Below, piece by piece: positions 1-64,000 of a stretch of 64,000 nt of DNA; position 1 is the stretch's first letter; every line of letters begins with the position of its first letter. A model generated the notes under the pieces. That model saw nothing but the letters and a program-made list of their open reading frames with translations, ran no database searches and was not told the origin of the DNA. Made by a program: the position numbers and the translations under genes. Origin of the DNA: an uncultured Roseburia sp. (GTDB taxonomy: Bacteria > Bacillota > Clostridia > Lachnospirales > Lachnospiraceae); NCBI GenBank assembly GCA_945787015.1, contig CALZGM010000012.1:25273-89272 (forward strand), written 5' to 3'.

Positions 1-146
1 ATGATTATGAGTTTATGCTGAAAATGTTTAATAAGCGTGATAAAAGCGGTATTACTCCATTTCAAGAGAAAAAAATAAAAGCTATTCTTTTGAATTCTAT
101 AAAACCTTATTTACAGAGGAAATTAGAAAATAAAATTGTGCGGTAA
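1..146 (+). CDS. C-terminal fragment of an unknown protein, cut by the window edge
   Basis: An open frame enters from the left edge (in frame from base 3) and ends at TAA 144-146, giving 47 residues. The tail is rich in Lys, Ile and Leu and ends LENKIVR. No domain can be recognised in so short a piece. Base composition is very AT-rich, like the next 4 kb, which suggests that it belongs to the same accessory region. The start lies outside the window. Confidence 0.5.
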   Translation, partial: DYEFMLKMFNKRDKSGITPFQEKKIKAILLNSIKPYLQRKLENKIVR

Positions 147-250
147 AATAAGATTAAAATATAGAATTTGAATGGAAAACGGTGAAATAAGAAGAAAAGA
201 AATTTACTTACAAAAATTGAGGATGCATATATGGATTATTTAGAAATGAG

Positions 251-690
251 TTGAAAAGATATACGGTACCATCACGAACTTTGTTCGAAAAACATCGGAT
301 ATATGAAACAAGTGGGAAAGTGATGGATATGTTTGAGGCTGTAAAGGTCAAATATGTTTATAAGGATGAATATGTATATATCCAGCTTGAAAGAAAAAGG
401 AACAGTATGCTAAATATTGTGATTTTAAAATTCTTGATAGAAAAGATAAGTATAAACCTAATGAGGAATTTTATATTGGACTAGAATACAACGAAATTGG
501 AATAATTGATTTAGACAATGAGCCGTCTGTTTATATTAAGAAGTGTAAGGTACCTAAGAAAATGGTTTTGGAAGAGATGGAGGTAAAAAAATATTGGTTA
601 AAAAATGATTTCTTACTTAGAAGTAAGTTTATGATACGTTTTAGTGAGGTGCAATATGGAAGAGAAGTTAATGCAAGAGAGTTTTCATGA
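251..690 (+). pseudogene. frameshifted hypothetical gene
   Basis: A frame opening at TTG 251 reads well through KYVYKDEYVYIQLERK and then degrades into unlikely sequence and stops at 484. Shifting one frame near the A-rich run around 395-412 restores a plausible protein, including YCDFKILDRKDKYKPNEEFY and VKKYWLKNDFLLRSKF, running to TGA 688-690. The simplest reading is one gene of about 145 codons broken by a one-base indel in a homopolymer. Its end overlaps the start of the next gene by about 35 bases, as in an operon. The family is not recognised. A sequencing error is the alternative explanation. Confidence 0.6.
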
Positions 691-1276
691 TTTATATAAT
701 GTTTTTGCGAAAAGGGCAGAAGAAAAAAATAAGGAGATTAGAATAAAGTTTAAAGATAATCAGATAGGATTTGCTTCTAAAGAAATGATATCGTTTGTGG
801 TGTCGGAGTGTCTAATGGAAGATGTAGAGACTATTTATGAGTTGAAGAACAAGGGTGCTAGTGATAGATACACAGATTGTATTATTAGAAATATGTGTGA
901 GCAAGTAATTGAGTATATATACATAATGAATCATTCGGAATTAATTCCAGAATATTTTGGAGAAAATTTAAATGACGAGTGGAATGGAAAGAATTTATTT
1001 AAAGGTCTTAGACGTACTGGTGGAGCGAGGTTCAAAGAAAGAAAAAGTGTTAGTGAAATGTCGGTAGATATAGGGGAAAAAACATCTGATGATGAAAAGG
1101 TTTCGCTGTATGATATTTATAGTGTAAAAGCGGAATATGAACATCACTCCTACTTTCATCACATGTTGAATACAATATGCTACGTGAATGATGAAAATGA
1201 AAGTGCGGAAGAAATGGATTATATGTACCTAATCTATATTTTGACAGCTTTTATAAGGACGTATGATACAGTCTAA
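656..1276 (+). CDS. hypothetical protein, His-rich motif near the C-terminus
   Basis: This encodes about 206 residues. I chose ATG 656 because AGGTG lies about 5 bases upstream; an in-frame GTG at 644 overlaps that ribosome binding site. The protein is charged and soluble, with no signal peptide or membrane segment. A notable stretch near residues 160-172 reads AEYEHHSYFHHML, following FKGLRRTGGARFKERKS, and this could be a metal or nucleotide site. I do not recognise the family with confidence. It overlaps the decayed gene upstream and is followed by a strong hairpin, so it may close a small operon. AT-rich base use suggests acquired DNA. Confidence 0.65.
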   Translation: MEEKLMQESFHDLYNVFAKRAEEKNKEIRIKFKDNQIGFASKEMISFVVSECLMEDVETIYELKNKGASDRYTDCIIRNMCEQVIEYIYIMNHSELIPEYFGENLNDEWNGKNLFKGLRRTGGARFKERKSVSEMSVDIGEKTSDDEKVSLYDIYSVKAEYEHHSYFHHMLNTICYVNDENESAEEMDYMYLIYILTAFIRTYDTV

Positions 1277-1278
1277 AA

Positions 1279-1305
1279 GTAAGCGCCCAATTATTGGGCG
1301 CTTAC
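1279..1305 (+). terminator. perfect 13-bp hairpin directly after a stop codon
   Basis: The arms GTAAGCGCCCAAT and ATTGGGCGCTTAC are perfectly complementary around a single T, which gives 12 bp and a 3-base loop in practice. It starts 2 bases after the stop of the preceding gene. There is no T-tract on either side, so it may be a weak or factor-assisted terminator, an RNA-stabilising end, or a palindromic insertion target. Its high GC content stands out in the AT-rich surroundings. Confidence 0.5.
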
Positions 1306-1316
1306 AAAGGAAAATT

Positions 1317-1849
1317 ATGAAAGAAAGATTATTGGAGGAAATTGAAAATATTATTTAGATTCTAGTAGCTTTAATGGTCTGCCAATTTATGAGATAGATG
1401 ACTATAACCCAGCAGAAATGATAGAATTAATAAATGAAGGGATGGTAGAAGCAATATCTGAAAAAGATGTATTGAATCCTCATATTAAAGAATTTGATAT
1501 GAACTTACCTATAGAACATCAAATAGAAAGTGTCAAGAACTTGAAGTCGCATACATGTTTCTATCCAACAGCAAAAACTCTCCAGAGAGTAGATATGGAT
1601 TATAAAAGACCATATACGGCTCTTATGCAAAATGGAAAGGCGCAGTTTGACATTATATTTTTTGATGTGGAAATTTTAGAAAGGTATAATAATAATCCTA
1701 AGTTTTTAATACTAGATAATGGATATTGAGGAAGCATAGTCATAAAGGATGAATTTTATGATGAAACTGGAGAAAGTGAGTACATTAAAGACTATGGAAT
1801 GGCTTATATTGATGGAGATAAGTTGAATAGGCAATTGGTGTATTTGTAA
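1317..1849 (+). pseudogene. decayed hypothetical gene: one frameshift and one in-frame TGA
   Basis: Translation from ATG 1317 gives MKERLLEEIENI and then a stop. A one-base shift near 1345-1355 restores YYLDSSSFNGLPIYEIDDYN, which continues in frame through an intact 103-codon segment (1418-1726). A TGA at 1727-1729 interrupts it, after which the same frame continues for 39 codons to TAA 1847-1849. The whole would make a protein of about 177 residues. A weak ribosome binding site (AAGGAAAA) lies before 1317. The family is unknown. Two separate lesions argue for real decay rather than a single base-calling error. Confidence 0.65.
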
Positions 1850-1863
1850 TAGATTTAGCACGG

Positions 1864-2550
1864 ATGTCACCACGGATACAACTGCTGTGGAAAGGATTTG
1901 AATTAGAAAATCAGGAGAAGTGCATAATAAACTCTGGATTTGTGGAAAATTTAATAGAGGGACGTTGGGTAACAGAACATTGGATATTCCATACACCTTT
2001 AGAAGAAATGAAAGTTATTAATGCTCAGTGTAATGCGATGGAGCTGCCGAAGCTGTTTATTCGTACATATGGTATAAATTATGGTGAAAAACCAGAAGGT
2101 TATAGAAGTATTTTATTACCAACATTAAAGAATTACTATGACTTTGTACTGGTAATGGAAAAATTGGTAGTACATAATATTTCATTGAAAATCTTTCAAA
2201 AGGACTCACTATATATTGCCAAAATAGAACGTAAAGATGATAATGGTAAAGATAAAGGAAACATAGCCATGTTGCAAGAATGGCTAAAAAGCAACGTTGA
2301 AGCCGAGTTTGGTATAGATGAGGTCATTATTGAACCAATAAAATATATTAGAAAAATCAGACAAGTACCGGCACATGAACTAACAAATAATGAATACAAT
2401 TTGGAAGTTTTTGAAATGCAGAAAGAGTTGATGATAAACACATATTCTGCGATAAGGGCAATAAGAATACTTTTTGCAGGACACCCATTAACAAAAGACG
2501 CTAAAATACCGAAGCACTTACTAGAAGGAAAAAATATAGTTTTCTATTAA
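1864..2550 (+). CDS. hypothetical protein paired with a P-loop ATPase
   Basis: This is a 228-residue soluble protein without signal peptide or membrane segment and without a domain I can name. It has a central charged region (IERKDDNGKDKGN, about residues 120-132) and a helical C-terminal third ending in HLLEGKNIVFY. The ATG at 1864 is the only common start codon after an upstream stop at 1828-1830, but no convincing ribosome binding site precedes it; translation may be coupled to the decayed gene that ends 15 bases upstream. The ATPase gene starts 20 bases downstream, so the two probably form one unit. Function is unknown; an accessory role to the ATPase is inference. Confidence 0.6.
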   Translation: MSPRIQLLWKGFELENQEKCIINSGFVENLIEGRWVTEHWIFHTPLEEMKVINAQCNAMELPKLFIRTYGINYGEKPEGYRSILLPTLKNYYDFVLVMEKLVVHNISLKIFQKDSLYIAKIERKDDNGKDKGNIAMLQEWLKSNVEAEFGIDEVIIEPIKYIRKIRQVPAHELTNNEYNLEVFEMQKELMINTYSAIRAIRILFAGHPLTKDAKIPKHLLEGKNIVFY

Positions 2551-2569
2551 GTTATTACAAGGAGAAGAA

Positions 2570-4441
2570 GTGATTATGTCAAAACTATATCAAGCAAGGG
2601 AGAACACCTTAACAAAGCCATTAAATAAAGATGAACTAGGATACTTATATAATGGAAAATACATTTCATTAATTATGGATGATATTAAAAAAAGAAAATA
2701 TGGCTCTTATTTGGTAGGGGGTGTTGTTGGGACGGGAAAGAGTAGCCAGGTCGAGATTGCATCTAATCTTGCCATGGAAAATGCACTGATTATTCATATA
2801 AAGTTTGATAGTGAAGAAGAATGCCTTAATGGATTTGAAAGGAGATTGCTGATAGAATTATTGAAAACAATTGAAGAAAGAGAACTAGAGAAAGAGTTTA
2901 AATTACTTTCGAATATAGTAGGAATTTGTAATGAAAATTTAAATTATAAAATAGAGAACATAGATATAAATGAGGAAATAAGTGAAATAGAAGAGAAAAC
3001 GAGTGTCTCTGAAAAGGTTTCTATGCTTGCAAAAATAGGAGCGGCTATTAGTAATATAATTCAAAGTGAAATATATGCTTTGACTGAAGAAAAGGAAGAG
3101 AAAAGTCAAACCAAAGATAAAGCTGAGAAACATATGCAAACAGTTACGCGGACGAAAATTCAAAAAACTTTACTGGAATATATATATCAAATCCTTGATA
3201 TATTGTCAGATAAAAATATTATAGTTATATATGATGAATTGGATAAAATGGATGAGGATATCCTAAAAGTTTTATTTGCAAAATATAAAACTTTGTTTGT
3301 GGAAAAAGATATATTTAGTTTTTTTGTTGTAAACGATACTATTTATAGAAAGTATAGTGATTTGAATTTAATAATTAATCCTACATATTCTTATTTCATG
3401 GAGAGATATTATATTCCGTTACTTAGTTTTGAAGAAACTCTTCGCTATAGTAAAATGATGTTTGGCGAGGAGTTATATTTACGGGGGTTAGTGACCTATT
3501 ATTTGTGTTTAGGGAATTATAGAATGATTAACCAAAGATATCTATCTGCTTATAGTGATAAAGATATTGATGTAGTGAAAGCGTATGTTTTGAAAAAAGT
3601 TCTTGAAAAAACTTGTCTTCCATATTACGACGACTATATGAGAGATGTATTAGTAGGAAAAATAAAAGCTGCTATTGAAAGAATAATCATAGTACGAAAA
3701 TTTAAGGTGGTTGAACTGGCAACAGAAATGACCAAGGGAAGTAAAAGTGTAGAAACATGGCCGGATTATAATGTGATTATTGAGTATATAATAGAAGTGA
3801 TTGAGAGTATGTGCTCTAAAGCAATTGAGATGACAAATGAAATGACTGTTGTTAAGTGTGAAGAATTAAACGAAAATTATTATTCAATTGAAGAATTAAT
3901 CGAGAATGACAGAGACGTAGCATTGTCAGAAGAAGAGCAGAAAATGATTCATTTGAGTGATATGTATCGCAAGAATTATGAATATTACAGCCATAAGAAT
4001 AAAGAAGTCGGTTATTTACATGAAGATCTAAAATTATTAAAAGTTGCGGATAATGAGCATATGAGTTACAAGGAAGCTCTTATAAATATAATGTATACAA
4101 ATTTGATGGAAAAGGGCATTCAGGTTATTGCAATTAGAAGAGCACGTGGAGAAGAGTCATATTGTTCCAATGACTATGAATATACAGGAATGGTTATAGT
4201 TGACAGAGGAAATTATCAGATAGCATATTATGTTAATAAAGGAAGTTATGAAACGGATAAGAAAGAAGCTATTGATGGACTGATAAAAGAGGCAAAGAAA
4301 TTAAATATAAATGTTAAGAAGTTAGTAGCATTAAAACCTATAGATATTGAAAAGGATATAGAATGTGTTAGAGGAAGATATAATAATCCGTTTTCTGAAT
4401 GTTATGAGCATCGTAATGTTAAATATGAGAATTGGACATAA
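2570..4441 (+). CDS. large P-loop ATPase of possible defence type
   Basis: This encodes 623 residues. A Walker A motif, GVVGTGKS, lies at about residues 51-58, and a Walker B-like VIYDELDKMD at about 219-228, so the protein is an AAA/KAP-like P-loop NTPase. A Lys/Glu-rich, probably coiled segment (about 135-195) separates the motifs. The C-terminal 130 residues form a separate alpha/beta-looking domain (GIQVIAIRRARGEE, MVIVDRGNYQIAYYVNKG) that could be nuclease-like, but I see no clear catalytic E-x-K. The ribosome binding site AAGGAG serves either GTG 2570 (spacing 5) or ATG 2576 (spacing 11). It follows the 228-residue gene closely. The AT-rich composition and decayed neighbours fit a defence or mobile island. 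Confidence 0.7.
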   Translation: MIMSKLYQARENTLTKPLNKDELGYLYNGKYISLIMDDIKKRKYGSYLVGGVVGTGKSSQVEIASNLAMENALIIHIKFDSEEECLNGFERRLLIELLKTIEERELEKEFKLLSNIVGICNENLNYKIENIDINEEISEIEEKTSVSEKVSMLAKIGAAISNIIQSEIYALTEEKEEKSQTKDKAEKHMQTVTRTKIQKTLLEYIYQILDILSDKNIIVIYDELDKMDEDILKVLFAKYKTLFVEKDIFSFFVVNDTIYRKYSDLNLIINPTYSYFMERYYIPLLSFEETLRYSKMMFGEELYLRGLVTYYLCLGNYRMINQRYLSAYSDKDIDVVKAYVLKKVLEKTCLPYYDDYMRDVLVGKIKAAIERIIIVRKFKVVELATEMTKGSKSVETWPDYNVIIEYIIEVIESMCSKAIEMTNEMTVVKCEELNENYYSIEELIENDRDVALSEEEQKMIHLSDMYRKNYEYYSHKNKEVGYLHEDLKLLKVADNEHMSYKEALINIMYTNLMEKGIQVIAIRRARGEESYCSNDYEYTGMVIVDRGNYQIAYYVNKGSYETDKKEAIDGLIKEAKKLNINVKKLVALKPIDIEKDIECVRGRYNNPFSECYEHRNVKYENWT

Positions 4442-4467
4442 TTATTAAAGGAGGGTTATAAAAAAGT

Positions 4468-4554
4468 ATGAGAGGTATTGATGAAATGACAACAGACTGC
4501 ATCTTTTTCACAGTGTCGAGGCATGTGGAAAATGTTGTGGCATTAAGCAGGTAG
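4468..4554 (+). CDS. possible 28-residue small ORF before the hybrid kinase
   Basis: ATG 4468 is preceded by a strong ribosome binding site (AAAGGAGGG, 4447-4455), and the frame runs 28 codons to TAG 4552, ending VENVVALSR. It lies just upstream of the histidine kinase. It could be a leader peptide or the remnant of a larger gene; another frame in the same stretch reads VEACGKCCGIKQVAKAGKR, which hints at a decayed coding sequence. The evidence is limited to the ribosome binding site. Confidence 0.25.
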   Translation: MRGIDEMTTDCIFFTVSRHVENVVALSR

Positions 4555-4587
4555 CGAAAGCAGGAAAAAGAGTGAAATCCGGAGGTT

Positions 4588-7086
4588 ATGATAGTGGGAA
4601 CAACAGTTTTAGAGCAGCAGCTCGAAACCTATAAGAAAAAAATCCAAATTATGGAGCATGCACTTTCCGCCAGTGCAGGCGCTTATTACAACATTAATAT
4701 TACGCAAAATCTTGTTCCGGGAACGATGTACCAGGTAATTGATGATGTTGAATACAGCATCAATGAGGCAATTGGATTTCCGAATGATTGCAAATATTGG
4801 GATGTGATTGAGTATTGGGGAAAGCAGTTAACGCAAGAGCAACAGCCGGCGTATTTTGCGTTTTTTGCTATCGATCATTTGGTAGAATGCTTCGAAAAGG
4901 GAGAAGAACACATTTCCCATCGTTACTGGACAAAAGATTCTTTGGGAGAATCCATGTTAGCGGAGCAGCACATTGTGATGTATCGTGACTTAGTAAATCA
5001 GGACCTTTTGGCAATCACGTATATCCTTGATCATACAAAATTGGAAGAACTCCATGCCAGGGATGCTGAGCAGAGAAGACTTCTTGAAGAAGATATTGAA
5101 AAAATCGAAGGACTTGCCAGCCAGTATTCAAGCTTATATTTCATAAACTTTGATACCAAAGAGTATGCGAAATATGACATTGGCGAATCGGTACCAAAAG
5201 AACTTAAAGAGAATGATAATAAGAATTCAGATCACTATTTCAAAGTATTTAGAGAGTCAGTGCGAGCGTATACGCATCCGGACTATCGTGATGAATTGTT
5301 GAAGCTTGCGGATGAAGGATATTTAAAAGAATTGCTTCGCAACAAGAAAAGACATGCCTACAGATTCCTGCATACCGGAAAAAATGGGGAATATCAATGG
5401 CTGGAGCTTGTGCTGATAAAGTTTGCGAAAGTAAATGAAGAAGCATCAAAAATTGCATTCGCTTTTCTGAATGTCGACGAGGAAGAACGGGAAAAAGAGA
5501 CACAGAGAAAGATACTGGTTGATGCACTTGCGGCTGCCGAGCATGCCAATAGAGCAAAGACAGCTTTTTTAAATAATATGTCTCATGATATTCGTACTCC
5601 TATGAATGCTATTATAGGATTTACAGCTCTTGCAGCAGCTCATCTTGATAATGTAGAGACCACAAGGGACTACTTGAATAAAATTTCTACTTCAAGCAGT
5701 CATTTGCTCAGTCTTATCAACGATGTGCTGGATATGAGCCGTATTGAGAGCGGTCGAGTAAAAATTGAAGAAAAAGAGGTGCATCTTCCGGATGTGCTGC
5801 ATGATCTTAGAACAATTATTCAGTCAAACATTACTGCAAAGCAGCAGGATTTGTTTATTGATACACAGGATATCGTGAATGAAGATATCATAACAGATAA
5901 ACTTCGCCTGAATCAGGTGTTATTAAATATTGTTAGTAATGCCATTAAGTTTACACCGGTTGGTGGAACCATTAGTATTAGAATTTCTGAAAAACCATGT
6001 GCTCTTAGTGGATATACAACTTATGAGTTTCGCGTAAAGGATAACGGAATTGGTATGTCCGAGGAATTCCAAAAGCATATTTTTGAATCATTCTCAAGAG
6101 AACAGACTACAACCGTAAGCGGAATTCAGGGAACCGGACTTGGAATGGCGATTACGAAAAATATCGTTGATATGCTGGGTGGAACCATTAGCGTAAAGAG
6201 CGAAGAAGGAAAAGGTACCGAGTTTCTTGTAGTCTTTGACTGTAAGTTGTCAGATAATGTTGTGAAATACGAACCGGTACCGGAGTTGCAGGGGGCACGC
6301 GCATTGGTTGCCGATGACGATACAGATACCTGTATGAGCGTAAGTAAAATGCTGAAGCAGATTGGAATGAGGGCTGACTGGACGGTTTCCGGTAAGGAAG
6401 CGATCGTCAGAGCGAGAGAAGCCTATGATGAAGGTGATGCATTCAAGGCATATATTATCGACTGGCTCATGCCCGATATGAATGGGATTGAAACGGTTCG
6501 CCGAATTCGTAAAGTGATTGGAGAAAGCACGCCAATTATTATCCTGACGGCATATGACTGGTCCGATATAGAAATTGAGGCAAGAGAAGCCGGTGTAACA
6601 GCATTTGTATCGAAGCCTTTATTTATGTCAGAATTACGGGAAGTACTAACAAGACCCGTTCGTACCGAGAAAACAAGAGAAAAAGCAGCAGAGGAAGTTG
6701 ATTTTACAGGAAAGAAAATTCTTCTGGTAGAGGACAATGAACTCAATCAGGAGATTGCATCAGAAATTCTTCAAGGAGCCGGATTTGTAGTAGATGTCGC
6801 AGAAGATGGCATTGTTGCAGTTGACAAAATGGAAAAAGCAGCTTCTGACCGCTATGATTTGATTCTTATGGATATTCAGATGCCAAAGATGAATGGATTC
6901 ATGGCCACAAGAGAAATCAGAACATTAAGTGATAATAGAAAGGCTAATATTCCAATCATTGCAATGACAGCGAATGCATTTGAGGAAGATAAGAAGAGTG
7001 CATTTGAGTCTGGTATGAATGGTTTTATAGCAAAGCCAATTAACATCAAAGCGCTAATGGCCACTTTGGCTGAGATACTGCGGTAG
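4588..7086 (+). CDS. cytoplasmic hybrid histidine kinase, PAS-like input and two receivers
   Basis: This encodes 832 residues without membrane segments. The N-terminal 300 residues look like two PAS-type sensor modules. The HisKA H-box FLNNMSHDIRTPMNAI places the phospho-accepting His near residue 333. The HATPase domain follows, with NIVSNAIKFTP, DNGIGMS and GTGLGMAI. Two receiver domains end the protein: YIIDWLMPDMNG (Asp near 625) and LILMDIQMPKMNG (Asp near 762). GGAGG at 4581 is 2 bases from ATG 4588 but 8 bases from GTG 4594, so GTG 4594 may be the true start. No output domain is fused, so phosphotransfer to another protein or signalling through protein contacts is likely. Such hybrid kinases are common in Lachnospiraceae; the signal is unknown. 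Confidence 0.88.
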   Translation: MIVGTTVLEQQLETYKKKIQIMEHALSASAGAYYNINITQNLVPGTMYQVIDDVEYSINEAIGFPNDCKYWDVIEYWGKQLTQEQQPAYFAFFAIDHLVECFEKGEEHISHRYWTKDSLGESMLAEQHIVMYRDLVNQDLLAITYILDHTKLEELHARDAEQRRLLEEDIEKIEGLASQYSSLYFINFDTKEYAKYDIGESVPKELKENDNKNSDHYFKVFRESVRAYTHPDYRDELLKLADEGYLKELLRNKKRHAYRFLHTGKNGEYQWLELVLIKFAKVNEEASKIAFAFLNVDEEEREKETQRKILVDALAAAEHANRAKTAFLNNMSHDIRTPMNAIIGFTALAAAHLDNVETTRDYLNKISTSSSHLLSLINDVLDMSRIESGRVKIEEKEVHLPDVLHDLRTIIQSNITAKQQDLFIDTQDIVNEDIITDKLRLNQVLLNIVSNAIKFTPVGGTISIRISEKPCALSGYTTYEFRVKDNGIGMSEEFQKHIFESFSREQTTTVSGIQGTGLGMAITKNIVDMLGGTISVKSEEGKGTEFLVVFDCKLSDNVVKYEPVPELQGARALVADDDTDTCMSVSKMLKQIGMRADWTVSGKEAIVRAREAYDEGDAFKAYIIDWLMPDMNGIETVRRIRKVIGESTPIIILTAYDWSDIEIEAREAGVTAFVSKPLFMSELREVLTRPVRTEKTREKAAEEVDFTGKKILLVEDNELNQEIASEILQGAGFVVDVAEDGIVAVDKMEKAASDRYDLILMDIQMPKMNGFMATREIRTLSDNRKANIPIIAMTANAFEEDKKSAFESGMNGFIAKPINIKALMATLAEILR

Positions 7087-7105
7087 AAGGGATGTTTCTT
7101 TTGCC
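7087..7105 (+). repeat. half copy of the palindromic 3'-end repeat family
   Basis: Directly after the kinase stop codon, GGGATGTTTCTTTTGCC matches the outer arm (consensus GGGACATTTCTTTTG) of the three fuller repeats at 7763, 9616 and 12204. The opposite arm is only vaguely visible around 7136-7150 (ATGACAAAACAGAAC). It is probably a decayed copy. Confidence 0.4.
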
Positions 7106-7135
7106 TTGCACGGCTGTTATTTTCAAGATTTTTTG

Positions 7136-7164
7136 ATGACAAAACAGAACTTTTGTACTATAAT
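7136..7164 (+). promoter_or_regulatory. sigma-A promoter of the rubrerythrin gene
   Basis: ATGACA (7136-7141) and TATAAT (7159-7164) are separated by exactly 17 bases, a five-of-six -35 and a perfect -10. They lie 56 bases before the rubrerythrin start. No clear PerR box is visible, although the -10 area is very AT-rich. Confidence 0.6.
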
Positions 7165-7219
7165 AAGTCTATCTTTAGAGATAATATAATATCCAAGTAC
7201 AGGAAAAGGAGCCATAATC

Positions 7220-7762
7220 ATGGGTAATAACAAATACGCAGGAACACAGACAGAAAAAAACTTAGAGGCAGCTTTTGCCGGAGAGTCACAGGCCAGAAAC
7301 AAATATACATATTTTGCTTCCGTAGCCAAAAAGGAAGGCTATGAACAGATGTCAGCTCTTTTCTTAAAGACAGCAGACAATGAGAAAGAACATGCTAAGA
7401 TGTGGTTCAAGGAACTGAACGGAATCGGTAATACTGCTGCTAACCTTGCAGCTGCAGCTGAAGGCGAGAACTATGAATGGACAGATATGTATGAAGGCTT
7501 TGCTAAGACAGCAGAGGAAGAAGGATTTACCGAACTTGCAGCAAAGTTTAGAGCAGTAGCAGCGATTGAGAAACATCATGAAGAAAGATATCGTGCACTT
7601 CTTAAGAATATCGAGACCGCTCAGGTATTTGAGAAGAGTGAAGTGAAGGTATGGGAGTGCCGCAACTGTGGTCATATCGTAGTAGGAACCAAGGCTCCTG
7701 AGGTATGCCCGGTATGTAATCATCCACAGAGCTATTTTGAAGTACATGCAGAAAATTACTAG
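7220..7762 (+). CDS. rbr: rubrerythrin
   Basis: This 180-residue protein is the usual size for the family. The N-terminal four-helix bundle carries the diiron ligands in [14 protein letters not shown] and EKEHAKMW, and in the repeated half [10 protein letters not shown] and EKHHEERY. The C-terminal rubredoxin-like domain has CRNCGH and CPVC, which bind the Fe(SCys)4 centre. Rubrerythrin reduces hydrogen peroxide in the cytoplasm of anaerobes, using electrons from rubredoxin or NADH-linked reductases. AAAAGGAG lies 10 bases before ATG 7220. It is followed by a palindromic terminator-like repeat and by hcp, which together suggest an oxidative and nitrosative stress group. Confidence 0.97.
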
Positions 7763-7875
7763 TGATGTTTCTTTTGACACACAGAGAGCCCTTTGCCACG
7801 GTTTATGTGGCAAGGGGCTCTTTTTATAAGCAGGGACATTTCTTTTTTCACGATTTTCACAAAAGAAATGTCCCC
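7763..7875 (+). repeat. palindromic 3'-end repeat, copy A (acts as terminator)
   Basis: The outer arms are GATGTTTCTTTTG (7764-7776) and AAAAGAAATGTCCC (7861-7874). Inside is the hairpin AGAGCCCTTTGCCAC / GTGGCAAGGGGCTCT (7785-7821) followed by TTTTT, which would end rbr transcription. A second GGGACATTTCTTTT (7833-7846) pairs with the right outer arm around a 14-base loop. The same inner core occurs at 9637 and 12228. Confidence 0.75.
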
Positions 7876-7941
7876 AAGAAAATGCATACATAAGACCCGG
7901 CTGACACATAATAAGTGAAAAATGAAAGTGGAGGTTTTGAT

Positions 7942-9615
7942 ATGCAAAATAATATGGATTTGGGTTATGAAATGTTCTGCTACCAGTGTGAGCAAACCGC
8001 GAATGGCAAGGGCTGTACGAAAATGGGAGTTTGCGGAAAAACACCAGAGATTGCCAATTTGCAGGATTTATTAATTTTTCAAATTAAGGGCATCAGCTGT
8101 TATGGAAAGCAACTGGTGGAAGCCGGACAGCATATGGATAAAACGGTGGTGAGTTTTATTGAGAATGTTCTTTTTACAACACTCACAAATGTTAATTTTG
8201 ATGCAGATGTGCATGTTGCATTACTGAGAGAATCGCAACAGATAAAAGAAAATCTGAGAAATATTGTGGGAGAATTGCAACATATTACGACGCATGCCAC
8301 TTACAATCTGCCGGAGACAAAATCGGAAATGCTAAAAGATTCCCCTATCGCCGGTATCATGTATGATAAGGCGTTGGACCCGGATATCCGTTCCTTGAGG
8401 CAAACGATTTTATATGGATTAAAGGGGATTAGCGCCTATGGTCATCAGGCAAGGGAATTAGGCTATTATAGCGATCAGGTAGATGATTTCTATATTTTGG
8501 GACTGGAGGCTACGACAGACGATAATCTGACAGTAGAGGAACTCATCCGCATGACCATGCGTACCGGTGAGATGGCTATTGAAGTAATGAGGAAACTGGA
8601 TGAAGCCAATACTTCTATTTATGGAAATCCGGCTCCGCACAAGGTAAACGTTCATATAAAAAAAGGACCATTTATTGTTGTTTCCGGACATGATTTAAAA
8701 GATTTGGAAATGCTGTTAGAGCAGTCGAAGGGTATGGGGGTAAATATTTATACACATGGTGAAATGCTTCCATGTCACGGCTATGAAGGGTTGAAAAAAT
8801 ATCCGCATCTGGTTGGTAATTTTGGCGGAGCATGGCAGGACCAGCAAAAACAATTTGATAATCTTCCCGGATGTATCTTAATGACTACCAACTGCCTGAT
8901 GCGGCCGAGAGATAATTATAAAGACCGGATATACACCACAAACGTTGTGGGTTGGGAAGGCGTCAAGCATATTGGAAGGAAGGAAAACGGAGAAAAGGAT
9001 TTTAGCGAAATCATTAGACAGGCTATCGAACTGGGCGGCTACACGGAAGATGAGGAACCGCATGAAATATTGGTTGGCTTCGGACATCATGCAACGTTAA
9101 GTTACGCAGATCAAATTGTAAATGCAGTAAAAAGTGGAGAATTAAGGCATATCTTTCTGATAGGAGGATGTGATGGGGCCAGACCGGGGCGTAATTATTA
9201 TACGGAATTTGCCAAAATGGTTCCAAATGATTGCATTATATTGACATTAGCATGTGGAAAATATAGATTTAACAAGCTGGAATTTGGAGAAGTTGCAGGA
9301 TTACCAAGATTACTCGATGTTGGTCAGTGCAATGATGTATATTCTGCCATCTGTATTGCTAGTAGTCTGGCGGATGCTTTTAATACAGATGTCAATGGGC
9401 TGCCGTTATCACTGATTGTGTCATGGTATGAACAAAAGGCTGTTGCGGATTTACTGGCATTGCTGAGTCTGGGAATTAAAAATATATATCTTGGTCCAAC
9501 GCTGCCTGCATTTTTAAGTCCTAATGTATTGCAGTATTTATCGGATACGTTTAATTTGAAGCAAATAAGCAATGCAGAGGATGATATTAAAACCTGCTTG
9601 AAACAGAATATTTAA
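7942..9615 (+). CDS. hcp: hybrid cluster protein (hydroxylamine reductase)
   Basis: This encodes 557 residues starting at ATG 7942, which has GTGGAGG 7 bases upstream; an in-frame GTG at 7915 lacks such a site. The N-terminal CYQCEQTANGKGC then TKMGVC gives a C-x2-C-x8-C-x5-C pattern for the [4Fe-4S] cluster. Later Cys-containing motifs (GEMLPCHGYE, GGCDGARPGR, LACGKYRFN) are those that hold the hybrid 4Fe-2O-2S cluster. The enzyme acts on hydroxylamine and nitric oxide in anaerobic nitrosative stress. It lies after rubrerythrin and is convergent with a LuxR-type membrane regulator, which may control it. Length is normal for the family. Confidence 0.96.
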   Translation: MQNNMDLGYEMFCYQCEQTANGKGCTKMGVCGKTPEIANLQDLLIFQIKGISCYGKQLVEAGQHMDKTVVSFIENVLFTTLTNVNFDADVHVALLRESQQIKENLRNIVGELQHITTHATYNLPETKSEMLKDSPIAGIMYDKALDPDIRSLRQTILYGLKGISAYGHQARELGYYSDQVDDFYILGLEATTDDNLTVEELIRMTMRTGEMAIEVMRKLDEANTSIYGNPAPHKVNVHIKKGPFIVVSGHDLKDLEMLLEQSKGMGVNIYTHGEMLPCHGYEGLKKYPHLVGNFGGAWQDQQKQFDNLPGCILMTTNCLMRPRDNYKDRIYTTNVVGWEGVKHIGRKENGEKDFSEIIRQAIELGGYTEDEEPHEILVGFGHHATLSYADQIVNAVKSGELRHIFLIGGCDGARPGRNYYTEFAKMVPNDCIILTLACGKYRFNKLEFGEVAGLPRLLDVGQCNDVYSAICIASSLADAFNTDVNGLPLSLIVSWYEQKAVADLLALLSLGIKNIYLGPTLPAFLSPNVLQYLSDTFNLKQISNAEDDIKTCLKQNI

Positions 9616-9700
9616 AGAGGAACGTTTTTTGCCATGCAGAGAGCCCTTTGCCACGGTTTTTGTGGCAAAGGGCTCTCTGCATGACAAAAGAAGCGTCTCT
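9616..9700 (+). repeat. palindromic 3'-end repeat, copy B, bidirectional terminator
   Basis: This is an almost perfect long inverted repeat. A 22-bp core arm (starting CATGCAGAGAGCCC) is exactly complementary to its partner (ending TCTCTGCATG), and outer arms AGAGGAACGTTTTTTG / CAAAAGAAGCGTCTCT extend it. It fills the whole space between the hcp stop (9615) and the stop codon of the convergent LuxR gene, whose reverse-strand TAG shares the last bases. It probably terminates both genes. Confidence 0.75.
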
Positions 9701-11054
9701 AAAGACGAGTTAATTCTGTGCGGTTTGCGCATCCTGTCTTTTTTAATATATTGCGCACATGAAACTTTACTGTGTTTTCTGAAATGTAAAGCTGTTTGGC
9801 AATTTCGCCATTCGTGCTGCCTGCTATTAATAATTTGAAAACCTCTGCTTCACGAGGGGATATCTCGTATTTTTGTATCAATTCTTCAAGAAGTTCTTCA
9901 GAACTTGGTGATGGTTCAGAAACCGGCATATAGAGTTTATTGTAAAGAACAAAAAATGTAATAAAGGTAATAACAAAGCAGATGCTTGAAATCAGTACAA
10001 GAAAAACAGGCTGATTACTAAAAGCCATACCGGTTAAACTGCCAATGGCATCACCAATTCTGCCAAACATCAAACCATACACAAGAACATAGAGAAAAAT
10101 TTCTTTTGTACAAGCAATATCTGTAAAAACCACCACACGGAATACGGTAAGAAAACCAAAAAAAGCATATCCCAAAACCCATAGAACGATGCTGGCATGC
10201 AACTCATTTGATAAAGCAATCATTGCAAATGGAAAAACAAGTGCAATCAAACAACTGATTGCGCCATATTTTCTGCTACGGTCACCGATGCATCCGGCAA
10301 TGATTAAGCCAAGAGCATAGAAGGCTCTGGAAAACTCAAGATTGATACCTTCTGAAAGATCAGCAATCGGAAAATAAAAACCGATTCCGCGGGTAAGACT
10401 TAGCAATAGCACTGTAATACCGGCCAGAAGAATAATACCGGTTGAGATAGTTGCCTTTGTGTATGTAACCGTTTCTATAGTGAAAGGCTCATTCTCCGAT
10501 AAGATTATTCCAATCGTAATACAAATAAAAATTCCGTAGAAAATAAGTGCATAATCTGAACGTAGAAAGCTTGCGTCTTTTAAAAGAGAAAGCAGCCAAG
10601 AAGCAATGCTTGCGACACCGTATGCGCCTCCGAATACAAGAGAACGATACGAAGGTGCAACTTCCGTTGTAAGTAAAAACAGATAAAATCCTGCAATTAT
10701 CCCGTGAAAGAAATTCATTAGATATCCAAAAATTAAGATGGTTATCATCGAATTGCTTAAAACCGAAAGTACAATAAAAACAAAATCAATTCCAATACTT
10801 CCGACAAAAAAAGATTTTTTCAGAACCCACTCTTTTCTATAACGTAGTGCCAGACTAAAAAGGAATAATCCTGCAGCCTGAAACAGATAACCAATGACTT
10901 CCGTGAGCCAGTCTGCGGTTGTTGGCTTTACAAAGTCCATTAGATGATACAACCATGACAAATAGCCGGTGGATGTCCAGAGAAAACATAAAGCAATGAT
11001 AGAACTACACTGGAGGTTAGTTCGAAGGGTGGGTGATATTTTTTCTTTCGTCAT
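9699..11054 (-). CDS. membrane-embedded LuxR-family regulator with about 12 membrane helices
   Basis: The product is about 451 residues. Residues 1-385 are a succession of hydrophobic helices resembling an MFS-like permease fold. The last 65 residues are a LuxR/FixJ helix-turn-helix: SPREAEVFKLLIAGSTNGEI and LYISENTVKFHVRNILKKTG. DNA binding from the membrane is therefore expected, with the permease-like part as sensor. I chose the start at 11054 because AGGAGG precedes it on the reverse strand; an earlier ATG (11081) lacks one. It is convergent with hcp. Its upstream region holds a 14-base motif that recurs before the surface-protein gene. Regulators of this architecture are typical of gut Actinobacteria and Clostridia; their ligands are mostly unknown. 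Confidence 0.85.
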   Translation of the reverse strand: MTKEKISPTLRTNLQCSSIIALCFLWTSTGYLSWLYHLMDFVKPTTADWLTEVIGYLFQAAGLFLFSLALRYRKEWVLKKSFFVGSIGIDFVFIVLSVLSNSMITILIFGYLMNFFHGIIAGFYLFLLTTEVAPSYRSLVFGGAYGVASIASWLLSLLKDASFLRSDYALIFYGIFICITIGIILSENEPFTIETVTYTKATISTGIILLAGITVLLLSLTRGIGFYFPIADLSEGINLEFSRAFYALGLIIAGCIGDRSRKYGAISCLIALVFPFAMIALSNELHASIVLWVLGYAFFGFLTVFRVVVFTDIACTKEIFLYVLVYGLMFGRIGDAIGSLTGMAFSNQPVFLVLISSICFVITFITFFVLYNKLYMPVSEPSPSSEELLEELIQKYEISPREAEVFKLLIAGSTNGEIAKQLYISENTVKFHVRNILKKTGCANRTELTRL

Positions 11055-11142
11055 TGTAGTTAAGTCCTCCTGATTTTGCATATGAATATTCTAAATGTTT
11101 TTTATAGCCTTTTCAATCATTTAATTGTTGGAATAGATGTAC

Positions 11143-11156
11143 CTATCCTAAAACTA
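11143..11156. promoter_or_regulatory. shared motif CTATCCTAAAACTA, copy 1
   Basis: The 14 bases CTATCCTAAAACTA lie in the divergent region between the LuxR gene and the lipoprotein gene. The identical 14-mer occurs at 13823 directly upstream of a promoter. It may be an operator of the neighbouring LuxR protein; that link is inference. Confidence 0.35.
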
Positions 11157-11251
11157 CCCCACTGTCTTTGCGGCTTTTTTGATTACTGCCCTTTGAGGTA
11201 ATAGAAAAAAGTATAAAAGATTGTACAATTAAAAAATAGGAGGTAGTTCGT

Positions 11252-12205
11252 ATGAAAAAAATAACATGTATTATAATCCTGCTGCTTTACATTTTTGTCA
11301 TGGCGGCATGTGGCGAGAAAAGTTCCGCAGTGAAGTTGTTCGAAATAGAGAGCACCGACCAAACTGCGAACTGCAATGTTTATGTGGTTTCTATCAATCC
11401 TCAGGCTGCAATTTATGAAGATGCCAGAACGTACAAGGTCGTAAATATAGTAATGTTAAACGACGATGCGAAAGAGCATTATGCCGAACTTTCCTTTGAG
11501 GGGAAAAGTGTTTCAGATGTTGTCAATGACATGGTGGATCTCTGCGTTGAGAAAAATCTGATTAACGAAGAAAACAAAGATGTGAATATCGTTGTTGCGA
11601 AATATCATGAGAATAATGAGGAACATCTGGAAACTGAAGTTCAGAAAATCAGAGATAGTGTTTCCCAAAACCACGGTGAAGGGATTATTGTCAATGAAAG
11701 TAAAGCGGATGTCACCAATGAGGACGGAGACGACGTAAACATTACAAGCCAGGAAATATGGATAGAATGTCCTGACTGCGAAGGTGGAATGGCAAATTGT
11801 ACTCATTGCAATGGAGACTGGGAAACAGGTGTATATATTCCGGCTGAAGCGTGTAGGGAATGTGGTGGCAGTGGTGATATTGTGTGGATTGAAGAGCGAG
11901 AAGAAGAGGTAAGAAATGATTACGTCTGTCCAGTTTGCGGTGGAAAGGGCTGGCTTGATGATGGTATGCATGGAGGAAAGACAGCAGAATGTGGTCATTG
12001 CACCACAAATGGTGGCAATAGAGACTTCAATGATCTTGCATATGATAAGGTTATCGTAGAGGAGGAAATGCACGAAGTCTGTGGATCATGCAACGGGACC
12101 GGAATCGGGAATGAAGAACGCTACGAGGCATGCTACTACTGTAGCAATGGTAAGGTACAGTGCCCAACCTGCAATGGATCCGGTGGATGGATGATTTCCA
12201 ACTAG
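11252..12205 (+). CDS. lipoprotein with eight CxxC motifs (DnaJ-like zinc ribbons)
   Basis: This encodes 317 residues. Residues 1-20 form a lipoprotein signal ending in the lipobox VMAAC, so the mature protein should be anchored outside the membrane. A middle region (30-155) has no recognised domain. The C-terminal half carries eight CxxC pairs: CPDC, CTHC, CREC, CPVC, CGHC, CGSC, CYYC and CPTC. Several have the CxxCxGxG pattern of the DnaJ zinc-binding domain (CRECGGSGD, CPVCGGKGW, CGSCNGTGIG). AGGAGG precedes the start. Zinc-ribbon arrays of this type are normally cytoplasmic, so an exported version is unusual. It is convergent with the EAL gene through palindromic repeat C. A role in metal binding or surface protein folding is only a guess. 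Confidence 0.75.
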   Translation: MKKITCIIILLLYIFVMAACGEKSSAVKLFEIESTDQTANCNVYVVSINPQAAIYEDARTYKVVNIVMLNDDAKEHYAELSFEGKSVSDVVNDMVDLCVEKNLINEENKDVNIVVAKYHENNEEHLETEVQKIRDSVSQNHGEGIIVNESKADVTNEDGDDVNITSQEIWIECPDCEGGMANCTHCNGDWETGVYIPAEACRECGGSGDIVWIEEREEEVRNDYVCPVCGGKGWLDDGMHGGKTAECGHCTTNGGNRDFNDLAYDKVIVEEEMHEVCGSCNGTGIGNEERYEACYYCSNGKVQCPTCNGSGGWMISN

Positions 12206-12315
12206 GAACATTCCTTTTGCCCTAAAAAGAGCCCTTTGCCACGGTTTTGTTGGCGAAGGGCTCTTACTTTACTTTTTAGAAAAAAGGCTTTGTTCGAGAC
12301 AAAAGAAATGTCCCT
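12204..12315 (+). repeat. palindromic 3'-end repeat, copy C, between convergent genes
   Basis: The outer arms AGGAACATTCCTTTTG (12204-12219) and CAAAAGAAATGTCCCT (12300-12315) match in 14 of 16 positions. The inner hairpin AAGAGCCCTTTGCCA / TGGCGAAGGGCTCTT has one mismatch. The element spans from the lipoprotein stop codon to the reverse-strand stop of the EAL gene. That right junction (CTAAAG) is the same as in copy B. Confidence 0.7.
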
Positions 12316-13699
12316 AAAGCAAGCTTTCAAATTCTGCCAGCGGCATCGGCTTATAATATAAGAAGCCCTGCGCCCGGTGACAGTCACATTTTAATAAAAA
12401 TGCTTCCTGTGTTTTTGTTTCTACACCTTCTACGATGATATCCATTTCCAATTCGTGTAACATGGCAATGGTATGACTTAAGATACTCTGACTTTTCGGA
12501 TTTTTGATATCAAGGATAAAACCACGGTCAATTTTAATCTCATCAACAGGCTGGTTCTTTAACATCGTCATGGAAGAATAGCCGGTGCCAAAGTCATCCA
12601 TAGAAAGTGTGAAGCCGTATTGACGCAAAATTTTCAGGTTCTCATACATAGTAGATTCGTTTTCTAAAAAACCACTTTCTGTAAGTTCTAAAACAACATA
12701 ACTTGGTGGAACCTTAAAATCTTCGGACAACTGAATCAGGCATTCACGGAACGCCTTGTCAAATACATGTGTTCTGGAAATATTAATGGAAATAGGAACA
12801 ACCGGTAATCCATTTCTTAAACGTCCACCAATAAATTGGAATACCCGAGTCCAGATATAGATGTCTACATCAATAATCAAACCATTCTTTTCAAGCACCG
12901 GAATAAACTGGTTTGGAGTGACCAGCCCACGCTCCGGATGAATCCAGCGTATGAGAGCTTCACCACCAATGATCTGTCTGGTAGACATGTCAACTTTTGG
13001 CTGGATATAAACATGTAGCTGCTCTTCTTTTAAAGCTCCCACGATATCATTTTCAATCATCTTATTTAATAGCATCTGACTGCGCATTTTCTCGTCGAAA
13101 AAGGCATACTTCGCATAAAACTTACCTTTAATGGTATTTAGAGCCATCGTAGCATAATCACGCATGATACTTACAGACATGGTAGGGCTTTCAGCAACAC
13201 AGATTCCAAATGCCGGAAGCACCTTATAAGGAATCTTAAAGTCTGAAATTCGTTGGTCAATCTGTTTTACAATCGCAATTAAGTCATCTTCTGTCTCATA
13301 GGGAGTAAACATTCCAAAAATATCAGCACGAAAATGGGAAAGAACGACATAATCACGCATCTGTTTCTGCTCGCGAAGCGCATCAGCAGTACATTTTAAG
13401 AGTGCGTCTCCGACATCGCGACCACAAAATTCATTAATCGATTTAAAATTGGCAAAATCCAACACTATCATTGCAAACTTTGTCTGCGGATGCTCCAACA
13501 TAAGCTCTGCAGTCTTATAGTGAAAAGCACGCAGATTATATAATTCTGTCATAAACGTGCGGTTGCTTTCCATATTATTTTCTGCCATCTTTCGCAGAGA
13601 ATAGATATAGAGTTCAAAATCACGATCACTCATGCTTCTTAACAAAGCATCTTTCGAATGTTCTTGTTGATTTTCCTGCCAACTATCTTTATCTATCAT
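12314..13699 (-). CDS. EAL-domain c-di-GMP phosphodiesterase with degenerate GGDEF
   Basis: The product is 461 residues and cytoplasmic. Residues 45-190 form a GGDEF fold (DFANFKSINEFCGRDVGDAL) in which the catalytic GGDEF signature is replaced by FRADIFG, so cyclase activity is not expected. The EAL domain that follows keeps its metal and catalytic residues: GGEALIRW, NISRTHV, ELTESGF, DDFGTGYSS, KIDRGF and VEGVET. It should hydrolyse c-di-GMP to pGpG. In this window the likely consumers of that signal are the PelD-like receptor of the exopolysaccharide locus and perhaps the surface-protein/sortase pair next door. GGGAG precedes the start on the reverse strand. Confidence 0.92.
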   Translation of the reverse strand: MIDKDSWQENQQEHSKDALLRSMSDRDFELYIYSLRKMAENNMESNRTFMTELYNLRAFHYKTAELMLEHPQTKFAMIVLDFANFKSINEFCGRDVGDALLKCTADALREQKQMRDYVVLSHFRADIFGMFTPYETEDDLIAIVKQIDQRISDFKIPYKVLPAFGICVAESPTMSVSIMRDYATMALNTIKGKFYAKYAFFDEKMRSQMLLNKMIENDIVGALKEEQLHVYIQPKVDMSTRQIIGGEALIRWIHPERGLVTPNQFIPVLEKNGLIIDVDIYIWTRVFQFIGGRLRNGLPVVPISINISRTHVFDKAFRECLIQLSEDFKVPPSYVVLELTESGFLENESTMYENLKILRQYGFTLSMDDFGTGYSSMTMLKNQPVDEIKIDRGFILDIKNPKSQSILSHTIAMLHELEMDIIVEGVETKTQEAFLLKCDCHRAQGFLYYKPMPLAEFESLL

Positions 13700-13822
13700 G
13701 TATGCCCATCTCCCAATAAATAATTCCTACTATTAATATAGCACCTCACTATATCCAAAGTCGAGTTAAATTTGTACGATTTTTTTATGATTTTCAATGT
13801 GTAATATTTAAAATTAGATTAT

Positions 13823-13836
13823 CTATCCTAAAACTA
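13823..13836. promoter_or_regulatory. shared motif CTATCCTAAAACTA, copy 2, beside a -35 box
   Basis: This is identical to the 14-mer at 11143. Here it ends 3 bases before the -35 element at 13840, the usual place for an activator that contacts RNA polymerase. A partial inverted copy (AAAATAGGAAGATAG) follows at 13849-13863. Confidence 0.4.
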
Positions 13837-13839
13837 TTC

Positions 13840-13868
13840 TTGTGTTTAAAATAGGAAGATAGTATTAT
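13840..13868 (+). promoter_or_regulatory. likely promoter of the surface protein and sortase genes
   Basis: TTGTGT (13840-13845), a 17-base spacer and TATTAT (13863-13868) lie about 130 bases before the surface protein start. The -35 is poor, which fits dependence on an activator. The rest of the 299-base gap (13700-13998) holds a leader of about 120 bases in which I see no known riboswitch. Confidence 0.45.
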
Positions 13869-13998
13869 ATATTTATATGAAGTTACCAAAGTCTAAATCT
13901 ATGTGGATTATCATCGATGGTTACGATTAGCGCATCATCTATGCCGGTTGGGCAAAAAATTAATATGACAAATAAGTTATGTAAAGGAGAGATGACAA

Positions 13999-16900
13999 AT
14001 GAGTAAGAGTAAGAGTAAGAAGAGAATTTTGGCAGGAATCATGAGTTTGCTCTTGGTAATTACAACCGTGTTTATGGGGAATGTGGTGACGAGAGCGGCG
14101 GAGGAGAATACGAGTAGTTTTCAAATTCGTATTACGCCTATTGAAGGAGTGACATCCATTTCATATCAGATTGCTGGAAATGGGGCTGTCAGCATTGGAC
14201 TTAATGATTTTATGGAACAGCCTGTAGATGAAAGCGGTACCGTATGGTACACATGGAATTACACGGGAACGGTTGCCGTTGGAACAACAGTAGCACTTTC
14301 GGTCACTACAGCAAATGGATATTCGATAGAGCAAAATAGTGTGCTGGAAAAGTCGATTGTTGCTGATGATAGTAACGAGTTTGAGGTGAGATTAGCAACT
14401 TCGCCTACATCAGATCCAGGAAGAAATGTAAATATGACTTTTGTTGGTGCTGCTTCCGTAACAGCTAATGAAAATGGAACAGAAGGTTGTATGGCAAATT
14501 ATACAGTTGGAACGGAAAATGTAAGTGTAAATATCTCCAAGGGAACACTCACCGGAAATACACTTCAAATCAATAAAAATGATATTCCAAGCTCTTTTAC
14601 CTTTACAAACTACAACACAGGAACAATGAATGCAAAGGTGTATACAGACGAGGGATTTTCTAATAGTATCGGTTGGAATAGTGAAAATAGTTCGGCCTTT
14701 TTTACAGGTGAAGGAAGCGTACCGGACAGCTTCAACTTTACAATTGAAGCAAGCTCCCAAAGCAGCAATAATAACGGAAAAATTCGCTTTCACTGTCAGG
14801 ATAATCCGGTCACCGGCGGTCATGTGAGCGTAAGTTTTGATGGAAGTGAATATGTCGGAGTTCCGGAGAACGAAGATAACTCTTACGGAACGATTGACCT
14901 TCCGCAAGGTGTTAGCAATTTAACCGTAGTTTATTTTAAATTTGAAGAAAATAACGGGTACTCACTTGACACCGGGCGAGGTGTTGCTATCTGGCTAGAT
15001 GGGGAATCGACTCCTTTGACAGCAAATGCTGAGGGGGCTTATACATACACATTGCCGGATTCCCCTCTTGAGAAGCAGTATGAGTTGGAATTTGGCTGGG
15101 GAAGCGGCAACGGTGGTGGCGGACAACAAGATGTCAGCTTCTCCTGCAGCGACATGAACGGAAAAGAGAACGAGCGCGTAGATGCTGTTGAAGTTCAAAA
15201 GCAAGGATCAAGCGATTGGGTTGCGTATTCTTCAGGTGCACTGGATTCGCTTGCAGAAGGAGATACCTTCAAAGTTCGAATCAAAATGAAAGAGAACTTT
15301 ACTATAGACAAAGTCTCTTTAGATTACGAATCATTTAATCATAACTCTCGAGTAGGATACTTTAAGGAGAGTGACCAACCGAATTATGACGCAATAATTG
15401 CCGCACTTTTGTCTGAAGCCGGATATTCAATAACATTCCAACCGGAAGCAGATAGCAGGAATTCGGACGGACAAAGCACATTGCAAGCCAATTCCACTTG
15501 TCTGCGACTGCAATATCAGACGGCGCTTTCTTATGCGGAAAACGTTGATATCAACATGTTCTTCCAGACAAAAGATGGGGACAATGGTTATGGAGTATGG
15601 ACAAGAGATGATAACGGAGCGGATGTCTTTGTAGATGGAGTTGGTGATTCCGAAGTCAAATTTTCTTTCAATGGCAATAACTATGGAGAGAATGGAGATC
15701 CTTTTGGTCTCGGATATGGAAGGGAGAATACCGGGGAAAATCCGATACAGGTATCCTATGTATCTGCATATGCCGGAAAAGTAGGCCAGACAGTTACGGT
15801 TACTCCGGAGACCTACGATTATTTCGCCGCAGGAGGATATGCTACAGAAACTAATCAAAATACAATACGTATTGACGATTATGATGGCCTGATTGATGAA
15901 GTATACATTGATGTCAATGGTGACAATACCTTTGAGGCGGGTGAAAAACTGACACCAGAGGTCGGAGAGGATGCGTTTATTGGAAAGTATTCTTATTATG
16001 AGAAAACACTGGATGCTTCCTCTTCCTACAACATCCTTGTAAGAAAGCATCTGTCCACAAGAGTATCCTTGAAGTGGAGCTATACAGAATCAGGAACCGA
16101 TTTTTATGTTGACCATGGTGATATCTTCATTGAGAAGGTTGTCAGAGGTGATGAAACCTTATATCAGGCCCAGGTGAATACAAATGGTGATTTAGTGCTG
16201 GATGAACAGGGCGTTCCAATCGCAACCATCGATTTATTGGGAAATGATTATGGGGTCTCTTCCAGTGCAGGTGAGGTATTCCTGGAATGCGGCGATGAGG
16301 TTACCATTCGCTTAATTCCTACCTATGGATATCAGATTGAATCGGCTACCCTTAATGGTTGTGTGCAGTTGACTCCGAATGAGGTAGTAAGTTCCTTCAC
16401 ATTTACGGTAGGTGGAAATCTCCACATGGCAGGAACCTTTATTGAGGCTACGGATGTAACCGATACACGTGGCGCGACGACGGTAAGTGATGCCAGCATT
16501 ACAGATGGGCAAAATGCCACAGATTCCGGTAACTTAAAGCTTACCGTGTCGGATTATGACGGAACATATGAGAACGAAACCGCAGCTCTGGATTTAGCAA
16601 GGGGAGACAATGCAGAGGCGGAGGCAGAGACAATTGCAACTTTGGATATGACACTGGACAGTATGGTCAGCAAAGGAAATGGTGAGTATTGGACAGAGAA
16701 TATCAGTGAATTCGATAATCCGATTAATGTAAACCTTGAATTGAATGATGACAGTTACGTAGAAGGAGATACTTATGTGGTAGTTCGTGAACATGAAGGA
16801 GAACTTGAACCACTGGAAACCAGTTATGAAGATGGTGTGTTAAGTGTTCCGACCGAAAAGTTCTCTACATACTCAATTATCAAGATTTCAGCAGCAAAGG

Positions 16901-18168
16901 AAGACAGACCTGATATTTCCCTTATTGATATTTCTACACTCAAATGGACCGGAACGACTTTCGTGTATGACGGAACTGCCCAAGGCCCTGCATTCAGCAG
17001 CACATTGCCAACGGGCGTTGTATTAGAATCAAAAACAGGAGCATCAAATACCTCAGCGGGTAACTACTCAGCTGTTGCAAGCCTGAAACTTGCTGATGGT
17101 TATTCCAAAGAATATTACAAGTTGGTAAATACTTCAAATACAGCAGGGATTACTGTGGCAGCAGATGGAGCCACTGCAACGGTATCACAAGCATGGAGTA
17201 TTACAAAAGCAGCACCAACCATTACATTGTCGAACTTAAGCGAGACAACCAAGGCACCTACCGGTGTGAAAGCAGCAATAAGCCCGGAAGATGCAACAGC
17301 AGCTGTAGTAATTGAATATCAGGTAGAATTATCCGCAAATGGTCAGACAACAAAGCAGTGGGTGAAGACACGTCCAACTGTTGCAGGTACATACCCGGTA
17401 CGTGCATACCTTCCGGAAGGAACAACAAACTTAGAAGCAGTGACGGAAGCGAATGCAGTAACGGGAACATATATTTTAACCCAATATACAGCTCCAACAG
17501 CTAATGAGGGAAAAGACGTTAATACGACAGACCCCGCTTCAAATGCATTAAAAGCCAACCTGGCAGAGGATGCAAAACTGGCAGATAAAGTGCTTACACC
17601 AAAAGAGCAGGCATCAGGCGGAACAGTCAGCTTAACGGTACAGGATATTACAAAGACTGTTAGTGATGCAGATAAAACTTTAGTAGAATCAAATCTTGGT
17701 GGGGCAACCTTAGGAATGTATCTTGACTTTGACTTAACCAAAGTAGTATTAGGACAGGCAACACCGGTTACGGAAACAATTGATGCGGTAAAGATTCGCC
17801 TGACTCTTCCGACAAGTTTGATTAATACCGATACAACTAAGGTAAGAACCTATCAGATGATTCGTGTGCATGACTTTGGCGCAGGCCCGGTAGCGGAAAC
17901 TCTTCCTTGTACTTTTGATGCAGCAACCGGCACAGTAAGCTTTGATACGAAGTATTTTTCTACGTATGCTTTGGTATATTCAGATGCAGCAGTACCGGCT
18001 TCACCATCCGATACCCCTTCAGAGGATACGACTGTAAATACAGCAGTAAAGGATGCAGTGCCAAAGACCGGTGATGCAGGCAGTACTGTTTTATGGTATG
18101 CGGTAGCAGTAATCAGTGGATTGGGTGCAGTTTATTTTGGAAAGAAAAAAAAGAAATACACAAAATAG
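13999..18168 (+). CDS. large sortase-anchored surface protein (VPKTG)
   Basis: This encodes 1389 residues. The signal peptide covers residues 1 to about 33 (basic start, hydrophobic core, TRAAEE). The body is rich in Thr, Asn, Gly and Asp, with repeated beta-type segments; around 975-1075 it resembles a gingipain/bacterial Ig-like module (DGTAQGPAFSSTLPTG). The C-terminus has the sorting motif VPKTGD (about 1354-1359), a hydrophobic stretch and the tail GKKKKKYTK. It should be cut and attached to the cell wall, most likely by the sortase encoded next. AAAGGAGAG lies 8 bases before ATG. Adhesion is the probable role; the ligand is unknown. Confidence 0.85.
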   Translation: MSKSKSKKRILAGIMSLLLVITTVFMGNVVTRAAEENTSSFQIRITPIEGVTSISYQIAGNGAVSIGLNDFMEQPVDESGTVWYTWNYTGTVAVGTTVALSVTTANGYSIEQNSVLEKSIVADDSNEFEVRLATSPTSDPGRNVNMTFVGAASVTANENGTEGCMANYTVGTENVSVNISKGTLTGNTLQINKNDIPSSFTFTNYNTGTMNAKVYTDEGFSNSIGWNSENSSAFFTGEGSVPDSFNFTIEASSQSSNNNGKIRFHCQDNPVTGGHVSVSFDGSEYVGVPENEDNSYGTIDLPQGVSNLTVVYFKFEENNGYSLDTGRGVAIWLDGESTPLTANAEGAYTYTLPDSPLEKQYELEFGWGSGNGGGGQQDVSFSCSDMNGKENERVDAVEVQKQGSSDWVAYSSGALDSLAEGDTFKVRIKMKENFTIDKVSLDYESFNHNSRVGYFKESDQPNYDAIIAALLSEAGYSITFQPEADSRNSDGQSTLQANSTCLRLQYQTALSYAENVDINMFFQTKDGDNGYGVWTRDDNGADVFVDGVGDSEVKFSFNGNNYGENGDPFGLGYGRENTGENPIQVSYVSAYAGKVGQTVTVTPETYDYFAAGGYATETNQNTIRIDDYDGLIDEVYIDVNGDNTFEAGEKLTPEVGEDAFIGKYSYYEKTLDASSSYNILVRKHLSTRVSLKWSYTESGTDFYVDHGDIFIEKVVRGDETLYQAQVNTNGDLVLDEQGVPIATIDLLGNDYGVSSSAGEVFLECGDEVTIRLIPTYGYQIESATLNGCVQLTPNEVVSSFTFTVGGNLHMAGTFIEATDVTDTRGATTVSDASITDGQNATDSGNLKLTVSDYDGTYENETAALDLARGDNAEAEAETIATLDMTLDSMVSKGNGEYWTENISEFDNPINVNLELNDDSYVEGDTYVVVREHEGELEPLETSYEDGVLSVPTEKFSTYSIIKISAAKEDRPDISLIDISTLKWTGTTFVYDGTAQGPAFSSTLPTGVVLESKTGASNTSAGNYSAVASLKLADGYSKEYYKLVNTSNTAGITVAADGATATVSQAWSITKAAPTITLSNLSETTKAPTGVKAAISPEDATAAVVIEYQVELSANGQTTKQWVKTRPTVAGTYPVRAYLPEGTTNLEAVTEANAVTGTYILTQYTAPTANEGKDVNTTDPASNALKANLAEDAKLADKVLTPKEQASGGTVSLTVQDITKTVSDADKTLVESNLGGATLGMYLDFDLTKVVLGQATPVTETIDAVKIRLTLPTSLINTDTTKVRTYQMIRVHDFGAGPVAETLPCTFDAATGTVSFDTKYFSTYALVYSDAAVPASPSDTPSEDTTVNTAVKDAVPKTGDAGSTVLWYAVAVISGLGAVYFGKKKKKYTK

Positions 18169-18979
18169 AAAGCTGAGATTTATATGTGGAATCGTCTTTC
18201 TATTGGCGGTAGGAATGCTTTTAAAAAATTACTATCTGGAATGGAAAGACGATGAAACATTAAAAAAGCAGCAGGAGACTTTAACTAACGAGAAAGAAGT
18301 TGCTATACAGCGGGAAGAGACAGAAACGTTAGAAACAGAGGAAGAAACCGAATATATTCCTATTATTCTGCCGGAATATGAGGAGTTGTATGAACAGAAT
18401 CAGGACCTGATAGGTTGGCTTAAGATAGAAGATACCGTAATTGATTATCCCGTAATGCAGACACCGGAGTATGAGACTTACTATCTATCCTATGATTTTA
18501 ATGGGAAACCAAATAAGAATGGATGTCTGATTCTGGATGCTGATTCGCAGACGGGGATAGGTACGAAGGAAACGGAGTACCAAAACGGAATGGCACCGTC
18601 AACGAATCTGATTATTCATGGGCATACCATGAAGTCCGGGCAGATGTTTGGAAACCTAAAGCTGTATCAGGATGCGGAATATGGAGTGGAGCATCATGTA
18701 ATCTATTTTGATTCGTTATATGAAAAACGGGAATATGAGCTGATAGCAGTATTTTATTCGCAGGTTTATTATGAAAACCAGGATGTATTTAAATATTATA
18801 AATTCTTTCAAGCGGACACGCAGGAGGAATTTGATGACTGGTATAACAATATAAAAGCGTTATCTTTATACGATACAGGGGTAACTGCGGAATTCGGAGA
18901 TGAATTTCTGACATTATCCTGCTGTGCATATCATGTAGAAGACGGAAGATTTGTGGTTGTTGCGAAACGTATTATTTAA
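18116..18979 (+). CDS. srtB: class B sortase
   Basis: This encodes up to 287 residues: one N-terminal membrane helix (about 20-40), a Glu-rich linker, then a sortase domain with DLIGWLKIEDTVIDYPV and YYLSYDFNGKPNKNG, typical of class B. Catalytic residues are visible: His in LIIHGHTMKSGQMF, Cys in LTLSCCAYH and Arg in FVVVAKRII. The frame overlaps the end of the surface protein gene by up to 53 bases. The exact start is uncertain (GTG 18116, GTG 18125 or TTG 18137, none with a clear ribosome binding site), so translational coupling is likely. The overlap argues that the VPKTG protein is its dedicated substrate. Confidence 0.9.
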   Translation: MDWVQFILERKKRNTQNRKLRFICGIVFLLAVGMLLKNYYLEWKDDETLKKQQETLTNEKEVAIQREETETLETEEETEYIPIILPEYEELYEQNQDLIGWLKIEDTVIDYPVMQTPEYETYYLSYDFNGKPNKNGCLILDADSQTGIGTKETEYQNGMAPSTNLIIHGHTMKSGQMFGNLKLYQDAEYGVEHHVIYFDSLYEKREYELIAVFYSQVYYENQDVFKYYKFFQADTQEEFDDWYNNIKALSLYDTGVTAEFGDEFLTLSCCAYHVEDGRFVVVAKRII

Positions 18980-18986
18980 GAATAAG

Positions 18987-19026
18987 GAGTCTGTGCATTT
19001 TCTATCAAGTGCACGGACTCTTTTTT
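18987..19026 (+). terminator. intrinsic terminator after the sortase gene
   Basis: GAGTCTGTGCA and TGCACGGACTC pair (one G-T) around a short loop, followed by six T residues. Confidence 0.85.
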
Positions 19027-19086
19027 ACCTTTTTTTCAAAAAATGTGGTATTATAAAAATTGATTACGTTTTTTGAGGTGATAACT

Positions 19087-20451
19087 ATGAAGGAACAATC
19101 TTCGGCACAATATAAAAAAATGACAGAAACGCCGGTTCCAAAACTGATACTCATGCTTGGAATACCAACCACCATCAGTATGTTGGTGACCAGTATCTAT
19201 AATATGGCAGATACCTATTTTGTAGGACAGATAGGAACCAGTGCATCCGGTGCAATAGGAGTTGTATTCGGATTGATGGCAATTATACAGGCCTTTGGAT
19301 TTATGTTTGGGCATGGTGCGGGAAGTATTATATCCAGAAGTCTTGGTGCAAAAAATAAGGAGAGGGCATCAACAATTGCGTCTACCGGTTTTGTATGGGC
19401 GGCACTGGCCGGTGTAGCCATCAGCGTATTCGGATTGCTTTTTATCAATCCGCTGATGCGCCTTTTGGGAAGCACCGATACGATTTTACCCTATGCGAGA
19501 ACCTATGCGATTTTCATTCTGCTGGCAGCACCGTTTATGGCAAGCAGTTGCGTTATGAATAATGTACTTCGTTATGAAGGGCGGGCAGCGCTGGCGATGA
19601 TTGGATTGGTGACGGGCAGCCTTTTAAATATCTTTGGAGACTGGCTTTTGGTGAGCAAGTTTCAGATGGGCGTTGCCGGTGCGGGAATTTCCACAGCGGT
19701 TTCCCAGACGATTAGCTTTTGCATTTTACTGTCTATGTTTTTACGTGGAAAAACGGAAAGCAAATTAAGCATCAAGTGGATATCTAAAGATTTGAAGGAT
19801 GTGCTATTGATTTGTCAGACCGGATTGCCAAGTCTGATGCGGCAAGGACTTTCCAGCGTTTCCACAATGATTTTAAATGGACAGGCAGGGGTATATGGAG
19901 ATGCAGCAGTAGCGGCAATGTCAATTGTAAATAGAATCTGCTTTTTCATTTTCTCTGTGGGACTTGGAATCGGTCAGGGCTTTCAACCTGTTTCTGCGTT
20001 TAATTACGGTGCAAAAAAATATGACCGTGTGCGAAAAGGCTTTTATTTCACATGGGCAGTCGGAGAGCTGCTTCTGGGCGGTTTTGCAATCGTAGGAATG
20101 TTTTTCTCACAGAATCTGGTAGCCATTTTCAGGGACGACCCGAAGGTAATTGAAATCGGTAATTTTGCATTATCCATACAGCTTTGGGCATTGTTTTTCC
20201 AACCGTTGGCTGTATGTGCGAATATGATGTTCCAAAGTATCGGGAAAAATGCAGTGGCTACCTTTTTATCCATGTTAAGAAGCGGACTGTTCTTTATACC
20301 GACGATATTGATTCTGGCTAATACACTTGGCTTGACCGGAGTGGAAATTTCACAGACGGTAGCGGATATTCTGGCATTTGCGGTATCCGTACCATTTGTA
20401 ATAAACTTTATGAAAGACTTGAAACGACTGGAAAGGGCAGAGACAAAATGA
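19087..20451 (+). CDS. MATE-family multidrug/Na+ antiporter
   Basis: This encodes about 454 residues with 12 hydrophobic segments in two related halves. Typical MATE sequence is present: PVPKLILMLGIPTTISMLV, NMADTYFVGQIG, GHGAGSIISRSLGA and GFQPVSAFNYGAKKYDRV. I chose ATG 19087 because GAGGTG lies 6 bases upstream; an in-frame ATG at 19060 lacks a site. The protein exports drugs or metabolites by cation antiport; the substrate cannot be read from sequence. Its TGA overlaps the next ATG by 4 bases, so it is cotranscribed with the HAD phosphatase gene. Confidence 0.93.
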   Translation: MKEQSSAQYKKMTETPVPKLILMLGIPTTISMLVTSIYNMADTYFVGQIGTSASGAIGVVFGLMAIIQAFGFMFGHGAGSIISRSLGAKNKERASTIASTGFVWAALAGVAISVFGLLFINPLMRLLGSTDTILPYARTYAIFILLAAPFMASSCVMNNVLRYEGRAALAMIGLVTGSLLNIFGDWLLVSKFQMGVAGAGISTAVSQTISFCILLSMFLRGKTESKLSIKWISKDLKDVLLICQTGLPSLMRQGLSSVSTMILNGQAGVYGDAAVAAMSIVNRICFFIFSVGLGIGQGFQPVSAFNYGAKKYDRVRKGFYFTWAVGELLLGGFAIVGMFFSQNLVAIFRDDPKVIEIGNFALSIQLWALFFQPLAVCANMMFQSIGKNAVATFLSMLRSGLFFIPTILILANTLGLTGVEISQTVADILAFAVSVPFVINFMKDLKRLERAETK

Positions 20452-21098
20452 AATATCAGACAGCAATTTTTGACTTGGATGGAACGATTTTAAATACCAT
20501 TGATGATTTGGCAGACAGCTTAAATTATGCACTTGCAAAGAATGGCTATAAGGAGCGAAGCGTAGCGGAGACGCAAAGCTTTGTGGGAAATGGACTGCTG
20601 ATGCTGGTGAAACGGGCGATTAACCCGGAAACGAGTGAAGAAGAGGCAAAGAAGGTTTTGGCAGATTTAAAGGCTTACTATAAAATCCATTGTGCAGATA
20701 AGACAAAACCTTATGAAGGAATACCGGAATTACTTAAGGATTTAAAGACAGCAGGCTACCGACTTGCGGTGGTATCCAACAAAGCGGATTATGCGGTTCA
20801 GATTCTGTGTGAGCAGTATTTCCCGGGCATTTTTGATCTGTCGGTCGGAGAAAAAGAAAATGTGCGAAGGAAACCGGCGCCGGATTCGGTAAATGCAGTA
20901 TTGGCAGAGTTTGGTCTGACAAAAGAAGAAGCAGTCTATATCGGCGATTCCGACGTAGATATTGAAACGGCAGAAAATGCGGGGACAGACAGCATCTTAG
21001 TGGCGTGGGGATTTCGTGGTGCGGAGTTTTTAAGAGAAAAGGGCGCTAAGAATATCGTGTTTGATACAGAGGAATTAAAACATTGTCTGTTAGAGTAA
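20448..21098 (+). CDS. gph: HAD-family phosphatase, phosphoglycolate phosphatase-like
   Basis: This encodes 216 residues. HAD motif I is IFDLDGTILNT (nucleophile Asp near residue 9), motif II is VVSNKAD, motif III is the Lys of RRKPAPD, and motif IV is YIGDSDVDIETA. The helical cap between motifs I and II matches the Gph/PgmB subgroup. Likely substrates are phosphoglycolate or other small sugar phosphates. It starts inside the MATE stop codon (ATGA overlap). A biochemical assignment beyond HAD subfamily IA is not possible from sequence alone. Confidence 0.88.
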   Translation: MKYQTAIFDLDGTILNTIDDLADSLNYALAKNGYKERSVAETQSFVGNGLLMLVKRAINPETSEEEAKKVLADLKAYYKIHCADKTKPYEGIPELLKDLKTAGYRLAVVSNKADYAVQILCEQYFPGIFDLSVGEKENVRRKPAPDSVNAVLAEFGLTKEEAVYIGDSDVDIETAENAGTDSILVAWGFRGAEFLREKGAKNIVFDTEELKHCLLE

Positions 21099-21111
21099 AG
21101 TTTACTATTAT
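21083..21111 (+). promoter_or_regulatory. promoter before the SseB-like gene
   Basis: TTGTCT (21083-21088), 17 bases, TATTAT (21106-21111), overlapping the end of the phosphatase gene and 46 bases before the next start codon. Confidence 0.45.
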
Positions 21112-21156
21112 AATGGAAGAACGATAATTTGGGATTTGATTTGAAAGGATGGTAAG

Positions 21157-22053
21157 ATGGATAAGGTAACGATGGAAATCACGAACGATAAATTGGAAGA
21201 GGCAATTGCGGAATATGCGAAAGAACGTACAAAAGAAAAACTGACGGAAATATTGAATTTGCTGCGGCCGACGAAACTGTTGGTGCCGGCGATGTTAAAA
21301 GCGCCGAATCAGCCGGTTCCCTGTTTTTTAAAAAACGGTGACGGAGAACAGTTTTTGGCAGTATTTACTTCCAAGGATCAGATTCCGGCAGAACCGAAAA
21401 GTCAGGCAATTTTAAGTATGCCGTTTCCGGCTTGTAACAGCCTTGTAGTAAAGGAAGAACTTTCACTTTCGGGAATGGTAATCAATCCGTTTAGCACGAA
21501 CTTTGTGTTAAAGAAAGAACTGGTGGAAAAACTGCATGAGGCAGATCAGAAGGCAGCGCAGACAAAACAGATAAAAATGACACCGGAGCAGTTCCGAGTA
21601 TTTGCAAGAAAACAGGTAGAATTTGGCCTGCTTCCAAAACGCTTATTTACAGAAAAAGAGGAGTTTGTGAATCGCCTTCGGGATGAAAGAGAAGCGTTTA
21701 TCAATCAGATATTTGCGGAAGCCTTTAAGGAGGAAAAACTCTACCCGTATACTGAATCAGATTATTCCGTGATGGCACTTGATATCGCATCAGATTTGAG
21801 GCTGGTACGTATCGACTTCCCGGAAAAGGAGCTTGTGGCACCATTGTGCTACCGGGTTTATCTGACAGTTGACCCGATTACACAGAAGGTAGGCTATTAT
21901 ACGATTGAAAAAATGGCGGAAGGAAATGCCAGACTGCTCGGTGGATTTACGGAAGACGGAAAGCATGTATCTTACGGGGAAGCACCGGTGGAAGGGGCAG
22001 AAATGGACCGTATTATTACGCTGGCAAGAACACCGGATGATCTGACAAGCTAG
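21157..22053 (+). CDS. SseB N-terminal domain protein
   Basis: This encodes 298 residues, cytoplasmic. The segment LLRPTKLLVPAMLKAP with FLKNGDGEQFLAVFTSKDQI matches the SseB N-terminal domain (about residues 20-140), found in enhanced serine sensitivity proteins and type III secretion-linked proteins. Residues 150-298 are an additional module common in clostridial members. AAAGGATGG precedes ATG 21157. The molecular role of these proteins is not established. It is followed 14 bases later by a small conserved gene. Confidence 0.8.
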   Translation: MDKVTMEITNDKLEEAIAEYAKERTKEKLTEILNLLRPTKLLVPAMLKAPNQPVPCFLKNGDGEQFLAVFTSKDQIPAEPKSQAILSMPFPACNSLVVKEELSLSGMVINPFSTNFVLKKELVEKLHEADQKAAQTKQIKMTPEQFRVFARKQVEFGLLPKRLFTEKEEFVNRLRDEREAFINQIFAEAFKEEKLYPYTESDYSVMALDIASDLRLVRIDFPEKELVAPLCYRVYLTVDPITQKVGYYTIEKMAEGNARLLGGFTEDGKHVSYGEAPVEGAEMDRIITLARTPDDLTS

Positions 22054-22067
22054 GTTAGGAGTGTAAC

Positions 22068-22298
22068 ATGAGACAGGAAGAATTTAAAATGGAGCGTACC
22101 GGATTGGTGGAAATTGGTCAGGTCATTCCGATTACGGAAGGAAAACTGCCGACTTCTTTTTATTACACATTGGGAAAAGCCTATGCCATGTCGGCAAATT
22201 TTCCGGTGGGAAACCGTATAAAATCCAAAGAGGGAAAAGTGGTGGACATTAAAGAGACACCAAAAGGTTTTTTTGTAACAGTTGAGTTTGATGAATAA
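22068..22298 (+). CDS. small hypothetical protein
   Basis: This encodes 76 residues, beginning at ATG 22068 after TTAGGAG. The C-terminus (GKVVDIKETPKGFFVTVEFD) looks like a small beta-barrel of the kind seen in translation or RNA-associated proteins, but I cannot name a family. No signal or membrane segment. It sits between the SseB-like and radical-SAM genes with short spacing on both sides, so it is probably in their operon. Start and size look sound because both neighbours are tightly packed. Confidence 0.7.
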   Translation: MRQEEFKMERTGLVEIGQVIPITEGKLPTSFYYTLGKAYAMSANFPVGNRIKSKEGKVVDIKETPKGFFVTVEFDE

Positions 22299-22320
22299 TC
22301 AACAGAAGTTGAGAAGAACG

Positions 22321-24027
22321 ATGAAGATATTACTGACAGCGATTAATGCAAAATATATCCATTCCAATCTGGCGGTGTATAGTTTAAAAGCGTATGCCAA
22401 AGAATATAAAGAACAGATTGTAATTGGTGAATATACAATCAACACGCAGGTTGACGATATATTAGAACAGATTTATATGCAAAAGCCCGATGTGCTGTGC
22501 TTTTCCTGCTATATCTGGAATATTGGTTATGTAGAGCGTTTGGTAAGAGAATTCCATAAGCTTTGCAAAGAAGTGCCAATCTGGGTTGGTGGTCCGGAGG
22601 TCTCCTATGAAGTGGAGACTTTTATGGAACAGCATCCGGAAGTGACAGGCATTGTGATGGGGGAGGGAGAAGCGACTTTTTCGCAGCTGTGCCGCCATTA
22701 CGTGAAACAGGACATAGAGCTTCATGAGATAGCGGGTATCACATACCGAAAGCATGGACAGACCCATATCAATCCGGCAAGGGTGCCGATGGACATGAGC
22801 GAGATTCCATTCTGCTATGAAGAGACCGGTGACTTTAAAAACCGGATTATCTATTATGAATCCAGCCGCGGATGCCCGTTTTGCTGTAGCTATTGTCTCT
22901 CTTCCATTGACAAAAAATTGCGCTTTCGGGACTTGGAGCTGGTCAAGAAGGAACTGGCATTTTTTATAGAAAAAGAAGTGTCGCAGGTGAAGTTTGTGGA
23001 CCGGACCTTTAACTGTGATCATCATCATGCCATGGAAATCTGGCAGTTTTTGAAGGAACAGGATAAGGGCATTACAAATTTTCACTTTGAAATATCTGCC
23101 GACCTGTTAAACGAAGAAGAACTGGAACTGATTGCTTCTATGCGCCCGGGACTCATTCAGTTAGAAATTGGTGTGCAGTCTACAAACGAAGCAACTATTT
23201 CTGAGATTCACAGAACGATGAAACTGGAACGGCTAAAGGAAACCGTAAAACGCATTCAGGAGGCAGGAAATGTTCATGAGCACCTGGATCTGATTGCAGG
23301 ACTTCCTTATGAAGATTATGCTACCTTTGCAAAATCTTTTAATGAAATCTATGCGCTGAAACCAAACCAGCTTCAGCTTGGGTTTTTAAAGGTATTAAAG
23401 GGTTCCTATATGTATGAGCATGCCGCAGATTACGAGATGGTGTACCATTCCGATGCTCCGTATGAGGTGTTAAAGACGAAATGGCTTTCTTATGAGGAAG
23501 TCGTGAAGATAAAGCAGGTAGAAGAAATGCTGGAAACCTACTATAACAGCGGACAGTTTGAAGTAACCATGAAGCTTCTGGAACTGCTGTTTGAAAGCCC
23601 GTTTTCGATGTTTCAGGAATTGGGAACTTTCTATGAAAAGGCAGGCTATTTTGCTATGAGCCATTCCAGAATTCGCAGGTGTGAAATTTTACTGGAATTT
23701 GTAAAAGACCGTTTCCCGGAGCAAAGTGACGTGCACAAAATGTTAGAAGAAAGTCTGACATTTGACTTGTATTATCGGGAGAATTGTAAAAGCAGACCGT
23801 CCTGGGCACCACCGCTTTCGGAGTTTAAAGCGGAGACGAAAGCATACTGCAAATGTGGTTCTTTATCCCATGTGGAACCGTTCCATTATATTTTCCCGAC
23901 GAAAAAAGAACGCAGTATCAAGGCATTGCCGGTACGGGAAGAAACATGGCAGTATGTTCTGTTTGATTATGCAAACCGGGACCCGCTCGACCATCAGGCA
24001 GCAGTCCGGGTGGTAGAAAAAATATAA
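22321..24027 (+). CDS. B12-binding domain radical SAM protein (DUF4080 type)
   Basis: This encodes 568 residues from ATG 22321. Residues 1-140 form a cobalamin-binding Rossmann domain (ILLTAINAKYIHSNLAVYSL, GGPEVSYEVE). The radical SAM core follows with SRGCPFCCSYC, the C-x3-C-x2-C ligand set of the [4Fe-4S] cluster, and VKFVDRTFNCD. The C-terminal 150 residues match the DUF4080 extension. Proteins of this class carry out methylation or other radical chemistry on unknown substrates. The longer frame from TTG 22282 overlaps the preceding gene and is less likely. The nth and exonuclease genes follow closely. Confidence 0.9.
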   Translation: MKILLTAINAKYIHSNLAVYSLKAYAKEYKEQIVIGEYTINTQVDDILEQIYMQKPDVLCFSCYIWNIGYVERLVREFHKLCKEVPIWVGGPEVSYEVETFMEQHPEVTGIVMGEGEATFSQLCRHYVKQDIELHEIAGITYRKHGQTHINPARVPMDMSEIPFCYEETGDFKNRIIYYESSRGCPFCCSYCLSSIDKKLRFRDLELVKKELAFFIEKEVSQVKFVDRTFNCDHHHAMEIWQFLKEQDKGITNFHFEISADLLNEEELELIASMRPGLIQLEIGVQSTNEATISEIHRTMKLERLKETVKRIQEAGNVHEHLDLIAGLPYEDYATFAKSFNEIYALKPNQLQLGFLKVLKGSYMYEHAADYEMVYHSDAPYEVLKTKWLSYEEVVKIKQVEEMLETYYNSGQFEVTMKLLELLFESPFSMFQELGTFYEKAGYFAMSHSRIRRCEILLEFVKDRFPEQSDVHKMLEESLTFDLYYRENCKSRPSWAPPLSEFKAETKAYCKCGSLSHVEPFHYIFPTKKERSIKALPVREETWQYVLFDYANRDPLDHQAAVRVVEKI

Positions 24028-24037
24028 GGAGACCCAT

Positions 24038-24685
24038 ATGACAAAACGTACAAAGGAAATACTTGACAGACTGGATAAGGAATACGGCACGGAATATGTC
24101 TGCTATCTCAACCATGAGAATGCATGGCAGCTTTTAATCGCGGTGATTTTAAGCGCACAGTGCACAGATGCCAGAGTTAATATTGTGACGAAGGATTTGT
24201 TCCAAAAATATGACAGTTTAGAGAAATTTGCAAATGCAGATTTAGAGGAACTGGAACAGGATATTAAGTCTACCGGTTTTTATCATAATAAGGCAAAAAA
24301 TATCATTGCCTGTGCAAAACGCCTGGTTTATGAATTTCACGGAGAAGTACCATCAACGATTGAGGAACTGACTTCTCTTGCAGGAGTCGGCAGAAAGACG
24401 GCAAATGTCATCCGCGGTAACATTTACAATGAGCCTAGTATTGTTGTGGATACGCATGTCAAACGTATTTCGAGAAGGCTTGGTTTTACAAAAGAAACGG
24501 ATCCGGAAAAAATAGAGTATGAATTGATGAAGGTATTGCCAAAGGATCATTGGATTTTATATAACATTCAGATTATTACATTTGGAAGAAACATCTGTTT
24601 TGCAAGAAGCCCAAAATGCGAAGAATGCTTCCTGCAGGATTTATGTAAGGCAAAGGACCGTTCGGATAAGAAGGCAAAAAAATGA
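24038..24685 (+). CDS. nth: endonuclease III
   Basis: This encodes 215 residues, the normal length. The helix-hairpin-helix is LAGVGRKTANVI with the catalytic Lys, and the catalytic Asp is in VVDTHVKRISRRLG. The C-terminal C-x6-C-x2-C-x5-C cluster is CFARSPKCEECFLQDLC. It is a DNA glycosylase/AP lyase that removes oxidised pyrimidines in base excision repair. AAGGAG precedes ATG. The stop codon overlaps the start of the exonuclease gene (ATGATAG), so the two DNA repair enzymes are translated together. Confidence 0.97.
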   Translation: MTKRTKEILDRLDKEYGTEYVCYLNHENAWQLLIAVILSAQCTDARVNIVTKDLFQKYDSLEKFANADLEELEQDIKSTGFYHNKAKNIIACAKRLVYEFHGEVPSTIEELTSLAGVGRKTANVIRGNIYNEPSIVVDTHVKRISRRLGFTKETDPEKIEYELMKVLPKDHWILYNIQIITFGRNICFARSPKCEECFLQDLCKAKDRSDKKAKK

Positions 24686-25401
24686 TAGAAGACTATGTAG
24701 CAATTGATTTGGAAATGACGGGCCTGAATGCCAAAACAGACCGCATCTTAGAAGTGGCGGCGGTGCGTATCCGAAAGGGGAAAGAGACCACATTCTTTTC
24801 TGCGATTGTAAATCCTAAGGTGCAGTTAAGTGAGGACATTACGGAACTGACGGGAATTACAAGACAGGAAGCAGAGAATGGGGCAGATTTAGATGAGACG
24901 TTATCAGCTTTTTTGGAATTCTTAGGGGAGGATATCCTGGTTGGTCAGAACGTCATATTTGACTATTCCTTTTTAAAACAGTGGGCGGTCAATCACAAAC
25001 GCACAATAGAGAAAAAGGCTGTGGATACTTTAAAGCTGGCCAGAATATTTTTGCCGAAGGAGCAGAAAAAGAATTTGGAAAGCCTCTGTGCTTACTTTGA
25101 AGTGGAAAGAGTAAATGCTCATCGTGCACTGGAGGATGTAAGAGAAACGGTACAGATATTTGAAAAAATGAAGGCACTATATGGAGAAAAACAACCGGAT
25201 GCATTTGAGCCGAAGCCGCTTATATACAAGGCAAAAAAACAAACACCGGCAACATCGCAGCAGTTGCGGTATTTAAACCGTTTTGCTGCATATCATAGAA
25301 TTGAGGTGCCGGAATTAGCACAGGCACTGACCAGAAGCGAAGCATCCCGTCTGACAGACAGGCTGATTGCAGAGTACGGAAAAATAAAAGAAGCAGAGTG
25401 A
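24682..25401 (+). CDS. DnaQ-like 3'-5' exonuclease
   Basis: This encodes 239 residues. The DEDDh exonuclease motifs are visible: AIDLEMTGLNAKTDRILEVA (Exo I), GQNVIFDYSFL (Exo II) and HRALEDVRET (Exo III, His and Asp). The domain covers residues 1-165. The C-terminal segment SQQLRYLNRFAAYHRIEVPE is a small helical module also seen at the ends of other DNA enzymes. It starts within the nth stop codon. A proofreading or DNA repair exonuclease role is likely; it is too short to be the polymerase itself. Confidence 0.88.
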   Translation: MIEDYVAIDLEMTGLNAKTDRILEVAAVRIRKGKETTFFSAIVNPKVQLSEDITELTGITRQEAENGADLDETLSAFLEFLGEDILVGQNVIFDYSFLKQWAVNHKRTIEKKAVDTLKLARIFLPKEQKKNLESLCAYFEVERVNAHRALEDVRETVQIFEKMKALYGEKQPDAFEPKPLIYKAKKQTPATSQQLRYLNRFAAYHRIEVPELAQALTRSEASRLTDRLIAEYGKIKEAE

Positions 25402-26013
25402 CTACTCTGCCTCCATACATTCTGTTAACTTTTGCACAATAGAATCCCGCATCAGGGTTGGAAGAGCTTCTGCCAGCATCTTTAAAGTGACTAATTTGTC
25501 GTGCATCTGATGTGTTTTGTAGTAATTAGCCAGTGTCGTATAGTGAGAAGTAAAATCGGAGCCGGTACTTACAGCAAATTCCAAAACAGGAATGGCTGCA
25601 TCTATATGACCAAGCTCTATTAACCGGTCAGAATACTGACTGAGAAGCTTTAACAGCTCCACATAATTGTTATCGTATTCCGTTAATGCGGTAAGATTTG
25701 CAGGACCATATAAAAGTTTTAAATCGGTATTGGTTTTCCCTGCTAAGTTGAGCATCTTTTTATCGCCAAAGGCACTAAGTTCTGCTTCCAGCTCGGATAA
25801 GGTGCCATCCGGAAAGGAACCTATTGAAAAGGAATCAAAAGGTATGGTAATATAGGGAAGTTCGCTGATGTCTTTTCGCCTTACATGATTGGCTTCGGCC
25901 TCACGAGCCCAGAAGTTTTCTTCTACTTCATTCTGATGCCTGTCATGGCGTTTGCGGTATAAAGAAATAACGGATAAAAAAATAATAAATAAACCTAAAA
26001 AAAGAAATGGCAT
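25402..26013 (-). CDS. membrane-anchored hypothetical protein with helical repeats
   Basis: The product is 203 residues from ATG 26013, preceded on the reverse strand by AAAGGA. A single N-terminal membrane helix (PFLFLGLFIIFLSVISLY) is followed by a basic stop-transfer segment, a linker and a C-terminal region of paired helices (VELLKLLSQYSDRLIELGHI, PVLEFAVSTGSDFTSHYTTL) that looks like TPR repeats. An extended start at 26121 would place a second odd hydrophobic segment in front and is unlikely. It is convergent with the exonuclease gene (stops touch) and divergent from the small membrane protein gene. Function unknown. Confidence 0.7.
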   Translation of the reverse strand: MPFLFLGLFIIFLSVISLYRKRHDRHQNEVEENFWAREAEANHVRRKDISELPYITIPFDSFSIGSFPDGTLSELEAELSAFGDKKMLNLAGKTNTDLKLLYGPANLTALTEYDNNYVELLKLLSQYSDRLIELGHIDAAIPVLEFAVSTGSDFTSHYTTLANYYKTHQMHDKLVTLKMLAEALPTLMRDSIVQKLTECMEAE

Positions 26014-26048
26014 GAGGTCCTTTCTATTTTCACCGAAAAGAGGTAAAA

Positions 26049-26156
26049 ATGATGTATGATTTTTCAAAAAAAAGAAATAAAAAATTAATGATAATTGTTG
26101 TACTGGTTTTGATTGCTGCAATGGTATTAACCACGCTTTTAGCTGCTTTCATGTAA
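26049..26156 (+). CDS. 35-residue single-span membrane protein
   Basis: ATG 26049 (or 26052) follows AAAAGAGG, and the frame ends at TAA 26154. The product has a basic start (SKKRNKKL) and one hydrophobic helix (MIIVVLVLIAAMVLTTLL). Very short proteins of this shape, annotated as DUF4044 and similar, recur in Clostridia. It lies alone between two divergent or distant genes, so it is a plausible independent small gene. Confidence 0.6.
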   Translation: MMYDFSKKRNKKLMIIVVLVLIAAMVLTTLLAAFM

Positions 26157-26206
26157 AATATACTAAAAAAAGATGTGGGAGTCAAATATATTCGTGGTTA
26201 TGCACC

Positions 26207-26236
26207 TTGCAAAAAACCAAAAAACAAGGGTATACT
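26207..26236 (+). promoter_or_regulatory. promoter of the VanW-family gene
   Basis: TTGCAA (26207-26212), 18 bases, TATACT (26231-26236), 45 bases before the start codon. Confidence 0.5.
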
Positions 26237-26280
26237 AAACTCAATGTTTACATAATGAATAATGAGGGAAAAGATTGAGC

Positions 26281-27744
26281 ATGAAAAAGATGAGACCACT
26301 TGTAGCGGTTATGGCTTTGTTACTGATGGGTGTTGTTTTGTTCGGAAATAATGACCGGATTAATGCGCAAAGCAAAGAGGAGGGAATCGCAGAAGGAATC
26401 TATATTGAAAGCTTATATATCGGCGGCATGTCCGAAGAGGAAGCGAATGTGGCACTCGAGGAATATGTTGCAGAACTTGCAGGGAAGGAATTTACTTTAG
26501 AAGCAGGGGATAAGCAGCTGACCTTTACGGCAGGACAGATGGGCTTAGAGGTTTTAAATGATAATATCATTCAGAACGCGTTGGACGTTGGAAAGACAGG
26601 AAGCCTTTTAAAACGGTATAAAGATTTGGCAGATTTAGAACATGGAGATTTGGTGTTAGAGCTTCGGCTCGGTGTGAATCGGGATGCCATTACCGCGTTG
26701 ATCAATGATAATCTGAAAAAAATTAACACGAAAGCGGTAGATAACGGACTCATCCGGGAAAACGGAACATTTACTTATGTGCCGGGTACGACAGGAATCG
26801 AAGTGAATGTGACAGCATCCACTGCTTTGATTGAGGAATATATCTGTACAGAATGGAATCGAGAAGATGCCACGGTGCTATTAAGTGCTGAAATTACAGA
26901 ACCAAAGGGAAGTAGGGAAGAACTTGCGAAGGTAAAAGATTTGCTCGGTTCTTACAACACAAACTTCCGTACCTCCAGTGCAGCACGTATCACAAATATT
27001 AATGTGGCAACAGACAGAATCAATGGAACCGTATTATATCCGGGAGAAGAATTCTCTGTAAATGAGACCATTCAGCCGAGAGATGCAGCACATGGATACA
27101 AGGAAGCCGGTTCTTACGAGGGCGGGCAGACCGTGCAGTCTTATGGCGGCGGTGTATGTCAGGTGTCTACTACCTTATATAATGCAGTGATTCTGGCAGA
27201 ACTTGGAGTGACCGAACGTCAGAGCCATTCTATGACGGTGGCATATGTACCATTGTCAATGGATGCGGCAATTGCAGGGGACTATTTAGATTTTAAATTT
27301 GTAAATAATACAGAGACTCCGATTTATATTGAAGGATATACAAAAGGAAAAGATTTATATTTCAATATTTACGGAGAAGAGACGAGACCGGCGAACAGAG
27401 AGATTTCGTTTGAGACGGTCGTATTAGAAACCATGGACCCGGGTACACAGTTCGTAGCATCCGAGGATCCAATGGGAAGTGTGATTCGGACACAGTCAAA
27501 ACATATCGGTTATAAGACACAGCTTTGGAAAATCGAAAAAGTGGACGGTGTAGAGAAAAACCGGGAATTGTTTAATAAGAGCAGTTACCGTTCTTCTCCA
27601 AAAATCTTAAAGGTTGGTATTGCAACTGATAATGAAGCTCTCCGAAGCAGTGTATATAGTGCAATTGCGACCGGAGATGCGGCAACAATTTATGATGCAC
27701 TATACTGGACCCATCCGGAAGCTGCGGCTGCGGTTCTTAACTAA
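26281..27744 (+). CDS. VanW-family exported protein
   Basis: This encodes 487 residues from ATG 26281. An N-terminal signal or anchor (RPLVAVMALLLMGVVLFG) directs export. Residues 35-210 form putative peptidoglycan-binding modules (GGMSEEEANVALEEYV; FTYVPGTTGIEVN). The VanW domain follows at about 215-385 with FSVNETIQPRDAAHGYKEAG and YGGGVCQVSTTLYNAVILAE, its hallmark. VanW proteins occur beside vancomycin resistance genes but here there is no van operon, so a cell-wall role is likely and its chemistry unknown. A start at TTG 26275 is possible (GAGGG upstream). A hairpin follows the stop. Confidence 0.9.
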   Translation: MKKMRPLVAVMALLLMGVVLFGNNDRINAQSKEEGIAEGIYIESLYIGGMSEEEANVALEEYVAELAGKEFTLEAGDKQLTFTAGQMGLEVLNDNIIQNALDVGKTGSLLKRYKDLADLEHGDLVLELRLGVNRDAITALINDNLKKINTKAVDNGLIRENGTFTYVPGTTGIEVNVTASTALIEEYICTEWNREDATVLLSAEITEPKGSREELAKVKDLLGSYNTNFRTSSAARITNINVATDRINGTVLYPGEEFSVNETIQPRDAAHGYKEAGSYEGGQTVQSYGGGVCQVSTTLYNAVILAELGVTERQSHSMTVAYVPLSMDAAIAGDYLDFKFVNNTETPIYIEGYTKGKDLYFNIYGEETRPANREISFETVVLETMDPGTQFVASEDPMGSVIRTQSKHIGYKTQLWKIEKVDGVEKNRELFNKSSYRSSPKILKVGIATDNEALRSSVYSAIATGDAATIYDALYWTHPEAAAAVLN

Positions 27745-27757
27745 AGATGGATAAAAC

Positions 27758-27785
27758 GGGCTGCCTCATATGAGACAGCCTATTG
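27758..27785 (+). terminator. probable terminator after the VanW gene
   Basis: GGCTGCCTCAT / ATGAGACAGCC forms an 11-bp stem with one mismatch and a very short loop. The following bases are only moderately T-rich, so efficiency is uncertain. Confidence 0.5.
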
Positions 27786-27810
27786 CTATAATTACGAATA
27801 GGTAGAAAAT

Positions 27811-28809
27811 ATGAAAATTGGAAAAGTACCGGAGAACGTCCTTGCACGTTCCGTTTTAAAACAACTTCATACAAAACGTTCCGAAGTTCTTTTAGGAGCA
27901 GGTATCGGAGAAGACTGTGCAGCAATGAAGCTGGCTGAGGATGAAATTTTTGTCCTTTCTACAGACCCGATTACCGGAACTGCAAAAGATATCGGAAAGC
28001 TTGCCATTCAGATTACTTTAAATGATCTGGCCAGCTCAGGAGCAGAACCTGTGGGTGTGCTTCTTACGATTCTGCTTCCGGAAAACGCAAAGGAATCCCA
28101 ACTGAAGCAGATTATGGCACAGATGGAAGAGGGCTGTGCGGCTGCCAGAGTACAGATTATGGGCGGACATACCGAAGTGACGGCTGTGGTAAATCAGCCG
28201 GTGGTTACTGTATGCGGTGTTGGTAAGGTAAAAGAAGGAAAACTGGTTATGACCTCCGGTGCCAGACCGGGCATGGATTTGGTTGTCACCAAGTGGATTG
28301 GAATTGAAGGAACTTCCATTATTGCAAAAGAGAAGGAAGAAGAATTAAAGACAAGGTTTTCAACGGCTTTCATTGAGAAAGCAAAAGGTCTGGATGTATA
28401 TTTGTCTGTTTTGTCGGAGGCCGCAGTCGCCGTTTCGTCTGGCGTTAGTGCAATGCATGATGTCACAGAAGGCGGTATTTTTGGGGCTCTGTGGGAAATG
28501 GCAGAAGCATCTGGCGTCGGACTTGATGTGGATTTGAAAAAAATTCCAGTTCGGCAGGAAACCATCGAAATTTGTGAATTTTATGGCATTAATCCGTATC
28601 GACTGATTTCAAGCGGATGTATGTTAATGGCTACAAAAGATGGCAATAAAATGGTGAGAGAACTGGAAAAGGCCGGTATTCATGCAGTCGTCATCGGTAA
28701 GGTGACAGAAGGAAAAGACCGCGTGATTCGAAAGGATGAAGAAGAACACAGCTTTTTGGAACGGCCAAAAACAGATGAACTGTATAACATTTATGTCGGA
28801 AATAATTAG
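27811..28809 (+). CDS. AIR synthase-related (HypE/ThiL-like) protein
   Basis: This encodes 332 residues of the PurM/HypE/ThiL/SelD superfamily. The N-terminal ATP-binding half has GIGEDCAAMKL, LSTDPITGTAKDIGKLAIQI and NDLASSGAEPVGVLLT; the C-terminal half has GHTEVT and HDVTEGGIFGALWEMAEA. HypE proper ends in a Cys-terminal PRIC motif, which is absent here, and no hyp or thi genes are nearby, so it is one of the stand-alone clostridial AIRS proteins of unknown substrate. It is followed by an Lrp regulator and an aminotransferase on the same strand. Confidence 0.85.
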   Translation: MKIGKVPENVLARSVLKQLHTKRSEVLLGAGIGEDCAAMKLAEDEIFVLSTDPITGTAKDIGKLAIQITLNDLASSGAEPVGVLLTILLPENAKESQLKQIMAQMEEGCAAARVQIMGGHTEVTAVVNQPVVTVCGVGKVKEGKLVMTSGARPGMDLVVTKWIGIEGTSIIAKEKEEELKTRFSTAFIEKAKGLDVYLSVLSEAAVAVSSGVSAMHDVTEGGIFGALWEMAEASGVGLDVDLKKIPVRQETIEICEFYGINPYRLISSGCMLMATKDGNKMVRELEKAGIHAVVIGKVTEGKDRVIRKDEEEHSFLERPKTDELYNIYVGNN

Positions 28810-28843
28810 GTGCCGGCAGAAAACGTAGGAAAGGATTAAGAAA

Positions 28844-29326
28844 ATGCGTGAAAAGATTTTAACATTTATAGAGAAAAACAGCAGAATTGATTTAAAAGAA
28901 TTGGCAATCATGCTTGGTGTGGATGAAACTGTTGTGATGAATGAACTGGAACAAATGGAAGCAGAACATATCATTTGCGGTTATCATACGATTATTGACT
29001 GGGACAAGGTCGGCATGGAAAAGGTAACTGCTATGATTGAAGTACGTGTCACTCCACAGCGAGGGATGGGATTTGATAAGGTTGCAGAGCGAATCTACAA
29101 TTATCCGGAAGTAAATTCCGTTTATTTAATTTCCGGCGGCTTTGATTTTATGGTTACCTTGGAAGGAAAGTCCTTAAGAGAAGTGTCTCAGTTTGTATCT
29201 GAAAAGTTGTCTACTTTAGATGCCATTTTAAGTACAAAGACCAACTTTATTTTGAAAAAGTACAAAGACCATGGCACCATTATTGCAGAACAGAAAAAAG
29301 ATGAAAGGATACAGATGACACCATGA
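28844..29326 (+). CDS. Lrp/AsnC-family transcriptional regulator
   Basis: This encodes 160 residues: an N-terminal winged helix-turn-helix (IDLKELAIMLGVDETVVMNE, about 12-35) and a C-terminal RAM ligand-binding domain (MIEVRVTPQRGMGFDKVAER, YLISGGFDFMVTLEG). Lrp-type proteins sense amino acids and regulate their metabolism. AGGA precedes ATG 28844. Its stop overlaps the ATG of the aminotransferase gene by four bases, so it probably senses the amino acid handled by that enzyme. Confidence 0.93.
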   Translation: MREKILTFIEKNSRIDLKELAIMLGVDETVVMNELEQMEAEHIICGYHTIIDWDKVGMEKVTAMIEVRVTPQRGMGFDKVAERIYNYPEVNSVYLISGGFDFMVTLEGKSLREVSQFVSEKLSTLDAILSTKTNFILKKYKDHGTIIAEQKKDERIQMTP

Positions 29327-30495
29327 GAGACCCGTTATCAAAAACAATTGTTACTATTCAGCCATCCGGTATCCGTAAGTTTTTTGACATCGTAAGTGAA
29401 ATGAAGGACGCCATTACCTTAGGCGTGGGTGAGCCTGATTTTGATACCCCATGGCATATTAGAGATGAGGGTATTTATTCTCTGGAAAAGGGAAGAACTT
29501 TCTACACCTCGAATGCAGGTTTAAAGGAATTAAAAATAGAAATCGGACATTATTTGTCCAGAAGATATCATGTGTCTTATGATTATAACGGCGAAATTTT
29601 AGTAACCGTTGGCGGCAGTGAGGCGATTGATATTGCCATGCGCGCGATGCTCGATCCGGGAGATGAAGTATTGATTCCGCAGCCAAGCTATGTTTCCTAT
29701 GAGCCTTGTTGTATTCTGGCTAACGGAAAACCGGTGATTATTGAATTAAAAGCAGAAAATCAGTTCCGCTTAACCGCAGAAGAATTAGAGGCTGCTATTA
29801 CACCAAAGACAAAGCTTTTAGTATTGCCATTCCCGAACAATCCGACCGGTGCGATTATGGAAGAGGCAGACCTTAAAGCAATTGCAGAGGTAATCATTAA
29901 ACATGATTTGTTTGTATTAAGCGATGAAATTTATTCGGAATTAACCTATACCGATAACCATGTGTCTATCGCATCGCTTCCGGGTATGAAGGAAAGAACC
30001 ATTTTAATTAATGGTTTTTCCAAATCCTATGCCATGACAGGCTGGAGATTGGGCTATGCCTGCGGACCGGAAGTGATTATCAAACAGATGACTAAGATTC
30101 ACCAGTTTGCAATTATGTGTGCTCCGACTACCAGCCAGTATGCAGCGGTAGAAGCACTAAAGAATGGTGATGAGGATGTTGCTAAAATGCGCGAGGAGTA
30201 TAATGGCAGACGCCGTTATCTGATGCATCGTTTCAAAGAAATGGGATTGGACTGTTTTGAACCTTTTGGAGCGTTTTATGTGTTCCCATGTATCAAAGAG
30301 TTTGGAATGACCTCAGATGAGTTTGCAACACAGCTTTTGCATGCGCAGAAGGTAGCAGTAGTACCCGGCACTGCATTCGGTAACAGCGGAGAAGGGTTTA
30401 TTCGTATTTCTTATGCTTATTCATTGGAAGTGTTAAAGAAAGCGATGGACCGTATAGAAGCATTTATTACAGAACTTCGTAATGAGACGAAATAA
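29323..30495 (+). CDS. class I/II PLP-dependent aminotransferase
   Basis: This encodes 390 residues, normal for fold-type I aminotransferases. Signatures include LGVGEPDFDTP, TVGGSEAIDIAMRAMLDPGD, PFPNNPTGAIM, LSDEIYSELTY and the PLP lysine in NGFSKSYAMTGWRLGYA. It resembles aspartate/aromatic aminotransferases or PatA/Dat-like enzymes; the exact amino acid cannot be fixed. It is coupled to the Lrp regulator by a 4-base overlap, and trmL follows 9 bases later. Confidence 0.93.
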   Translation: MRDPLSKTIVTIQPSGIRKFFDIVSEMKDAITLGVGEPDFDTPWHIRDEGIYSLEKGRTFYTSNAGLKELKIEIGHYLSRRYHVSYDYNGEILVTVGGSEAIDIAMRAMLDPGDEVLIPQPSYVSYEPCCILANGKPVIIELKAENQFRLTAEELEAAITPKTKLLVLPFPNNPTGAIMEEADLKAIAEVIIKHDLFVLSDEIYSELTYTDNHVSIASLPGMKERTILINGFSKSYAMTGWRLGYACGPEVIIKQMTKIHQFAIMCAPTTSQYAAVEALKNGDEDVAKMREEYNGRRRYLMHRFKEMGLDCFEPFGAFYVFPCIKEFGMTSDEFATQLLHAQKVAVVPGTAFGNSGEGFIRISYAYSLEVLKKAMDRIEAFITELRNETK

Positions 30496-30504
30496 GGATG
30501 AGAT

Positions 30505-31008
30505 ATGGCAAAGCTAAACATTGTATTATATGAGCCGGAAATCCCGGCAAACACCGGAAATATCGGAAGGACCTGCGTGGCAACAGATACCAGATTACAT
30601 CTGATTGAGCCGCTGGGCTTCCGCCTGGATGAAAAATCCATTAAGCGTGCAGGGATGGATTACTGGAAGGACCTTAATGTAACAACCTATGTGAACTGGG
30701 AAGACTTCTGTGAAAAGAATCCAAATGCAAAAATTTATATGGCAACGACGAAGGCAAAGCATGTGTACACGGAGGCTTCTTATGAACCGGACTGTTACAT
30801 TATGTTTGGAAAGGAAAGCGCCGGCATTCCGGAAGAAATTTTAAAAGCCAATCCGGACACCTGTGTGCGGATTCCGATGATTGGAGAGACGCGTTCTTTA
30901 AACCTGTCCAATTCGGTTGCAATCATTTTGTACGAGGCGCTGCGTCAGAACAAGTTTGACCATATGAAGCTTGAAGGGGAGTTACACCGCCTTTCATGGG
31001 AGGACTAA
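30505..31008 (+). CDS. trmL: tRNA (cytidine/uridine-34-2'-O)-methyltransferase
   Basis: This encodes 167 residues, a minimal SPOUT methyltransferase. The N-terminus NIVLYEPEIPANTGNIGRTC and the C-terminal knot CVRIPMIGETRSLNLSNSVA bind S-adenosylmethionine, and GKESAGIPEEIL is the middle motif. The family methylates the ribose of the wobble base of leucine tRNAs. AAGGATGAG precedes the start. Its TAA overlaps the ATG of ecfA1 (TAATG), so the two are translationally coupled. Confidence 0.95.
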   Translation: MAKLNIVLYEPEIPANTGNIGRTCVATDTRLHLIEPLGFRLDEKSIKRAGMDYWKDLNVTTYVNWEDFCEKNPNAKIYMATTKAKHVYTEASYEPDCYIMFGKESAGIPEEILKANPDTCVRIPMIGETRSLNLSNSVAIILYEALRQNKFDHMKLEGELHRLSWED

Positions 31009-31862
31009 TGAATATTATTAAAGCAAGACAATTAGTGCATGAATATATCAGAAGAGATGAAGAGGGAAATGTGGAGTCGATTCAGACCGCATTAGATCAT
31101 GTGGACCTGGATGTGAAGGAAGGCCAGTTTATTGCTGTGTTAGGACATAACGGCTCCGGAAAGTCTACCTTTGCCAAGCATGTGAATGCCCTGCTTGCTC
31201 CGACAGAGGGCACCTTGTGGGTAGATGGAAAAGACGTGTCGAAGGAAGAGAACATTTTAGATGTCCGTCAGACCGCAGGTATGGTATTTCAGAATCCGGA
31301 TAATCAGATTATTGCCAGTGTGGTAGAGGAAGATGTGGGATTCGGCCCGGAAAATATCGGGGTACCGACAGAGGATATCTGGGTGCGTGTGGCAGACAGT
31401 TTGAAATCGGTTGGAATGTTAAAATACAGAAACCACTCTCCAAATAAGCTCTCCGGTGGGCAGAAACAGCGTGTAGCCATTGCGGGAGTCATGGCGATGG
31501 AACCGAAATGTATTGTTTTGGATGAGCCTACTGCGATGCTGGACCCAAACGGGCGAAAAGAAGTGTTACGTGCAGTAAAGGAATTGAATCAGAAAAAAGG
31601 AATCACTATCATTTTAATTACACACTATATGGAAGAAGTGGTGGATGCGGATTACGTATATGTCATGGACCATGGGGAAGTGGTAATGCGAGGGACACCA
31701 AGGGAGATTTTTTCACAGGTGGGAACCTTAAAGGAACACCATCTGGATGTGCCGCAGATGACGCTGTTGGCAGATTTGCTGCGTCAGTCAGGGTTAAATA
31801 TTCCGCTTGGTGTGTTGACCAGAGAAGAACTGGTGGATGCAGTGATGAAGATTGCAGAATAA
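31008..31862 (+). CDS. ecfA1: energy-coupling factor transporter ATPase A1
   Basis: This encodes 284 residues from ATG 31008 with GGGAGG upstream. Walker A is GHNGSGKST, the Q-loop FQNPDNQI, the ABC signature LSGGQKQR, Walker B CIVLDEPT and the H-loop ITHYMEEV. EcfA1 and EcfA2 form the ATPase pair of group II ECF importers, which share EcfT with many vitamin-specific S components encoded elsewhere. The order trmL-ecfA1-ecfA2-ecfT-truA fits the usual Firmicute ribosomal-protein neighbourhood. Confidence 0.97.
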   Translation: MNIIKARQLVHEYIRRDEEGNVESIQTALDHVDLDVKEGQFIAVLGHNGSGKSTFAKHVNALLAPTEGTLWVDGKDVSKEENILDVRQTAGMVFQNPDNQIIASVVEEDVGFGPENIGVPTEDIWVRVADSLKSVGMLKYRNHSPNKLSGGQKQRVAIAGVMAMEPKCIVLDEPTAMLDPNGRKEVLRAVKELNQKKGITIILITHYMEEVVDADYVYVMDHGEVVMRGTPREIFSQVGTLKEHHLDVPQMTLLADLLRQSGLNIPLGVLTREELVDAVMKIAE

Positions 31863-31877
31863 CAAAGGAATTAAAAC

Positions 31878-32735
31878 ATGTCAATTATAGTAGATAAAGT
31901 AAACTACGTTTACAGTGAAGGAACTGCATATGAGATAAAGGCGTTACAGGACATCAATTTGGAAATCAAAGATGGAGAATTTATAGGCATTATCGGACAT
32001 ACCGGTTCCGGAAAGTCTACTTTGATTCAGCATCTGAACGGCTTAATCAAGGCTACAAGCGGGGCGATTTATTTCCACGGACAGGATATCTATGACAAGG
32101 ACTTTGATTTAAGAGAATTGAGAAACCGTGTAGGTCTGGTATTCCAATATCCGGAACATCAGCTTTTTGAGACAACCATTTTTGATGATGTGTGTTTTGG
32201 ACCGATGAATCAGGGCTTGACCAAAGAAGAAGCGGGCTTGCGTGCTTTTGAGGCATTAAGAAGCGTGGGAATCCCGGAGGAGCTTTTTTATCAGTCCCCA
32301 TTTGACTTATCAGGCGGCCAAAAACGCCGCGTAGCAATTGCGGGCGTACTTGCCATGAAACCGGAGGTTTTAATTTTAGACGAGCCGACAGCGGGCTTAG
32401 ATCCGGGCGGACGGGATGAAATTTTGGATTTAATTACAAGAATGCATAGAGAACGGGGCATGACCGTTATTTTAGTTTCCCACAGTATGGAGGATGTCGC
32501 AAAATACGTAGATCGCATCATCGTTATGAACCAGGGAAGAGTCATGTTTGATGATGTGCCAAAGGAAGTGTTTAAACACTACAAAGAACTGGAAACAATC
32601 GGTCTGGCAGCACCGCAGGTGACTTACCTGATGCACGAATTAAGAGAAAAAGGCCTTCCGGTAAGCACGGATGTTACAACAGTTGCCGAGGCAAGAGCAG
32701 AACTTTTACGGGTACTGCTTGGAGAACGCCGGTAA
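31878..32735 (+). CDS. ecfA2: energy-coupling factor transporter ATPase A2
   Basis: This encodes 285 residues. Walker A is GHTGSGKST, the Q-loop FQYPEHQLFE, the signature LSGGQKRR, Walker B LILDEPTAGLDPGG and the H-loop VSHSMEDV. The pair of charged C-terminal segments matches EcfA2. It follows ecfA1 by 15 bases and precedes ecfT by 15 bases. Together with EcfT it powers uptake of vitamins and metal ions via separate S components. Confidence 0.97.
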   Translation: MSIIVDKVNYVYSEGTAYEIKALQDINLEIKDGEFIGIIGHTGSGKSTLIQHLNGLIKATSGAIYFHGQDIYDKDFDLRELRNRVGLVFQYPEHQLFETTIFDDVCFGPMNQGLTKEEAGLRAFEALRSVGIPEELFYQSPFDLSGGQKRRVAIAGVLAMKPEVLILDEPTAGLDPGGRDEILDLITRMHRERGMTVILVSHSMEDVAKYVDRIIVMNQGRVMFDDVPKEVFKHYKELETIGLAAPQVTYLMHELREKGLPVSTDVTTVAEARAELLRVLLGERR

Positions 32736-32750
32736 AAGAAAGGGAAGGAT

Positions 32751-33548
32751 ATGTTAAGAGATATTACAATCGGACAGTATTATCCTGCGGATTCCATCAT
32801 TCATCGTCTGGATCCACGGGTAAAACTGTTTGCTACATTAATCTATGTGATTTCCCTTTTCCTAGCAAAGGGAGTTTTCGGATTTGGAATTTCTGTTTTG
32901 TTTTTGGCGATGATAATCTGGCTGTCGAAGGTGCCGTTTAAGTTCATGGTGAAGGGCTTAAAGGCGATTATGATTTTAATGATTATTACGGCTGCATTTA
33001 ATGCGTTATTGACGCCGGGTGAAGTACTGGTATCTTTCTGGATTTTTAAGATAACAAAAGAGGGACTTAAAAATGCGGTTATGATGACGGCAAGGCTCAT
33101 CTTTTTAATTTTAGGTACTTCTATCATGACGTTAACAACGACACCGAATCAGTTGACAGACGGACTGGAAAAGGCCCTGCGTCCGCTTAATAAAATAAAA
33201 ATACCGGTACATGCGATTGCAATGATGATGTCAATTGCATTACGCTTTATCCCAATTCTGGTAGAAGAAACGGATAAAATTATGAAGGCGCAGATGGCCA
33301 GAGGCGCAGACTTTGAGAGCGGAAATCTATTAAAGCGTGTCAAAAATATGATTCCGCTGCTGGTGCCGCTATTCGTTTCGGCTTTTCGCCGGGCAGACGA
33401 TCTGGCAATGGCGATGGAGGCCAGATGCTATCATGGCGGAGAAGGGCGTACCAAAATGAAACCGCTGACTTATGCAAGGCGGGATTATCTTGCATATATT
33501 TTAGTGATTGCCTACTTGGGTGTTACACTATTGTTACGATGGGTATGA
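32751..33548 (+). CDS. ecfT: energy-coupling factor transmembrane protein EcfT
   Basis: This encodes 265 residues with about five to six membrane helices. It opens with YYPADSIIHRLDPRVKLFAT, the EcfT N-terminal signature. The two coupling helices that contact the ATPases carry the Ala-Arg-Gly/Ala-Arg-Cys signatures: AQMARGADFE and AMEARCYHGG. AAAGGGAAGGA precedes ATG. It is the third gene of the ecf operon; two hairpins lie between it and truA. Confidence 0.96.
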   Translation: MLRDITIGQYYPADSIIHRLDPRVKLFATLIYVISLFLAKGVFGFGISVLFLAMIIWLSKVPFKFMVKGLKAIMILMIITAAFNALLTPGEVLVSFWIFKITKEGLKNAVMMTARLIFLILGTSIMTLTTTPNQLTDGLEKALRPLNKIKIPVHAIAMMMSIALRFIPILVEETDKIMKAQMARGADFESGNLLKRVKNMIPLLVPLFVSAFRRADDLAMAMEARCYHGGEGRTKMKPLTYARRDYLAYILVIAYLGVTLLLRWV

Positions 33549-33553
33549 TATAG

Positions 33554-33629
33554 TAATAGAAAGTACGCTCTGCGAACTTTCTATTATCATGAATTAGAGA
33601 AAATAGTACTTGATTCAAGTACTATTTTT
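33554..33629 (+). terminator. two consecutive hairpins between ecfT and truA
   Basis: Hairpin 1 is TAATAGAAAGT / ACTTTCTATTA (33554-33586, loop 11). Hairpin 2 is AAATAGTACTTG / CAAGTACTATTT (33601-33627, loop 3) followed by TTTTG. The second is a good intrinsic terminator or attenuator that would uncouple truA and the following regulator from the ecf operon. Confidence 0.65.
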
Positions 33630-33647
33630 GCTTTAGGAGAGAAGAAA

Positions 33648-34391
33648 GTGAAAAGAGTAAAGCTTGTGGTAGCTTATGACGGCACAAATTATTGCGGTTG
33701 GCAGATTCAGCCAAACGGTATAACGATTGAATCGGTTTTGAATGAGCACTTGTCTGCTTTGCTGAAGGAAGACATTGTGGTAACCGGTGCGAGCCGCACT
33801 GACTCCGGTGTGCATTCCCTTGGAAATGTAGCCATTTTTGATACAAATACCAGAATGCCGGCTGAGAAAATTTCTTTTGCGCTCAACCAGAAACTGCCGG
33901 AGGATATTGTGGTGCAGGATTCCTGCGAAGTGTCGCCTGACTGGCATCCGCGTTACCAAAAGGGTAGAAAGACTTATGAATACCGCATTTTAAATAGGAC
34001 CTTTCGTGACCCAACAAGAAGGTTGGATACCTATTTTTATCATTATCCTTTGGATGTGGAGGCGATGCAGCAGGCAGCGTCCTGTTTAGTAGGAGAGCAT
34101 GACTTTAAGAGCTTTTGCGCAGTGGGAGCGCAGGTAAAGACGACAATTCGCACACTTTATTGTTGTAAAGTAGAAAAAGAAAATGATATAATAACAATAA
34201 GGGTAACCGGAAACGGCTTTTTATATAATATGGTGCGGATTATTGCAGGAACTTTAATTAAGGTTGGAAACGGAACTATCAGATCGGAAGAAATTCCTGC
34301 TATTTTGGCAGCATGTGACCGGAATGCGGCAGGACCGACGGCTCCGGCACATGGATTGACGATGGTGGGCATAGAATATGAAGACGAGTAA
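33648..34391 (+). CDS. truA: tRNA pseudouridine(38-40) synthase
   Basis: This encodes 247 residues, GTG start at 33648 after AGGAGAG. The N-terminal VVAYDGTNYCGWQIQPNG and the catalytic-Asp motif GASRTDSGVHSLGNVAIF are diagnostic, as is NGFLYNMVRIIAGTL near the C-terminus. It modifies the tRNA anticodon stem-loop. In most Firmicutes truA is followed directly by rplM and rpsI. Here the last 14 bases overlap the start of a LytTR regulator gene, and rplM is 19 kb away. Confidence 0.97.
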   Translation: MKRVKLVVAYDGTNYCGWQIQPNGITIESVLNEHLSALLKEDIVVTGASRTDSGVHSLGNVAIFDTNTRMPAEKISFALNQKLPEDIVVQDSCEVSPDWHPRYQKGRKTYEYRILNRTFRDPTRRLDTYFYHYPLDVEAMQQAASCLVGEHDFKSFCAVGAQVKTTIRTLYCCKVEKENDIITIRVTGNGFLYNMVRIIAGTLIKVGNGTIRSEEIPAILAACDRNAAGPTAPAHGLTMVGIEYEDE

Positions 34392-35184
34392 AATAACAAT
34401 ATTTTCAAACAAAAAAAGGATTGTACTTGATGTCAGTACGATACTTTATGTCCTTATGATGGGGAACAACGCTGAGATACATACTTCCGACGGTAATATA
34501 TATGAATCTAGAACGACACTTAGTGAACTTTCAAAAATACTTGGAGAGGGATTTATAAAGATTCATCGTGGAGGCCTTGTTTCTGTAATGGCGATACATG
34601 ATATTACTGACAAGATTAACTTAATCAATGGCGAATCCTTAATCTATACGCAGCGGAAGAAAAAGGAGATTATGGAACAGTTCCATGAAAAGCAAAAAAG
34701 TATTATTCTAAGCTTCGCCGGGAAGAACATCCCTATGACAGAAGAGGAATACTTGAATCATTATAGAAGTTTTGATGATATGCCGTTTGCGTTTGCAGAT
34801 ATAGAAATGATATTTGATGAGGAAAGACATGCAGTAGACTGGATTTTTCGATATGGAAATGAAGCGCTGGCAGAGCTTGAAAAGATACCGCTTGAACGGT
34901 TGCTTGGTAGTTCCTTTGGTAGTTTGTTTTCTAACATGGATTCAAAATGGCTCAGAAGCTATGAGCGAGCTACGCTTTATGGTGAAAAGCTGGAAATCAT
35001 CGATTACAGCCCGGAGATAGACACCTATTTGAAGGTGATATGTTTTCCGACATTTAAAGGCCACTGCGGGTGTATTCTATTCGAAATTTCGGAGATCAAA
35101 TTCACCAAAAACAGCAGCGATACCGAAACGGCGTTAATGTATTATTTGGGAGGATTACCGAGAAAGGATGACGGTGAGAGATAA
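34378..35184 (+). CDS. LytTR DNA-binding regulator with C-terminal PAS-like domain
   Basis: This encodes 268 residues. Residues 1-105 are a LytTR domain (KKRIVLDVSTILYVLMMGNN, LSELSKILGEGFIKIHRGGL, TQRKKKEIMEQFH), which binds paired direct repeats of DNA. Residues 120-250 look like a PAS domain (DIEMIFDEERHAVDWIFRYG, LGSSFGSLFSNMD). There is no receiver domain, so it probably senses a ligand itself. ATG 34378 overlaps the end of truA by 14 bases. A terminator and a 21-bp-spaced direct repeat follow its stop codon and precede the exopolysaccharide genes, which makes it the likely regulator of that locus. Confidence 0.85.
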   Translation: MKTSKITIFSNKKRIVLDVSTILYVLMMGNNAEIHTSDGNIYESRTTLSELSKILGEGFIKIHRGGLVSVMAIHDITDKINLINGESLIYTQRKKKEIMEQFHEKQKSIILSFAGKNIPMTEEEYLNHYRSFDDMPFAFADIEMIFDEERHAVDWIFRYGNEALAELEKIPLERLLGSSFGSLFSNMDSKWLRSYERATLYGEKLEIIDYSPEIDTYLKVICFPTFKGHCGCILFEISEIKFTKNSSDTETALMYYLGGLPRKDDGER

Positions 35185-35203
35185 TTTCATAATAGGAATG
35201 AAT

Positions 35204-35231
35204 AAAAAGCTTGGCGATATGCCGGCTTTTT
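35204..35231 (+). terminator. intrinsic terminator after the LytTR gene
   Basis: AAAAAGC-TTGGC pairs with GCCG-GCTTTTT around GATAT. It isolates the regulator from the polysaccharide operon; its T-tract abuts the first LytTR-type repeat. Confidence 0.7.
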
Positions 35232-35266
35232 GTCGTTTTATCACATTTCCATGTCGTTTCATCACA
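35231..35266 (+). promoter_or_regulatory. tandem 15-bp direct repeats, 21 bp apart: likely LytTR operator
   Basis: TGTCGTTTTATCACA (35231-35245) and TGTCGTTTCATCACA (35252-35266) differ at one base and start exactly 21 bp apart, two helical turns. LytTR proteins characteristically bind two short direct repeats with this spacing. A TATAAT at 35363-35368 without a good -35 may be the activated promoter, but it is about 100 bp away; the rest of the 264-base gap shows no gene. Confidence 0.65.
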
Positions 35267-35448
35267 GGCTCATTGAACAGGGAAAAGCAGAGTGCTAAAC
35301 TTGTTGCAAAATGCAGCGGAATGCGAGCAAATAGTACTATATAAAGTAATCGAGTGAAATGTTATAATATTATGAGATAGTTCATATTATTACGGGATAA
35401 CGAATGAAAAATGGAAAAGAATATTAAGCGAGAAAGGAAAGATTTTTT

Positions 35449-35826
35449 ATGAGCATATTGGTAAATATTGCTACGATTATCGTTGGTATTGGATTAATTC
35501 TTTATGTGATTGGACTTATTGTTAAAAAGAAAATGTCTGAATCACAATCGGTTTTGTGGATTGGGATAGGAATTGTAGCGGTAATTCTTGGAATTTTCCC
35601 GACTTTGATACCATGGATTGCAGACATGCTTGGAATATGGTATGCGCCGTCTGTATTGTTGTTAGTTGCTACAATTGGGTTACTGTTGATCTTGTTTCGA
35701 AATACAATTGTTGCGTCAGAGCATGCAGATGAAATACACGAGCTCACAATACAGATTGCATTACTTAAAGATGAAAATGAGGCGTTAAAATCAAAATTAG
35801 AAGAAATGGAGCGTGATTGTTATTAA
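35449..35826 (+). CDS. DUF2304-like membrane protein
   Basis: This encodes 125 residues with three membrane helices (about 5-25, 35-60, 65-85) and a C-terminal helical tail (LTIQIALLKDENEALKSKLE) that looks like a short coiled coil. The size and layout match DUF2304 proteins, which usually accompany dolichyl-phosphate mannose synthase-like GT2 enzymes; one is encoded at 41165. AAAGGAAAG precedes ATG. It is the first gene of the polysaccharide operon and overlaps the next start by 14 bases. Confidence 0.7.
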   Translation: MSILVNIATIIVGIGLILYVIGLIVKKKMSESQSVLWIGIGIVAVILGIFPTLIPWIADMLGIWYAPSVLLLVATIGLLLILFRNTIVASEHADEIHELTIQIALLKDENEALKSKLEEMERDCY

Positions 35827-38011
35827 AGTTTTGGTATGTGGTTCCTACAAGGGAGCTTTTCAGGTAAAGCTATGTCAGAGATTAAAAAAGGAAAAACACG
35901 AAGTGTTTGTACTTTCCAATGACTCAGTAGAAGTAAAAAAATTATCTTCCGTTTTTCAGGAATATCGTTTCCCCTATGAGAGTGAGAGCGTAATGAATGT
36001 TATGACCAGTGTGTCACCGGATGCAGTCATATTTTGTGGTGCATTGGATGCCTCTTTTGATTGGCGGAAGGGTGTTTCAAAATCTGTAGAATATGTGGCT
36101 GGAATTATGAATGTTATGACATGTGCAGCAGCAGTAAATACAGAGAAGTTTTTATACCTGTCTTCCTTAGGTGTATTCTCGGGAAATACAGAAAAAAGTT
36201 TGACAGAAGCTGTGGCCCCGGTTCCTGCAACACAGCAGGAAAAAGCCATTCTGCAGGGAGAGAAAATCTGTTTATCATCCTCTGCAGATAAAACAAATAC
36301 AAAAATATCTGTTGTTCGTATGCCGCAGGTATATGGCATTTCTGAAAAAAGAACAGAAAACTGTGTTTGCAATGAAATCGCTGATGCTATTTGTGATGGC
36401 AAAAAAATGGAACTGAATCAGAGTGAGGTGTGTCATCTGATGTATTTAGATGATGCAGTGGACGCAGTTTATAAGGTGATTACTGCAAAGCAGGATGAAG
36501 CGCAGAAGGTATATCATATTGTACCGCAGACAGCGGTTAGACAGGAAGCGATTTCAGATTACTTTGAAAACCTGAAGAAAGAAGAAAAGACGCTTTCTTT
36601 AGAGGGCAAAGAAGAAAAAGTAAGATTTGCTTCTGCCACACAAAAGGAACTGGGATTCTCAGAAAAGTATACATTAGAAGAAGGATTAGCAGCTTTTTTT
36701 AAACAATATGCGCAACTGCCAAAAGAAAAAGCAGAGACAAGTAAGAAGAAACAGGTGAAAGAACAGAGAAAATTGTTCCGTCCTATTTTTGAAACGATTC
36801 TTGCTTTTATCTTTGTACAGTTATTTATTACATTTACCGGTGATGCGGCTTTTCACAACGTGATAGATGTTTACCTGATTTATGTACTTGTGGTTGCGGT
36901 TGTACTTGGAGCAGTACCATCAACACTTGCTGTTATATTAAGTATCATTGGCAAATATTATATGCTGTTTTTGACGAATCATACCGTTTCGGTATTTACT
37001 GATTATACAAATTATCTTTGGATTTTACAGATTTTCTCGCTTGCCGTTTTAACAGGCTACTTAAAGGATTGGTATGCAAGGTCAGTCGGCGAAATGAAGC
37101 GGGAAAATGACTATCTGAAAAAGGAAATTGATTCCTTAAAATCAATCAATGATAGTAATGTGGAAGTAAAAGACGTGTTTGAAAAACGTCTGGTTAATTA
37201 TAAGGACAGCTATGCCAAGGTATATGATATTATTTCGCAGCTAGATGATTTAGAGTCTAAATCAATTTTGTTTAAGGCGGCAAGAGTCGTTGCCGATGTT
37301 ATGGAGAGTAAGGACGTTGCTGTTTATACATATGAAGCAAAGAGCGGATTCTGCCGCTTAATGGCGTCTACTTCAGAACTTGCAAGGGAAAAGGGAAAAT
37401 CTTTCCGGTTAAGTGATTATGCGGAGGTTATGGAAAAATTAAACAATAAGCAAATCTATATGAACCGTAACTTTGAAGAAAACATGCCTATGTTTGCAGC
37501 AGGTACTTACAATGGTGACACACTTGAAGTGGTAATTATGGTTTGGAGCATGGAACTTGTGAATGTAAGTCTTCACCAAAGCAACCTGCTTACAATGTTG
37601 ACAAAGCTGATGGAACGTTCAACCACGAGAGCATTAAGATATATGGAATCAGTCAAGAATTCTACTTACATAGCAGGTACAAACGTTATGGAATCAAAGG
37701 CGTTCTGCAGTATGCTGGATATCTACTGTGCAGGTGAGGCAGAAGGTGTGTTAGAGTATACATTGTTAGAGGTTACAGCGCATGAAGGAGAAAATGAAGC
37801 TTTATATGACGGCTTAAGCCATATGACGCGTGGTACAGATTACCTTGGTGTAGATGCTGATGGAAAGGTTTATATTCTTCTTACAAATTCGAATGAAAAG
37901 GATTCCGCATGGGTTATCAAACGGTGTGAAGAACGTGGCATAAAGACCAAGATTATTAAGAAAAACAAGGGAAAGACAGCGGAGGAAGTGTTCTCCGACT
38001 GCAGATTTTAG
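35813..38011 (+). CDS. pelD: PelD-like c-di-GMP receptor fused to an N-terminal SDR/epimerase domain
   Basis: This encodes 732 residues. Residues 1-295 form an NAD-dependent epimerase/SDR-like domain (VLVCGSYKGAFQVKL, VEYVAGIMNVMTCAA, FLYLSSLGVFSG). Residues 320-420 hold about four membrane helices, then a coiled coil (425-450), a GAF domain (460-600) and a degenerate GGDEF domain (610-732). The latter keeps the inhibitory-site motif RGTD (Arg673, Asp676) and Arg708; the 35-residue spacing equals that of the c-di-GMP-contacting Arg367/Asp370/Arg402 that I recall for Pseudomonas PelD. It should activate polymer synthesis when c-di-GMP binds. GTG 35813 follows GGAG closely, inside the end of the DUF2304 gene. 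Confidence 0.85.
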   Translation: MIVIKVLVCGSYKGAFQVKLCQRLKKEKHEVFVLSNDSVEVKKLSSVFQEYRFPYESESVMNVMTSVSPDAVIFCGALDASFDWRKGVSKSVEYVAGIMNVMTCAAAVNTEKFLYLSSLGVFSGNTEKSLTEAVAPVPATQQEKAILQGEKICLSSSADKTNTKISVVRMPQVYGISEKRTENCVCNEIADAICDGKKMELNQSEVCHLMYLDDAVDAVYKVITAKQDEAQKVYHIVPQTAVRQEAISDYFENLKKEEKTLSLEGKEEKVRFASATQKELGFSEKYTLEEGLAAFFKQYAQLPKEKAETSKKKQVKEQRKLFRPIFETILAFIFVQLFITFTGDAAFHNVIDVYLIYVLVVAVVLGAVPSTLAVILSIIGKYYMLFLTNHTVSVFTDYTNYLWILQIFSLAVLTGYLKDWYARSVGEMKRENDYLKKEIDSLKSINDSNVEVKDVFEKRLVNYKDSYAKVYDIISQLDDLESKSILFKAARVVADVMESKDVAVYTYEAKSGFCRLMASTSELAREKGKSFRLSDYAEVMEKLNNKQIYMNRNFEENMPMFAAGTYNGDTLEVVIMVWSMELVNVSLHQSNLLTMLTKLMERSTTRALRYMESVKNSTYIAGTNVMESKAFCSMLDIYCAGEAEGVLEYTLLEVTAHEGENEALYDGLSHMTRGTDYLGVDADGKVYILLTNSNEKDSAWVIKRCEERGIKTKIIKKNKGKTAEEVFSDCRF

Positions 38012-38041
38012 AAGGGCAGATACTGGGAAGGAACGTATTGT

Positions 38042-38947
38042 ATGACAAAATATCAGATATTGCTTGCAGCAGTGGTGATTAATACGCTGGTGGCGCTTGG
38101 CTATATGATTGTTATGGGAAAGAAGAAACAACTGGAAAAGGGAATCCTTATTGGTGGCATTATGCTCATCGTGCCGGTTGGCGGGCCCCTTTTGGTATTC
38201 TTTTCCTATTTGATTTTTTTAGCGCTAAAACATACAAAGGCAGCGTATATAAATCCGGAAGAATTAAGTTTTAGCAAGGAAAAAATCAGAATTATTGAAG
38301 GGGATAGCCTGCAAAGAGGTATCAACAAGGTCCCGATTGAAGAAGCCCTTCTTGAGTCAGACAGTGAAAGTACCAGAAGAGTATTGCTGGATGTGCTTAA
38401 AGCAGATTTTGAGAGTTCTATTCCGATTTTAATGGAGGCAATCGAAAGCGATGACAGCGAGGTGTCTCATTATGCTTCAGCTGCAATATCGGATGTTTTA
38501 TCAAAGTTTAAAAAACATCAGAAGGAAATTGATGAACAATACCGTAAACACATGGACGATGAAGAACTGCTGACGGCATATCGGAAATATGTATATAAAT
38601 ATTTGTCATATCATATTTTCCCGGAGACAGAAGAAACACATTATCTGGAATTGTGTAGTGAACTGATGGAAAATACATATGAACATTTCCCTAAAATGGA
38701 AGCAGAGGATTACGAGAACTGGATAGAACTGCTATTGGAACAGGATAAAGAAGAACAGGCAAAAGAGTGGCTTACAAGAATGCAGAAGATTTATCCGGAG
38801 AACCTGTTTACATATAAGGCAGAACTACAATATAGCTATCGGTTTGATCATAATAATTTTGGAAAATGTCTTCAGAAAATAAAAAATTCTCAAGTTATGT
38901 TGGATGAGGATACGTTGGAATTGATAAGGTTTTTCCAAAATGTATAG
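38042..38947 (+). CDS. pelE: PelE-like membrane/TPR protein
   Basis: This encodes 301 residues: two N-terminal membrane helices (LAAVVINTLVALGYMIVMG; LIGGIMLIVPVGGPLLVFFS) and a long helical C-terminal part with TPR-like repeats (SEVSHYASAAISDVLSKFKK; EEQAKEWLTRMQKIYPENLF). This is the layout of PelE, which partners PelD at the inner membrane. Its place directly after the PelD-like gene supports the call; sequence similarity of PelE proteins is low, so the assignment rests on architecture and order. AAGGAACG precedes ATG. Confidence 0.75.
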   Translation: MTKYQILLAAVVINTLVALGYMIVMGKKKQLEKGILIGGIMLIVPVGGPLLVFFSYLIFLALKHTKAAYINPEELSFSKEKIRIIEGDSLQRGINKVPIEEALLESDSESTRRVLLDVLKADFESSIPILMEAIESDDSEVSHYASAAISDVLSKFKKHQKEIDEQYRKHMDDEELLTAYRKYVYKYLSYHIFPETEETHYLELCSELMENTYEHFPKMEAEDYENWIELLLEQDKEEQAKEWLTRMQKIYPENLFTYKAELQYSYRFDHNNFGKCLQKIKNSQVMLDEDTLELIRFFQNV

Positions 38948-38976
38948 TGAGATAACAAAGATGGGGAGAATAAAAG

Positions 38977-41172
38977 TTGTATAGCACAAGAGTACTGGAG
39001 TTAATACAGATATTTAGTTTATATACTATTTTAGTATTTGGCCTTGCGGAGATCATAGCAAAACCCTTTACGCGAGGAAAGGGAATTACTTATAGAATCT
39101 GCACGGATTTAGTGGTGGGTAACTTTTACATCATTAATATGATGTTCTTACTCGCCTATTTAAAATGTCTATATCAGCCGGTTATGATTGTGCTTTTTTT
39201 AATTGGTGCAGCGCTGATTCGCTATTTGACCGACAGAGAACGAGTTACTGCATACTGGAAACGGAAATACAATATATTATGTAAGATATTAAAAGGCGAA
39301 TATGGAAGAAACCTTGTTAGACAAAAGATTATCAAGAGAAGTGCGAAAGGCGTAAAAAACACATTTTTCAGTCTGTGTAAAGGGAGAATGATTGAAGGTA
39401 TATTGCTGTTTATTGCAATGGGAATTAATGTGTATTACTTTAGCTATCAGGCACTAAACTTTGTGTCTTATGCAGCACCGGATGTGGAAGTGCACTTGTA
39501 CTGGATACAGTCACTTGTGGGAGGGAAACTGTTCCCGGCGGGGGTTTATCCATTTGGAATGCACTGTGTGGGAGCTGCTATTTCCCTGATTTTTGGGATT
39601 TCAGCGGTTACCGTAGGAAGAATGTTAGGCGTAGTGACATCTTTTTATATTATGTTATTGTGCTACCTGTTTGTAAAAAGTATGTGCCGGCTTAAATATG
39701 CACCTATTTTGGGATTTATGATTTTTACAATTGCAAATCTTACGGTTGATACGACTTATATGAGATATTCTGCGATGATTTCGCAGGAATATGCAATGTT
39801 GTTTTTAGTACCTGTCATGTTTTTCCTATATCTCTATTTGAATGAAAAAAACATGCAGGAACTTGTACTGTTTGGAATGTCATTTTCGTTAACAATCGCG
39901 GTGCATTTCTATATAACGGCAGTGGCATGCTTCTTTTTCCTGGCTGTTGGAATGGTGTATTTATACCGGATGATAAAAAGAAAAATGTTAGTTCCGATTA
40001 TTCTGTGCGGTATAATAAGCACTTTTGTTGCAATAGCACCGCTGCTTGTCGGGCTTTGTATGGGATATGAATTGGAGCAGTCCTTTATCTATGGTGCCTC
40101 GGTTATTATGAATGACTCGGATATGTATGCAGACAGTACCGGGAATACAAAGCAGAATGAAAATGAGGAAGATGAGATAATAGAGGAAGAGACTATAAAT
40201 TACACTCCTCAACTCATTATTCAAGAATCTGCTAAGCAACTAAAAAATTTTGTCTTTAAAGAGATACGATATCTGTGGATTTGTGTTATTCCGTTAATAC
40301 TTGTCTTGGTGGAATGGCTCATACGGTTGTGTAAGGGATGTGTGACAAATCATACATTAGAGTATCTGTCACAGATATTATACCTTTTATTTTTGTTAGC
40401 AGAGGTTCTGCTAGAGGCGTTCGAACTTCCGGTCATCATAGAACCAAAGCGAATGGGAATATTTATTGCCTATATGTTACCATTGCTGATGTCGATTCCA
40501 TTAGAAATGTGTTATGGGTTACTGAAAAAATACCGGAGTGGGGAATCGGTATGTAATGTGGTAGCTTTGGGATGCCTGGGGCTGACATGTTTTTATATCG
40601 GTATGAATGGAATGGAAAAAGAACTACCGACAGTATACTATTTCCAGACAACGGGTGCAATGAAGGCAACTTGTGATATCATTAAGCACTATGAAAAAGA
40701 TTCATGGACGATTGTGTCTCCCGTGAATGAGACAACTCTTACATATAATCATGGTTATCATTATGAATTGTGGGACTTTATTACAGAATTGGAGCATTAT
40801 CAAGAGGGAATGGAATTGTACATTCCTACAGAATATGTATTCTTTTATGTTGAGAAAATGCCTATTCAGCTATATGGATATTCCTTTTCTGTTAATGACA
40901 AGATTTTAAGGAAGCGAGATAGTGTTAGCGTAGAAGCTGCGATGGGAGAGATAGGACACGATTATAAGAAAGCAGATGAATACTATAAGTATAAAAGAAT
41001 GCAGCTGATGTCACGAATGTATTATTGGACAAAGGCATATCAAAAATATTTCCCTGATGAAATGACGGTGTTCTATGAAGATGATGAAATCGTGGTATAC
41101 CGCCTGAAGCAAAATACATATGCTTTGAATAATTTAGCAATTGATTACAGAAAGGAACTGTTATATGAGTGA
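38977..41172 (+). CDS. large polytopic membrane protein, possible GT-C glycosyltransferase
   Basis: This encodes 731 residues starting at TTG 38977 (GGGGAG upstream). About 12 membrane helices fill residues 5-560, and the last 170 residues are soluble (TIVSPVNETTLTYNHGYHYE). The first long external loop carries an acidic motif, APDVEVHLYWIQSL (about 166-179), similar in place and kind to the catalytic D-x-E/D of GT-C enzymes that use polyprenyl-phosphate sugars. Such an enzyme would use the product of the GT2 synthase encoded next to decorate the polymer outside the cell. No member of the classical Pel operon corresponds to it. The family name is uncertain. Confidence 0.6.
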   Translation: MYSTRVLELIQIFSLYTILVFGLAEIIAKPFTRGKGITYRICTDLVVGNFYIINMMFLLAYLKCLYQPVMIVLFLIGAALIRYLTDRERVTAYWKRKYNILCKILKGEYGRNLVRQKIIKRSAKGVKNTFFSLCKGRMIEGILLFIAMGINVYYFSYQALNFVSYAAPDVEVHLYWIQSLVGGKLFPAGVYPFGMHCVGAAISLIFGISAVTVGRMLGVVTSFYIMLLCYLFVKSMCRLKYAPILGFMIFTIANLTVDTTYMRYSAMISQEYAMLFLVPVMFFLYLYLNEKNMQELVLFGMSFSLTIAVHFYITAVACFFFLAVGMVYLYRMIKRKMLVPIILCGIISTFVAIAPLLVGLCMGYELEQSFIYGASVIMNDSDMYADSTGNTKQNENEEDEIIEEETINYTPQLIIQESAKQLKNFVFKEIRYLWICVIPLILVLVEWLIRLCKGCVTNHTLEYLSQILYLLFLLAEVLLEAFELPVIIEPKRMGIFIAYMLPLLMSIPLEMCYGLLKKYRSGESVCNVVALGCLGLTCFYIGMNGMEKELPTVYYFQTTGAMKATCDIIKHYEKDSWTIVSPVNETTLTYNHGYHYELWDFITELEHYQEGMELYIPTEYVFFYVEKMPIQLYGYSFSVNDKILRKRDSVSVEAAMGEIGHDYKKADEYYKYKRMQLMSRMYYWTKAYQKYFPDEMTVFYEDDEIVVYRLKQNTYALNNLAIDYRKELLYE

Positions 41173-41905
41173 TACAAATGAAAAAAGTAAGGTACTGATT
41201 CTTATTCCGGCATATAATGAGGAAGAGAACATCGGAACATTCTTAGAATCCATGAAGTGCTCAAAGATTGCAGAAGAAGCAGATATTTTGGTAATAGATG
41301 ATGCATCAAAAGATCGTACGGCAGAAATTGCCAGAGAACATGGCGTAAAGGTAATTAGTCAGGTTTATAATATGGGTTATGGAGCTGCACTTCAGTTGGG
41401 ATATAAATATGCCACCAACCATGAATATGACTATGTACTTCAGTTGGATGCCGATGGTCAGCATGATGCATGTAACCTGGATATTTTATATGAATGCCTG
41501 ACAAACAGCCAGAAGGACTGTGACATTATTATTGGCTCCCGTTTCTTAGAAGGAAGTGAATCCTATAAGATGGGGACAATCCGATTATTAAGTATCAAAT
41601 TCTTCCGTTGCATCATCAAATGGATTGGTCATGCGGATATCACGGATCCAACGTCAGGACTACAGGGATTAAATAGAAAGGCATTTTCTTATTATGCACA
41701 ATATGGTAAATTCGATTACCGTTATCCGGATATCAATATGATCATGCAAATGTTGCTGCGCGGTTTCCGAATCGGAGAATGCAGGGCATGTATGCATCAG
41801 CGTGTAGCAGGAACATCAATGCATTCCGGCATCTGGAAACCATTTGCGTATATGGTGCTGATGTCTTTGAGTACAATAGCGGCTATTATAAGAAATAAAA
41901 AATAG
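41165..41905 (+). CDS. GT2 polyprenyl-phosphate sugar synthase (DPM1-like)
   Basis: This encodes 246 residues from ATG 41165 with AAAGGA upstream, overlapping the previous gene by 8 bases. It is a GT-A fold family 2 enzyme: VLILIPAYNEEENIGTFLES at the start, VIDDASKDRT, MGYGAALQLGYKYA and the metal-binding LDADGQHD. A later DPTSGLQGLNRKAF is typical of polyprenyl-phosphate mannose/glucose synthases. There is no C-terminal membrane anchor; the DUF2304 protein at 35449 may provide membrane attachment. It would charge undecaprenyl phosphate with one sugar for the GT-C-like protein. Confidence 0.88.
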   Translation: MSDTNEKSKVLILIPAYNEEENIGTFLESMKCSKIAEEADILVIDDASKDRTAEIAREHGVKVISQVYNMGYGAALQLGYKYATNHEYDYVLQLDADGQHDACNLDILYECLTNSQKDCDIIIGSRFLEGSESYKMGTIRLLSIKFFRCIIKWIGHADITDPTSGLQGLNRKAFSYYAQYGKFDYRYPDINMIMQMLLRGFRIGECRACMHQRVAGTSMHSGIWKPFAYMVLMSLSTIAAIIRNKK

Positions 41906-41927
41906 CAACAGAATGGGATAGATTTGA

Positions 41928-43592
41928 ATGAACAGTAATATGAAAAAAAAGTCAAAAAGACACTATAGGTTGCAAAAAAAGCATTTTTTTATCATTACAG
42001 CAGAAATAATATTTCTTTTTGTTATTTTTCAACTTGTAGGCAATTTTTCATTTTTTGAATATAGGAATCCGTCGGCGTCATTGGAAGAAAAGATGACAGA
42101 TAAGCATCTAGTAGAGTTGACTGCACAAATGGAAGAAGCACAGGATTATGAGACAGAGGAACGGATGGAATATTTGGTTATCAGTAAAGATTTTTCTGAG
42201 GAAAGTATGGAGGTTTCGTCTGTTTTAGAAACATTGGAAGGAATGAAGCTGGCACATTACTGCGTTCTGATGTCTGAGGCGGAAAACATTGAAGTAAGCA
42301 ATTTACCGGATACATTAAGGGGAGTTATTATTTGCGGTGACACAAAAGGAACTGCTTTATCGGACATACAAAGAGAAGAACTAGTAGAAAAAGGAATACA
42401 TATTATTTATACACAAATGCCCGGAGCGGAAGGAATCCGAGAAAACCATTTAGAGTCATTGCTCGGGATTTACAAGATGAATGGTACACTGGAACAACAA
42501 GGAATGCGCTTTACAGATGAGGTTTTCCTTGGCGGCATTTTGGATTTGGAGGAGATTGAGTATACGTTAGAGGATGTAGAACTGGAAGCTACTTGTAAGA
42601 TTTACGCATATGGCTTGAAGGGATTAGACGGAGAAACAGTGAAGCGAAATGAACAGCTTCCACCGATTGTGTGGCGTAATATGGTAGGCGAAAGTAAGGT
42701 ATTTGTAGTAAATGGTAAGTTTTTTGAAGAAAATAAAGGGTATGGTATTCTGACGGCTATTCTAACACAAATTTACGGAGACTACTTGTATCCGATTGCA
42801 AATGCTTCCGTCATGATTTATGATTCAATCCCATATGATGGAGTTGCAAATGAGGATTTAATGAAGAAACTATATAGCAGGGACTCTTTGCAATTCCAGA
42901 CGGATATATTAATGCCAAATTTGGTTAGCATTTGCAAAAGGCTTGATGTTGTTCCGACTTTTTATACTTCTGCAGACAGTACGATGCCGGAAATGGATTA
43001 TTTTAAACGTTCGGTGTTGGATTTGCGGGGAGAATTGATTTATCAGGAAAATGCTTCAGTAAAAGCAATTGATATTTCAAACCCGGAGGGAAGGATATGG
43101 AACAAGTATCCGGATATTCCGGTAATCGTTACCGGTTTTAAAAAGAATGATGATGATATGACAAAATTATATTCTATTGGCTCTACATTCGGAGTAGTGG
43201 TTCATAAAGTAGATGTGTCTAAGATTATCAACCCGGAAAGTGAAGACGTGAACTGGGTAAAGGTATCAAAGGATTACTCAGAATACATTGCCTATTATCA
43301 GGAAGATTTTGGGGACTTTGAAAGTATGACAGCGCAGGAGGCATCAATCCGATATATGGAGTATAGATTGATGGAACCTCATATTACATATGGAGAGAAC
43401 TATATTGAGGTAGAGATTGAGCAAATGCCGGAAAAAGCAAGTTTTCTTTTACGGACAGAAAAAGAAATCGAGGAAGTAAGCGGTTGCGAATATACGAAAC
43501 TTTGCGATGGCGCATATTTAATTGAAACAGAGCAGGATTATATCAGTATTTCTCTGAAAGACGAAAATGCAGTTTTTCAGGGAGATTTTTAG
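41928..43592 (+). CDS. PelA-like (DUF2194-type) membrane-anchored deacetylase-like protein
   Basis: This encodes 554 residues. One N-terminal membrane helix (HFFIITAEIIFLFVIFQLVG) places the rest outside the cell. Residues 60-290 resemble the Rossmann-like module of PelA (VVISG-type strand GVIICGDTKGTALS), and residues 290-470 resemble its polysaccharide deacetylase domain (ASVMIYDSIPYDGV; DVVPTFYTSAD). The first deacetylase motif normally has paired acidic residues; here it reads YDSIP, so metal binding may be weakened. Position between PelE-like and PelF genes supports the assignment. The glycosidase half of Pseudomonas PelA is missing, as in Gram-positive Pel loci. Confidence 0.65.
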   Translation: MNSNMKKKSKRHYRLQKKHFFIITAEIIFLFVIFQLVGNFSFFEYRNPSASLEEKMTDKHLVELTAQMEEAQDYETEERMEYLVISKDFSEESMEVSSVLETLEGMKLAHYCVLMSEAENIEVSNLPDTLRGVIICGDTKGTALSDIQREELVEKGIHIIYTQMPGAEGIRENHLESLLGIYKMNGTLEQQGMRFTDEVFLGGILDLEEIEYTLEDVELEATCKIYAYGLKGLDGETVKRNEQLPPIVWRNMVGESKVFVVNGKFFEENKGYGILTAILTQIYGDYLYPIANASVMIYDSIPYDGVANEDLMKKLYSRDSLQFQTDILMPNLVSICKRLDVVPTFYTSADSTMPEMDYFKRSVLDLRGELIYQENASVKAIDISNPEGRIWNKYPDIPVIVTGFKKNDDDMTKLYSIGSTFGVVVHKVDVSKIINPESEDVNWVKVSKDYSEYIAYYQEDFGDFESMTAQEASIRYMEYRLMEPHITYGENYIEVEIEQMPEKASFLLRTEKEIEEVSGCEYTKLCDGAYLIETEQDYISISLKDENAVFQGDF

Positions 43593-43621
43593 AAAAATAA
43601 ATCAGACAGGGGAGCGGAAAA

Positions 43622-45025
43622 ATGAAGATATGCATGATTATAGAAGGCGCTTATCCATATGTTACAGGTGGAGTTTCAAGCTGGGTGCAGCAGGAAATTC
43701 TTAGCATGCCTGAACATGAGTTTGTCATAGTAACACTTGTAACATCGCGGGAAGAAAAGCGTGAAATTAAGTATAAACTTCCTGATAATGTGCTTGAACT
43801 GCATGAGTTCTATCTGCAGGCGGATGATTACGGAAGACAGAGCAGAAAAAAACATTTGTCAAAAAAGGAATACGAAGCATTTAAGAGTCTCTTTTTTGGA
43901 AAAGATGTAAATTGGGAACCGGTATTTCAGTATTTCATGAAGGAAACTATTTCATTGGATTCACTGATTATGAGTGAAGATTTCTTAAAAATGGCGAGAG
44001 AGTATTATTGTGCGCATTTTGACCGCCTCGTGTTTTCAGATTTTATCTGGACAATGCGTTCCATTTATTTTCCGTTATTTTCCGTCATGACATCAAAACT
44101 CCCGGAAGCAGACCTCTACCATTGCTTATCAACCGGATATGCCGGAGTCATTGGAAGTATGGCGAAATATCTGTACCATAAACCATTATTGATATCGGAA
44201 CATGGAATTTATACCAGAGAGCGTGAAGAGGAAATTATTAAGGCAAGCTGGGTTATGGGTGCTTATAAGGATTTATGGATTAATCAATTTAGAAAGTTCT
44301 CTGATTGTGCCTATCAATATGCGGATAAGGTTACCTGCCTTTATGAGGGAAACAGAGAACTTCAGGTTGAATTTGGATGCCCAATTGAAAAGACGGTTGT
44401 GATACCAAACGGGGTGGATGCAAAAGCATTTGAGAATATTCCTCAGAAAGATGCAGACGATCCATATATTAATATTGGAGCGATATTGCGAGTGGCTCCA
44501 ATAAAGGATGTCAAGACAATGCTTAGCGCTTATGCAATGGCAAAACAGAAAAATCCAAAACTTAAATTGTGGATTTTAGGTCCGCTGGATGAGATGCCGG
44601 AGTATGTGCAGGAGTGCCAGGACATGGTCACATACATGAAGATTGAAGATGTTGTTTTTACCGGACAGGTAAATGTAAAAGACTATATTGGGAAAATGGA
44701 CTTCCTTGTACTTAGTAGCCTGAGTGAAGGTCAGCCACTAGTAATTCTTGAAGGTTTTGCGGCGCATAAACCATTTGTTGCAACAAACGTAGGAGACTGC
44801 AGAGGCTTAATTTATGGGAATAATGATGGATTAGGAGATGCAGGAATTGTTGTCCCGGTTATGAATACATCAAAGATGTCAGAAGCAATGCTTTTTCTGG
44901 CTGAACGTGAGGATAAGCGGATAAAGATGGGGGAAGTTGGATATCAACGCGTATTATCTTATGATAAAAAGACAATCTATGATGAATACAGAAATATATA
45001 TGCAGAGCTGGGAGGACATAAATAA
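43622..45025 (+). CDS. pelF: PelF-like family 4 glycosyltransferase
   Basis: This encodes 467 residues. The N-terminus ICMIIEGAYPYVTGGVSSWV and EHGIYTREREEEI (about 193-205) are characteristic of PelF, as are IPNGVD, ILRVAPIKDVKTML and the E-x7-E-like SSLSEGQPLVILEG of retaining GT4 enzymes. PelF is the cytoplasmic polymerase that links UDP-amino sugars into the Pel backbone. GGGGAG precedes ATG 43622. Its last base is the first base of the pelG start (TAATG overlap). Confidence 0.95.
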   Translation: MKICMIIEGAYPYVTGGVSSWVQQEILSMPEHEFVIVTLVTSREEKREIKYKLPDNVLELHEFYLQADDYGRQSRKKHLSKKEYEAFKSLFFGKDVNWEPVFQYFMKETISLDSLIMSEDFLKMAREYYCAHFDRLVFSDFIWTMRSIYFPLFSVMTSKLPEADLYHCLSTGYAGVIGSMAKYLYHKPLLISEHGIYTREREEEIIKASWVMGAYKDLWINQFRKFSDCAYQYADKVTCLYEGNRELQVEFGCPIEKTVVIPNGVDAKAFENIPQKDADDPYINIGAILRVAPIKDVKTMLSAYAMAKQKNPKLKLWILGPLDEMPEYVQECQDMVTYMKIEDVVFTGQVNVKDYIGKMDFLVLSSLSEGQPLVILEGFAAHKPFVATNVGDCRGLIYGNNDGLGDAGIVVPVMNTSKMSEAMLFLAEREDKRIKMGEVGYQRVLSYDKKTIYDEYRNIYAELGGHK

Positions 45026-46473
45026 TGGCAGGAATAGGATTTGAATTAAAACGAATATTTAAAAAAGACAGCTTGATTAGTGTTCTTTCCGGTGCTGCCT
45101 ATAGTACCGTAGTGGTAATTGGTCCAACAATTATTGTTATGTGTACCTTGTTGGTATTGTATGGTGCACTTGGATATATGGATGTCATATATACGGATCG
45201 GGAACTTCTTTCTTCGTCTATATTATACGTTTTTATATTTGCATTATTAATAACAGCTCCGATTAATGCAGTAATGTCAAGATATATTGCGGATCGAATA
45301 TTCGAAGAAGAGTATGAAGATATCCTTCCGTCTTTTTATACCGGATTGGCAATTTCAGAACTTTTGGGAGCAATTGTCGGAATCCCATTTGCAATTCGAT
45401 TAGTGACGGTAGGTAAGGTTGAAATTGTGTTTGTTGCCATCACATATCTGTTTTTTATGGAGCTGATTACTGTATTTTATGCATTGACTTATCTTACAGC
45501 AACGAAAGATTATAAAATTATTGCAGTTGATTTCCTGATGGGTATGCTGGTAGCATTTCTGTTTGCATTTGTGACTAATAAAGGATTTGGCTATCCATTA
45601 ATTTATGCGATACTTGGTGGAATGTGTCTGGGTTTTTTTGTGATAGCTGTTTTACAAATTGCTTATATTAGACATTATTTTGTTATCAGCAATAAAAATT
45701 ATGGAGGGTGTTTGTCATATTTCGGAAGCCTGAAGCGTTTACTTTTTGGAACCTTACTTTATACATTAGGTATCTATGTGCATAATTTTGTCTTTTGGGG
45801 AGTAAGTGGCCACCTCGTGATTGCCGAAAGCTACTATTCCTATCAGCCTTATGATATGGCAGCCTGCCTTGCAATGTTCACAAATATTTCTGCTATGGTG
45901 ATTTTTACGGTAATGGCAGAGACAAAATTCCATGATATTTACCAGTCATATAATGAAGCCATCATTGGCGCGTCATTAAAGGATATTGAGATTGCTAAAA
46001 AGAATATGTTTCATTTGCTCATTCAGCAAATTGGTTATGTAGTTCGTGTGCAGGCAATTATTTCTGTCATTATTTTCCTGTTGGTTATTATATTCCTACC
46101 GGATTATGGATTCAGCGGTCTTGAAATGACGATTTATCCGGCACTTGCAGCAGCGTTTTTTGGTATATTTACGATGTATTGTAACATTATCTTTTTGTAT
46201 TATTTTAATGACTCAACAGGAACCTTTTTTACGGGACTGATTTTTTTCCTTGGAACACTTGTTGGAAGTTTGGTTGCTACAAGACTTGAACCACAGTTCT
46301 ATGGAACAGGGGCATTATTTGGGGCATTACTTGGATGGACATTCAGTTATTTTAGAATTCGATATCTTGAGAAACATTTTGATTATCATATTATGTGCAG
46401 TATGCATGTAATTAAAGCAAAACATACAAAAAAACCGGATTCCGTTATTTATCGCAGAGATGGTGAAAAGTAG
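45025..46473 (+). CDS. pelG: PelG-like polysaccharide exporter
   Basis: This encodes 482 residues with about 12 membrane helices. The start AGIGFELKRIFKKDSLISVL is the PelG signature, followed by SGAAYSTVVVIGPTIIVM. PelG is a MOP-superfamily membrane protein that moves the growing Pel chain across the membrane together with PelD, PelE and PelF. GGGAGG lies 9 bases before ATG 45025. It overlaps pelF by one base and the next gene by 14 bases. Confidence 0.95.
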   Translation: MAGIGFELKRIFKKDSLISVLSGAAYSTVVVIGPTIIVMCTLLVLYGALGYMDVIYTDRELLSSSILYVFIFALLITAPINAVMSRYIADRIFEEEYEDILPSFYTGLAISELLGAIVGIPFAIRLVTVGKVEIVFVAITYLFFMELITVFYALTYLTATKDYKIIAVDFLMGMLVAFLFAFVTNKGFGYPLIYAILGGMCLGFFVIAVLQIAYIRHYFVISNKNYGGCLSYFGSLKRLLFGTLLYTLGIYVHNFVFWGVSGHLVIAESYYSYQPYDMAACLAMFTNISAMVIFTVMAETKFHDIYQSYNEAIIGASLKDIEIAKKNMFHLLIQQIGYVVRVQAIISVIIFLLVIIFLPDYGFSGLEMTIYPALAAAFFGIFTMYCNIIFLYYFNDSTGTFFTGLIFFLGTLVGSLVATRLEPQFYGTGALFGALLGWTFSYFRIRYLEKHFDYHIMCSMHVIKAKHTKKPDSVIYRRDGEK

Positions 46474-47836
46474 AGTGAGGAAGAAGATTATTTTGTTAGT
46501 ATGGCTTTTATTACTCATTGGAATACTATTTGGAGGTTTGGTTCTGTATCGTAATTTCCAGGAAGAAAGAACAGTTACCTATTTTTATTCTGAAAATGAT
46601 GAGAGTTTAGTAAATCCTGCGCGCGGATTATATACGCAGATTTACTATAAAGAACCGGAACGTTTGGAATCAATCAGAGAAGAGGGACAGACCTTGTCCT
46701 TGGTGACGATGAGTTTAAAAGACCATATGGAAGAACCAATTCCGGAAGAAAAACTGGAACTCTTAAGAATACTGTTTGAAGAGGCGAGAAAGCAACAGGT
46801 AATGTTGCTTTTTCGTGCTGCTTACAGGCAGAATGAAGAATGCGGAGAGCCTGAACTGTCAATGATAAAAACACATATCAAGCAGTTGTCCGAGGTGATT
46901 AATGAGTATAAGGATGTTGTTCTGGTGGTACAGACCGGGATGGTAGGTCTGTGGGGAGAATGGCATGGAAGTGTATACTTAGAAGATGAAGATGCGTTAC
47001 GAAATGAAGCAATGAAGGTTGTGGAATGGTGGCTTCAAAATCTGGACCCATCCATAAATCTAAATTTACGAAGACCACTTTTTATTCAGACTGCAATGGA
47101 AGTGGGACTGGACGGGAGTCGTCTTGGGATGCATAATGATGCACTTCTTGCAACAGACAGTGACATGGGAACTTATATTGACCGGGAGGGAGAACTTGCA
47201 TGGTGCGAGGAAAATCTGAACGGAAAAGTGAATGGCGGTGAAATGCCATATGTCAGTGAATATACGGAACCGGAACATGTAATAGAGGAATTTAATCAGT
47301 TATCCCTGATGTATTTAAACGCATATTACAATGTGGAAGTACTAAAAGACTGGGAAAACCGGAAACTCTATAATGAAAATGCACTGGAATATATTAAAAA
47401 ACACCTTGGCTATCGCTATTATCTGAAAGAGATTGAAACAACAGAAAAAATATATACAACCTCAGAAAAACTTCAGGTAAAGATTCAATTGGGAAACAGT
47501 GGATTTTCAACCATACAGAGTCGGTTTCACCTGTATTTGGTTTTGGATGATGGAGAGAATAAACTCTTTATACCGTTGGAAAAAACGAATGAGGAAAAAG
47601 AGATTGAAACCTATCAGTGTTCTGTAGAACTACTGGAAAAGAAACCATTTTTGATAGGGCTTTGCTATACAGATGCTGCGAATTTAGAAGGGGGAAGTCT
47701 GCAGGAATATGCGCATACGATACAGTTTGCAAATGACGAGATGCGTTATGAAGAGGGTGTAAATTATTTTATCAGCTATCAATATATAGAGGAAGAAAAA
47801 GAAGAACTTGTTCCGAGTATGATAAACAATAGATAG
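46460..47836 (+). CDS. exported DUF4874/DUF4832 glycosidase-like protein
   Basis: This encodes 458 residues. One N-terminal helix (KKIILLVWLLLLIGILFGGL) anchors or exports it. Residue 52 onward begins NPARGLY, the DUF4874 hallmark, then a TIM-barrel-like region (VLVVQTGMVGLWGEWHGSVY) with acidic residues in the positions of glycosidase catalysts, and a C-terminal beta-type domain (from about 330) like DUF4832. In a Pel locus it may replace the hydrolase domain lost from PelA and trim or release polymer. Catalysis is inferred from fold resemblance only. Its start lies inside the end of pelG. Confidence 0.75.
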   Translation: MVKSRVRKKIILLVWLLLLIGILFGGLVLYRNFQEERTVTYFYSENDESLVNPARGLYTQIYYKEPERLESIREEGQTLSLVTMSLKDHMEEPIPEEKLELLRILFEEARKQQVMLLFRAAYRQNEECGEPELSMIKTHIKQLSEVINEYKDVVLVVQTGMVGLWGEWHGSVYLEDEDALRNEAMKVVEWWLQNLDPSINLNLRRPLFIQTAMEVGLDGSRLGMHNDALLATDSDMGTYIDREGELAWCEENLNGKVNGGEMPYVSEYTEPEHVIEEFNQLSLMYLNAYYNVEVLKDWENRKLYNENALEYIKKHLGYRYYLKEIETTEKIYTTSEKLQVKIQLGNSGFSTIQSRFHLYLVLDDGENKLFIPLEKTNEEKEIETYQCSVELLEKKPFLIGLCYTDAANLEGGSLQEYAHTIQFANDEMRYEEGVNYFISYQYIEEEKEELVPSMINNR

Positions 47837-47864
47837 TTGGAAAGGGAATGGCAGGGAAATTTAT

Positions 47865-49370
47865 ATGAAGGGTAAAAAAGAGAGAAGTCTAAAACTGAAT
47901 ATTATTGCAAGTATGGCGATTCAGGTTGTCTCTCTTTTGGTGAATCTGATTTCGAAGCGTGCCATCCGCATGTATCTGGGTATTGAATATTTGGGAATAC
48001 AGAGTATTTATTCAAATTTCTGTGATGTCATGAGCTTTGCTTTCTTTGGAATTGGTACAGCCATGCTATTTAGCATGTATGGTGCATTTGCCCGTAATAA
48101 CGAAGAGGAAATTGCTTCTTATTATCAACACTATGATAAAATCTATCAAAAAATTTCGAGGCTTGTATTTGCAGGAGGAATACTTTGCACTTTTTTAGCA
48201 CTTTACTCAGTAAACGGAAATGTAAGTGTAATTGAGATTTGTGTTACCTATCTTACATATATGTTATCCATTGTGCTATATAACCGCCATCTGGTTCGTA
48301 ACTATTTTATCCAGGCAGACCAAAGACGCTATGTGGTTGCTTTTGTAACAGGAGGCGTAGATGCTGCCGCTCTCTTTGCTGAAGTATTTATACTTTGTTA
48401 TTTTAGAAGTTATGAGGGATTCTTGATTTGTATTGTGATAAAAAATCTGCTCATTAATTACCTGTTTAAAAAGTATCTACAAAAAAATTATGCTTATATT
48501 TTTAAACAGGCAAAAGCACTGGCTGAAAAGGAAAAAGATATCATTGCCGCAAATGCGAAGGATATGGTAGTGTATCGATTCGGTAAGGTACTAATCAGCA
48601 ACACGGACAGTATTTTTATCTCCCGTTTTACCAGTACAGTTTTAGTGGGAATTTATTCAAATTATCAGTTTATTGTTTTGGGAATTCGCAGTGTACTTGG
48701 AGCATTATTTGAAGCAATCAAAGGAAAAGTAGGACATCAGGCGCAGACGAAGAGTTTGGATGAACAGTATCAGAATTTTAGAAAATATCTGTGTTTAAAT
48801 TCATGGCTGATGGGGTGCTCCATTGTATGCTTTTACTTCTTAATAGAAGATTTTATTTATGTATGGATGGGAAAAGTAGATTCTCTAGCGCAGAGTGTAA
48901 TCATAATTATACTTGTTAATTACTATATTGATGAATCGCAAAATGTTCTTCGAATTTATCGGGAGACAGCAGGGCTTTTTCATAATATACGGACAATGAT
49001 TCTTGTGAAAGGCATTGCGAACATTATTCTTTCAATGGTTATGGGTAAACTTTGGGGAATTATGGGAGTTCTTGTTGCAACAACGGTTACATCTGCCACA
49101 ACATTGTTTTGGTATGAACCTAAAATTGTATATGAATATTTTAAGAAGAGTATTTGGAATGAAGTACTTTATCATATTGCGACAGTTACATTACTTACGA
49201 TTTCCTTTGGACTTACTTATCTGGTCGTGCATCGTATGCAGGGAACAGGGATGATATATTTACTATATAAGGGAGTTATCTGCTTAATTACATCAAATAT
49301 AGTATATGCAGTGTTATTAGGAATCTGGATAATTATGAAGAGGAAAATGCATGAAAGAAGATTTTTTTAA
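47865..49370 (+). CDS. Wzx-type oligosaccharide flippase
   Basis: This encodes 501 residues with 12-14 membrane helices. The opening LKLNIIASMAIQVVSLLVNL and SKRAIRMYLGIEYLGIQSIY are typical of polysaccharide biosynthesis (Wzx/RfbX) flippases of the MOP superfamily. It would move lipid-linked oligosaccharides across the membrane. A Pel system already has PelG, so a second exporter suggests that another lipid-linked glycan is made here as well. GGAAAGGG precedes the start. It overlaps the next gene by 20 bases. Confidence 0.9.
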   Translation: MKGKKERSLKLNIIASMAIQVVSLLVNLISKRAIRMYLGIEYLGIQSIYSNFCDVMSFAFFGIGTAMLFSMYGAFARNNEEEIASYYQHYDKIYQKISRLVFAGGILCTFLALYSVNGNVSVIEICVTYLTYMLSIVLYNRHLVRNYFIQADQRRYVVAFVTGGVDAAALFAEVFILCYFRSYEGFLICIVIKNLLINYLFKKYLQKNYAYIFKQAKALAEKEKDIIAANAKDMVVYRFGKVLISNTDSIFISRFTSTVLVGIYSNYQFIVLGIRSVLGALFEAIKGKVGHQAQTKSLDEQYQNFRKYLCLNSWLMGCSIVCFYFLIEDFIYVWMGKVDSLAQSVIIIILVNYYIDESQNVLRIYRETAGLFHNIRTMILVKGIANIILSMVMGKLWGIMGVLVATTVTSATTLFWYEPKIVYEYFKKSIWNEVLYHIATVTLLTISFGLTYLVVHRMQGTGMIYLLYKGVICLITSNIVYAVLLGIWIIMKRKMHERRFF

Positions 49371-50244
49371 GCAATATCCGTATTTATGCGATATATTTTT
49401 TCTTAATAAGAATACGAGGATAGAGCAGAGTGAAGTTGCTGCAAAAGAACTCATATCGCCATATCGTCTTGATTTTATGGCTAAATTGCTTTGGATAGAA
49501 GCTTTCGAGGGAAGATTTGATAAGGCTGATGCAGACAAAATATATGAAGCGCATTTGCAGGCTTTTTCAAATGGGATGATGGTAGAGCCCGGACAGCCTG
49601 AGAAAAAAGGGCTGAATAGTTATAGTGCTATGTTTTCTCGGATTTGCACCGAGGTAAAGGAGATACATGGTGAATTGATGGAATTCGGAGATCCGATACC
49701 GGTTGATGGCAAGCATATGGCAATGGATGGTGCACATAGGATTAGTGCAGCTATTTTTTATGAGAAAAGGGTGCCGATTTATCAGGTGTTTAAAGAGATA
49801 CCAAATAAGTATGATTATCGCTTCTTTCAAAGAAAGTATTTAGATGAAGAATATATTCTGGAGATGGTTGAAAAATATGTATCAGTACGGGAATGCAGAT
49901 TATATTTACTTCAAAAAAATCAGTTAAAGAGAAGCCTAAGGGAAAAAATATATAAAGAATGTGCACCTATATATATGAAGAAAATGCTATCAGGAGAATT
50001 GGTGTTGATTATTGATCGTAACTGGGTTGAAAAGTATGGGAACGAAGAGCTGGTTGATAAGTGGGTTGGAAGTAGATATGTGGAAGGAACAGATGCAATA
50101 ATAAACCTGATAAATAGCCTAAAACAGGAACTGCTTATGTGTGAAAAAGGATATGAGTGTAAGAAGAGGCTTGCTATATTTATGGGAATGTGTTGGAATC
50201 GTTTAAAAGTAAGAGTGAAAAGATTGCTGGGAAGACCGGTTTAA
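49351..50244 (+). CDS. ParB/Srx-fold-like protein in the polysaccharide locus
   Basis: This encodes 297 residues, soluble. Residues 113-150 (GDPIPVDGKHMAMDGAHRIS, then AAIFYEKRVPIYQV) match the ParB/sulfiredoxin-type nucleotide-binding core, with MDGAHR at 125-130. That fold includes ParB CTPases and free serine kinases such as SbnI, and members occur in capsule loci. No helix-turn-helix of a partition protein is seen. The remaining C-terminal part is helical and basic. It overlaps the flippase gene by 20 bases, so it is truly part of the operon. A role as small-molecule kinase or glycan-modifying factor is speculation. Confidence 0.65.
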   Translation: MKEDFFKQYPYLCDIFFLNKNTRIEQSEVAAKELISPYRLDFMAKLLWIEAFEGRFDKADADKIYEAHLQAFSNGMMVEPGQPEKKGLNSYSAMFSRICTEVKEIHGELMEFGDPIPVDGKHMAMDGAHRISAAIFYEKRVPIYQVFKEIPNKYDYRFFQRKYLDEEYILEMVEKYVSVRECRLYLLQKNQLKRSLREKIYKECAPIYMKKMLSGELVLIIDRNWVEKYGNEELVDKWVGSRYVEGTDAIINLINSLKQELLMCEKGYECKKRLAIFMGMCWNRLKVRVKRLLGRPV

Positions 50245-50268
50245 TATAAGATGGAGGGGGAAAGCAGC

Positions 50269-51333
50269 TTGGAGATTAGTTTTATCATTCCGGTTTTTAA
50301 CGGGGAAAATTCCATTGAAAAGAGTATAGGCTCGATTCTAAAATGGAACCGGGAACCGAAAATTGAAATATTGGTAATTGATGATGGTTCTACGGATGGA
50401 ACATTAAGCTTATGTAAAGAAATTGCAAAAACAGACGCAAGGGTAAAACCCTTTACGATTGAGAATAGCGGCCAAAGTATTGCAAGAAATTATGGAATGA
50501 AGCAGTGCATGGGAAAGTATATCTACTTTGTTGATGCGGATGATCAGGTAGATACTGAAGAAATATTTCATATGTGGGAAATAGCCGAAAAAGAAAAAGC
50601 TGATGTTGTGATGGGAAGCTATTTCCGTGTGAATGGAGTGCAAAGCGAAAGAATCCATTTGGCAGGAGAAGGGTTTATATCAAGAAGCGGAAACACGACT
50701 GAACAAGCTCTTTATCACAAAGTAAAAACAGAGAGCTCATTTGGCTATGTATGGAATAAACTATATAAAAAGGAATTTCTTGATAAAAACAATTTGCAAA
50801 TGGATGATATCCGTAAGGTATATATGGAAGACCAGTTGTTTAATTTAAAGGTATGGAGCAAGAGCCCTATTTGGTATTGTTATGATAAGCCGGTCTATTT
50901 CTATGAGATTGGGAATGTATCCACGACAAGAAAAGCAGAACCGCAGATACATATCAAAAATTTGACAATGATTGATTCGCTGATTGCATATTTGGATGCG
51001 AATCGGAACTTGGAAGAGAATCTGGATGTGCTTATACCACTTATTATGCGAACTTTTTGTTGGTCGCTGGTAAAGAATATTGAGTATGAAGGAAAAAATG
51101 CGGCGAAAATAAAAGAAAGAGCAAAAGCTTATATTGCTTCTGAGAATATCCAAAGGGTGATACGGATGAAAGGGGCAGTGAAAGTGTTATGGAGGTTGCC
51201 TTCTTTTTTGCAGGCTGCTTTTTACTCCGGCTGTATGGTGCTGATTCGGTTGAAGTGGAGTGGATTAGTGACAGCTCTGTTTTATTCTACATATCCGATT
51301 ATGAAAAAATACATTTTTAGCGTTTTGAAGTGA
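50269..51333 (+). CDS. GT2 family glycosyltransferase
   Basis: This encodes 354 residues. The GT-A domain has ISFIIPVFNGENSIEKSIGS, VIDDGSTDGT, NSGQSIARNYGM and the metal-binding FVDADDQVD. The C-terminal third has amphipathic helices that may touch the membrane. I chose TTG 50269 because GGAGGGGG sits 8 bases upstream; the in-frame ATG at 50251 lies within that ribosome binding site and has none of its own. The enzyme adds one sugar from a nucleotide donor to a lipid-linked oligosaccharide. Donor and linkage are unknown. Confidence 0.88.
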   Translation: MEISFIIPVFNGENSIEKSIGSILKWNREPKIEILVIDDGSTDGTLSLCKEIAKTDARVKPFTIENSGQSIARNYGMKQCMGKYIYFVDADDQVDTEEIFHMWEIAEKEKADVVMGSYFRVNGVQSERIHLAGEGFISRSGNTTEQALYHKVKTESSFGYVWNKLYKKEFLDKNNLQMDDIRKVYMEDQLFNLKVWSKSPIWYCYDKPVYFYEIGNVSTTRKAEPQIHIKNLTMIDSLIAYLDANRNLEENLDVLIPLIMRTFCWSLVKNIEYEGKNAAKIKERAKAYIASENIQRVIRMKGAVKVLWRLPSFLQAAFYSGCMVLIRLKWSGLVTALFYSTYPIMKKYIFSVLK

Positions 51334-51339
51334 GAGAAA

Positions 51340-52281
51340 ATGGGAACAACAGATGATATTTTAAATACAAAAGTGAAAGATAATTATTATATGGTGTGCA
51401 TATGGCCAGCTGCAGAGGTGACACAAACGAAAGCAGCAGAAGCTCTTTTGAAACAAGTCGGAAGAATTGTATATGCTCAGGATGTAGAATTAACCTATCT
51501 TGGAATGAAAAATTTTATGACACAGATTTATGGACATCAGGCATGGACCGGAACCATCAGGAATCAGTTCAGAGGTACTATGGGAAAAGCGGATGCGTGT
51601 TATAAAGCAGGAAAACCGGTTAAAACTTACCTGTTTGAATCGGCATCTTTTGAGGTGGTAATAGGGGTAAAGGAAAGAATCAGAGAGCTTTACGGAATTG
51701 AAAAGAGTTCCGTTCATATTTCTGACAACGCAAAGGAAACGTACGATATGATACAGTTGCTTTATAATAAGAACTCTGTTGACTTCCTTAATTTTGCACA
51801 TCCTTATCAATATAAAGAGGTATATAGTAGTATAAAGAAGGTAGAAAAACTACTTCAGGAGAGGAATCTGGATAAAAGCAGATTTATTCTAGGAGCTGAT
51901 GCGGTTATGGAATCATGCGGGCTTAGTAAGGCAAAATATGTGGAATTCATAACTGACTATCAGAAGGAGGAACTTGCAGATATAGATGGCAGCCAGAATG
52001 TAAAATATAATATAGATGCAGAAGGCATTAAGATTTCGGAACTTCTGTATGATTCGAATAATTACTTTTATTTTGAAGGAATGAAGCTGGTAACACCACA
52101 ATGTGCACTAATGATAAATCAAGCTAGTTATAATAAAAAAATGAAGCGCATGCTGGAGAAATTTGTGAAGAAGACCCAGAGTGGAGTGAAACCATATCCG
52201 CAATACAGAATTAGACTCCGTAAAATACGAGCTGGATGTATATCAAAATTGAAAGAACTAATTAACAAAATAAGAAAGTAG
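51340..52281 (+). CDS. hypothetical protein of polysaccharide loci
   Basis: This encodes 313 residues without signal peptide or clear membrane helix. I cannot name a domain. Features seen are a mixed alpha/beta N-terminal half (YMVCIWPAAEVTQTKAAEAL; GKPVKTYLFESASFEVVIGV), the segment NKNSVDFLNFAHP (about 145-157) and a strongly basic C-terminal tail (RIRLRKIRAG). It lies 6 bases after one GT2 gene and 10 bases before another, so it belongs to the operon. It may work with the ParB-like protein in adding a non-sugar group; this is inference from position. Confidence 0.6.
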   Translation: MGTTDDILNTKVKDNYYMVCIWPAAEVTQTKAAEALLKQVGRIVYAQDVELTYLGMKNFMTQIYGHQAWTGTIRNQFRGTMGKADACYKAGKPVKTYLFESASFEVVIGVKERIRELYGIEKSSVHISDNAKETYDMIQLLYNKNSVDFLNFAHPYQYKEVYSSIKKVEKLLQERNLDKSRFILGADAVMESCGLSKAKYVEFITDYQKEELADIDGSQNVKYNIDAEGIKISELLYDSNNYFYFEGMKLVTPQCALMINQASYNKKMKRMLEKFVKKTQSGVKPYPQYRIRLRKIRAGCISKLKELINKIRK

Positions 52282-52291
52282 AGAAATAGCT

Positions 52292-53275
52292 ATGATTAGT
52301 ATCATTGTTCCGGTATATAATGTTGAAAAGTATGTGAAACGATGTATAGAATCGATTCTTGAACAAACGCATAAAGAGTTTGAACTGATTATAGTAGATG
52401 ATGGGTCAACAGATCGAAGCGGTGAAATTTGCGATACTCTTAAAAAAAGTGATAGCCGTATTCGTGTGATTCATCAGGAAAACGGAGGGCTTTCTGCTGC
52501 AAGAAACAGAGGGCTTACAGAGGCAAGCGGAGAATATATCACCTACATTGACAGTGATGATTATATAGATGTTTCTTATTTGGAAACTTTGTATCAGAAT
52601 GCAGTCAAATATCAGGCAGATGTTTCCGTATGCGCTTTTCGTCTTGTATGGGAAAATAATAAGACAAAAAGCATGAGTGATGGAAAGTGCGAAGTTAAAC
52701 AGTATACAGGACGGGAAGCAGTCTGGGAAATTGTGGCAAATAATAAGAGCAGTATGATTACCGCGTGGGGAAAGCTTTACCATCATACGTTGAGGGATTT
52801 GCTTATTTATCCGGAAGGAAGGCTGCACGAGGACGAGTTTGTTACATATAAGATGCTTTATCAGGCAAAGAAAGTAGTGGAAAGTGATATGCCTCTTTAT
52901 AATTACTTCCAACGTGGAAAAAGCATTATGAATGATGGCTACAGTAAACGGCGCTTAGATAAAATTGTAGCATTGAAAGAGGCAATCGGATTTTTCGAGT
53001 CAAAAAAGGAAACGGAATTGACGGTATATGCGATGAAGAGATATTTGCTGAATATCCAGATCGCGTGGTATCGAGTGAAAAAATTCATGCCGGAAGAAAA
53101 GGCAATTCTGACAGAACTGAACGCTGAATGGAAAACGCTGTATAAACAAAATAAAGCAGACATTGTAGGAAAAAGTTCGCTGGTAGATAAGATATCCATT
53201 CTTGTATATGGAATTTCACCAAGTATGTATTGTGTAATAGCAGAAGTGGCAAATAAGCTGTTTCCGTATTATTAA
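52292..53275 (+). CDS. GT2 family glycosyltransferase
   Basis: This encodes 327 residues. The N-terminus ISIIVPVYNVEKYVKRCIES, VDDGSTDRSG, GGLSAARNRGL and the DxD-type YIDSDDYIDV mark a GT-A family 2 enzyme of the EpsJ/CpsJ group. The C-terminal region (YNYFQRGKSIMNDGYSKRRL) matches the same group. It adds a sugar during capsule or exopolysaccharide repeat synthesis. It is the last gene of the inserted locus; an A/T-rich hairpin and the rplM promoter follow within 30-60 bases. Confidence 0.9.
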   Translation: MISIIVPVYNVEKYVKRCIESILEQTHKEFELIIVDDGSTDRSGEICDTLKKSDSRIRVIHQENGGLSAARNRGLTEASGEYITYIDSDDYIDVSYLETLYQNAVKYQADVSVCAFRLVWENNKTKSMSDGKCEVKQYTGREAVWEIVANNKSSMITAWGKLYHHTLRDLLIYPEGRLHEDEFVTYKMLYQAKKVVESDMPLYNYFQRGKSIMNDGYSKRRLDKIVALKEAIGFFESKKETELTVYAMKRYLLNIQIAWYRVKKFMPEEKAILTELNAEWKTLYKQNKADIVGKSSLVDKISILVYGISPSMYCVIAEVANKLFPYY

Positions 53276-53303
53276 ACTTTTTTCACAAACCATGAAAAAA
53301 TCA

Positions 53304-53332
53304 TTGACACACAAGGATTCGTGTACTATAAT
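53304..53332 (+). promoter_or_regulatory. consensus sigma-A promoter of rplM-rpsI
   Basis: TTGACA (53304-53309), exactly 17 bases, TATAAT (53327-53332): a perfect promoter. It gives the ribosomal protein genes their own transcription despite the upstream insertion. Confidence 0.9.
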
Positions 53333-53338
53333 ATCTAA

Positions 53339-53478
53339 GTCTGTGATAGTGAAATTATGTCAAACCAAAGCCCCGGTGAGACATTTCAACTATAAACAAT
53401 AAATGTATGAGGAAGCGGTGTGTCCGGACATTCACATCGTGAAGTCAGCAAAAGGATTAATTTTTAGGAGGAAAATCA
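53339..53478 (+). ncRNA. rplM leader, possible L13 autoregulatory element
   Basis: About 140 untranslated bases separate the promoter from rplM. They contain the hairpin CGGTGTG / CACATCG (around 53416-53439), just before the ribosome binding site region. Structured L13 leaders are known in Firmicutes. The match is by position and structure only. Confidence 0.45.
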
Positions 53479-53907
53479 ATGAAGACTTTTATGGCTAGCC
53501 CAGCTACCATTGACAGAAAATGGTATGTAGTTGACGCTGAAGGTAAGACATTAGGACGTTTAGCATCAGAAGTTGCTAAAGTATTAAGAGGAAAAAATAA
53601 AGCAATCTTTACACCACACATCGATACAGGTGATTATGTAATCGTTGTGAATGCAGAGAAGATTAAAGTAACAGGTAAGAAATTAAACCAGAAGGTTTAT
53701 TATAACCACTCCGATTATGTAGGCGGAATGAAAGAGACTACATTAAAAGAAATGTTAGCAAAACATCCTGAAAGAGTTATCGAGCATGCAGTAAAGGGTA
53801 TGCTTCCAAAGGGACCTTTAGGACGTGAGATGTACACAAAATTATTTGTATACGCTGGACCGGAGCACAAGCATGAAGCTCAGAAGCCAGAAGTTTTAAC
53901 ATTTTAA
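53479..53907 (+). CDS. rplM: 50S ribosomal protein L13
   Basis: This encodes 142 residues, full length. Typical segments are [40 protein letters not shown], and [21 protein letters not shown]13 binds early to 23S rRNA during assembly of the large subunit. AGGAGG lies 8 bases before ATG 53479. It is followed 17 bases later by rpsI, the universal partner. Confidence 0.98.
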
Positions 53908-53924
53908 TTAGGAGGTAAAGAACA

Positions 53925-54317
53925 TTGGCTAATACAAAGTATTACGGAACAGGAAGAAGAAAATCATCTGTTGCCAGAGTATATTTAGTACCGGGTACAG
54001 GTAAGATTACAATCAATAAAAGAGATATTGATGAATATCTTGGATTAGAGACATTAAAAGTTATCGTTCGTCAGCCATTAGCTGCTACAGAGACAGCAGA
54101 TAAATTTGACGTTTTAGTTAACGTAAAAGGTGGCGGATACACAGGACAGGCTGGTGCCATCAGACATGGTATCGCTCGTGCATTATTAACAGTAGACGCT
54201 GATTACAGACCGGTTCTTAAGAAAGCCGGATACTTAACACGTGATCCACGTATGAAAGAACGTAAGAAATACGGTCTCAAAGCAGCTCGTAGAGCACCAC
54301 AGTTCAGCAAACGTTAA
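53925..54317 (+). CDS. rpsI: 30S ribosomal protein S9
   Basis: This encodes 130 residues from TTG 53925 with AGGAGGT 7 bases upstream. It has [40 protein letters not shown] and the C-terminal RRAPQFSKR, whose tail reaches the tRNA in the P site. The TTG start, uncommon for a highly expressed gene, is supported by the family's N-terminus and by the ribosome binding site. An intrinsic terminator follows. Confidence 0.98.
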
Positions 54318-54344
54318 TCAAACTGAACATCAAAAGAAATTGCC

Positions 54345-54382
54345 AATCCCCAAAACGCATTTGTTTTGGGGATTATTTATTT
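54345..54382 (+). terminator. intrinsic terminator of rplM-rpsI
   Basis: AATCCCCAAAAC / GTTTTGGGGATT form a 12-bp stem followed by ATTTATTTT. Confidence 0.85.
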
Positions 54383-54445
54383 TAGAGTGATATGAATATT
54401 GACACATAATTGCGATATAATTATAATATAATTAGAAAGAGAGTG

Positions 54446-54683
54446 ATGTCTTTGGAACAGTTGAAATTTGAATGGGATGAAAACAAAAATAAGATTAACA
54501 AGAATAAACATAAGATTTCGTTCGAGGAAGCACAAACTGTATTTTACGATGAGGAAGCCCTTGTGATTGAAAGCAAATCTTTTGGTCGTTTGTCATTGCT
54601 ACCGTGTATCTGATACTGTTATTAGAATTATTTCTGCAAGAAAAGCGACAAAAACCGAAACTAGTCAATATTATGAATTTTGA
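54446..54683 (+). pseudogene. brnT: broken BrnT-family toxin gene
   Basis: ATG 54446 begins LKFEWDENKNKINKNKHKIS and FEEAQTVFYDEEALVI, the BrnT ribonuclease toxin N-terminus, but the frame then turns into unrelated residues and stops at 54613. In the +1 frame the BrnT C-terminus appears intact: VVCHCYRVSDTVIRIISARK then ATKTETSQYYEF, ending at TGA 54681. About 20 codons that normally lie between the halves are missing, so there is an out-of-frame deletion near 54570-54590. The toxin is therefore probably inactive. brnA follows 12 bases later. Confidence 0.85.
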
Positions 54684-54695
54684 GGAGGTGTTGAT

Positions 54696-54905
54696 ATGAG
54701 AGAAGAATATGATTTCAGAGATGCAAGGAAGAACCCATACTTACAAAAAGAAAAGAAACAGATTACTATTAATTTGAATACGGATGTAGTGGATTATTTC
54801 AAACAGCAGGCAGAACGTTCCGGTATTCCATATCAGACACTTATTAATCTGTATCTGACTGATTGCGTAGAGAATAAAAGAGAATTGCGAATGTCTTGGA
54901 CATAG
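54696..54905 (+). CDS. brnA: BrnA-family antitoxin
   Basis: This encodes 69 residues, with GAGGAGGTG before ATG 54696. The segment KKQITINLNTDVVDYFKQQA and ERSGIPYQTLINLYLTDCV is the ribbon-helix-helix domain of BrnA, which binds BrnT and represses the operon. The N-terminus (YDFRDARKNPY) matches the family. The antitoxin is intact although its toxin gene is broken, so it may persist as an orphan or protect against related toxins. A terminator follows. Confidence 0.85.
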   Translation: MREEYDFRDARKNPYLQKEKKQITINLNTDVVDYFKQQAERSGIPYQTLINLYLTDCVENKRELRMSWT

Positions 54906-54918
54906 AATGTTATGTGTT

Positions 54919-54960
54919 GAGAGTGGGTGTAGAGAGTTTTTTATACATCCACTCTCTTTT
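54919..54960 (+). terminator. intrinsic terminator after brnA
   Basis: GAGAGTGGGTGTA / TACATCCACTCTC pair with one G-T, followed by TTTTA. Confidence 0.75.
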
Positions 54961-54966
54961 AATAAA

Positions 54967-55256
54967 AACTTTACCAAATTAAATTAATAAACCCATTTAA
55001 AAGGTAGATTGATAGCGTTATTATCTCTTCAACGAAGAAAAATCGTAGAGATTAGTTGGAGGTAAAACCATGACTACCTATTTTGTAAAACTTAGAAATT
55101 AAATCATGTGTTGTTGTCGAATGCAGTACTCCTGGGCAGATTATGTGGCCGGATGCTTTGACGCGCACTGTTTGCATCCGTATAGATACGCGTAGTATAT
55201 AAGTGAATTGCCATTTGCCCGGGAGCTGTCAAAGAAGCCCCCGTTTTTTTTTTTTT
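54967..55256 (+). repeat. 290-bp attenuator-like leader, decayed copy 1
   Basis: This is collinear without gaps through at least 180 bases with 56808-57091. It keeps the ribosome binding site, leader ORF start (ATG 55070), Cys codon triplet, antiterminator arms and a terminator with about 13 T residues. The -35 is degraded (TTTAAA for TTGACA), and the leader peptide stops after 10 codons (AAT TAA where copy 2 has AAC AAA). It fills most of the 466-base gap between brnA and the ATPase gene. Confidence 0.85.
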
Positions 55257-55308
55257 ATAACTATTCAGCACTTACACTTAAACAGCGGTTTATCAAGAAA
55301 AAATATCG

Positions 55309-55337
55309 TTGACCGCTGAATAAAACGAGGTTATTAT
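55309..55337 (+). promoter_or_regulatory. promoter of the DUF234-type ATPase gene
   Basis: TTGACC (55309-55314), 17 bases, TATTAT (55332-55337). The inverted repeat CAGCGGT (55283) / ACCGCTG (55312) overlaps the -35 and may be an operator. Confidence 0.6.
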
Positions 55338-55371
55338 ATATATAGTAATAGAGAAAGGGAGTCACGATAAT

Positions 55372-56802
55372 ATGATAGGCAGAAAAAGAGAAATAAATGA
55401 ACTGAATAATTTATATAGTAGCAACAAATCGGAACTTGTAGCTATCTATGGAAGAAGACGTATTGGGAAGACATATTTAGTGGATGAAACATTTAAAGGA
55501 CGTATTACATTTAGACATGCAGGACTTTCTCCGGTAGATGAGAATAAAAAAGGTATGTTAAAGGCACAGCTTGAACATTTTTATTATTCTTTGTTACTTC
55601 AGGGCATGAAGAAAAGTAAAAAACCGGAAAGTTGGTTAGAAGCATTTTATATGCTGGAGAAGTTATTGGAAGAAATGGATGATGGAAGCAGACAGTTGAT
55701 TTTTTTAGATGAACTACCTTGGATGGACACGCCAAGGTCTGGATTTATGACAGCATTCGAAGGCTTTTGGAATACATGGGGATGTCATAGAAATAATTTA
55801 ATGGTTGTAGTTTGTGGAAGCGCTAATTCATGGATACTGGATAACTTAATTAATAATCATGGTGGATTATATAATAGGGTTACCTACGAAATGAAACTAT
55901 CACCATTTACGCTGAACGAATGTGAGAAGTTCTATGCGAATAATAACGTCAAGCTTTCAAAATATGATATTGTGCAGAGCTATATGATTCTGGGTGGAAT
56001 TCCATATTATATGGGATATTTTCAAAGCGGAATGAGCTTAGCTCAAAACATAGATAACCTCTTTTTTTCAAAACAGGGAAAGCTTAAAGATGAGTACAAC
56101 AGATTGTTTGCGTCCATTTTCAGCAATCCCGAAGTGATGAAAAAAATCGTTGATTTGTTATATACAAGAAATGCAGGGTTTACCCGAAGCGAAATCGTAG
56201 AAAATGTTGGTATCAATGATGGAGGAACATTATCAGGGAGCCTGAATGCGCTTATTGCCAGTGATTTTGTTATAAAATATGTTCCTTTTGGTAAGGGTAA
56301 AAAAGAACATTATAAAATAGTTGATCCATTTTGTATGTTTTATCTCCATTTTGTAGATAAGAAAAAGAAACTGGAAGATAATTTCTGGCAGCAAAATGTA
56401 TCATCACAACAGATTGTAAGCTGGAGAGGATATGCATATGAGAATGTTTGTTTTAATCATGTACAACAGATAAAGAAAGCGCTTGGAATTAGTGGTGTTA
56501 TCACAACACATTCAGCTTGGTCTAAAAGAAGTGACGATATGGAGGGAACACAGATTGACCTGTTAATTTCGCGTAATGATAATATTGTAAATATGTGTGA
56601 AATCAAGTATTATGGAGACAAATTTACCGTTAGCAAGGATTATTATCAGGTATTATTACATCGGCAGGATATTTTGTCGAAAGAGATATCGCCAAAGATT
56701 TCAATTCATAATACATTAATTACAACTTTTGGATTAGTTTATAACGAATATAGTGGAATATTTTCAAATGTGATAACATTGGAGGATTTGTTTGCAGAGT
56801 AG
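55372..56802 (+). CDS. archaeal-type ATPase with C-terminal DUF234/PD-(D/E)XK domain
   Basis: This encodes 476 residues. Walker A is YGRRRIGKT (about 27-35) and Walker B LIFLDELPW (about 106-114), the pattern of Pfam ATPase_2. A winged-helix region follows (RNAGFTRSEIVENVGI, about 265-280), and the C-terminal DUF234 domain has QIDLLI with Asp396 and CEIKYY with Glu410-Ile-Lys412, a full PD-(D/E)XK nuclease motif. AAAGGGAG precedes ATG. The gene with its own promoter is the only content between two copies of a 290-bp leader, as if it had been inserted with duplication. The family is frequent in gut Clostridia; its function is not established. A defence or mobile-element role is possible. Confidence 0.85.
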   Translation: MIGRKREINELNNLYSSNKSELVAIYGRRRIGKTYLVDETFKGRITFRHAGLSPVDENKKGMLKAQLEHFYYSLLLQGMKKSKKPESWLEAFYMLEKLLEEMDDGSRQLIFLDELPWMDTPRSGFMTAFEGFWNTWGCHRNNLMVVVCGSANSWILDNLINNHGGLYNRVTYEMKLSPFTLNECEKFYANNNVKLSKYDIVQSYMILGGIPYYMGYFQSGMSLAQNIDNLFFSKQGKLKDEYNRLFASIFSNPEVMKKIVDLLYTRNAGFTRSEIVENVGINDGGTLSGSLNALIASDFVIKYVPFGKGKKEHYKIVDPFCMFYLHFVDKKKKLEDNFWQQNVSSQQIVSWRGYAYENVCFNHVQQIKKALGISGVITTHSAWSKRSDDMEGTQIDLLISRNDNIVNMCEIKYYGDKFTVSKDYYQVLLHRQDILSKEISPKISIHNTLITTFGLVYNEYSGIFSNVITLEDLFAE

Positions 56803-56836
56803 AGCGTAACTTTACCAAATTAAATCAATAAACCTA

Positions 56837-56865
56837 TTGACAAGGTAGGTTGATAGTGCTATTAT
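56837..56865 (+). promoter_or_regulatory. consensus promoter of the metY/ABC operon leader
   Basis: TTGACA (56837-56842), 17 bases, TATTAT (56860-56865). The -35 is perfect here, whereas copy 1 has TTTAAA. Confidence 0.8.
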
Positions 56866-56910
56866 CTCTTCAACGAAGAAAAATCGTAGAGATTAGTTGG
56901 AGGTAAAAAC

Positions 56911-57036
56911 ATGACTACCTATTTTGCAAAGCATAGAAACAAAATCATGTGTTGTTGTCGAATGCAGTACTCCTGGGCAGATTTTATGGCCGGATGCTTT
57001 GACGCGCACTGTTTGCATCCGTATAGATACTTGTAG
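56911..57036 (+). CDS. Cys-rich leader peptide (41 residues)
   Basis: The ribosome binding site TTGGAGG precedes ATG 56911; the frame ends at TAG 57034. The peptide contains MCCCRM, with Cys codons 14-16 (56950-56958), two further Cys and several Met and His. Substitutions against copy 1 after the triplet are mostly conservative (DFMAG against DYVAG), which supports translation. It should sense charged tRNA-Cys by ribosome stalling. Confidence 0.7.
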   Translation: MTTYFAKHRNKIMCCCRMQYSWADFMAGCFDAHCLHPYRYL

Positions 57037-57056
57037 TATATAAGTAAATTGCCATT

Positions 57057-57091
57057 TGCCCGGGAGCTGTCAAAGAAGCCCCGGTTTTTTT
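57057..57091 (+). terminator. attenuator terminator of the cysteine leader
   Basis: CCGGGAGCT pairs with AGCCCCGG (one mismatch), followed by seven T residues. Its 5' arm TGCCCGGGAG (57057-57066) is also complementary over 10 bases, with one G-T, to CTCCTGGGCA (56970-56979) just after the Cys codons: an alternative antiterminator. Confidence 0.7.
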
Positions 57092-57175
57092 ATGCTTTTT
57101 TACAAGAACCGGAACAAACTACATACACAAAATACATAAAAACGAAAATAGAAAAAAGGAAAAGAGGAAAAAATT

Positions 57176-58340
57176 ATGAGCGATTACAGATTTGAAACAC
57201 TTCAGTTACACGTAGGACAGGAACAGCCGGACCCGGCAACCGATGCAAGAGCTGTACCGATTTATCAGACCACTTCTTATGTATTCCGTGACTCTGCACA
57301 TGCAGCAGCACGTTTTGACCTGGCTGATGCAGGAAATATTTACGGCAGATTGACCAATACCACACAGGATGTGTTAGAAAAACGAATTGCAGCATTAGAA
57401 GGCGGTGTGGCTGCACTTGCACTTGCATCCGGTGCAGCGGCAATTGCTTACACGGTACAGGCATTAGCGGAGGCCGGCGAGCATATAGTAGCACAGAAAA
57501 CCATTTATGGTGGAAGCTATAACTTACTGGCACATACACTTCCGCGTCAGGGAATTACCACTACTTTCGTGGATGCACATAATTTAGAGGAAGTGGAAGG
57601 AGCTATTCAGGAAAATACAAAAGCCATTTATTTGGAGACTTTGGGAAATCCAAACAGTGATATTCCGGATATTGATGCAATTGCAGAAATTGCACATAAG
57701 CATGGACTACCGCTTGTCATTGACAATACGTTTGGAACACCGTATCTGATTCGTCCGATTGAACATGGTGCAGATATCGTGGTTCATTCTGCAACAAAGT
57801 TTATCGGAGGTCATGGAACGACTCTTGGCGGCATCATTGTGGATTCCGGAAAGTTTGACTGGAAAGCAAGCGGAAGATATCCGGCAATTTCCGAAGCAAA
57901 CCCGAGCTATCATGGCGTATCCTTTGTGGATTCAGCAGGACCGTCACGCAGAGAATACAAAGAAAGTCGTAGAATATCTCACCAAGCATCCGCTGGTAGA
58001 GCATGTGAACCATCCGTCTCTGCCGGAGCATCCGGACCATGCACTTTATGAAAAATATTTCCCGAATGGCGGTGCAAGTATCTTTACCTTTGAGATTAAG
58101 GGTGGACAAAAGGAGGCACATGCGTTTATTGACCATTTAGAGCTTTTCTCACTTCTTGCAAATGTGGCAGATGTCAAGAGTCTGGTCATTCACCCGGCGA
58201 CTACGACACATTCCCAGTTGTCCGAAGAAGAGCTTGCTGACCAGGGTATTAAGCAAAACACCATTCGCTTATCCATCGGTACAGAACATATTGATGACAT
58301 TATCGAAGATTTGGAGCGAGGTTTTGCAGCTTTAAAATAA
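57176..58340 (+). pseudogene. metY: O-acetylhomoserine sulfhydrylase gene with internal out-of-frame deletion
   Basis: ATG 57176 starts [20 protein letters not shown], and the frame is a good Cys/Met-metabolism PLP enzyme ([23 protein letters not shown] lysine in [12 protein letters not shown]) up to [13 protein letters not shown] near 57940. There it jumps out of frame and ends at 58051. The correct C-terminus continues in the +1 frame ([40 protein letters not shown]) to TAA 58340. About 39 residues that normally lie between these parts are missing, so a deletion of roughly 115-120 bases is likely. Full-length relatives have about 425-430 residues. The enzyme would make homocysteine from O-acetylhomoserine and sulfide; this allele should be inactive. 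Confidence 0.85.
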
Positions 58341-58348
58341 AATAAGAA

Positions 58349-59026
58349 ATGAAGGAGGAAACAGTTACGGACTGGTTATTTATGGAACAATATTTGCCCC
58401 TGTATCAGAAAGCGGCAGTCTTAACAATACGCTTAGGAATACTGGGAATTGTTTTCTCCATCCTCATAGGGCTGATTTGTTCCTTTGTATTATACTATCA
58501 GATACCAATCATAAAAAGAATCGTAGCAATCTATATTGAAATCAGTAGAAACACACCATTGCTGGTGCAGCTGTTTTTTATCTATTATGGGCTTCCGAAA
58601 ATAGGAATCCCTACGAATGCAGAAATCTGTGGTATTGCAGGACTTTCTTTTCTGGGCGGAAGCTACATGACAGAAGCCTTTCGAAGCGGCCTTGAAGCAG
58701 TAGATAAGGTGCAGTTGGAAAGTGCAGAAAGTCTTGGAATGAATCGTTTTCAGACCATGCGTTATGTGATACTGCCACAGGCGGTTTCCATCAGTATTCC
58801 GGCATTCATGGCAAATGTGATATTTCTGCTGAAGGAAACAAGCGTCTTTAGTGCCATCAGCCTGATGGATTTGATGTTTACAGCAAAAGATCTGATTGGC
58901 TTATATTATAAGACGACGGAAAGTCTATTCCTTTTGGTGGTATTTTATCTGATTATTTTACTGCCAATTTCAATCATTGGCAGTTTGCTGGAAAGGCGGG
59001 TACGATATGCCGGATTTGGGGATTGA
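58349..59026 (+). CDS. polar amino acid ABC transporter permease (cystine-type), first subunit
   Basis: This encodes up to 225 residues with about five membrane helices; the permease signature EAFRSGLEAVDKVQLESAES and LGMNRFQTMRYVILPQA fits the His/Gln/Glu/cystine family. The start is odd: ATG 58349 overlaps its own AAGGAGG and has no ribosome binding site, whereas ACG 58367 is placed ideally (9 bases after AAGGAGG) and gives the family-like N-terminus DWLFMEQYLPLYQKAA. ACG may be a mutated ATG or a weak start. Two permeases, an ATPase and a binding protein follow one another. The Cys leader upstream points to cystine as substrate. Confidence 0.88.
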   Translation: MKEETVTDWLFMEQYLPLYQKAAVLTIRLGILGIVFSILIGLICSFVLYYQIPIIKRIVAIYIEISRNTPLLVQLFFIYYGLPKIGIPTNAEICGIAGLSFLGGSYMTEAFRSGLEAVDKVQLESAESLGMNRFQTMRYVILPQAVSISIPAFMANVIFLLKETSVFSAISLMDLMFTAKDLIGLYYKTTESLFLLVVFYLIILLPISIIGSLLERRVRYAGFGD

Positions 59027-59681
59027 AGTATTACTGAAAGGAAACAACCTGATGCGGCTCCTCGCCGGATTAGGAGTGGCACTAAAAATCAGCCTGATTG
59101 CAATTGGGCTAAGTATTCCATTAGGAATTCTGATTGGAATGCTTGTAAACGGGAAGAATCCCATTATAAAAGGAATCTACAGGGTGTATTTAGAATTCAT
59201 TCGGATTATGCCGCAGTTGGTTTTACTGTTTCTTGTTTACTTTGGAACGACAAGAGCTTTTGGCTGGGATTTATCCGGAGAGACGGCATCTGTTTTTGTA
59301 TTTACACTGTGGGGAACAGCGGAAATGAGTGATTTGGTAAGAGGTGCACTCATCAGTATTCCGAAGCATCAGTATGAAAGCAGTGCAGCATTGGGATTAA
59401 ACAGGAGTCAGACCTATTTTTACGTGATTATTCCACAGACGGTGAGAAGACTGCTTCCGCTGTCAATCAATCTAATCACACGTATGATAAAAACCACAAG
59501 CCTGATTTTGATGATTGGGGTTGTAGAGGTGTTAAAGGTAGCACAGCAGATAATTGAAGCAAACCGGATGTCGAGTCCGAATGCAGCGTTTGGAATTTAT
59601 TTAACCGTATTTTTCCTGTACTTTATCGCCTGCTGGCCAATCAGCCGACTGGCGGCTTATTTGGAAAAGAAGTGGAGGTGA
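59007..59681 (+). CDS. polar amino acid ABC transporter permease, second subunit
   Basis: This encodes 224 residues from ATG 59007, overlapping the first permease gene by 20 bases. Five membrane helices are visible, with the family motif [20 protein letters not shown] and [20 protein letters not shown], which forms the coupling helix that docks on the ATPase. It should pair with the first permease as a heterodimer. A longer frame from TTG 58977 lies wholly inside the preceding gene and is not needed. Its stop is beside the ATPase start. Confidence 0.92.
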
Positions 59682-59686
59682 GCTTT

Positions 59687-60433
59687 TTGGCAGAAGAATT
59701 ACTTACAATTGACCATTTGACAAAACAGTATGGAGAAAATGTCATTTTAAATGATGTGAGTCTGACGGTTCACAAGGGCGAAGTTGTCGTTGTGGTTGGC
59801 TCCAGTGGCTGTGGAAAGAGTACCCTGCTTCGATGTATCAATGCATTAGAATCCATACAGGGTGGAGAGATTTGTCTTCAGGGCGAAAAAATAGAGCAGG
59901 AGGGCAAAAATATCACAGCACTCCGTCAAAAAATCGGTATGGTTTTTCAATGCTATGAGCTGTTTCCACATCTGACCGTACTGAATAATATATTACTGGC
60001 ACCGGTAAAGGTACAGAAAAGGAGAGAGGAAGAAGTAAAGGCGGAAGCGTTTGAACTTTTAAAGCGTGTGGGCTTGGAGGACAAAGCAGACAGCTATCCG
60101 AGACAGCTTTCCGGCGGACAGAAGCAGCGAATCGCGATTGTTCGTGCACTGTGTATGCATCCGGATATTTTGTTATTTGACGAAGTGACCGCTGCACTGG
60201 ACCCTGAAATGGTCCGTGAGGTATTGGATGTGATTTTAGAACTGGCCGAACAGGGACGCACGATGATTATCGTGACACACGAGATGCAGTTTGCAAAAGC
60301 CGTGGCTGACCGGATTATTTTTATCGATGACGGAAAAATCATTGAGAATTCCAAACCGGAACAGTTTTTCTCACATCCGGAAACGGAGCGGGCAAAGCAG
60401 TTTTTAAATATGTTTGAATATAAAAGGAAATAA
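59687..60433 (+). CDS. polar amino acid ABC transporter ATPase
   Basis: This encodes 248 residues from TTG 59687, 6-8 bases after GGAGGTG; a GTG at 59672 lies within that site region. Walker A is GSSGCGKST, the Q-loop [14 protein letters not shown], the signature LSGGQKQR, Walker [15 protein letters not shown] and the H-loop VTHEMQFA. It is the GlnQ/TcyC type of ATPase. Note Cys in the Q-loop, where the family usually has a hydrophobic or polar residue. It follows the permeases closely in one operon. Confidence 0.95.
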
Positions 60434-60453
60434 AGAGGGAAAGAGGAGAGATT

Positions 60454-61314
60454 ATGAAGAAGAGATTAGGAAAAAGATTGGCAGCAGCATTGATGATGGG
60501 TTTTACTTTTTTAACAGCAGCATGCGGCAGTAAGGGAACGGGTGCATCCGGCAACGGGACGGTTTATCGGAGCTTAGACGAAATCAAAGAGAGCGGCGTC
60601 ATCAATATTGGTGTATTTTCCGATAAAAATCCGTTTGGATATGTAGATGAAAACGGTGAATATCAGGGCTATGATGTTTACTTTGCAAACCGCATCGGAG
60701 AAGATTTGGGCGTTGAAATTAATTACGTGTCTACGGAAGCAGCAAATCGTATCGAGTACTTACAGACCGGAAAGGTAGACATTATTCTTGCCAACTTTAC
60801 TGTGACAGAGGAACGTGCCGAAGAAGTGGATTTTGCATTACCATACATGAATGTTGCTTTGGGCGTGGTATCAAAGGATGACCATGTGATTGAAAGCCTG
60901 GATGACATCGGAGCAGATGAGGAAATTATTGTCATTTCCGGAACAACCGCAGAAACTTATCTTGTAAAAAATTATCCGGATATCAAGCTTCAGAAATATG
61001 ATTCCTATGCAAATGCGAAGAATGCATTTGAAAACGGAAACGGAGTTGCCTGGGCAAATGATAACACAGAGGTCATTGCATTTGCACTGCAGAATGCCGG
61101 CTATACGGTAGGAATTCCGTCTCTTGGAAGTCAGGATACCATTGCACCGGCTGTATCAAAAGGAAATGAGAGTTTATTGAATTGGCTCAATGAGGAAATC
61201 AAAGCTTTGGGAGTGGATCAGTTTTTCCATGAGGCTTATGAAGCAACATTGGCAGATACCTATGGACTTGACTATGAAGAAAGTCTGGTTGTAGAAGGCG
61301 GAGTTGTAAAATAA
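60454..61314 (+). CDS. amino acid ABC transporter substrate-binding lipoprotein
   Basis: This encodes 286 residues. The signal peptide ends in the lipobox LTAAC (Cys near residue 24), so the protein is membrane-anchored outside the cell. The family 3 solute-binding fold is shown by GVINIGVFSDKNPFGYVDEN, GEYQGYDVYFANRI, ANFTVTEERAEEVDFALPYM and ISGTTAETYLVKNYP. The substrate is a polar amino acid; the cysteine leader before the operon suggests cystine or a related sulfur compound. AGAGGAGAG precedes ATG. A terminator follows. Confidence 0.93.
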   Translation: MKKRLGKRLAAALMMGFTFLTAACGSKGTGASGNGTVYRSLDEIKESGVINIGVFSDKNPFGYVDENGEYQGYDVYFANRIGEDLGVEINYVSTEAANRIEYLQTGKVDIILANFTVTEERAEEVDFALPYMNVALGVVSKDDHVIESLDDIGADEEIIVISGTTAETYLVKNYPDIKLQKYDSYANAKNAFENGNGVAWANDNTEVIAFALQNAGYTVGIPSLGSQDTIAPAVSKGNESLLNWLNEEIKALGVDQFFHEAYEATLADTYGLDYEESLVVEGGVVK

Positions 61315-61333
61315 AAGGTAAATAATGCACATT

Positions 61334-61363
61334 GCGGGAAACGAGATAGTTTCCCGTATTTTG
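61334..61363 (+). terminator. intrinsic terminator of the ABC transporter operon
   Basis: CGGGAAAC / GTTTCCCG with a six-base loop, followed by TATTTTG. Confidence 0.7.
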
Positions 61364-61384
61364 CTGTAAATTAGGGAGGTTAAG

Positions 61385-62455
61385 ATGAAAGCACTGATAG
61401 CGATGAGCGGTGGCGTTGACAGTAGTGTTGCTGCGAAGCTGATGATAGAGGAAGGATATGAGTGCGTAGGATGTACGATGAAATTATTTCACAATGAGGA
61501 TGCGGGAATTCCGAAAGAGCACAGCTGCTGCTCTCTGGATGATGTAGAGGATGCCCGCATGGTAGCTTATTCACTGGGCATGCCGCATTATGTGTTTAAT
61601 TTCAGCGAGGATTTTAAGGAAAAGATTATTGAAAAATTTGTATGCAGTTATGAAGCGGGACTCACACCGAATCCCTGCATTGACTGTAACCGGTACATGA
61701 AATTTGACAAGCTTTACGAGCGGGCGAAGTTACTAAACTGTGACTATGTCGTGACCGGTCACTATGCCAGAATTGAGTATGATACTGATACTGAAAAATA
61801 TTTACTGAAAAAAGCAGTGGATGATACGAAGGATCAGAGCTATGTGCTCTATACCATGACGCAGGAACAGTTAGCACATACGAAGTATCCTCTGGGAGGA
61901 TTGACCAAAGTAGAAACCCGCGCAATCGCAGAGAAAAATTGATTTGTGAACGCACATAAGGCAGACAGTCAGGATATCTGCTTTGTACCAAAAGGGGATT
62001 ATGCAGCAGTCATTGAGCAGCATCGGGGGACACCATGTGAGGAAGGAAATTTCGTAGATAAAGACGGTAAGGTATTAGGAAGACATAAGGGAATTATCCG
62101 TTATACGATTGGACAGCGTAAAAATCTGGGGATTTCTTTTACAAAGCCGATGTATGTGTGTGAAATCCGCCCGGAAGATAATACCGTAGTGTTAGGAGAA
62201 GCAGAGGATTTGTTTTCCACGGAGATGGACGTAAGTGACGTCAACTGGATTTCCGGAACTGCACCGACGGAGCCTTTTCGCTGCAAGGTAAAGATTCGTT
62301 ATCGAAAGCCCGAGGAATGGGCAATGGTCATACCGCTTTCCAGTCAGAAAATCCATGTCGTATTTGATGAAACGCAGCGTGCGATTACCCCGGGACAGGC
62401 AGCAGTACTGTATGATGGAGACGTGGTGCTGGGCGGAGGTGTGATAGAGAGATAG
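61385..62455 (+). pseudogene. mnmA: tRNA 2-thiouridylase gene interrupted by one in-frame TGA
   Basis: The frame from ATG 61385 (GGGAGG upstream) encodes MnmA: the PP-loop AMSGGVDSSVAAKLMIEEGY, the catalytic Cys in NPCIDCNRYMKF and DQSYVLYTMTQEQL. At 61940-61942 a TGA follows AEKN, and the same frame then continues with FVNAHKADSQDICFVPKGDY (second catalytic Cys) to a normal C-terminus at 62455. The TGA stands where the family has Gly, so a single GGA to TGA change explains it. Without it the protein would be 356 residues, the usual length. MnmA thiolates U34 of Lys, Glu and Gln tRNAs. Translation could restart at GTG 61946, but would lack the PP-loop. Confidence 0.9.
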
Positions 62456-62505
62456 ATTAATTTTTTTACTCGGCCAGGACCGAGTCAGTTACAACCGAAT
62501 AAAAG

Positions 62506-62534
62506 TTGACGCTTAGGGAAGAATAAAGTATAAT
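62506..62534 (+). promoter_or_regulatory. promoter of the right-end ATPase gene
   Basis: TTGACG (62506-62511), 17 bases, TATAAT (62529-62534). A small hairpin ACTCGG / CCGAGT lies upstream at 62467-62484 with no T-tract after it. Confidence 0.7.
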
Positions 62535-62570
62535 ATAACCAGTTGATAAGTAACTTGTGGGAGGAAAGAA

Positions 62571-63950
62571 ATGGTATTTTATGGACGAGAGCGTCAAAAG
62601 AAAATTTTATTGGATATGATAAAAAAAGATGGGCAGGCGATTTCTCTCATATATGGCAGACGTCGTATTGGCAAAAGTGAGTTGATAAAGCAGTCCTTAA
62701 AAGAATCCGATGTGCCAAGTATTTATTATGAATGCAAGCAGACAACGGAACGCAATAATGTAGATAGCCTTGCTGAAATCGTTGGAGATACATTTGAATT
62801 TCCAAAGCCTTCCTTTTCCGATATGGAAGAATTGCTAAATTTTGTTTTTAAAAAAGCAGAGGCCATGTCACTAGTTCTTGTATTTGATGAGTACCCATAT
62901 TTACGAGAAAATGTGAAAGGACTTGATAGCATAATTCAGTCGCTCATAGATAAATATAAAGACACTTCCCATATAAAGTTTATTTTGTGCGGTTCGTATG
63001 TTGATACCATGAAGGAACTCCTGGCAAAACAAAACCCGTTGTATGGAAGAATTGATTTGACCATTGATCTAAAACCGATGGATTACTTTGAGTCAGCATT
63101 GTTTTACCAGAATTTTTCTGATGAAGATAAAGTAAGGCTTTACAGCGTATTTGGAGGAATCCCGTATTATAACCGGCTGATTGATGCTGGAAAAAGTGTG
63201 AGGGAAAACATCATTGATTTGATTGCTTCTCCCGGAGCCAGACTGGAAAATGAAGTTTCTATGTATTTAAGCTCAGAGATATCTAAAATAACAAATGCGA
63301 ATGAAATTTTTGAGGCATTGGCAAAGGGATTTTCAAAGTATAAAGATATTCTCGACCAGTCAAACGTCTCAAGTGGACCAACGCTTGTTGATGTGCTTGA
63401 TAAATTAATAAAGATGGATGTTGTAAAAAAGGAAGCACCAATTAATGATGAGAATAATAAAAAGAAAGCCGGTTACTTTATATCCGATAATCTGTCTTTG
63501 TTTTACTATAAATACATTTTTAGAAATATATCTAGAATGAATATCATGAATCCGGAAATTTTTTATGATAAGTATATTGATGAAGATTTTGAAACAAAGC
63601 ATGTACCTAAGGTTTTTGAAGAGATATGTAAACAGTATCTTATCAGACAAAACAGAGAAGGATTGCTAGAGGAACCTTTTGAAAAGATTGGCAAGTATTA
63701 TTATGATGTCCCCGTCCATAAGAAAAATGGGGAATTTGATATTGTTACATTAGATGACAACGGATATATTTTTTATGATGCAAAGTTTCGTAAAGAGCCG
63801 ATAACGGAATCTATGGTGAGAGAGGAAATACTGCAGGTAATAGAAACAGGACTTTTCTGTTATAAGTATGGCTTTATCGCTAGAGCAGGCTTTGACTGCG
63901 ATGTAGCGGACGACAGAGTATTAATTTCTTTAAGTGAAATGTATCAATAG
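62571..63950 (+). CDS. archaeal-type ATPase with DUF234/PD-(D/E)XK domain (second in window)
   Basis: This encodes 459 residues. Walker A is YGRRRIGKS (about 28-36) and Walker B LVLVFDEYPYL (about 100-110). A helical middle region contains YSVFGGIPYYNRL, found in both ATPases of this type in the window. The C-terminal nuclease-like domain has EFDIV (Asp390) and FYDAKF (Asp403-Ala-Lys405), a D...D-x-K variant of the PD-(D/E)XK motif. GGGAGG precedes ATG 62571. It has its own promoter and no coupled partner. The role of these proteins is unknown; the one at 55372 is a divergent relative rather than a recent duplicate. Confidence 0.85.
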   Translation: MVFYGRERQKKILLDMIKKDGQAISLIYGRRRIGKSELIKQSLKESDVPSIYYECKQTTERNNVDSLAEIVGDTFEFPKPSFSDMEELLNFVFKKAEAMSLVLVFDEYPYLRENVKGLDSIIQSLIDKYKDTSHIKFILCGSYVDTMKELLAKQNPLYGRIDLTIDLKPMDYFESALFYQNFSDEDKVRLYSVFGGIPYYNRLIDAGKSVRENIIDLIASPGARLENEVSMYLSSEISKITNANEIFEALAKGFSKYKDILDQSNVSSGPTLVDVLDKLIKMDVVKKEAPINDENNKKKAGYFISDNLSLFYYKYIFRNISRMNIMNPEIFYDKYIDEDFETKHVPKVFEEICKQYLIRQNREGLLEEPFEKIGKYYYDVPVHKKNGEFDIVTLDDNGYIFYDAKFRKEPITESMVREEILQVIETGLFCYKYGFIARAGFDCDVADDRVLISLSEMYQ

Positions 63951-64000
63951 ATATTTAGTTCACTAAATTATTTTAGGCATAATGTAGATTTGTAAGAAAA

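Follow-up and report, generated by a model that had tools for sequence, protein, structure and literature searches.

The leader at 56808-57175 of the window (the whole 64,000-nt stretch of DNA analysed here) lies upstream of a metY gene and a set of ABC transporter genes, and raises the question of how these genes are controlled. A sequence-only reading had proposed a cysteine attenuator, composed of a promoter, a Shine-Dalgarno sequence, a leader ORF, two pairing arms and a terminator. Each of these parts was found in its place, base-exact, and the TGT TGT TGT claimed for the 41-codon ORF can be read directly at 56950-56958. The features that we recognize at the locus are as follows.

54967-55250, + strand: decayed second copy of the leader, without a -35 box and with a stop after ORF codon 10
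56833-56849, + strand: putative palindromic operator CCTATTGACAAGGTAGG over the -35 box, of the Rrf2/CymR-IscR type
56837-56865, + strand: promoter; -35 TTGACA (56837-56842), 17-nt spacer, -10 TATTAT (56860-56865), TG before the -10
56899-56903, + strand: Shine-Dalgarno GGAGG of the leader ORF, from sequence
56911-57036, + strand: leader peptide ORF MTTYFAKHRNKIMCCCRMQYSWADFMAGCFDAHCLHPYRYL; ATG at 56911, 41 codons
56950-56958, + strand: control codons TGT TGT TGT (three Cys), from sequence
56957-57003, + strand: likely protector hairpin, 56957-56979 with 56987-57003; from nascent-RNA fold and family tests
56970-56981, + strand: antiterminator 5' arm, from fold and covariation
56987-56990, + strand: 5' strand (TGGC) of the second antiterminator helix, partner 57051-57054
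57055-57066, + strand: antiterminator 3' arm, from fold and covariation
57060-57091, + strand: intrinsic terminator; stem 57060-57084, then T7
57176-58340, + strand: metY (O-acetylhomoserine sulfhydrylase), with an internal frameshifting deletion near 57940
58349-59026 and 58977-59681, + strand: two amino-acid-type ABC permease genes
59672-60433, + strand: polar amino-acid/cystine-type ABC ATPase, under the curated cut-offs for a named substrate
60454-61314, + strand: family 3 substrate-binding protein, cystine-like, under the curated cut-offs for a named substrate

Genes behind the leader and state of the locus

The targets proposed for the leader, metY and the transporter, do lie downstream of it, but metY is frameshifted in this genome. 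It lacks about 119 nt relative to G048, the closest genome found that shares the leader and in which metY is open, and the break falls at a short repeat, at about 57938-57943; the deletion is either real or an assembly fault. Contig C13 of the same genome carries another MetY-like gene, with 42% identity, which is open. Because of the frameshifting deletion in metY, the working targets here are probably the transporter genes, which the leader could still serve.

Positions 54967-55250 and 56808-57091 form a 284-bp direct repeat, 93% identical, flanking an ATPase_2 gene (55372-56802). In the upstream copy the -35 box is lost and the ORF stops early, so that this copy resembles a dead leader left behind by insertion or duplication. 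Further downstream, mnmA (tRNA 2-thiouridine synthase) is split by an in-frame TGA (61940-61942) into frames 61385-61942 and 61946-62455, and a second ATPase_2/DUF234 gene, at 62571-63950, lies near the first.

Distribution of the leader family

DNA similarity within the genus gave a single strong match besides the own genome, in G048, and three short weak ones; with so few matches, we relied on peptide, pattern and covariance-model searches. The peptide search returned hits in 183 of 397 genomes at E ≤ 1, almost all of them by chance, and seven of the 29 foreign loci fetched from it were leaders by eye. Its relatives have in common ATG-TGT-TGT-TGT-CGA-ATG, then TCC CGG GCA and then ATG GCY GG.

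Scanning named genomes with the 18-base core retrieved at least 117 loci, and 85 of the 117 listed were retained as leaders of the same design, through a filter that combines antiterminator score and U-rich tail, so that this core set is partly selected on structure. Excluded from the core were L046, L073 and L112, cut by contig ends, and L088, where operator and peptide are present and the antiterminator was not found. A further 28 loci (actinobacterial leaders and chance matches) were set aside, one of which, L060, had passed the filter and was removed by eye, and L104, L124, L126 and L127, which failed the automatic filter, were reinstated for carrying the operator. Because structure already entered into this selection, a fair measure is given by the loci chosen solely by the presence of CCTATTGA upstream: among the listed scan matches, 64 of the 68 measurable ones pass the antiterminator and U-tail filter. 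Host labels, given for 57 of the 85 core loci, comprise 36 Lachnospiraceae, 17 other Clostridia, one Phascolarctobacterium and three named only as Firmicutes or bacterium; named hosts include Clostridium porci, C. fessum, Eubacterium ruminantium, Faecalibacterium prausnitzii and Massilioclostridium coli.

With stricter filters, at which weak matches are lost, a covariance model matched 8 of 62 genomes in the genus (E ≤ 0.1, the two weakest doubtful), 57 of 397 in the family (E ≤ 0.01), 13 of 391 in the class and 5 of 398 in the phylum (both at E ≤ 0.001), the own genome being included in each count. The model found no match in 340 of the 397 family genomes and 54 of the 62 genus genomes, and this patchy distribution suggests that gain, loss or transfer is frequent. 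We used 76 of 85 model matches, after dropping antisense overlaps, a second copy, a 50-nt match and the decayed copy of the window; the weakest (L163, L222, L228, L230 and L231) are possibly chance or partial matches. The scan and model sets overlap, and their 162 entries correspond to 149 distinct leaders.

The search for homologous leaders before Cys/Met genes, proposed in the sequence-only reading as a check, thus brought out a recurring family. Naming downstream gene clusters from their representatives, 125 of the 149 distinct leaders precede Cys/Met PLP enzymes (77), binding proteins of family 3 and/or MetQ type (34), permeases (5), ABC ATPases (5) or CysK (4). Core leaders, in particular, precede metY, cystathionine gamma-synthase/lyase, cysK, cystine/methionine-type ABC transporters, MetN-like ATPases, M20 peptidases and a few others. 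Given the recurring family and the covariation described below, the leader is, on sequence comparison, more than a chance arrangement. Cys codons, their frame, antiterminator, terminator and sulfur-gene context recur jointly in relatives, which supports its reading as a cysteine attenuator.

Seven loci (L055, L060, L065, L106, L117, L120 and L128) appear to be of another type, with ATGTGTTGTTGTCGAATG and a stop after 7-9 codons shortly upstream of metY. Among the five other than L120 and L128, every informative label is actinobacterial. Save in L060, where the filter accepted one, no terminator resembling that of the Clostridia leaders was detected in the seven, and they look like the known actinobacterial type of Cys leader.

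Cys codons and translation of the leader

We examined the reading frame of the Cys run in the 133 distinct leaders that have CGAATG and sufficient upstream sequence. If the start must lie upstream of the core, the Cys frame has a start and a Shine-Dalgarno-like motif leading into the run in 130 of them, versus 11 and 1 for the other frames; when the core's own ATG is permitted as start, the counts are 130, 11 and 10. CGAATG is retained in 62 of the 76 leaders found with the model, and the run of these 62 contains 120 TGT, 15 TGC, 7 TGG and 22 ATG codons, with UGU preferred over UGC; no Cys was counted immediately 5' of CGA in 9 of the 62. Cys codons, in varying number, are present in almost all covariance-model matches, although the model was built from Cys-codon leaders and therefore favours them.

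Trp or Met codons are interspersed in some model matches, as in MCCRM, MCWRM, MWCCRM and MCMCRM. TGG and ATG within the Cys run were listed for 22 of the 62 leaders, including L168, L169, L177, L186, L229, L158, L189, L191 and L195, and might reflect drift or the sensing of more than one amino acid.

The front edge of a ribosome stalled on the Cys codons, given its footprint, is expected about 11 nt downstream, and in 59 of 86 leaders the antiterminator 5' arm begins pairing exactly 11 nt past the last Cys codon.

Towards the end of the ORF, a second conserved hexamer, CGATGT (Arg-Cys), occurs at +45 to +125 from the core ATG in 56 of the 149 distinct leaders, with 3.3 expected; 49 of these are in frame within the ORF, frequently close to the stop. 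Likewise, Cys is among the last three codons in 66 of the 149 leader ORFs.

Antiterminator and terminator

The sequence-only reading had CTCCTGGGCA (56970-56979) pair with TGCCCGGGAG (57057-57066), and this was borne out: segment 56968-57070 folds as the antiterminator at -41.1 kcal/mol (z -4.63), a stability equalled in 0 of 200 shuffles, and the pairing covaries in relatives. The terminator segment (57050-57095, with the stem at 57060-57084 and T7) folds at -14.3 kcal/mol, equalled in 9 of 200 shuffles; a simple terminator scan of the window leader called no terminator, and the stem carries a bulge. The terminator reuses the 3' arm, as had been claimed, with 57060-57066 common to the antiterminator 3' arm and the terminator 5' strand, and the two structures are mutually exclusive.

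For the covariation analyses, alignment A1 was made without structure and contains 71 of 86 leaders, kept after removal at 88% identity, whereas A2 was fitted to the model, with class-level matches added and the weakest ones excluded. As RNAalifold gave just 6 pairs on A1, structures were drawn up manually from individual folds, and their pairs were then counted. Antiterminator pairs form in 87.0% of A1 cells, compared with 22.6-48.2% when slid, and double changes occur in 67 cells (reached by 0 of 500 shuffles) and in 11 of the 15 pairs (reached by 5 of 500). All five pairs of the second antiterminator helix show changes on both sides. In A2 (87 model matches), double changes affect 15 of 15 pairs and 91 cells, this alignment having been fitted to that same structure.

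With a permissive detector, a terminator hairpin with a T-rich tail, in some cases weak, was found in 84 of 86 core leaders and not in L039 and L069; this count is partly preselected, because the U-rich tail was a selection rule for most core leaders. In the comparison as a whole, the leader ORF, its Cys codons, the antiterminator, the terminator, the gene context and a conserved palindrome (see below) all emerge as shared features of the sequences. Compared with the best fold, the terminator state is less favourable by a median of 2.1 kcal/mol (84 leaders), and by 6.4 kcal/mol in the window, where the antiterminator is favoured by that amount at equilibrium. These costs suggest a switch that is near balance in the family and leans to readthrough at equilibrium in the window.

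A likely protector hairpin

The two-arm model of the sequence-only reading holds in that both arms are kept and covary, but it misses a further, likely structure, a protector hairpin. The last Cys codon plus CGA AUG is able to pair with a downstream GCGUUCGA-like stretch; the protector 5' strand comprises the end of that codon and CGA AUG, and the inner stem takes up most of the antiterminator 5' arm. Nascent RNA of the window folds as the protector at -20.5 kcal/mol when ending at 57030, and as the protector plus a second hairpin at -25.1 kcal/mol when ending at 57050; the protector fold extends outward to 56940/57015.

Across the core set, with near copies retained, at least five of the eight core bases are paired in 47 of 85 nascent folds, versus 22.6 expected with shuffled downstream sequence, and the protector pairing is not reached in 38 of 85. 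Helix scores average 14.8 versus 11.0 when shuffled, and in this comparison 34 of 86 leaders fall below 0.05. In A2, and with shuffles that ignore relatedness, protector pairs form in 73.8% of cells, compared with 36.8-48.0% when slid (3 of 500 shuffles as high), the covariation score is 0.168 versus 0.147 ± 0.007 (0 of 500 shuffles) and there are 24 pair types versus 18.6 (6 of 500); double-change cells (19 versus 13.5; 42 of 500 shuffles) and pairs with a double change (8 versus 6.5; 104 of 500) are not clearly unusual. A1 showed no protector covariation, because the scan pattern fixed the 5' strand. Own partners scored 15.6 and swapped ones 14.9 in 161 leaders, a weak test in which some leaders, such as L208, were mis-segmented; compensatory changes can be seen by eye in, for example, L160, L168, L191, L206 and L208.

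When the terminator is forced, the best fold of the window lacks the protector, and the 5' arm pairs with 56941-56954 and elsewhere. Together with the equilibrium preference for the antiterminator, this implies that termination must rest on folding kinetics and on a moving ribosome. A ribosome at the stop codon would not be a general mask of the 5' arm, because stop positions vary, and could not be one in the window, where the stop falls inside the antiterminator loop; since variable stops leave the arm unmasked, a protector would be needed. The hairpin, in which the last Cys codon would be held, would also explain the conserved UGUCGAAUG. The sequence comparisons thus make it likely that the protector is real, at a grade below that of the antiterminator, terminator and ORF.

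A palindrome over the -35 box

Around the -35 box, 137 of 161 leaders agree with CCTATTGACATAGTAGG at 12 or more of its 17 positions, and the family consensus has a TATAAT-like -10 box 17 nt past the -35, as in the window promoter. Pattern CCTATTGACNNNNTAGG occurs 26 times in the 12 relatives searched, spread over 11 genomes; among 11 of these 26 sites that we inspected, two had a Cys leader (L243 and L257) and nine had none. Leaderless sites precede Rrf2-like regulator genes (L244 and L250), named by eye from sequence, and, also by eye, genes for a SufC-like ATPase, a thioredoxin and MalY-like, cysteine-desulfurase-like, cystathionine-synthase-like, MetN-like and pyridoxal-kinase-like products. 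In the own genome the palindrome appears once at one mismatch or fewer, namely at this leader, and the one clear Rrf2 gene, which follows cysteine-desulfurase-like and IscU-like genes, has no palindrome.

The palindrome fits a candidate operator of an Rrf2 (CymR/IscR) regulon in Lachnospiraceae, to which a protein of this family would presumably bind, and its position over the -35 box suggests a double control, at the DNA and RNA levels. The palindrome is also shared by a different Cys leader, at L257:1501-1760, which encodes MCMCMMCCC mainly with TGC codons and has its own terminator-like hairpin upstream of a cystine-type binding protein gene.

Proposed mechanism and alternatives

We consider it highly likely that the leader acts as a classical ribosome-mediated transcription attenuator for cysteine, with a likely protector and a probable Rrf2-family repressor. 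Very probably, this Cys-codon RNA leader would serve gut Clostridia to turn on sulfur amino acid genes when Cys-tRNA runs short. With ample Cys-tRNA, the ribosome would clear the three Cys codons and the protector hairpin would re-form behind it; in a leader that escaped translation altogether, the hairpin would form as well. The protector would sequester the antiterminator 5' arm, leaving the 3' arm to enter the terminator, and transcription would end upstream of metY and the transporter genes. With scarce Cys-tRNA, we infer that the ribosome would stall at 56950-56958 and cover the protector 5' strand; the freed 5' arm, whose first paired base is 11 nt past the last Cys codon, would pair with 57055-57066, and the resulting antiterminator would block the terminator and allow transcription of the operon in response to cysteine shortage. 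An Rrf2 (CymR/IscR) family repressor would probably act additionally at the -35 palindrome.

Other explanations were weighed against this one. The leader is strongly structured and conserved, as would be expected of a riboswitch for a metabolite or a tRNA (S-box, Cys T-box or an aptamer of unknown kind) with an incidental ORF, and such genes are under Cys T-boxes in C. perfringens, according to the available text of PMC2940859. We nonetheless regard a riboswitch as extremely unlikely: there is no Rfam family match in the window or in eight loci of relatives, 130 of 133 leaders have a Shine-Dalgarno motif and a start that open the Cys frame, almost all matches have Cys codons, and the 11 T-box matches of the own genome are all on other contigs. 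The T-box (RF00230), the S-box and other Rfam riboswitches were dropped as candidates because no Rfam model matched these sequences. It is very unlikely that MCCCRM itself matters, through nascent-peptide arrest or as a functional small peptide, for instance in thiol or metal sensing. MCCCRM is indeed the single near-invariant stretch, though one demanded by the scan pattern, but the N-terminus, length and C-terminus of the peptide all vary across the family, with the stop codon 48-135 nt past the core in 86 leaders; besides, the conserved SRA and MAG residues overlap the RNA arms, and matches without CGA (MCCCM, MCCLM and MCMCM) retain their Cys codons.

A repressor at the -35 palindrome could be the sole control, with a small effect of the leader, and this would agree with the 137 of 161 leaders that carry the palindrome and with its presence without a leader at nine of the 11 inspected sites of relatives. 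A covarying antiterminator and a terminator would, however, hardly be retained if unused, and we give this explanation next to no probability. An attenuator of two states, in which the antiterminator is blocked not by a protector but simply by fast coupling or by a ribosome positioned at the stop codon, is in our view unlikely. The modest support for the protector speaks in its favour; against it, stops are spread over 87 nt, that of the window lies inside the antiterminator loop, and such a model would offer no explanation for the conserved UGUCGAAUG or for the UUCGA-like stretch downstream. We therefore favour the attenuator with a protector.

More tentatively, as something conceivable rather than probable, these leaders could form a patchy and perhaps mobile family of Cys attenuators across several families of the phylum, which may take the role that the Cys T-box has in Clostridium. 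Every leader might then be doubly gated, by an Rrf2 repressor at the -35 box responding to a cysteine or Fe-S signal and by a ribosome responding to Cys-tRNA, and the CGA UGU near the stop might be a further checkpoint.

Comparison with known systems

The sequence-only reading had called classical attenuation for cysteine rarely described in Clostridia, and the open-access literature that we searched yielded no account of a leader-peptide attenuator for Cys in that class. As far as that literature reaches, and with no Rfam match, this is a new family of an already known kind of switch. For the Lachnospiraceae, which are common in the gut and rumen, it provides a cysteine switch that is concrete and can be tested, and the covariance model could serve to annotate the family in further genomes and to help assign sulfur functions to transporters, peptidases and other downstream genes.

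Polycysteine leaderless ORFs are reportedly cysteine-responsive in mycobacteria, going by the title of Canestrari et al. 2020. Actinobacterial polycysteine leader ORFs occur before cys genes and, in the available text of PMC1262725, have no conserved terminator hairpin in Mycobacterium, where Rho was suggested. What they share with the Clostridia leaders is a short ORF with consecutive Cys codons ahead of cys genes, but the Clostridia leaders have a Shine-Dalgarno sequence and an intrinsic terminator. Closer in design is the uORFC-8-2 motif, a predicted Cys attenuator upstream of cysS in Rhodobacterales, likewise with a short ORF, tandem Cys codons within a stem, two prominent stems, a 3' U-run and an intrinsic terminator (PMC8632094, available part). 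Unlike the leaders described here, it belongs to Alphaproteobacteria, is positioned upstream of cysS, is dominated by UGC and is a prediction only, and the part of that source at hand mentions no Rrf2-like operator of the kind proposed here. cysS was not among the representative downstream proteins scanned behind Clostridia-type leaders, and no host label shown for core leaders among the listed scan matches is of Rhodobacterales.

Leader-peptide attenuation is known from other Firmicutes. His leader peptides precede hisS/hisZ in Bacilli, where they replace a T-box, and were in 2010 described as new outside Proteobacteria and Actinobacteria except for ermC (PMC2965389, from the text available); S. 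aureus reportedly has a leucine-rich attenuator (PMC5794164). Both differ from the present family in amino acid, genes and lineage.

With regard to cysteine, the portion of PMC3828012 available to us describes Rrf2-family control of cysteine genes in the CymR regulon of Firmicutes, with CymR and IscR motifs reportedly alike; CymR acts at the DNA level, whereas here such control would be joined with an RNA attenuator. The Cys T-boxes of Clostridium also cause premature termination, before cysK, cystine transport and related genes, and also sense the charging of tRNA-Cys, but they do so by direct tRNA-RNA binding, with a TGC specifier and without a control ORF (PMC2940859, as far as its available text goes), and no Rfam T-box match was found in the window leader or in the relatives' loci scanned. 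The same 2010 study of C. perfringens, in its available text, took clostridial cys genes that lack a T-box as a hint at other control mechanisms (PMC2940859), and the leader family is a candidate for such a mechanism.
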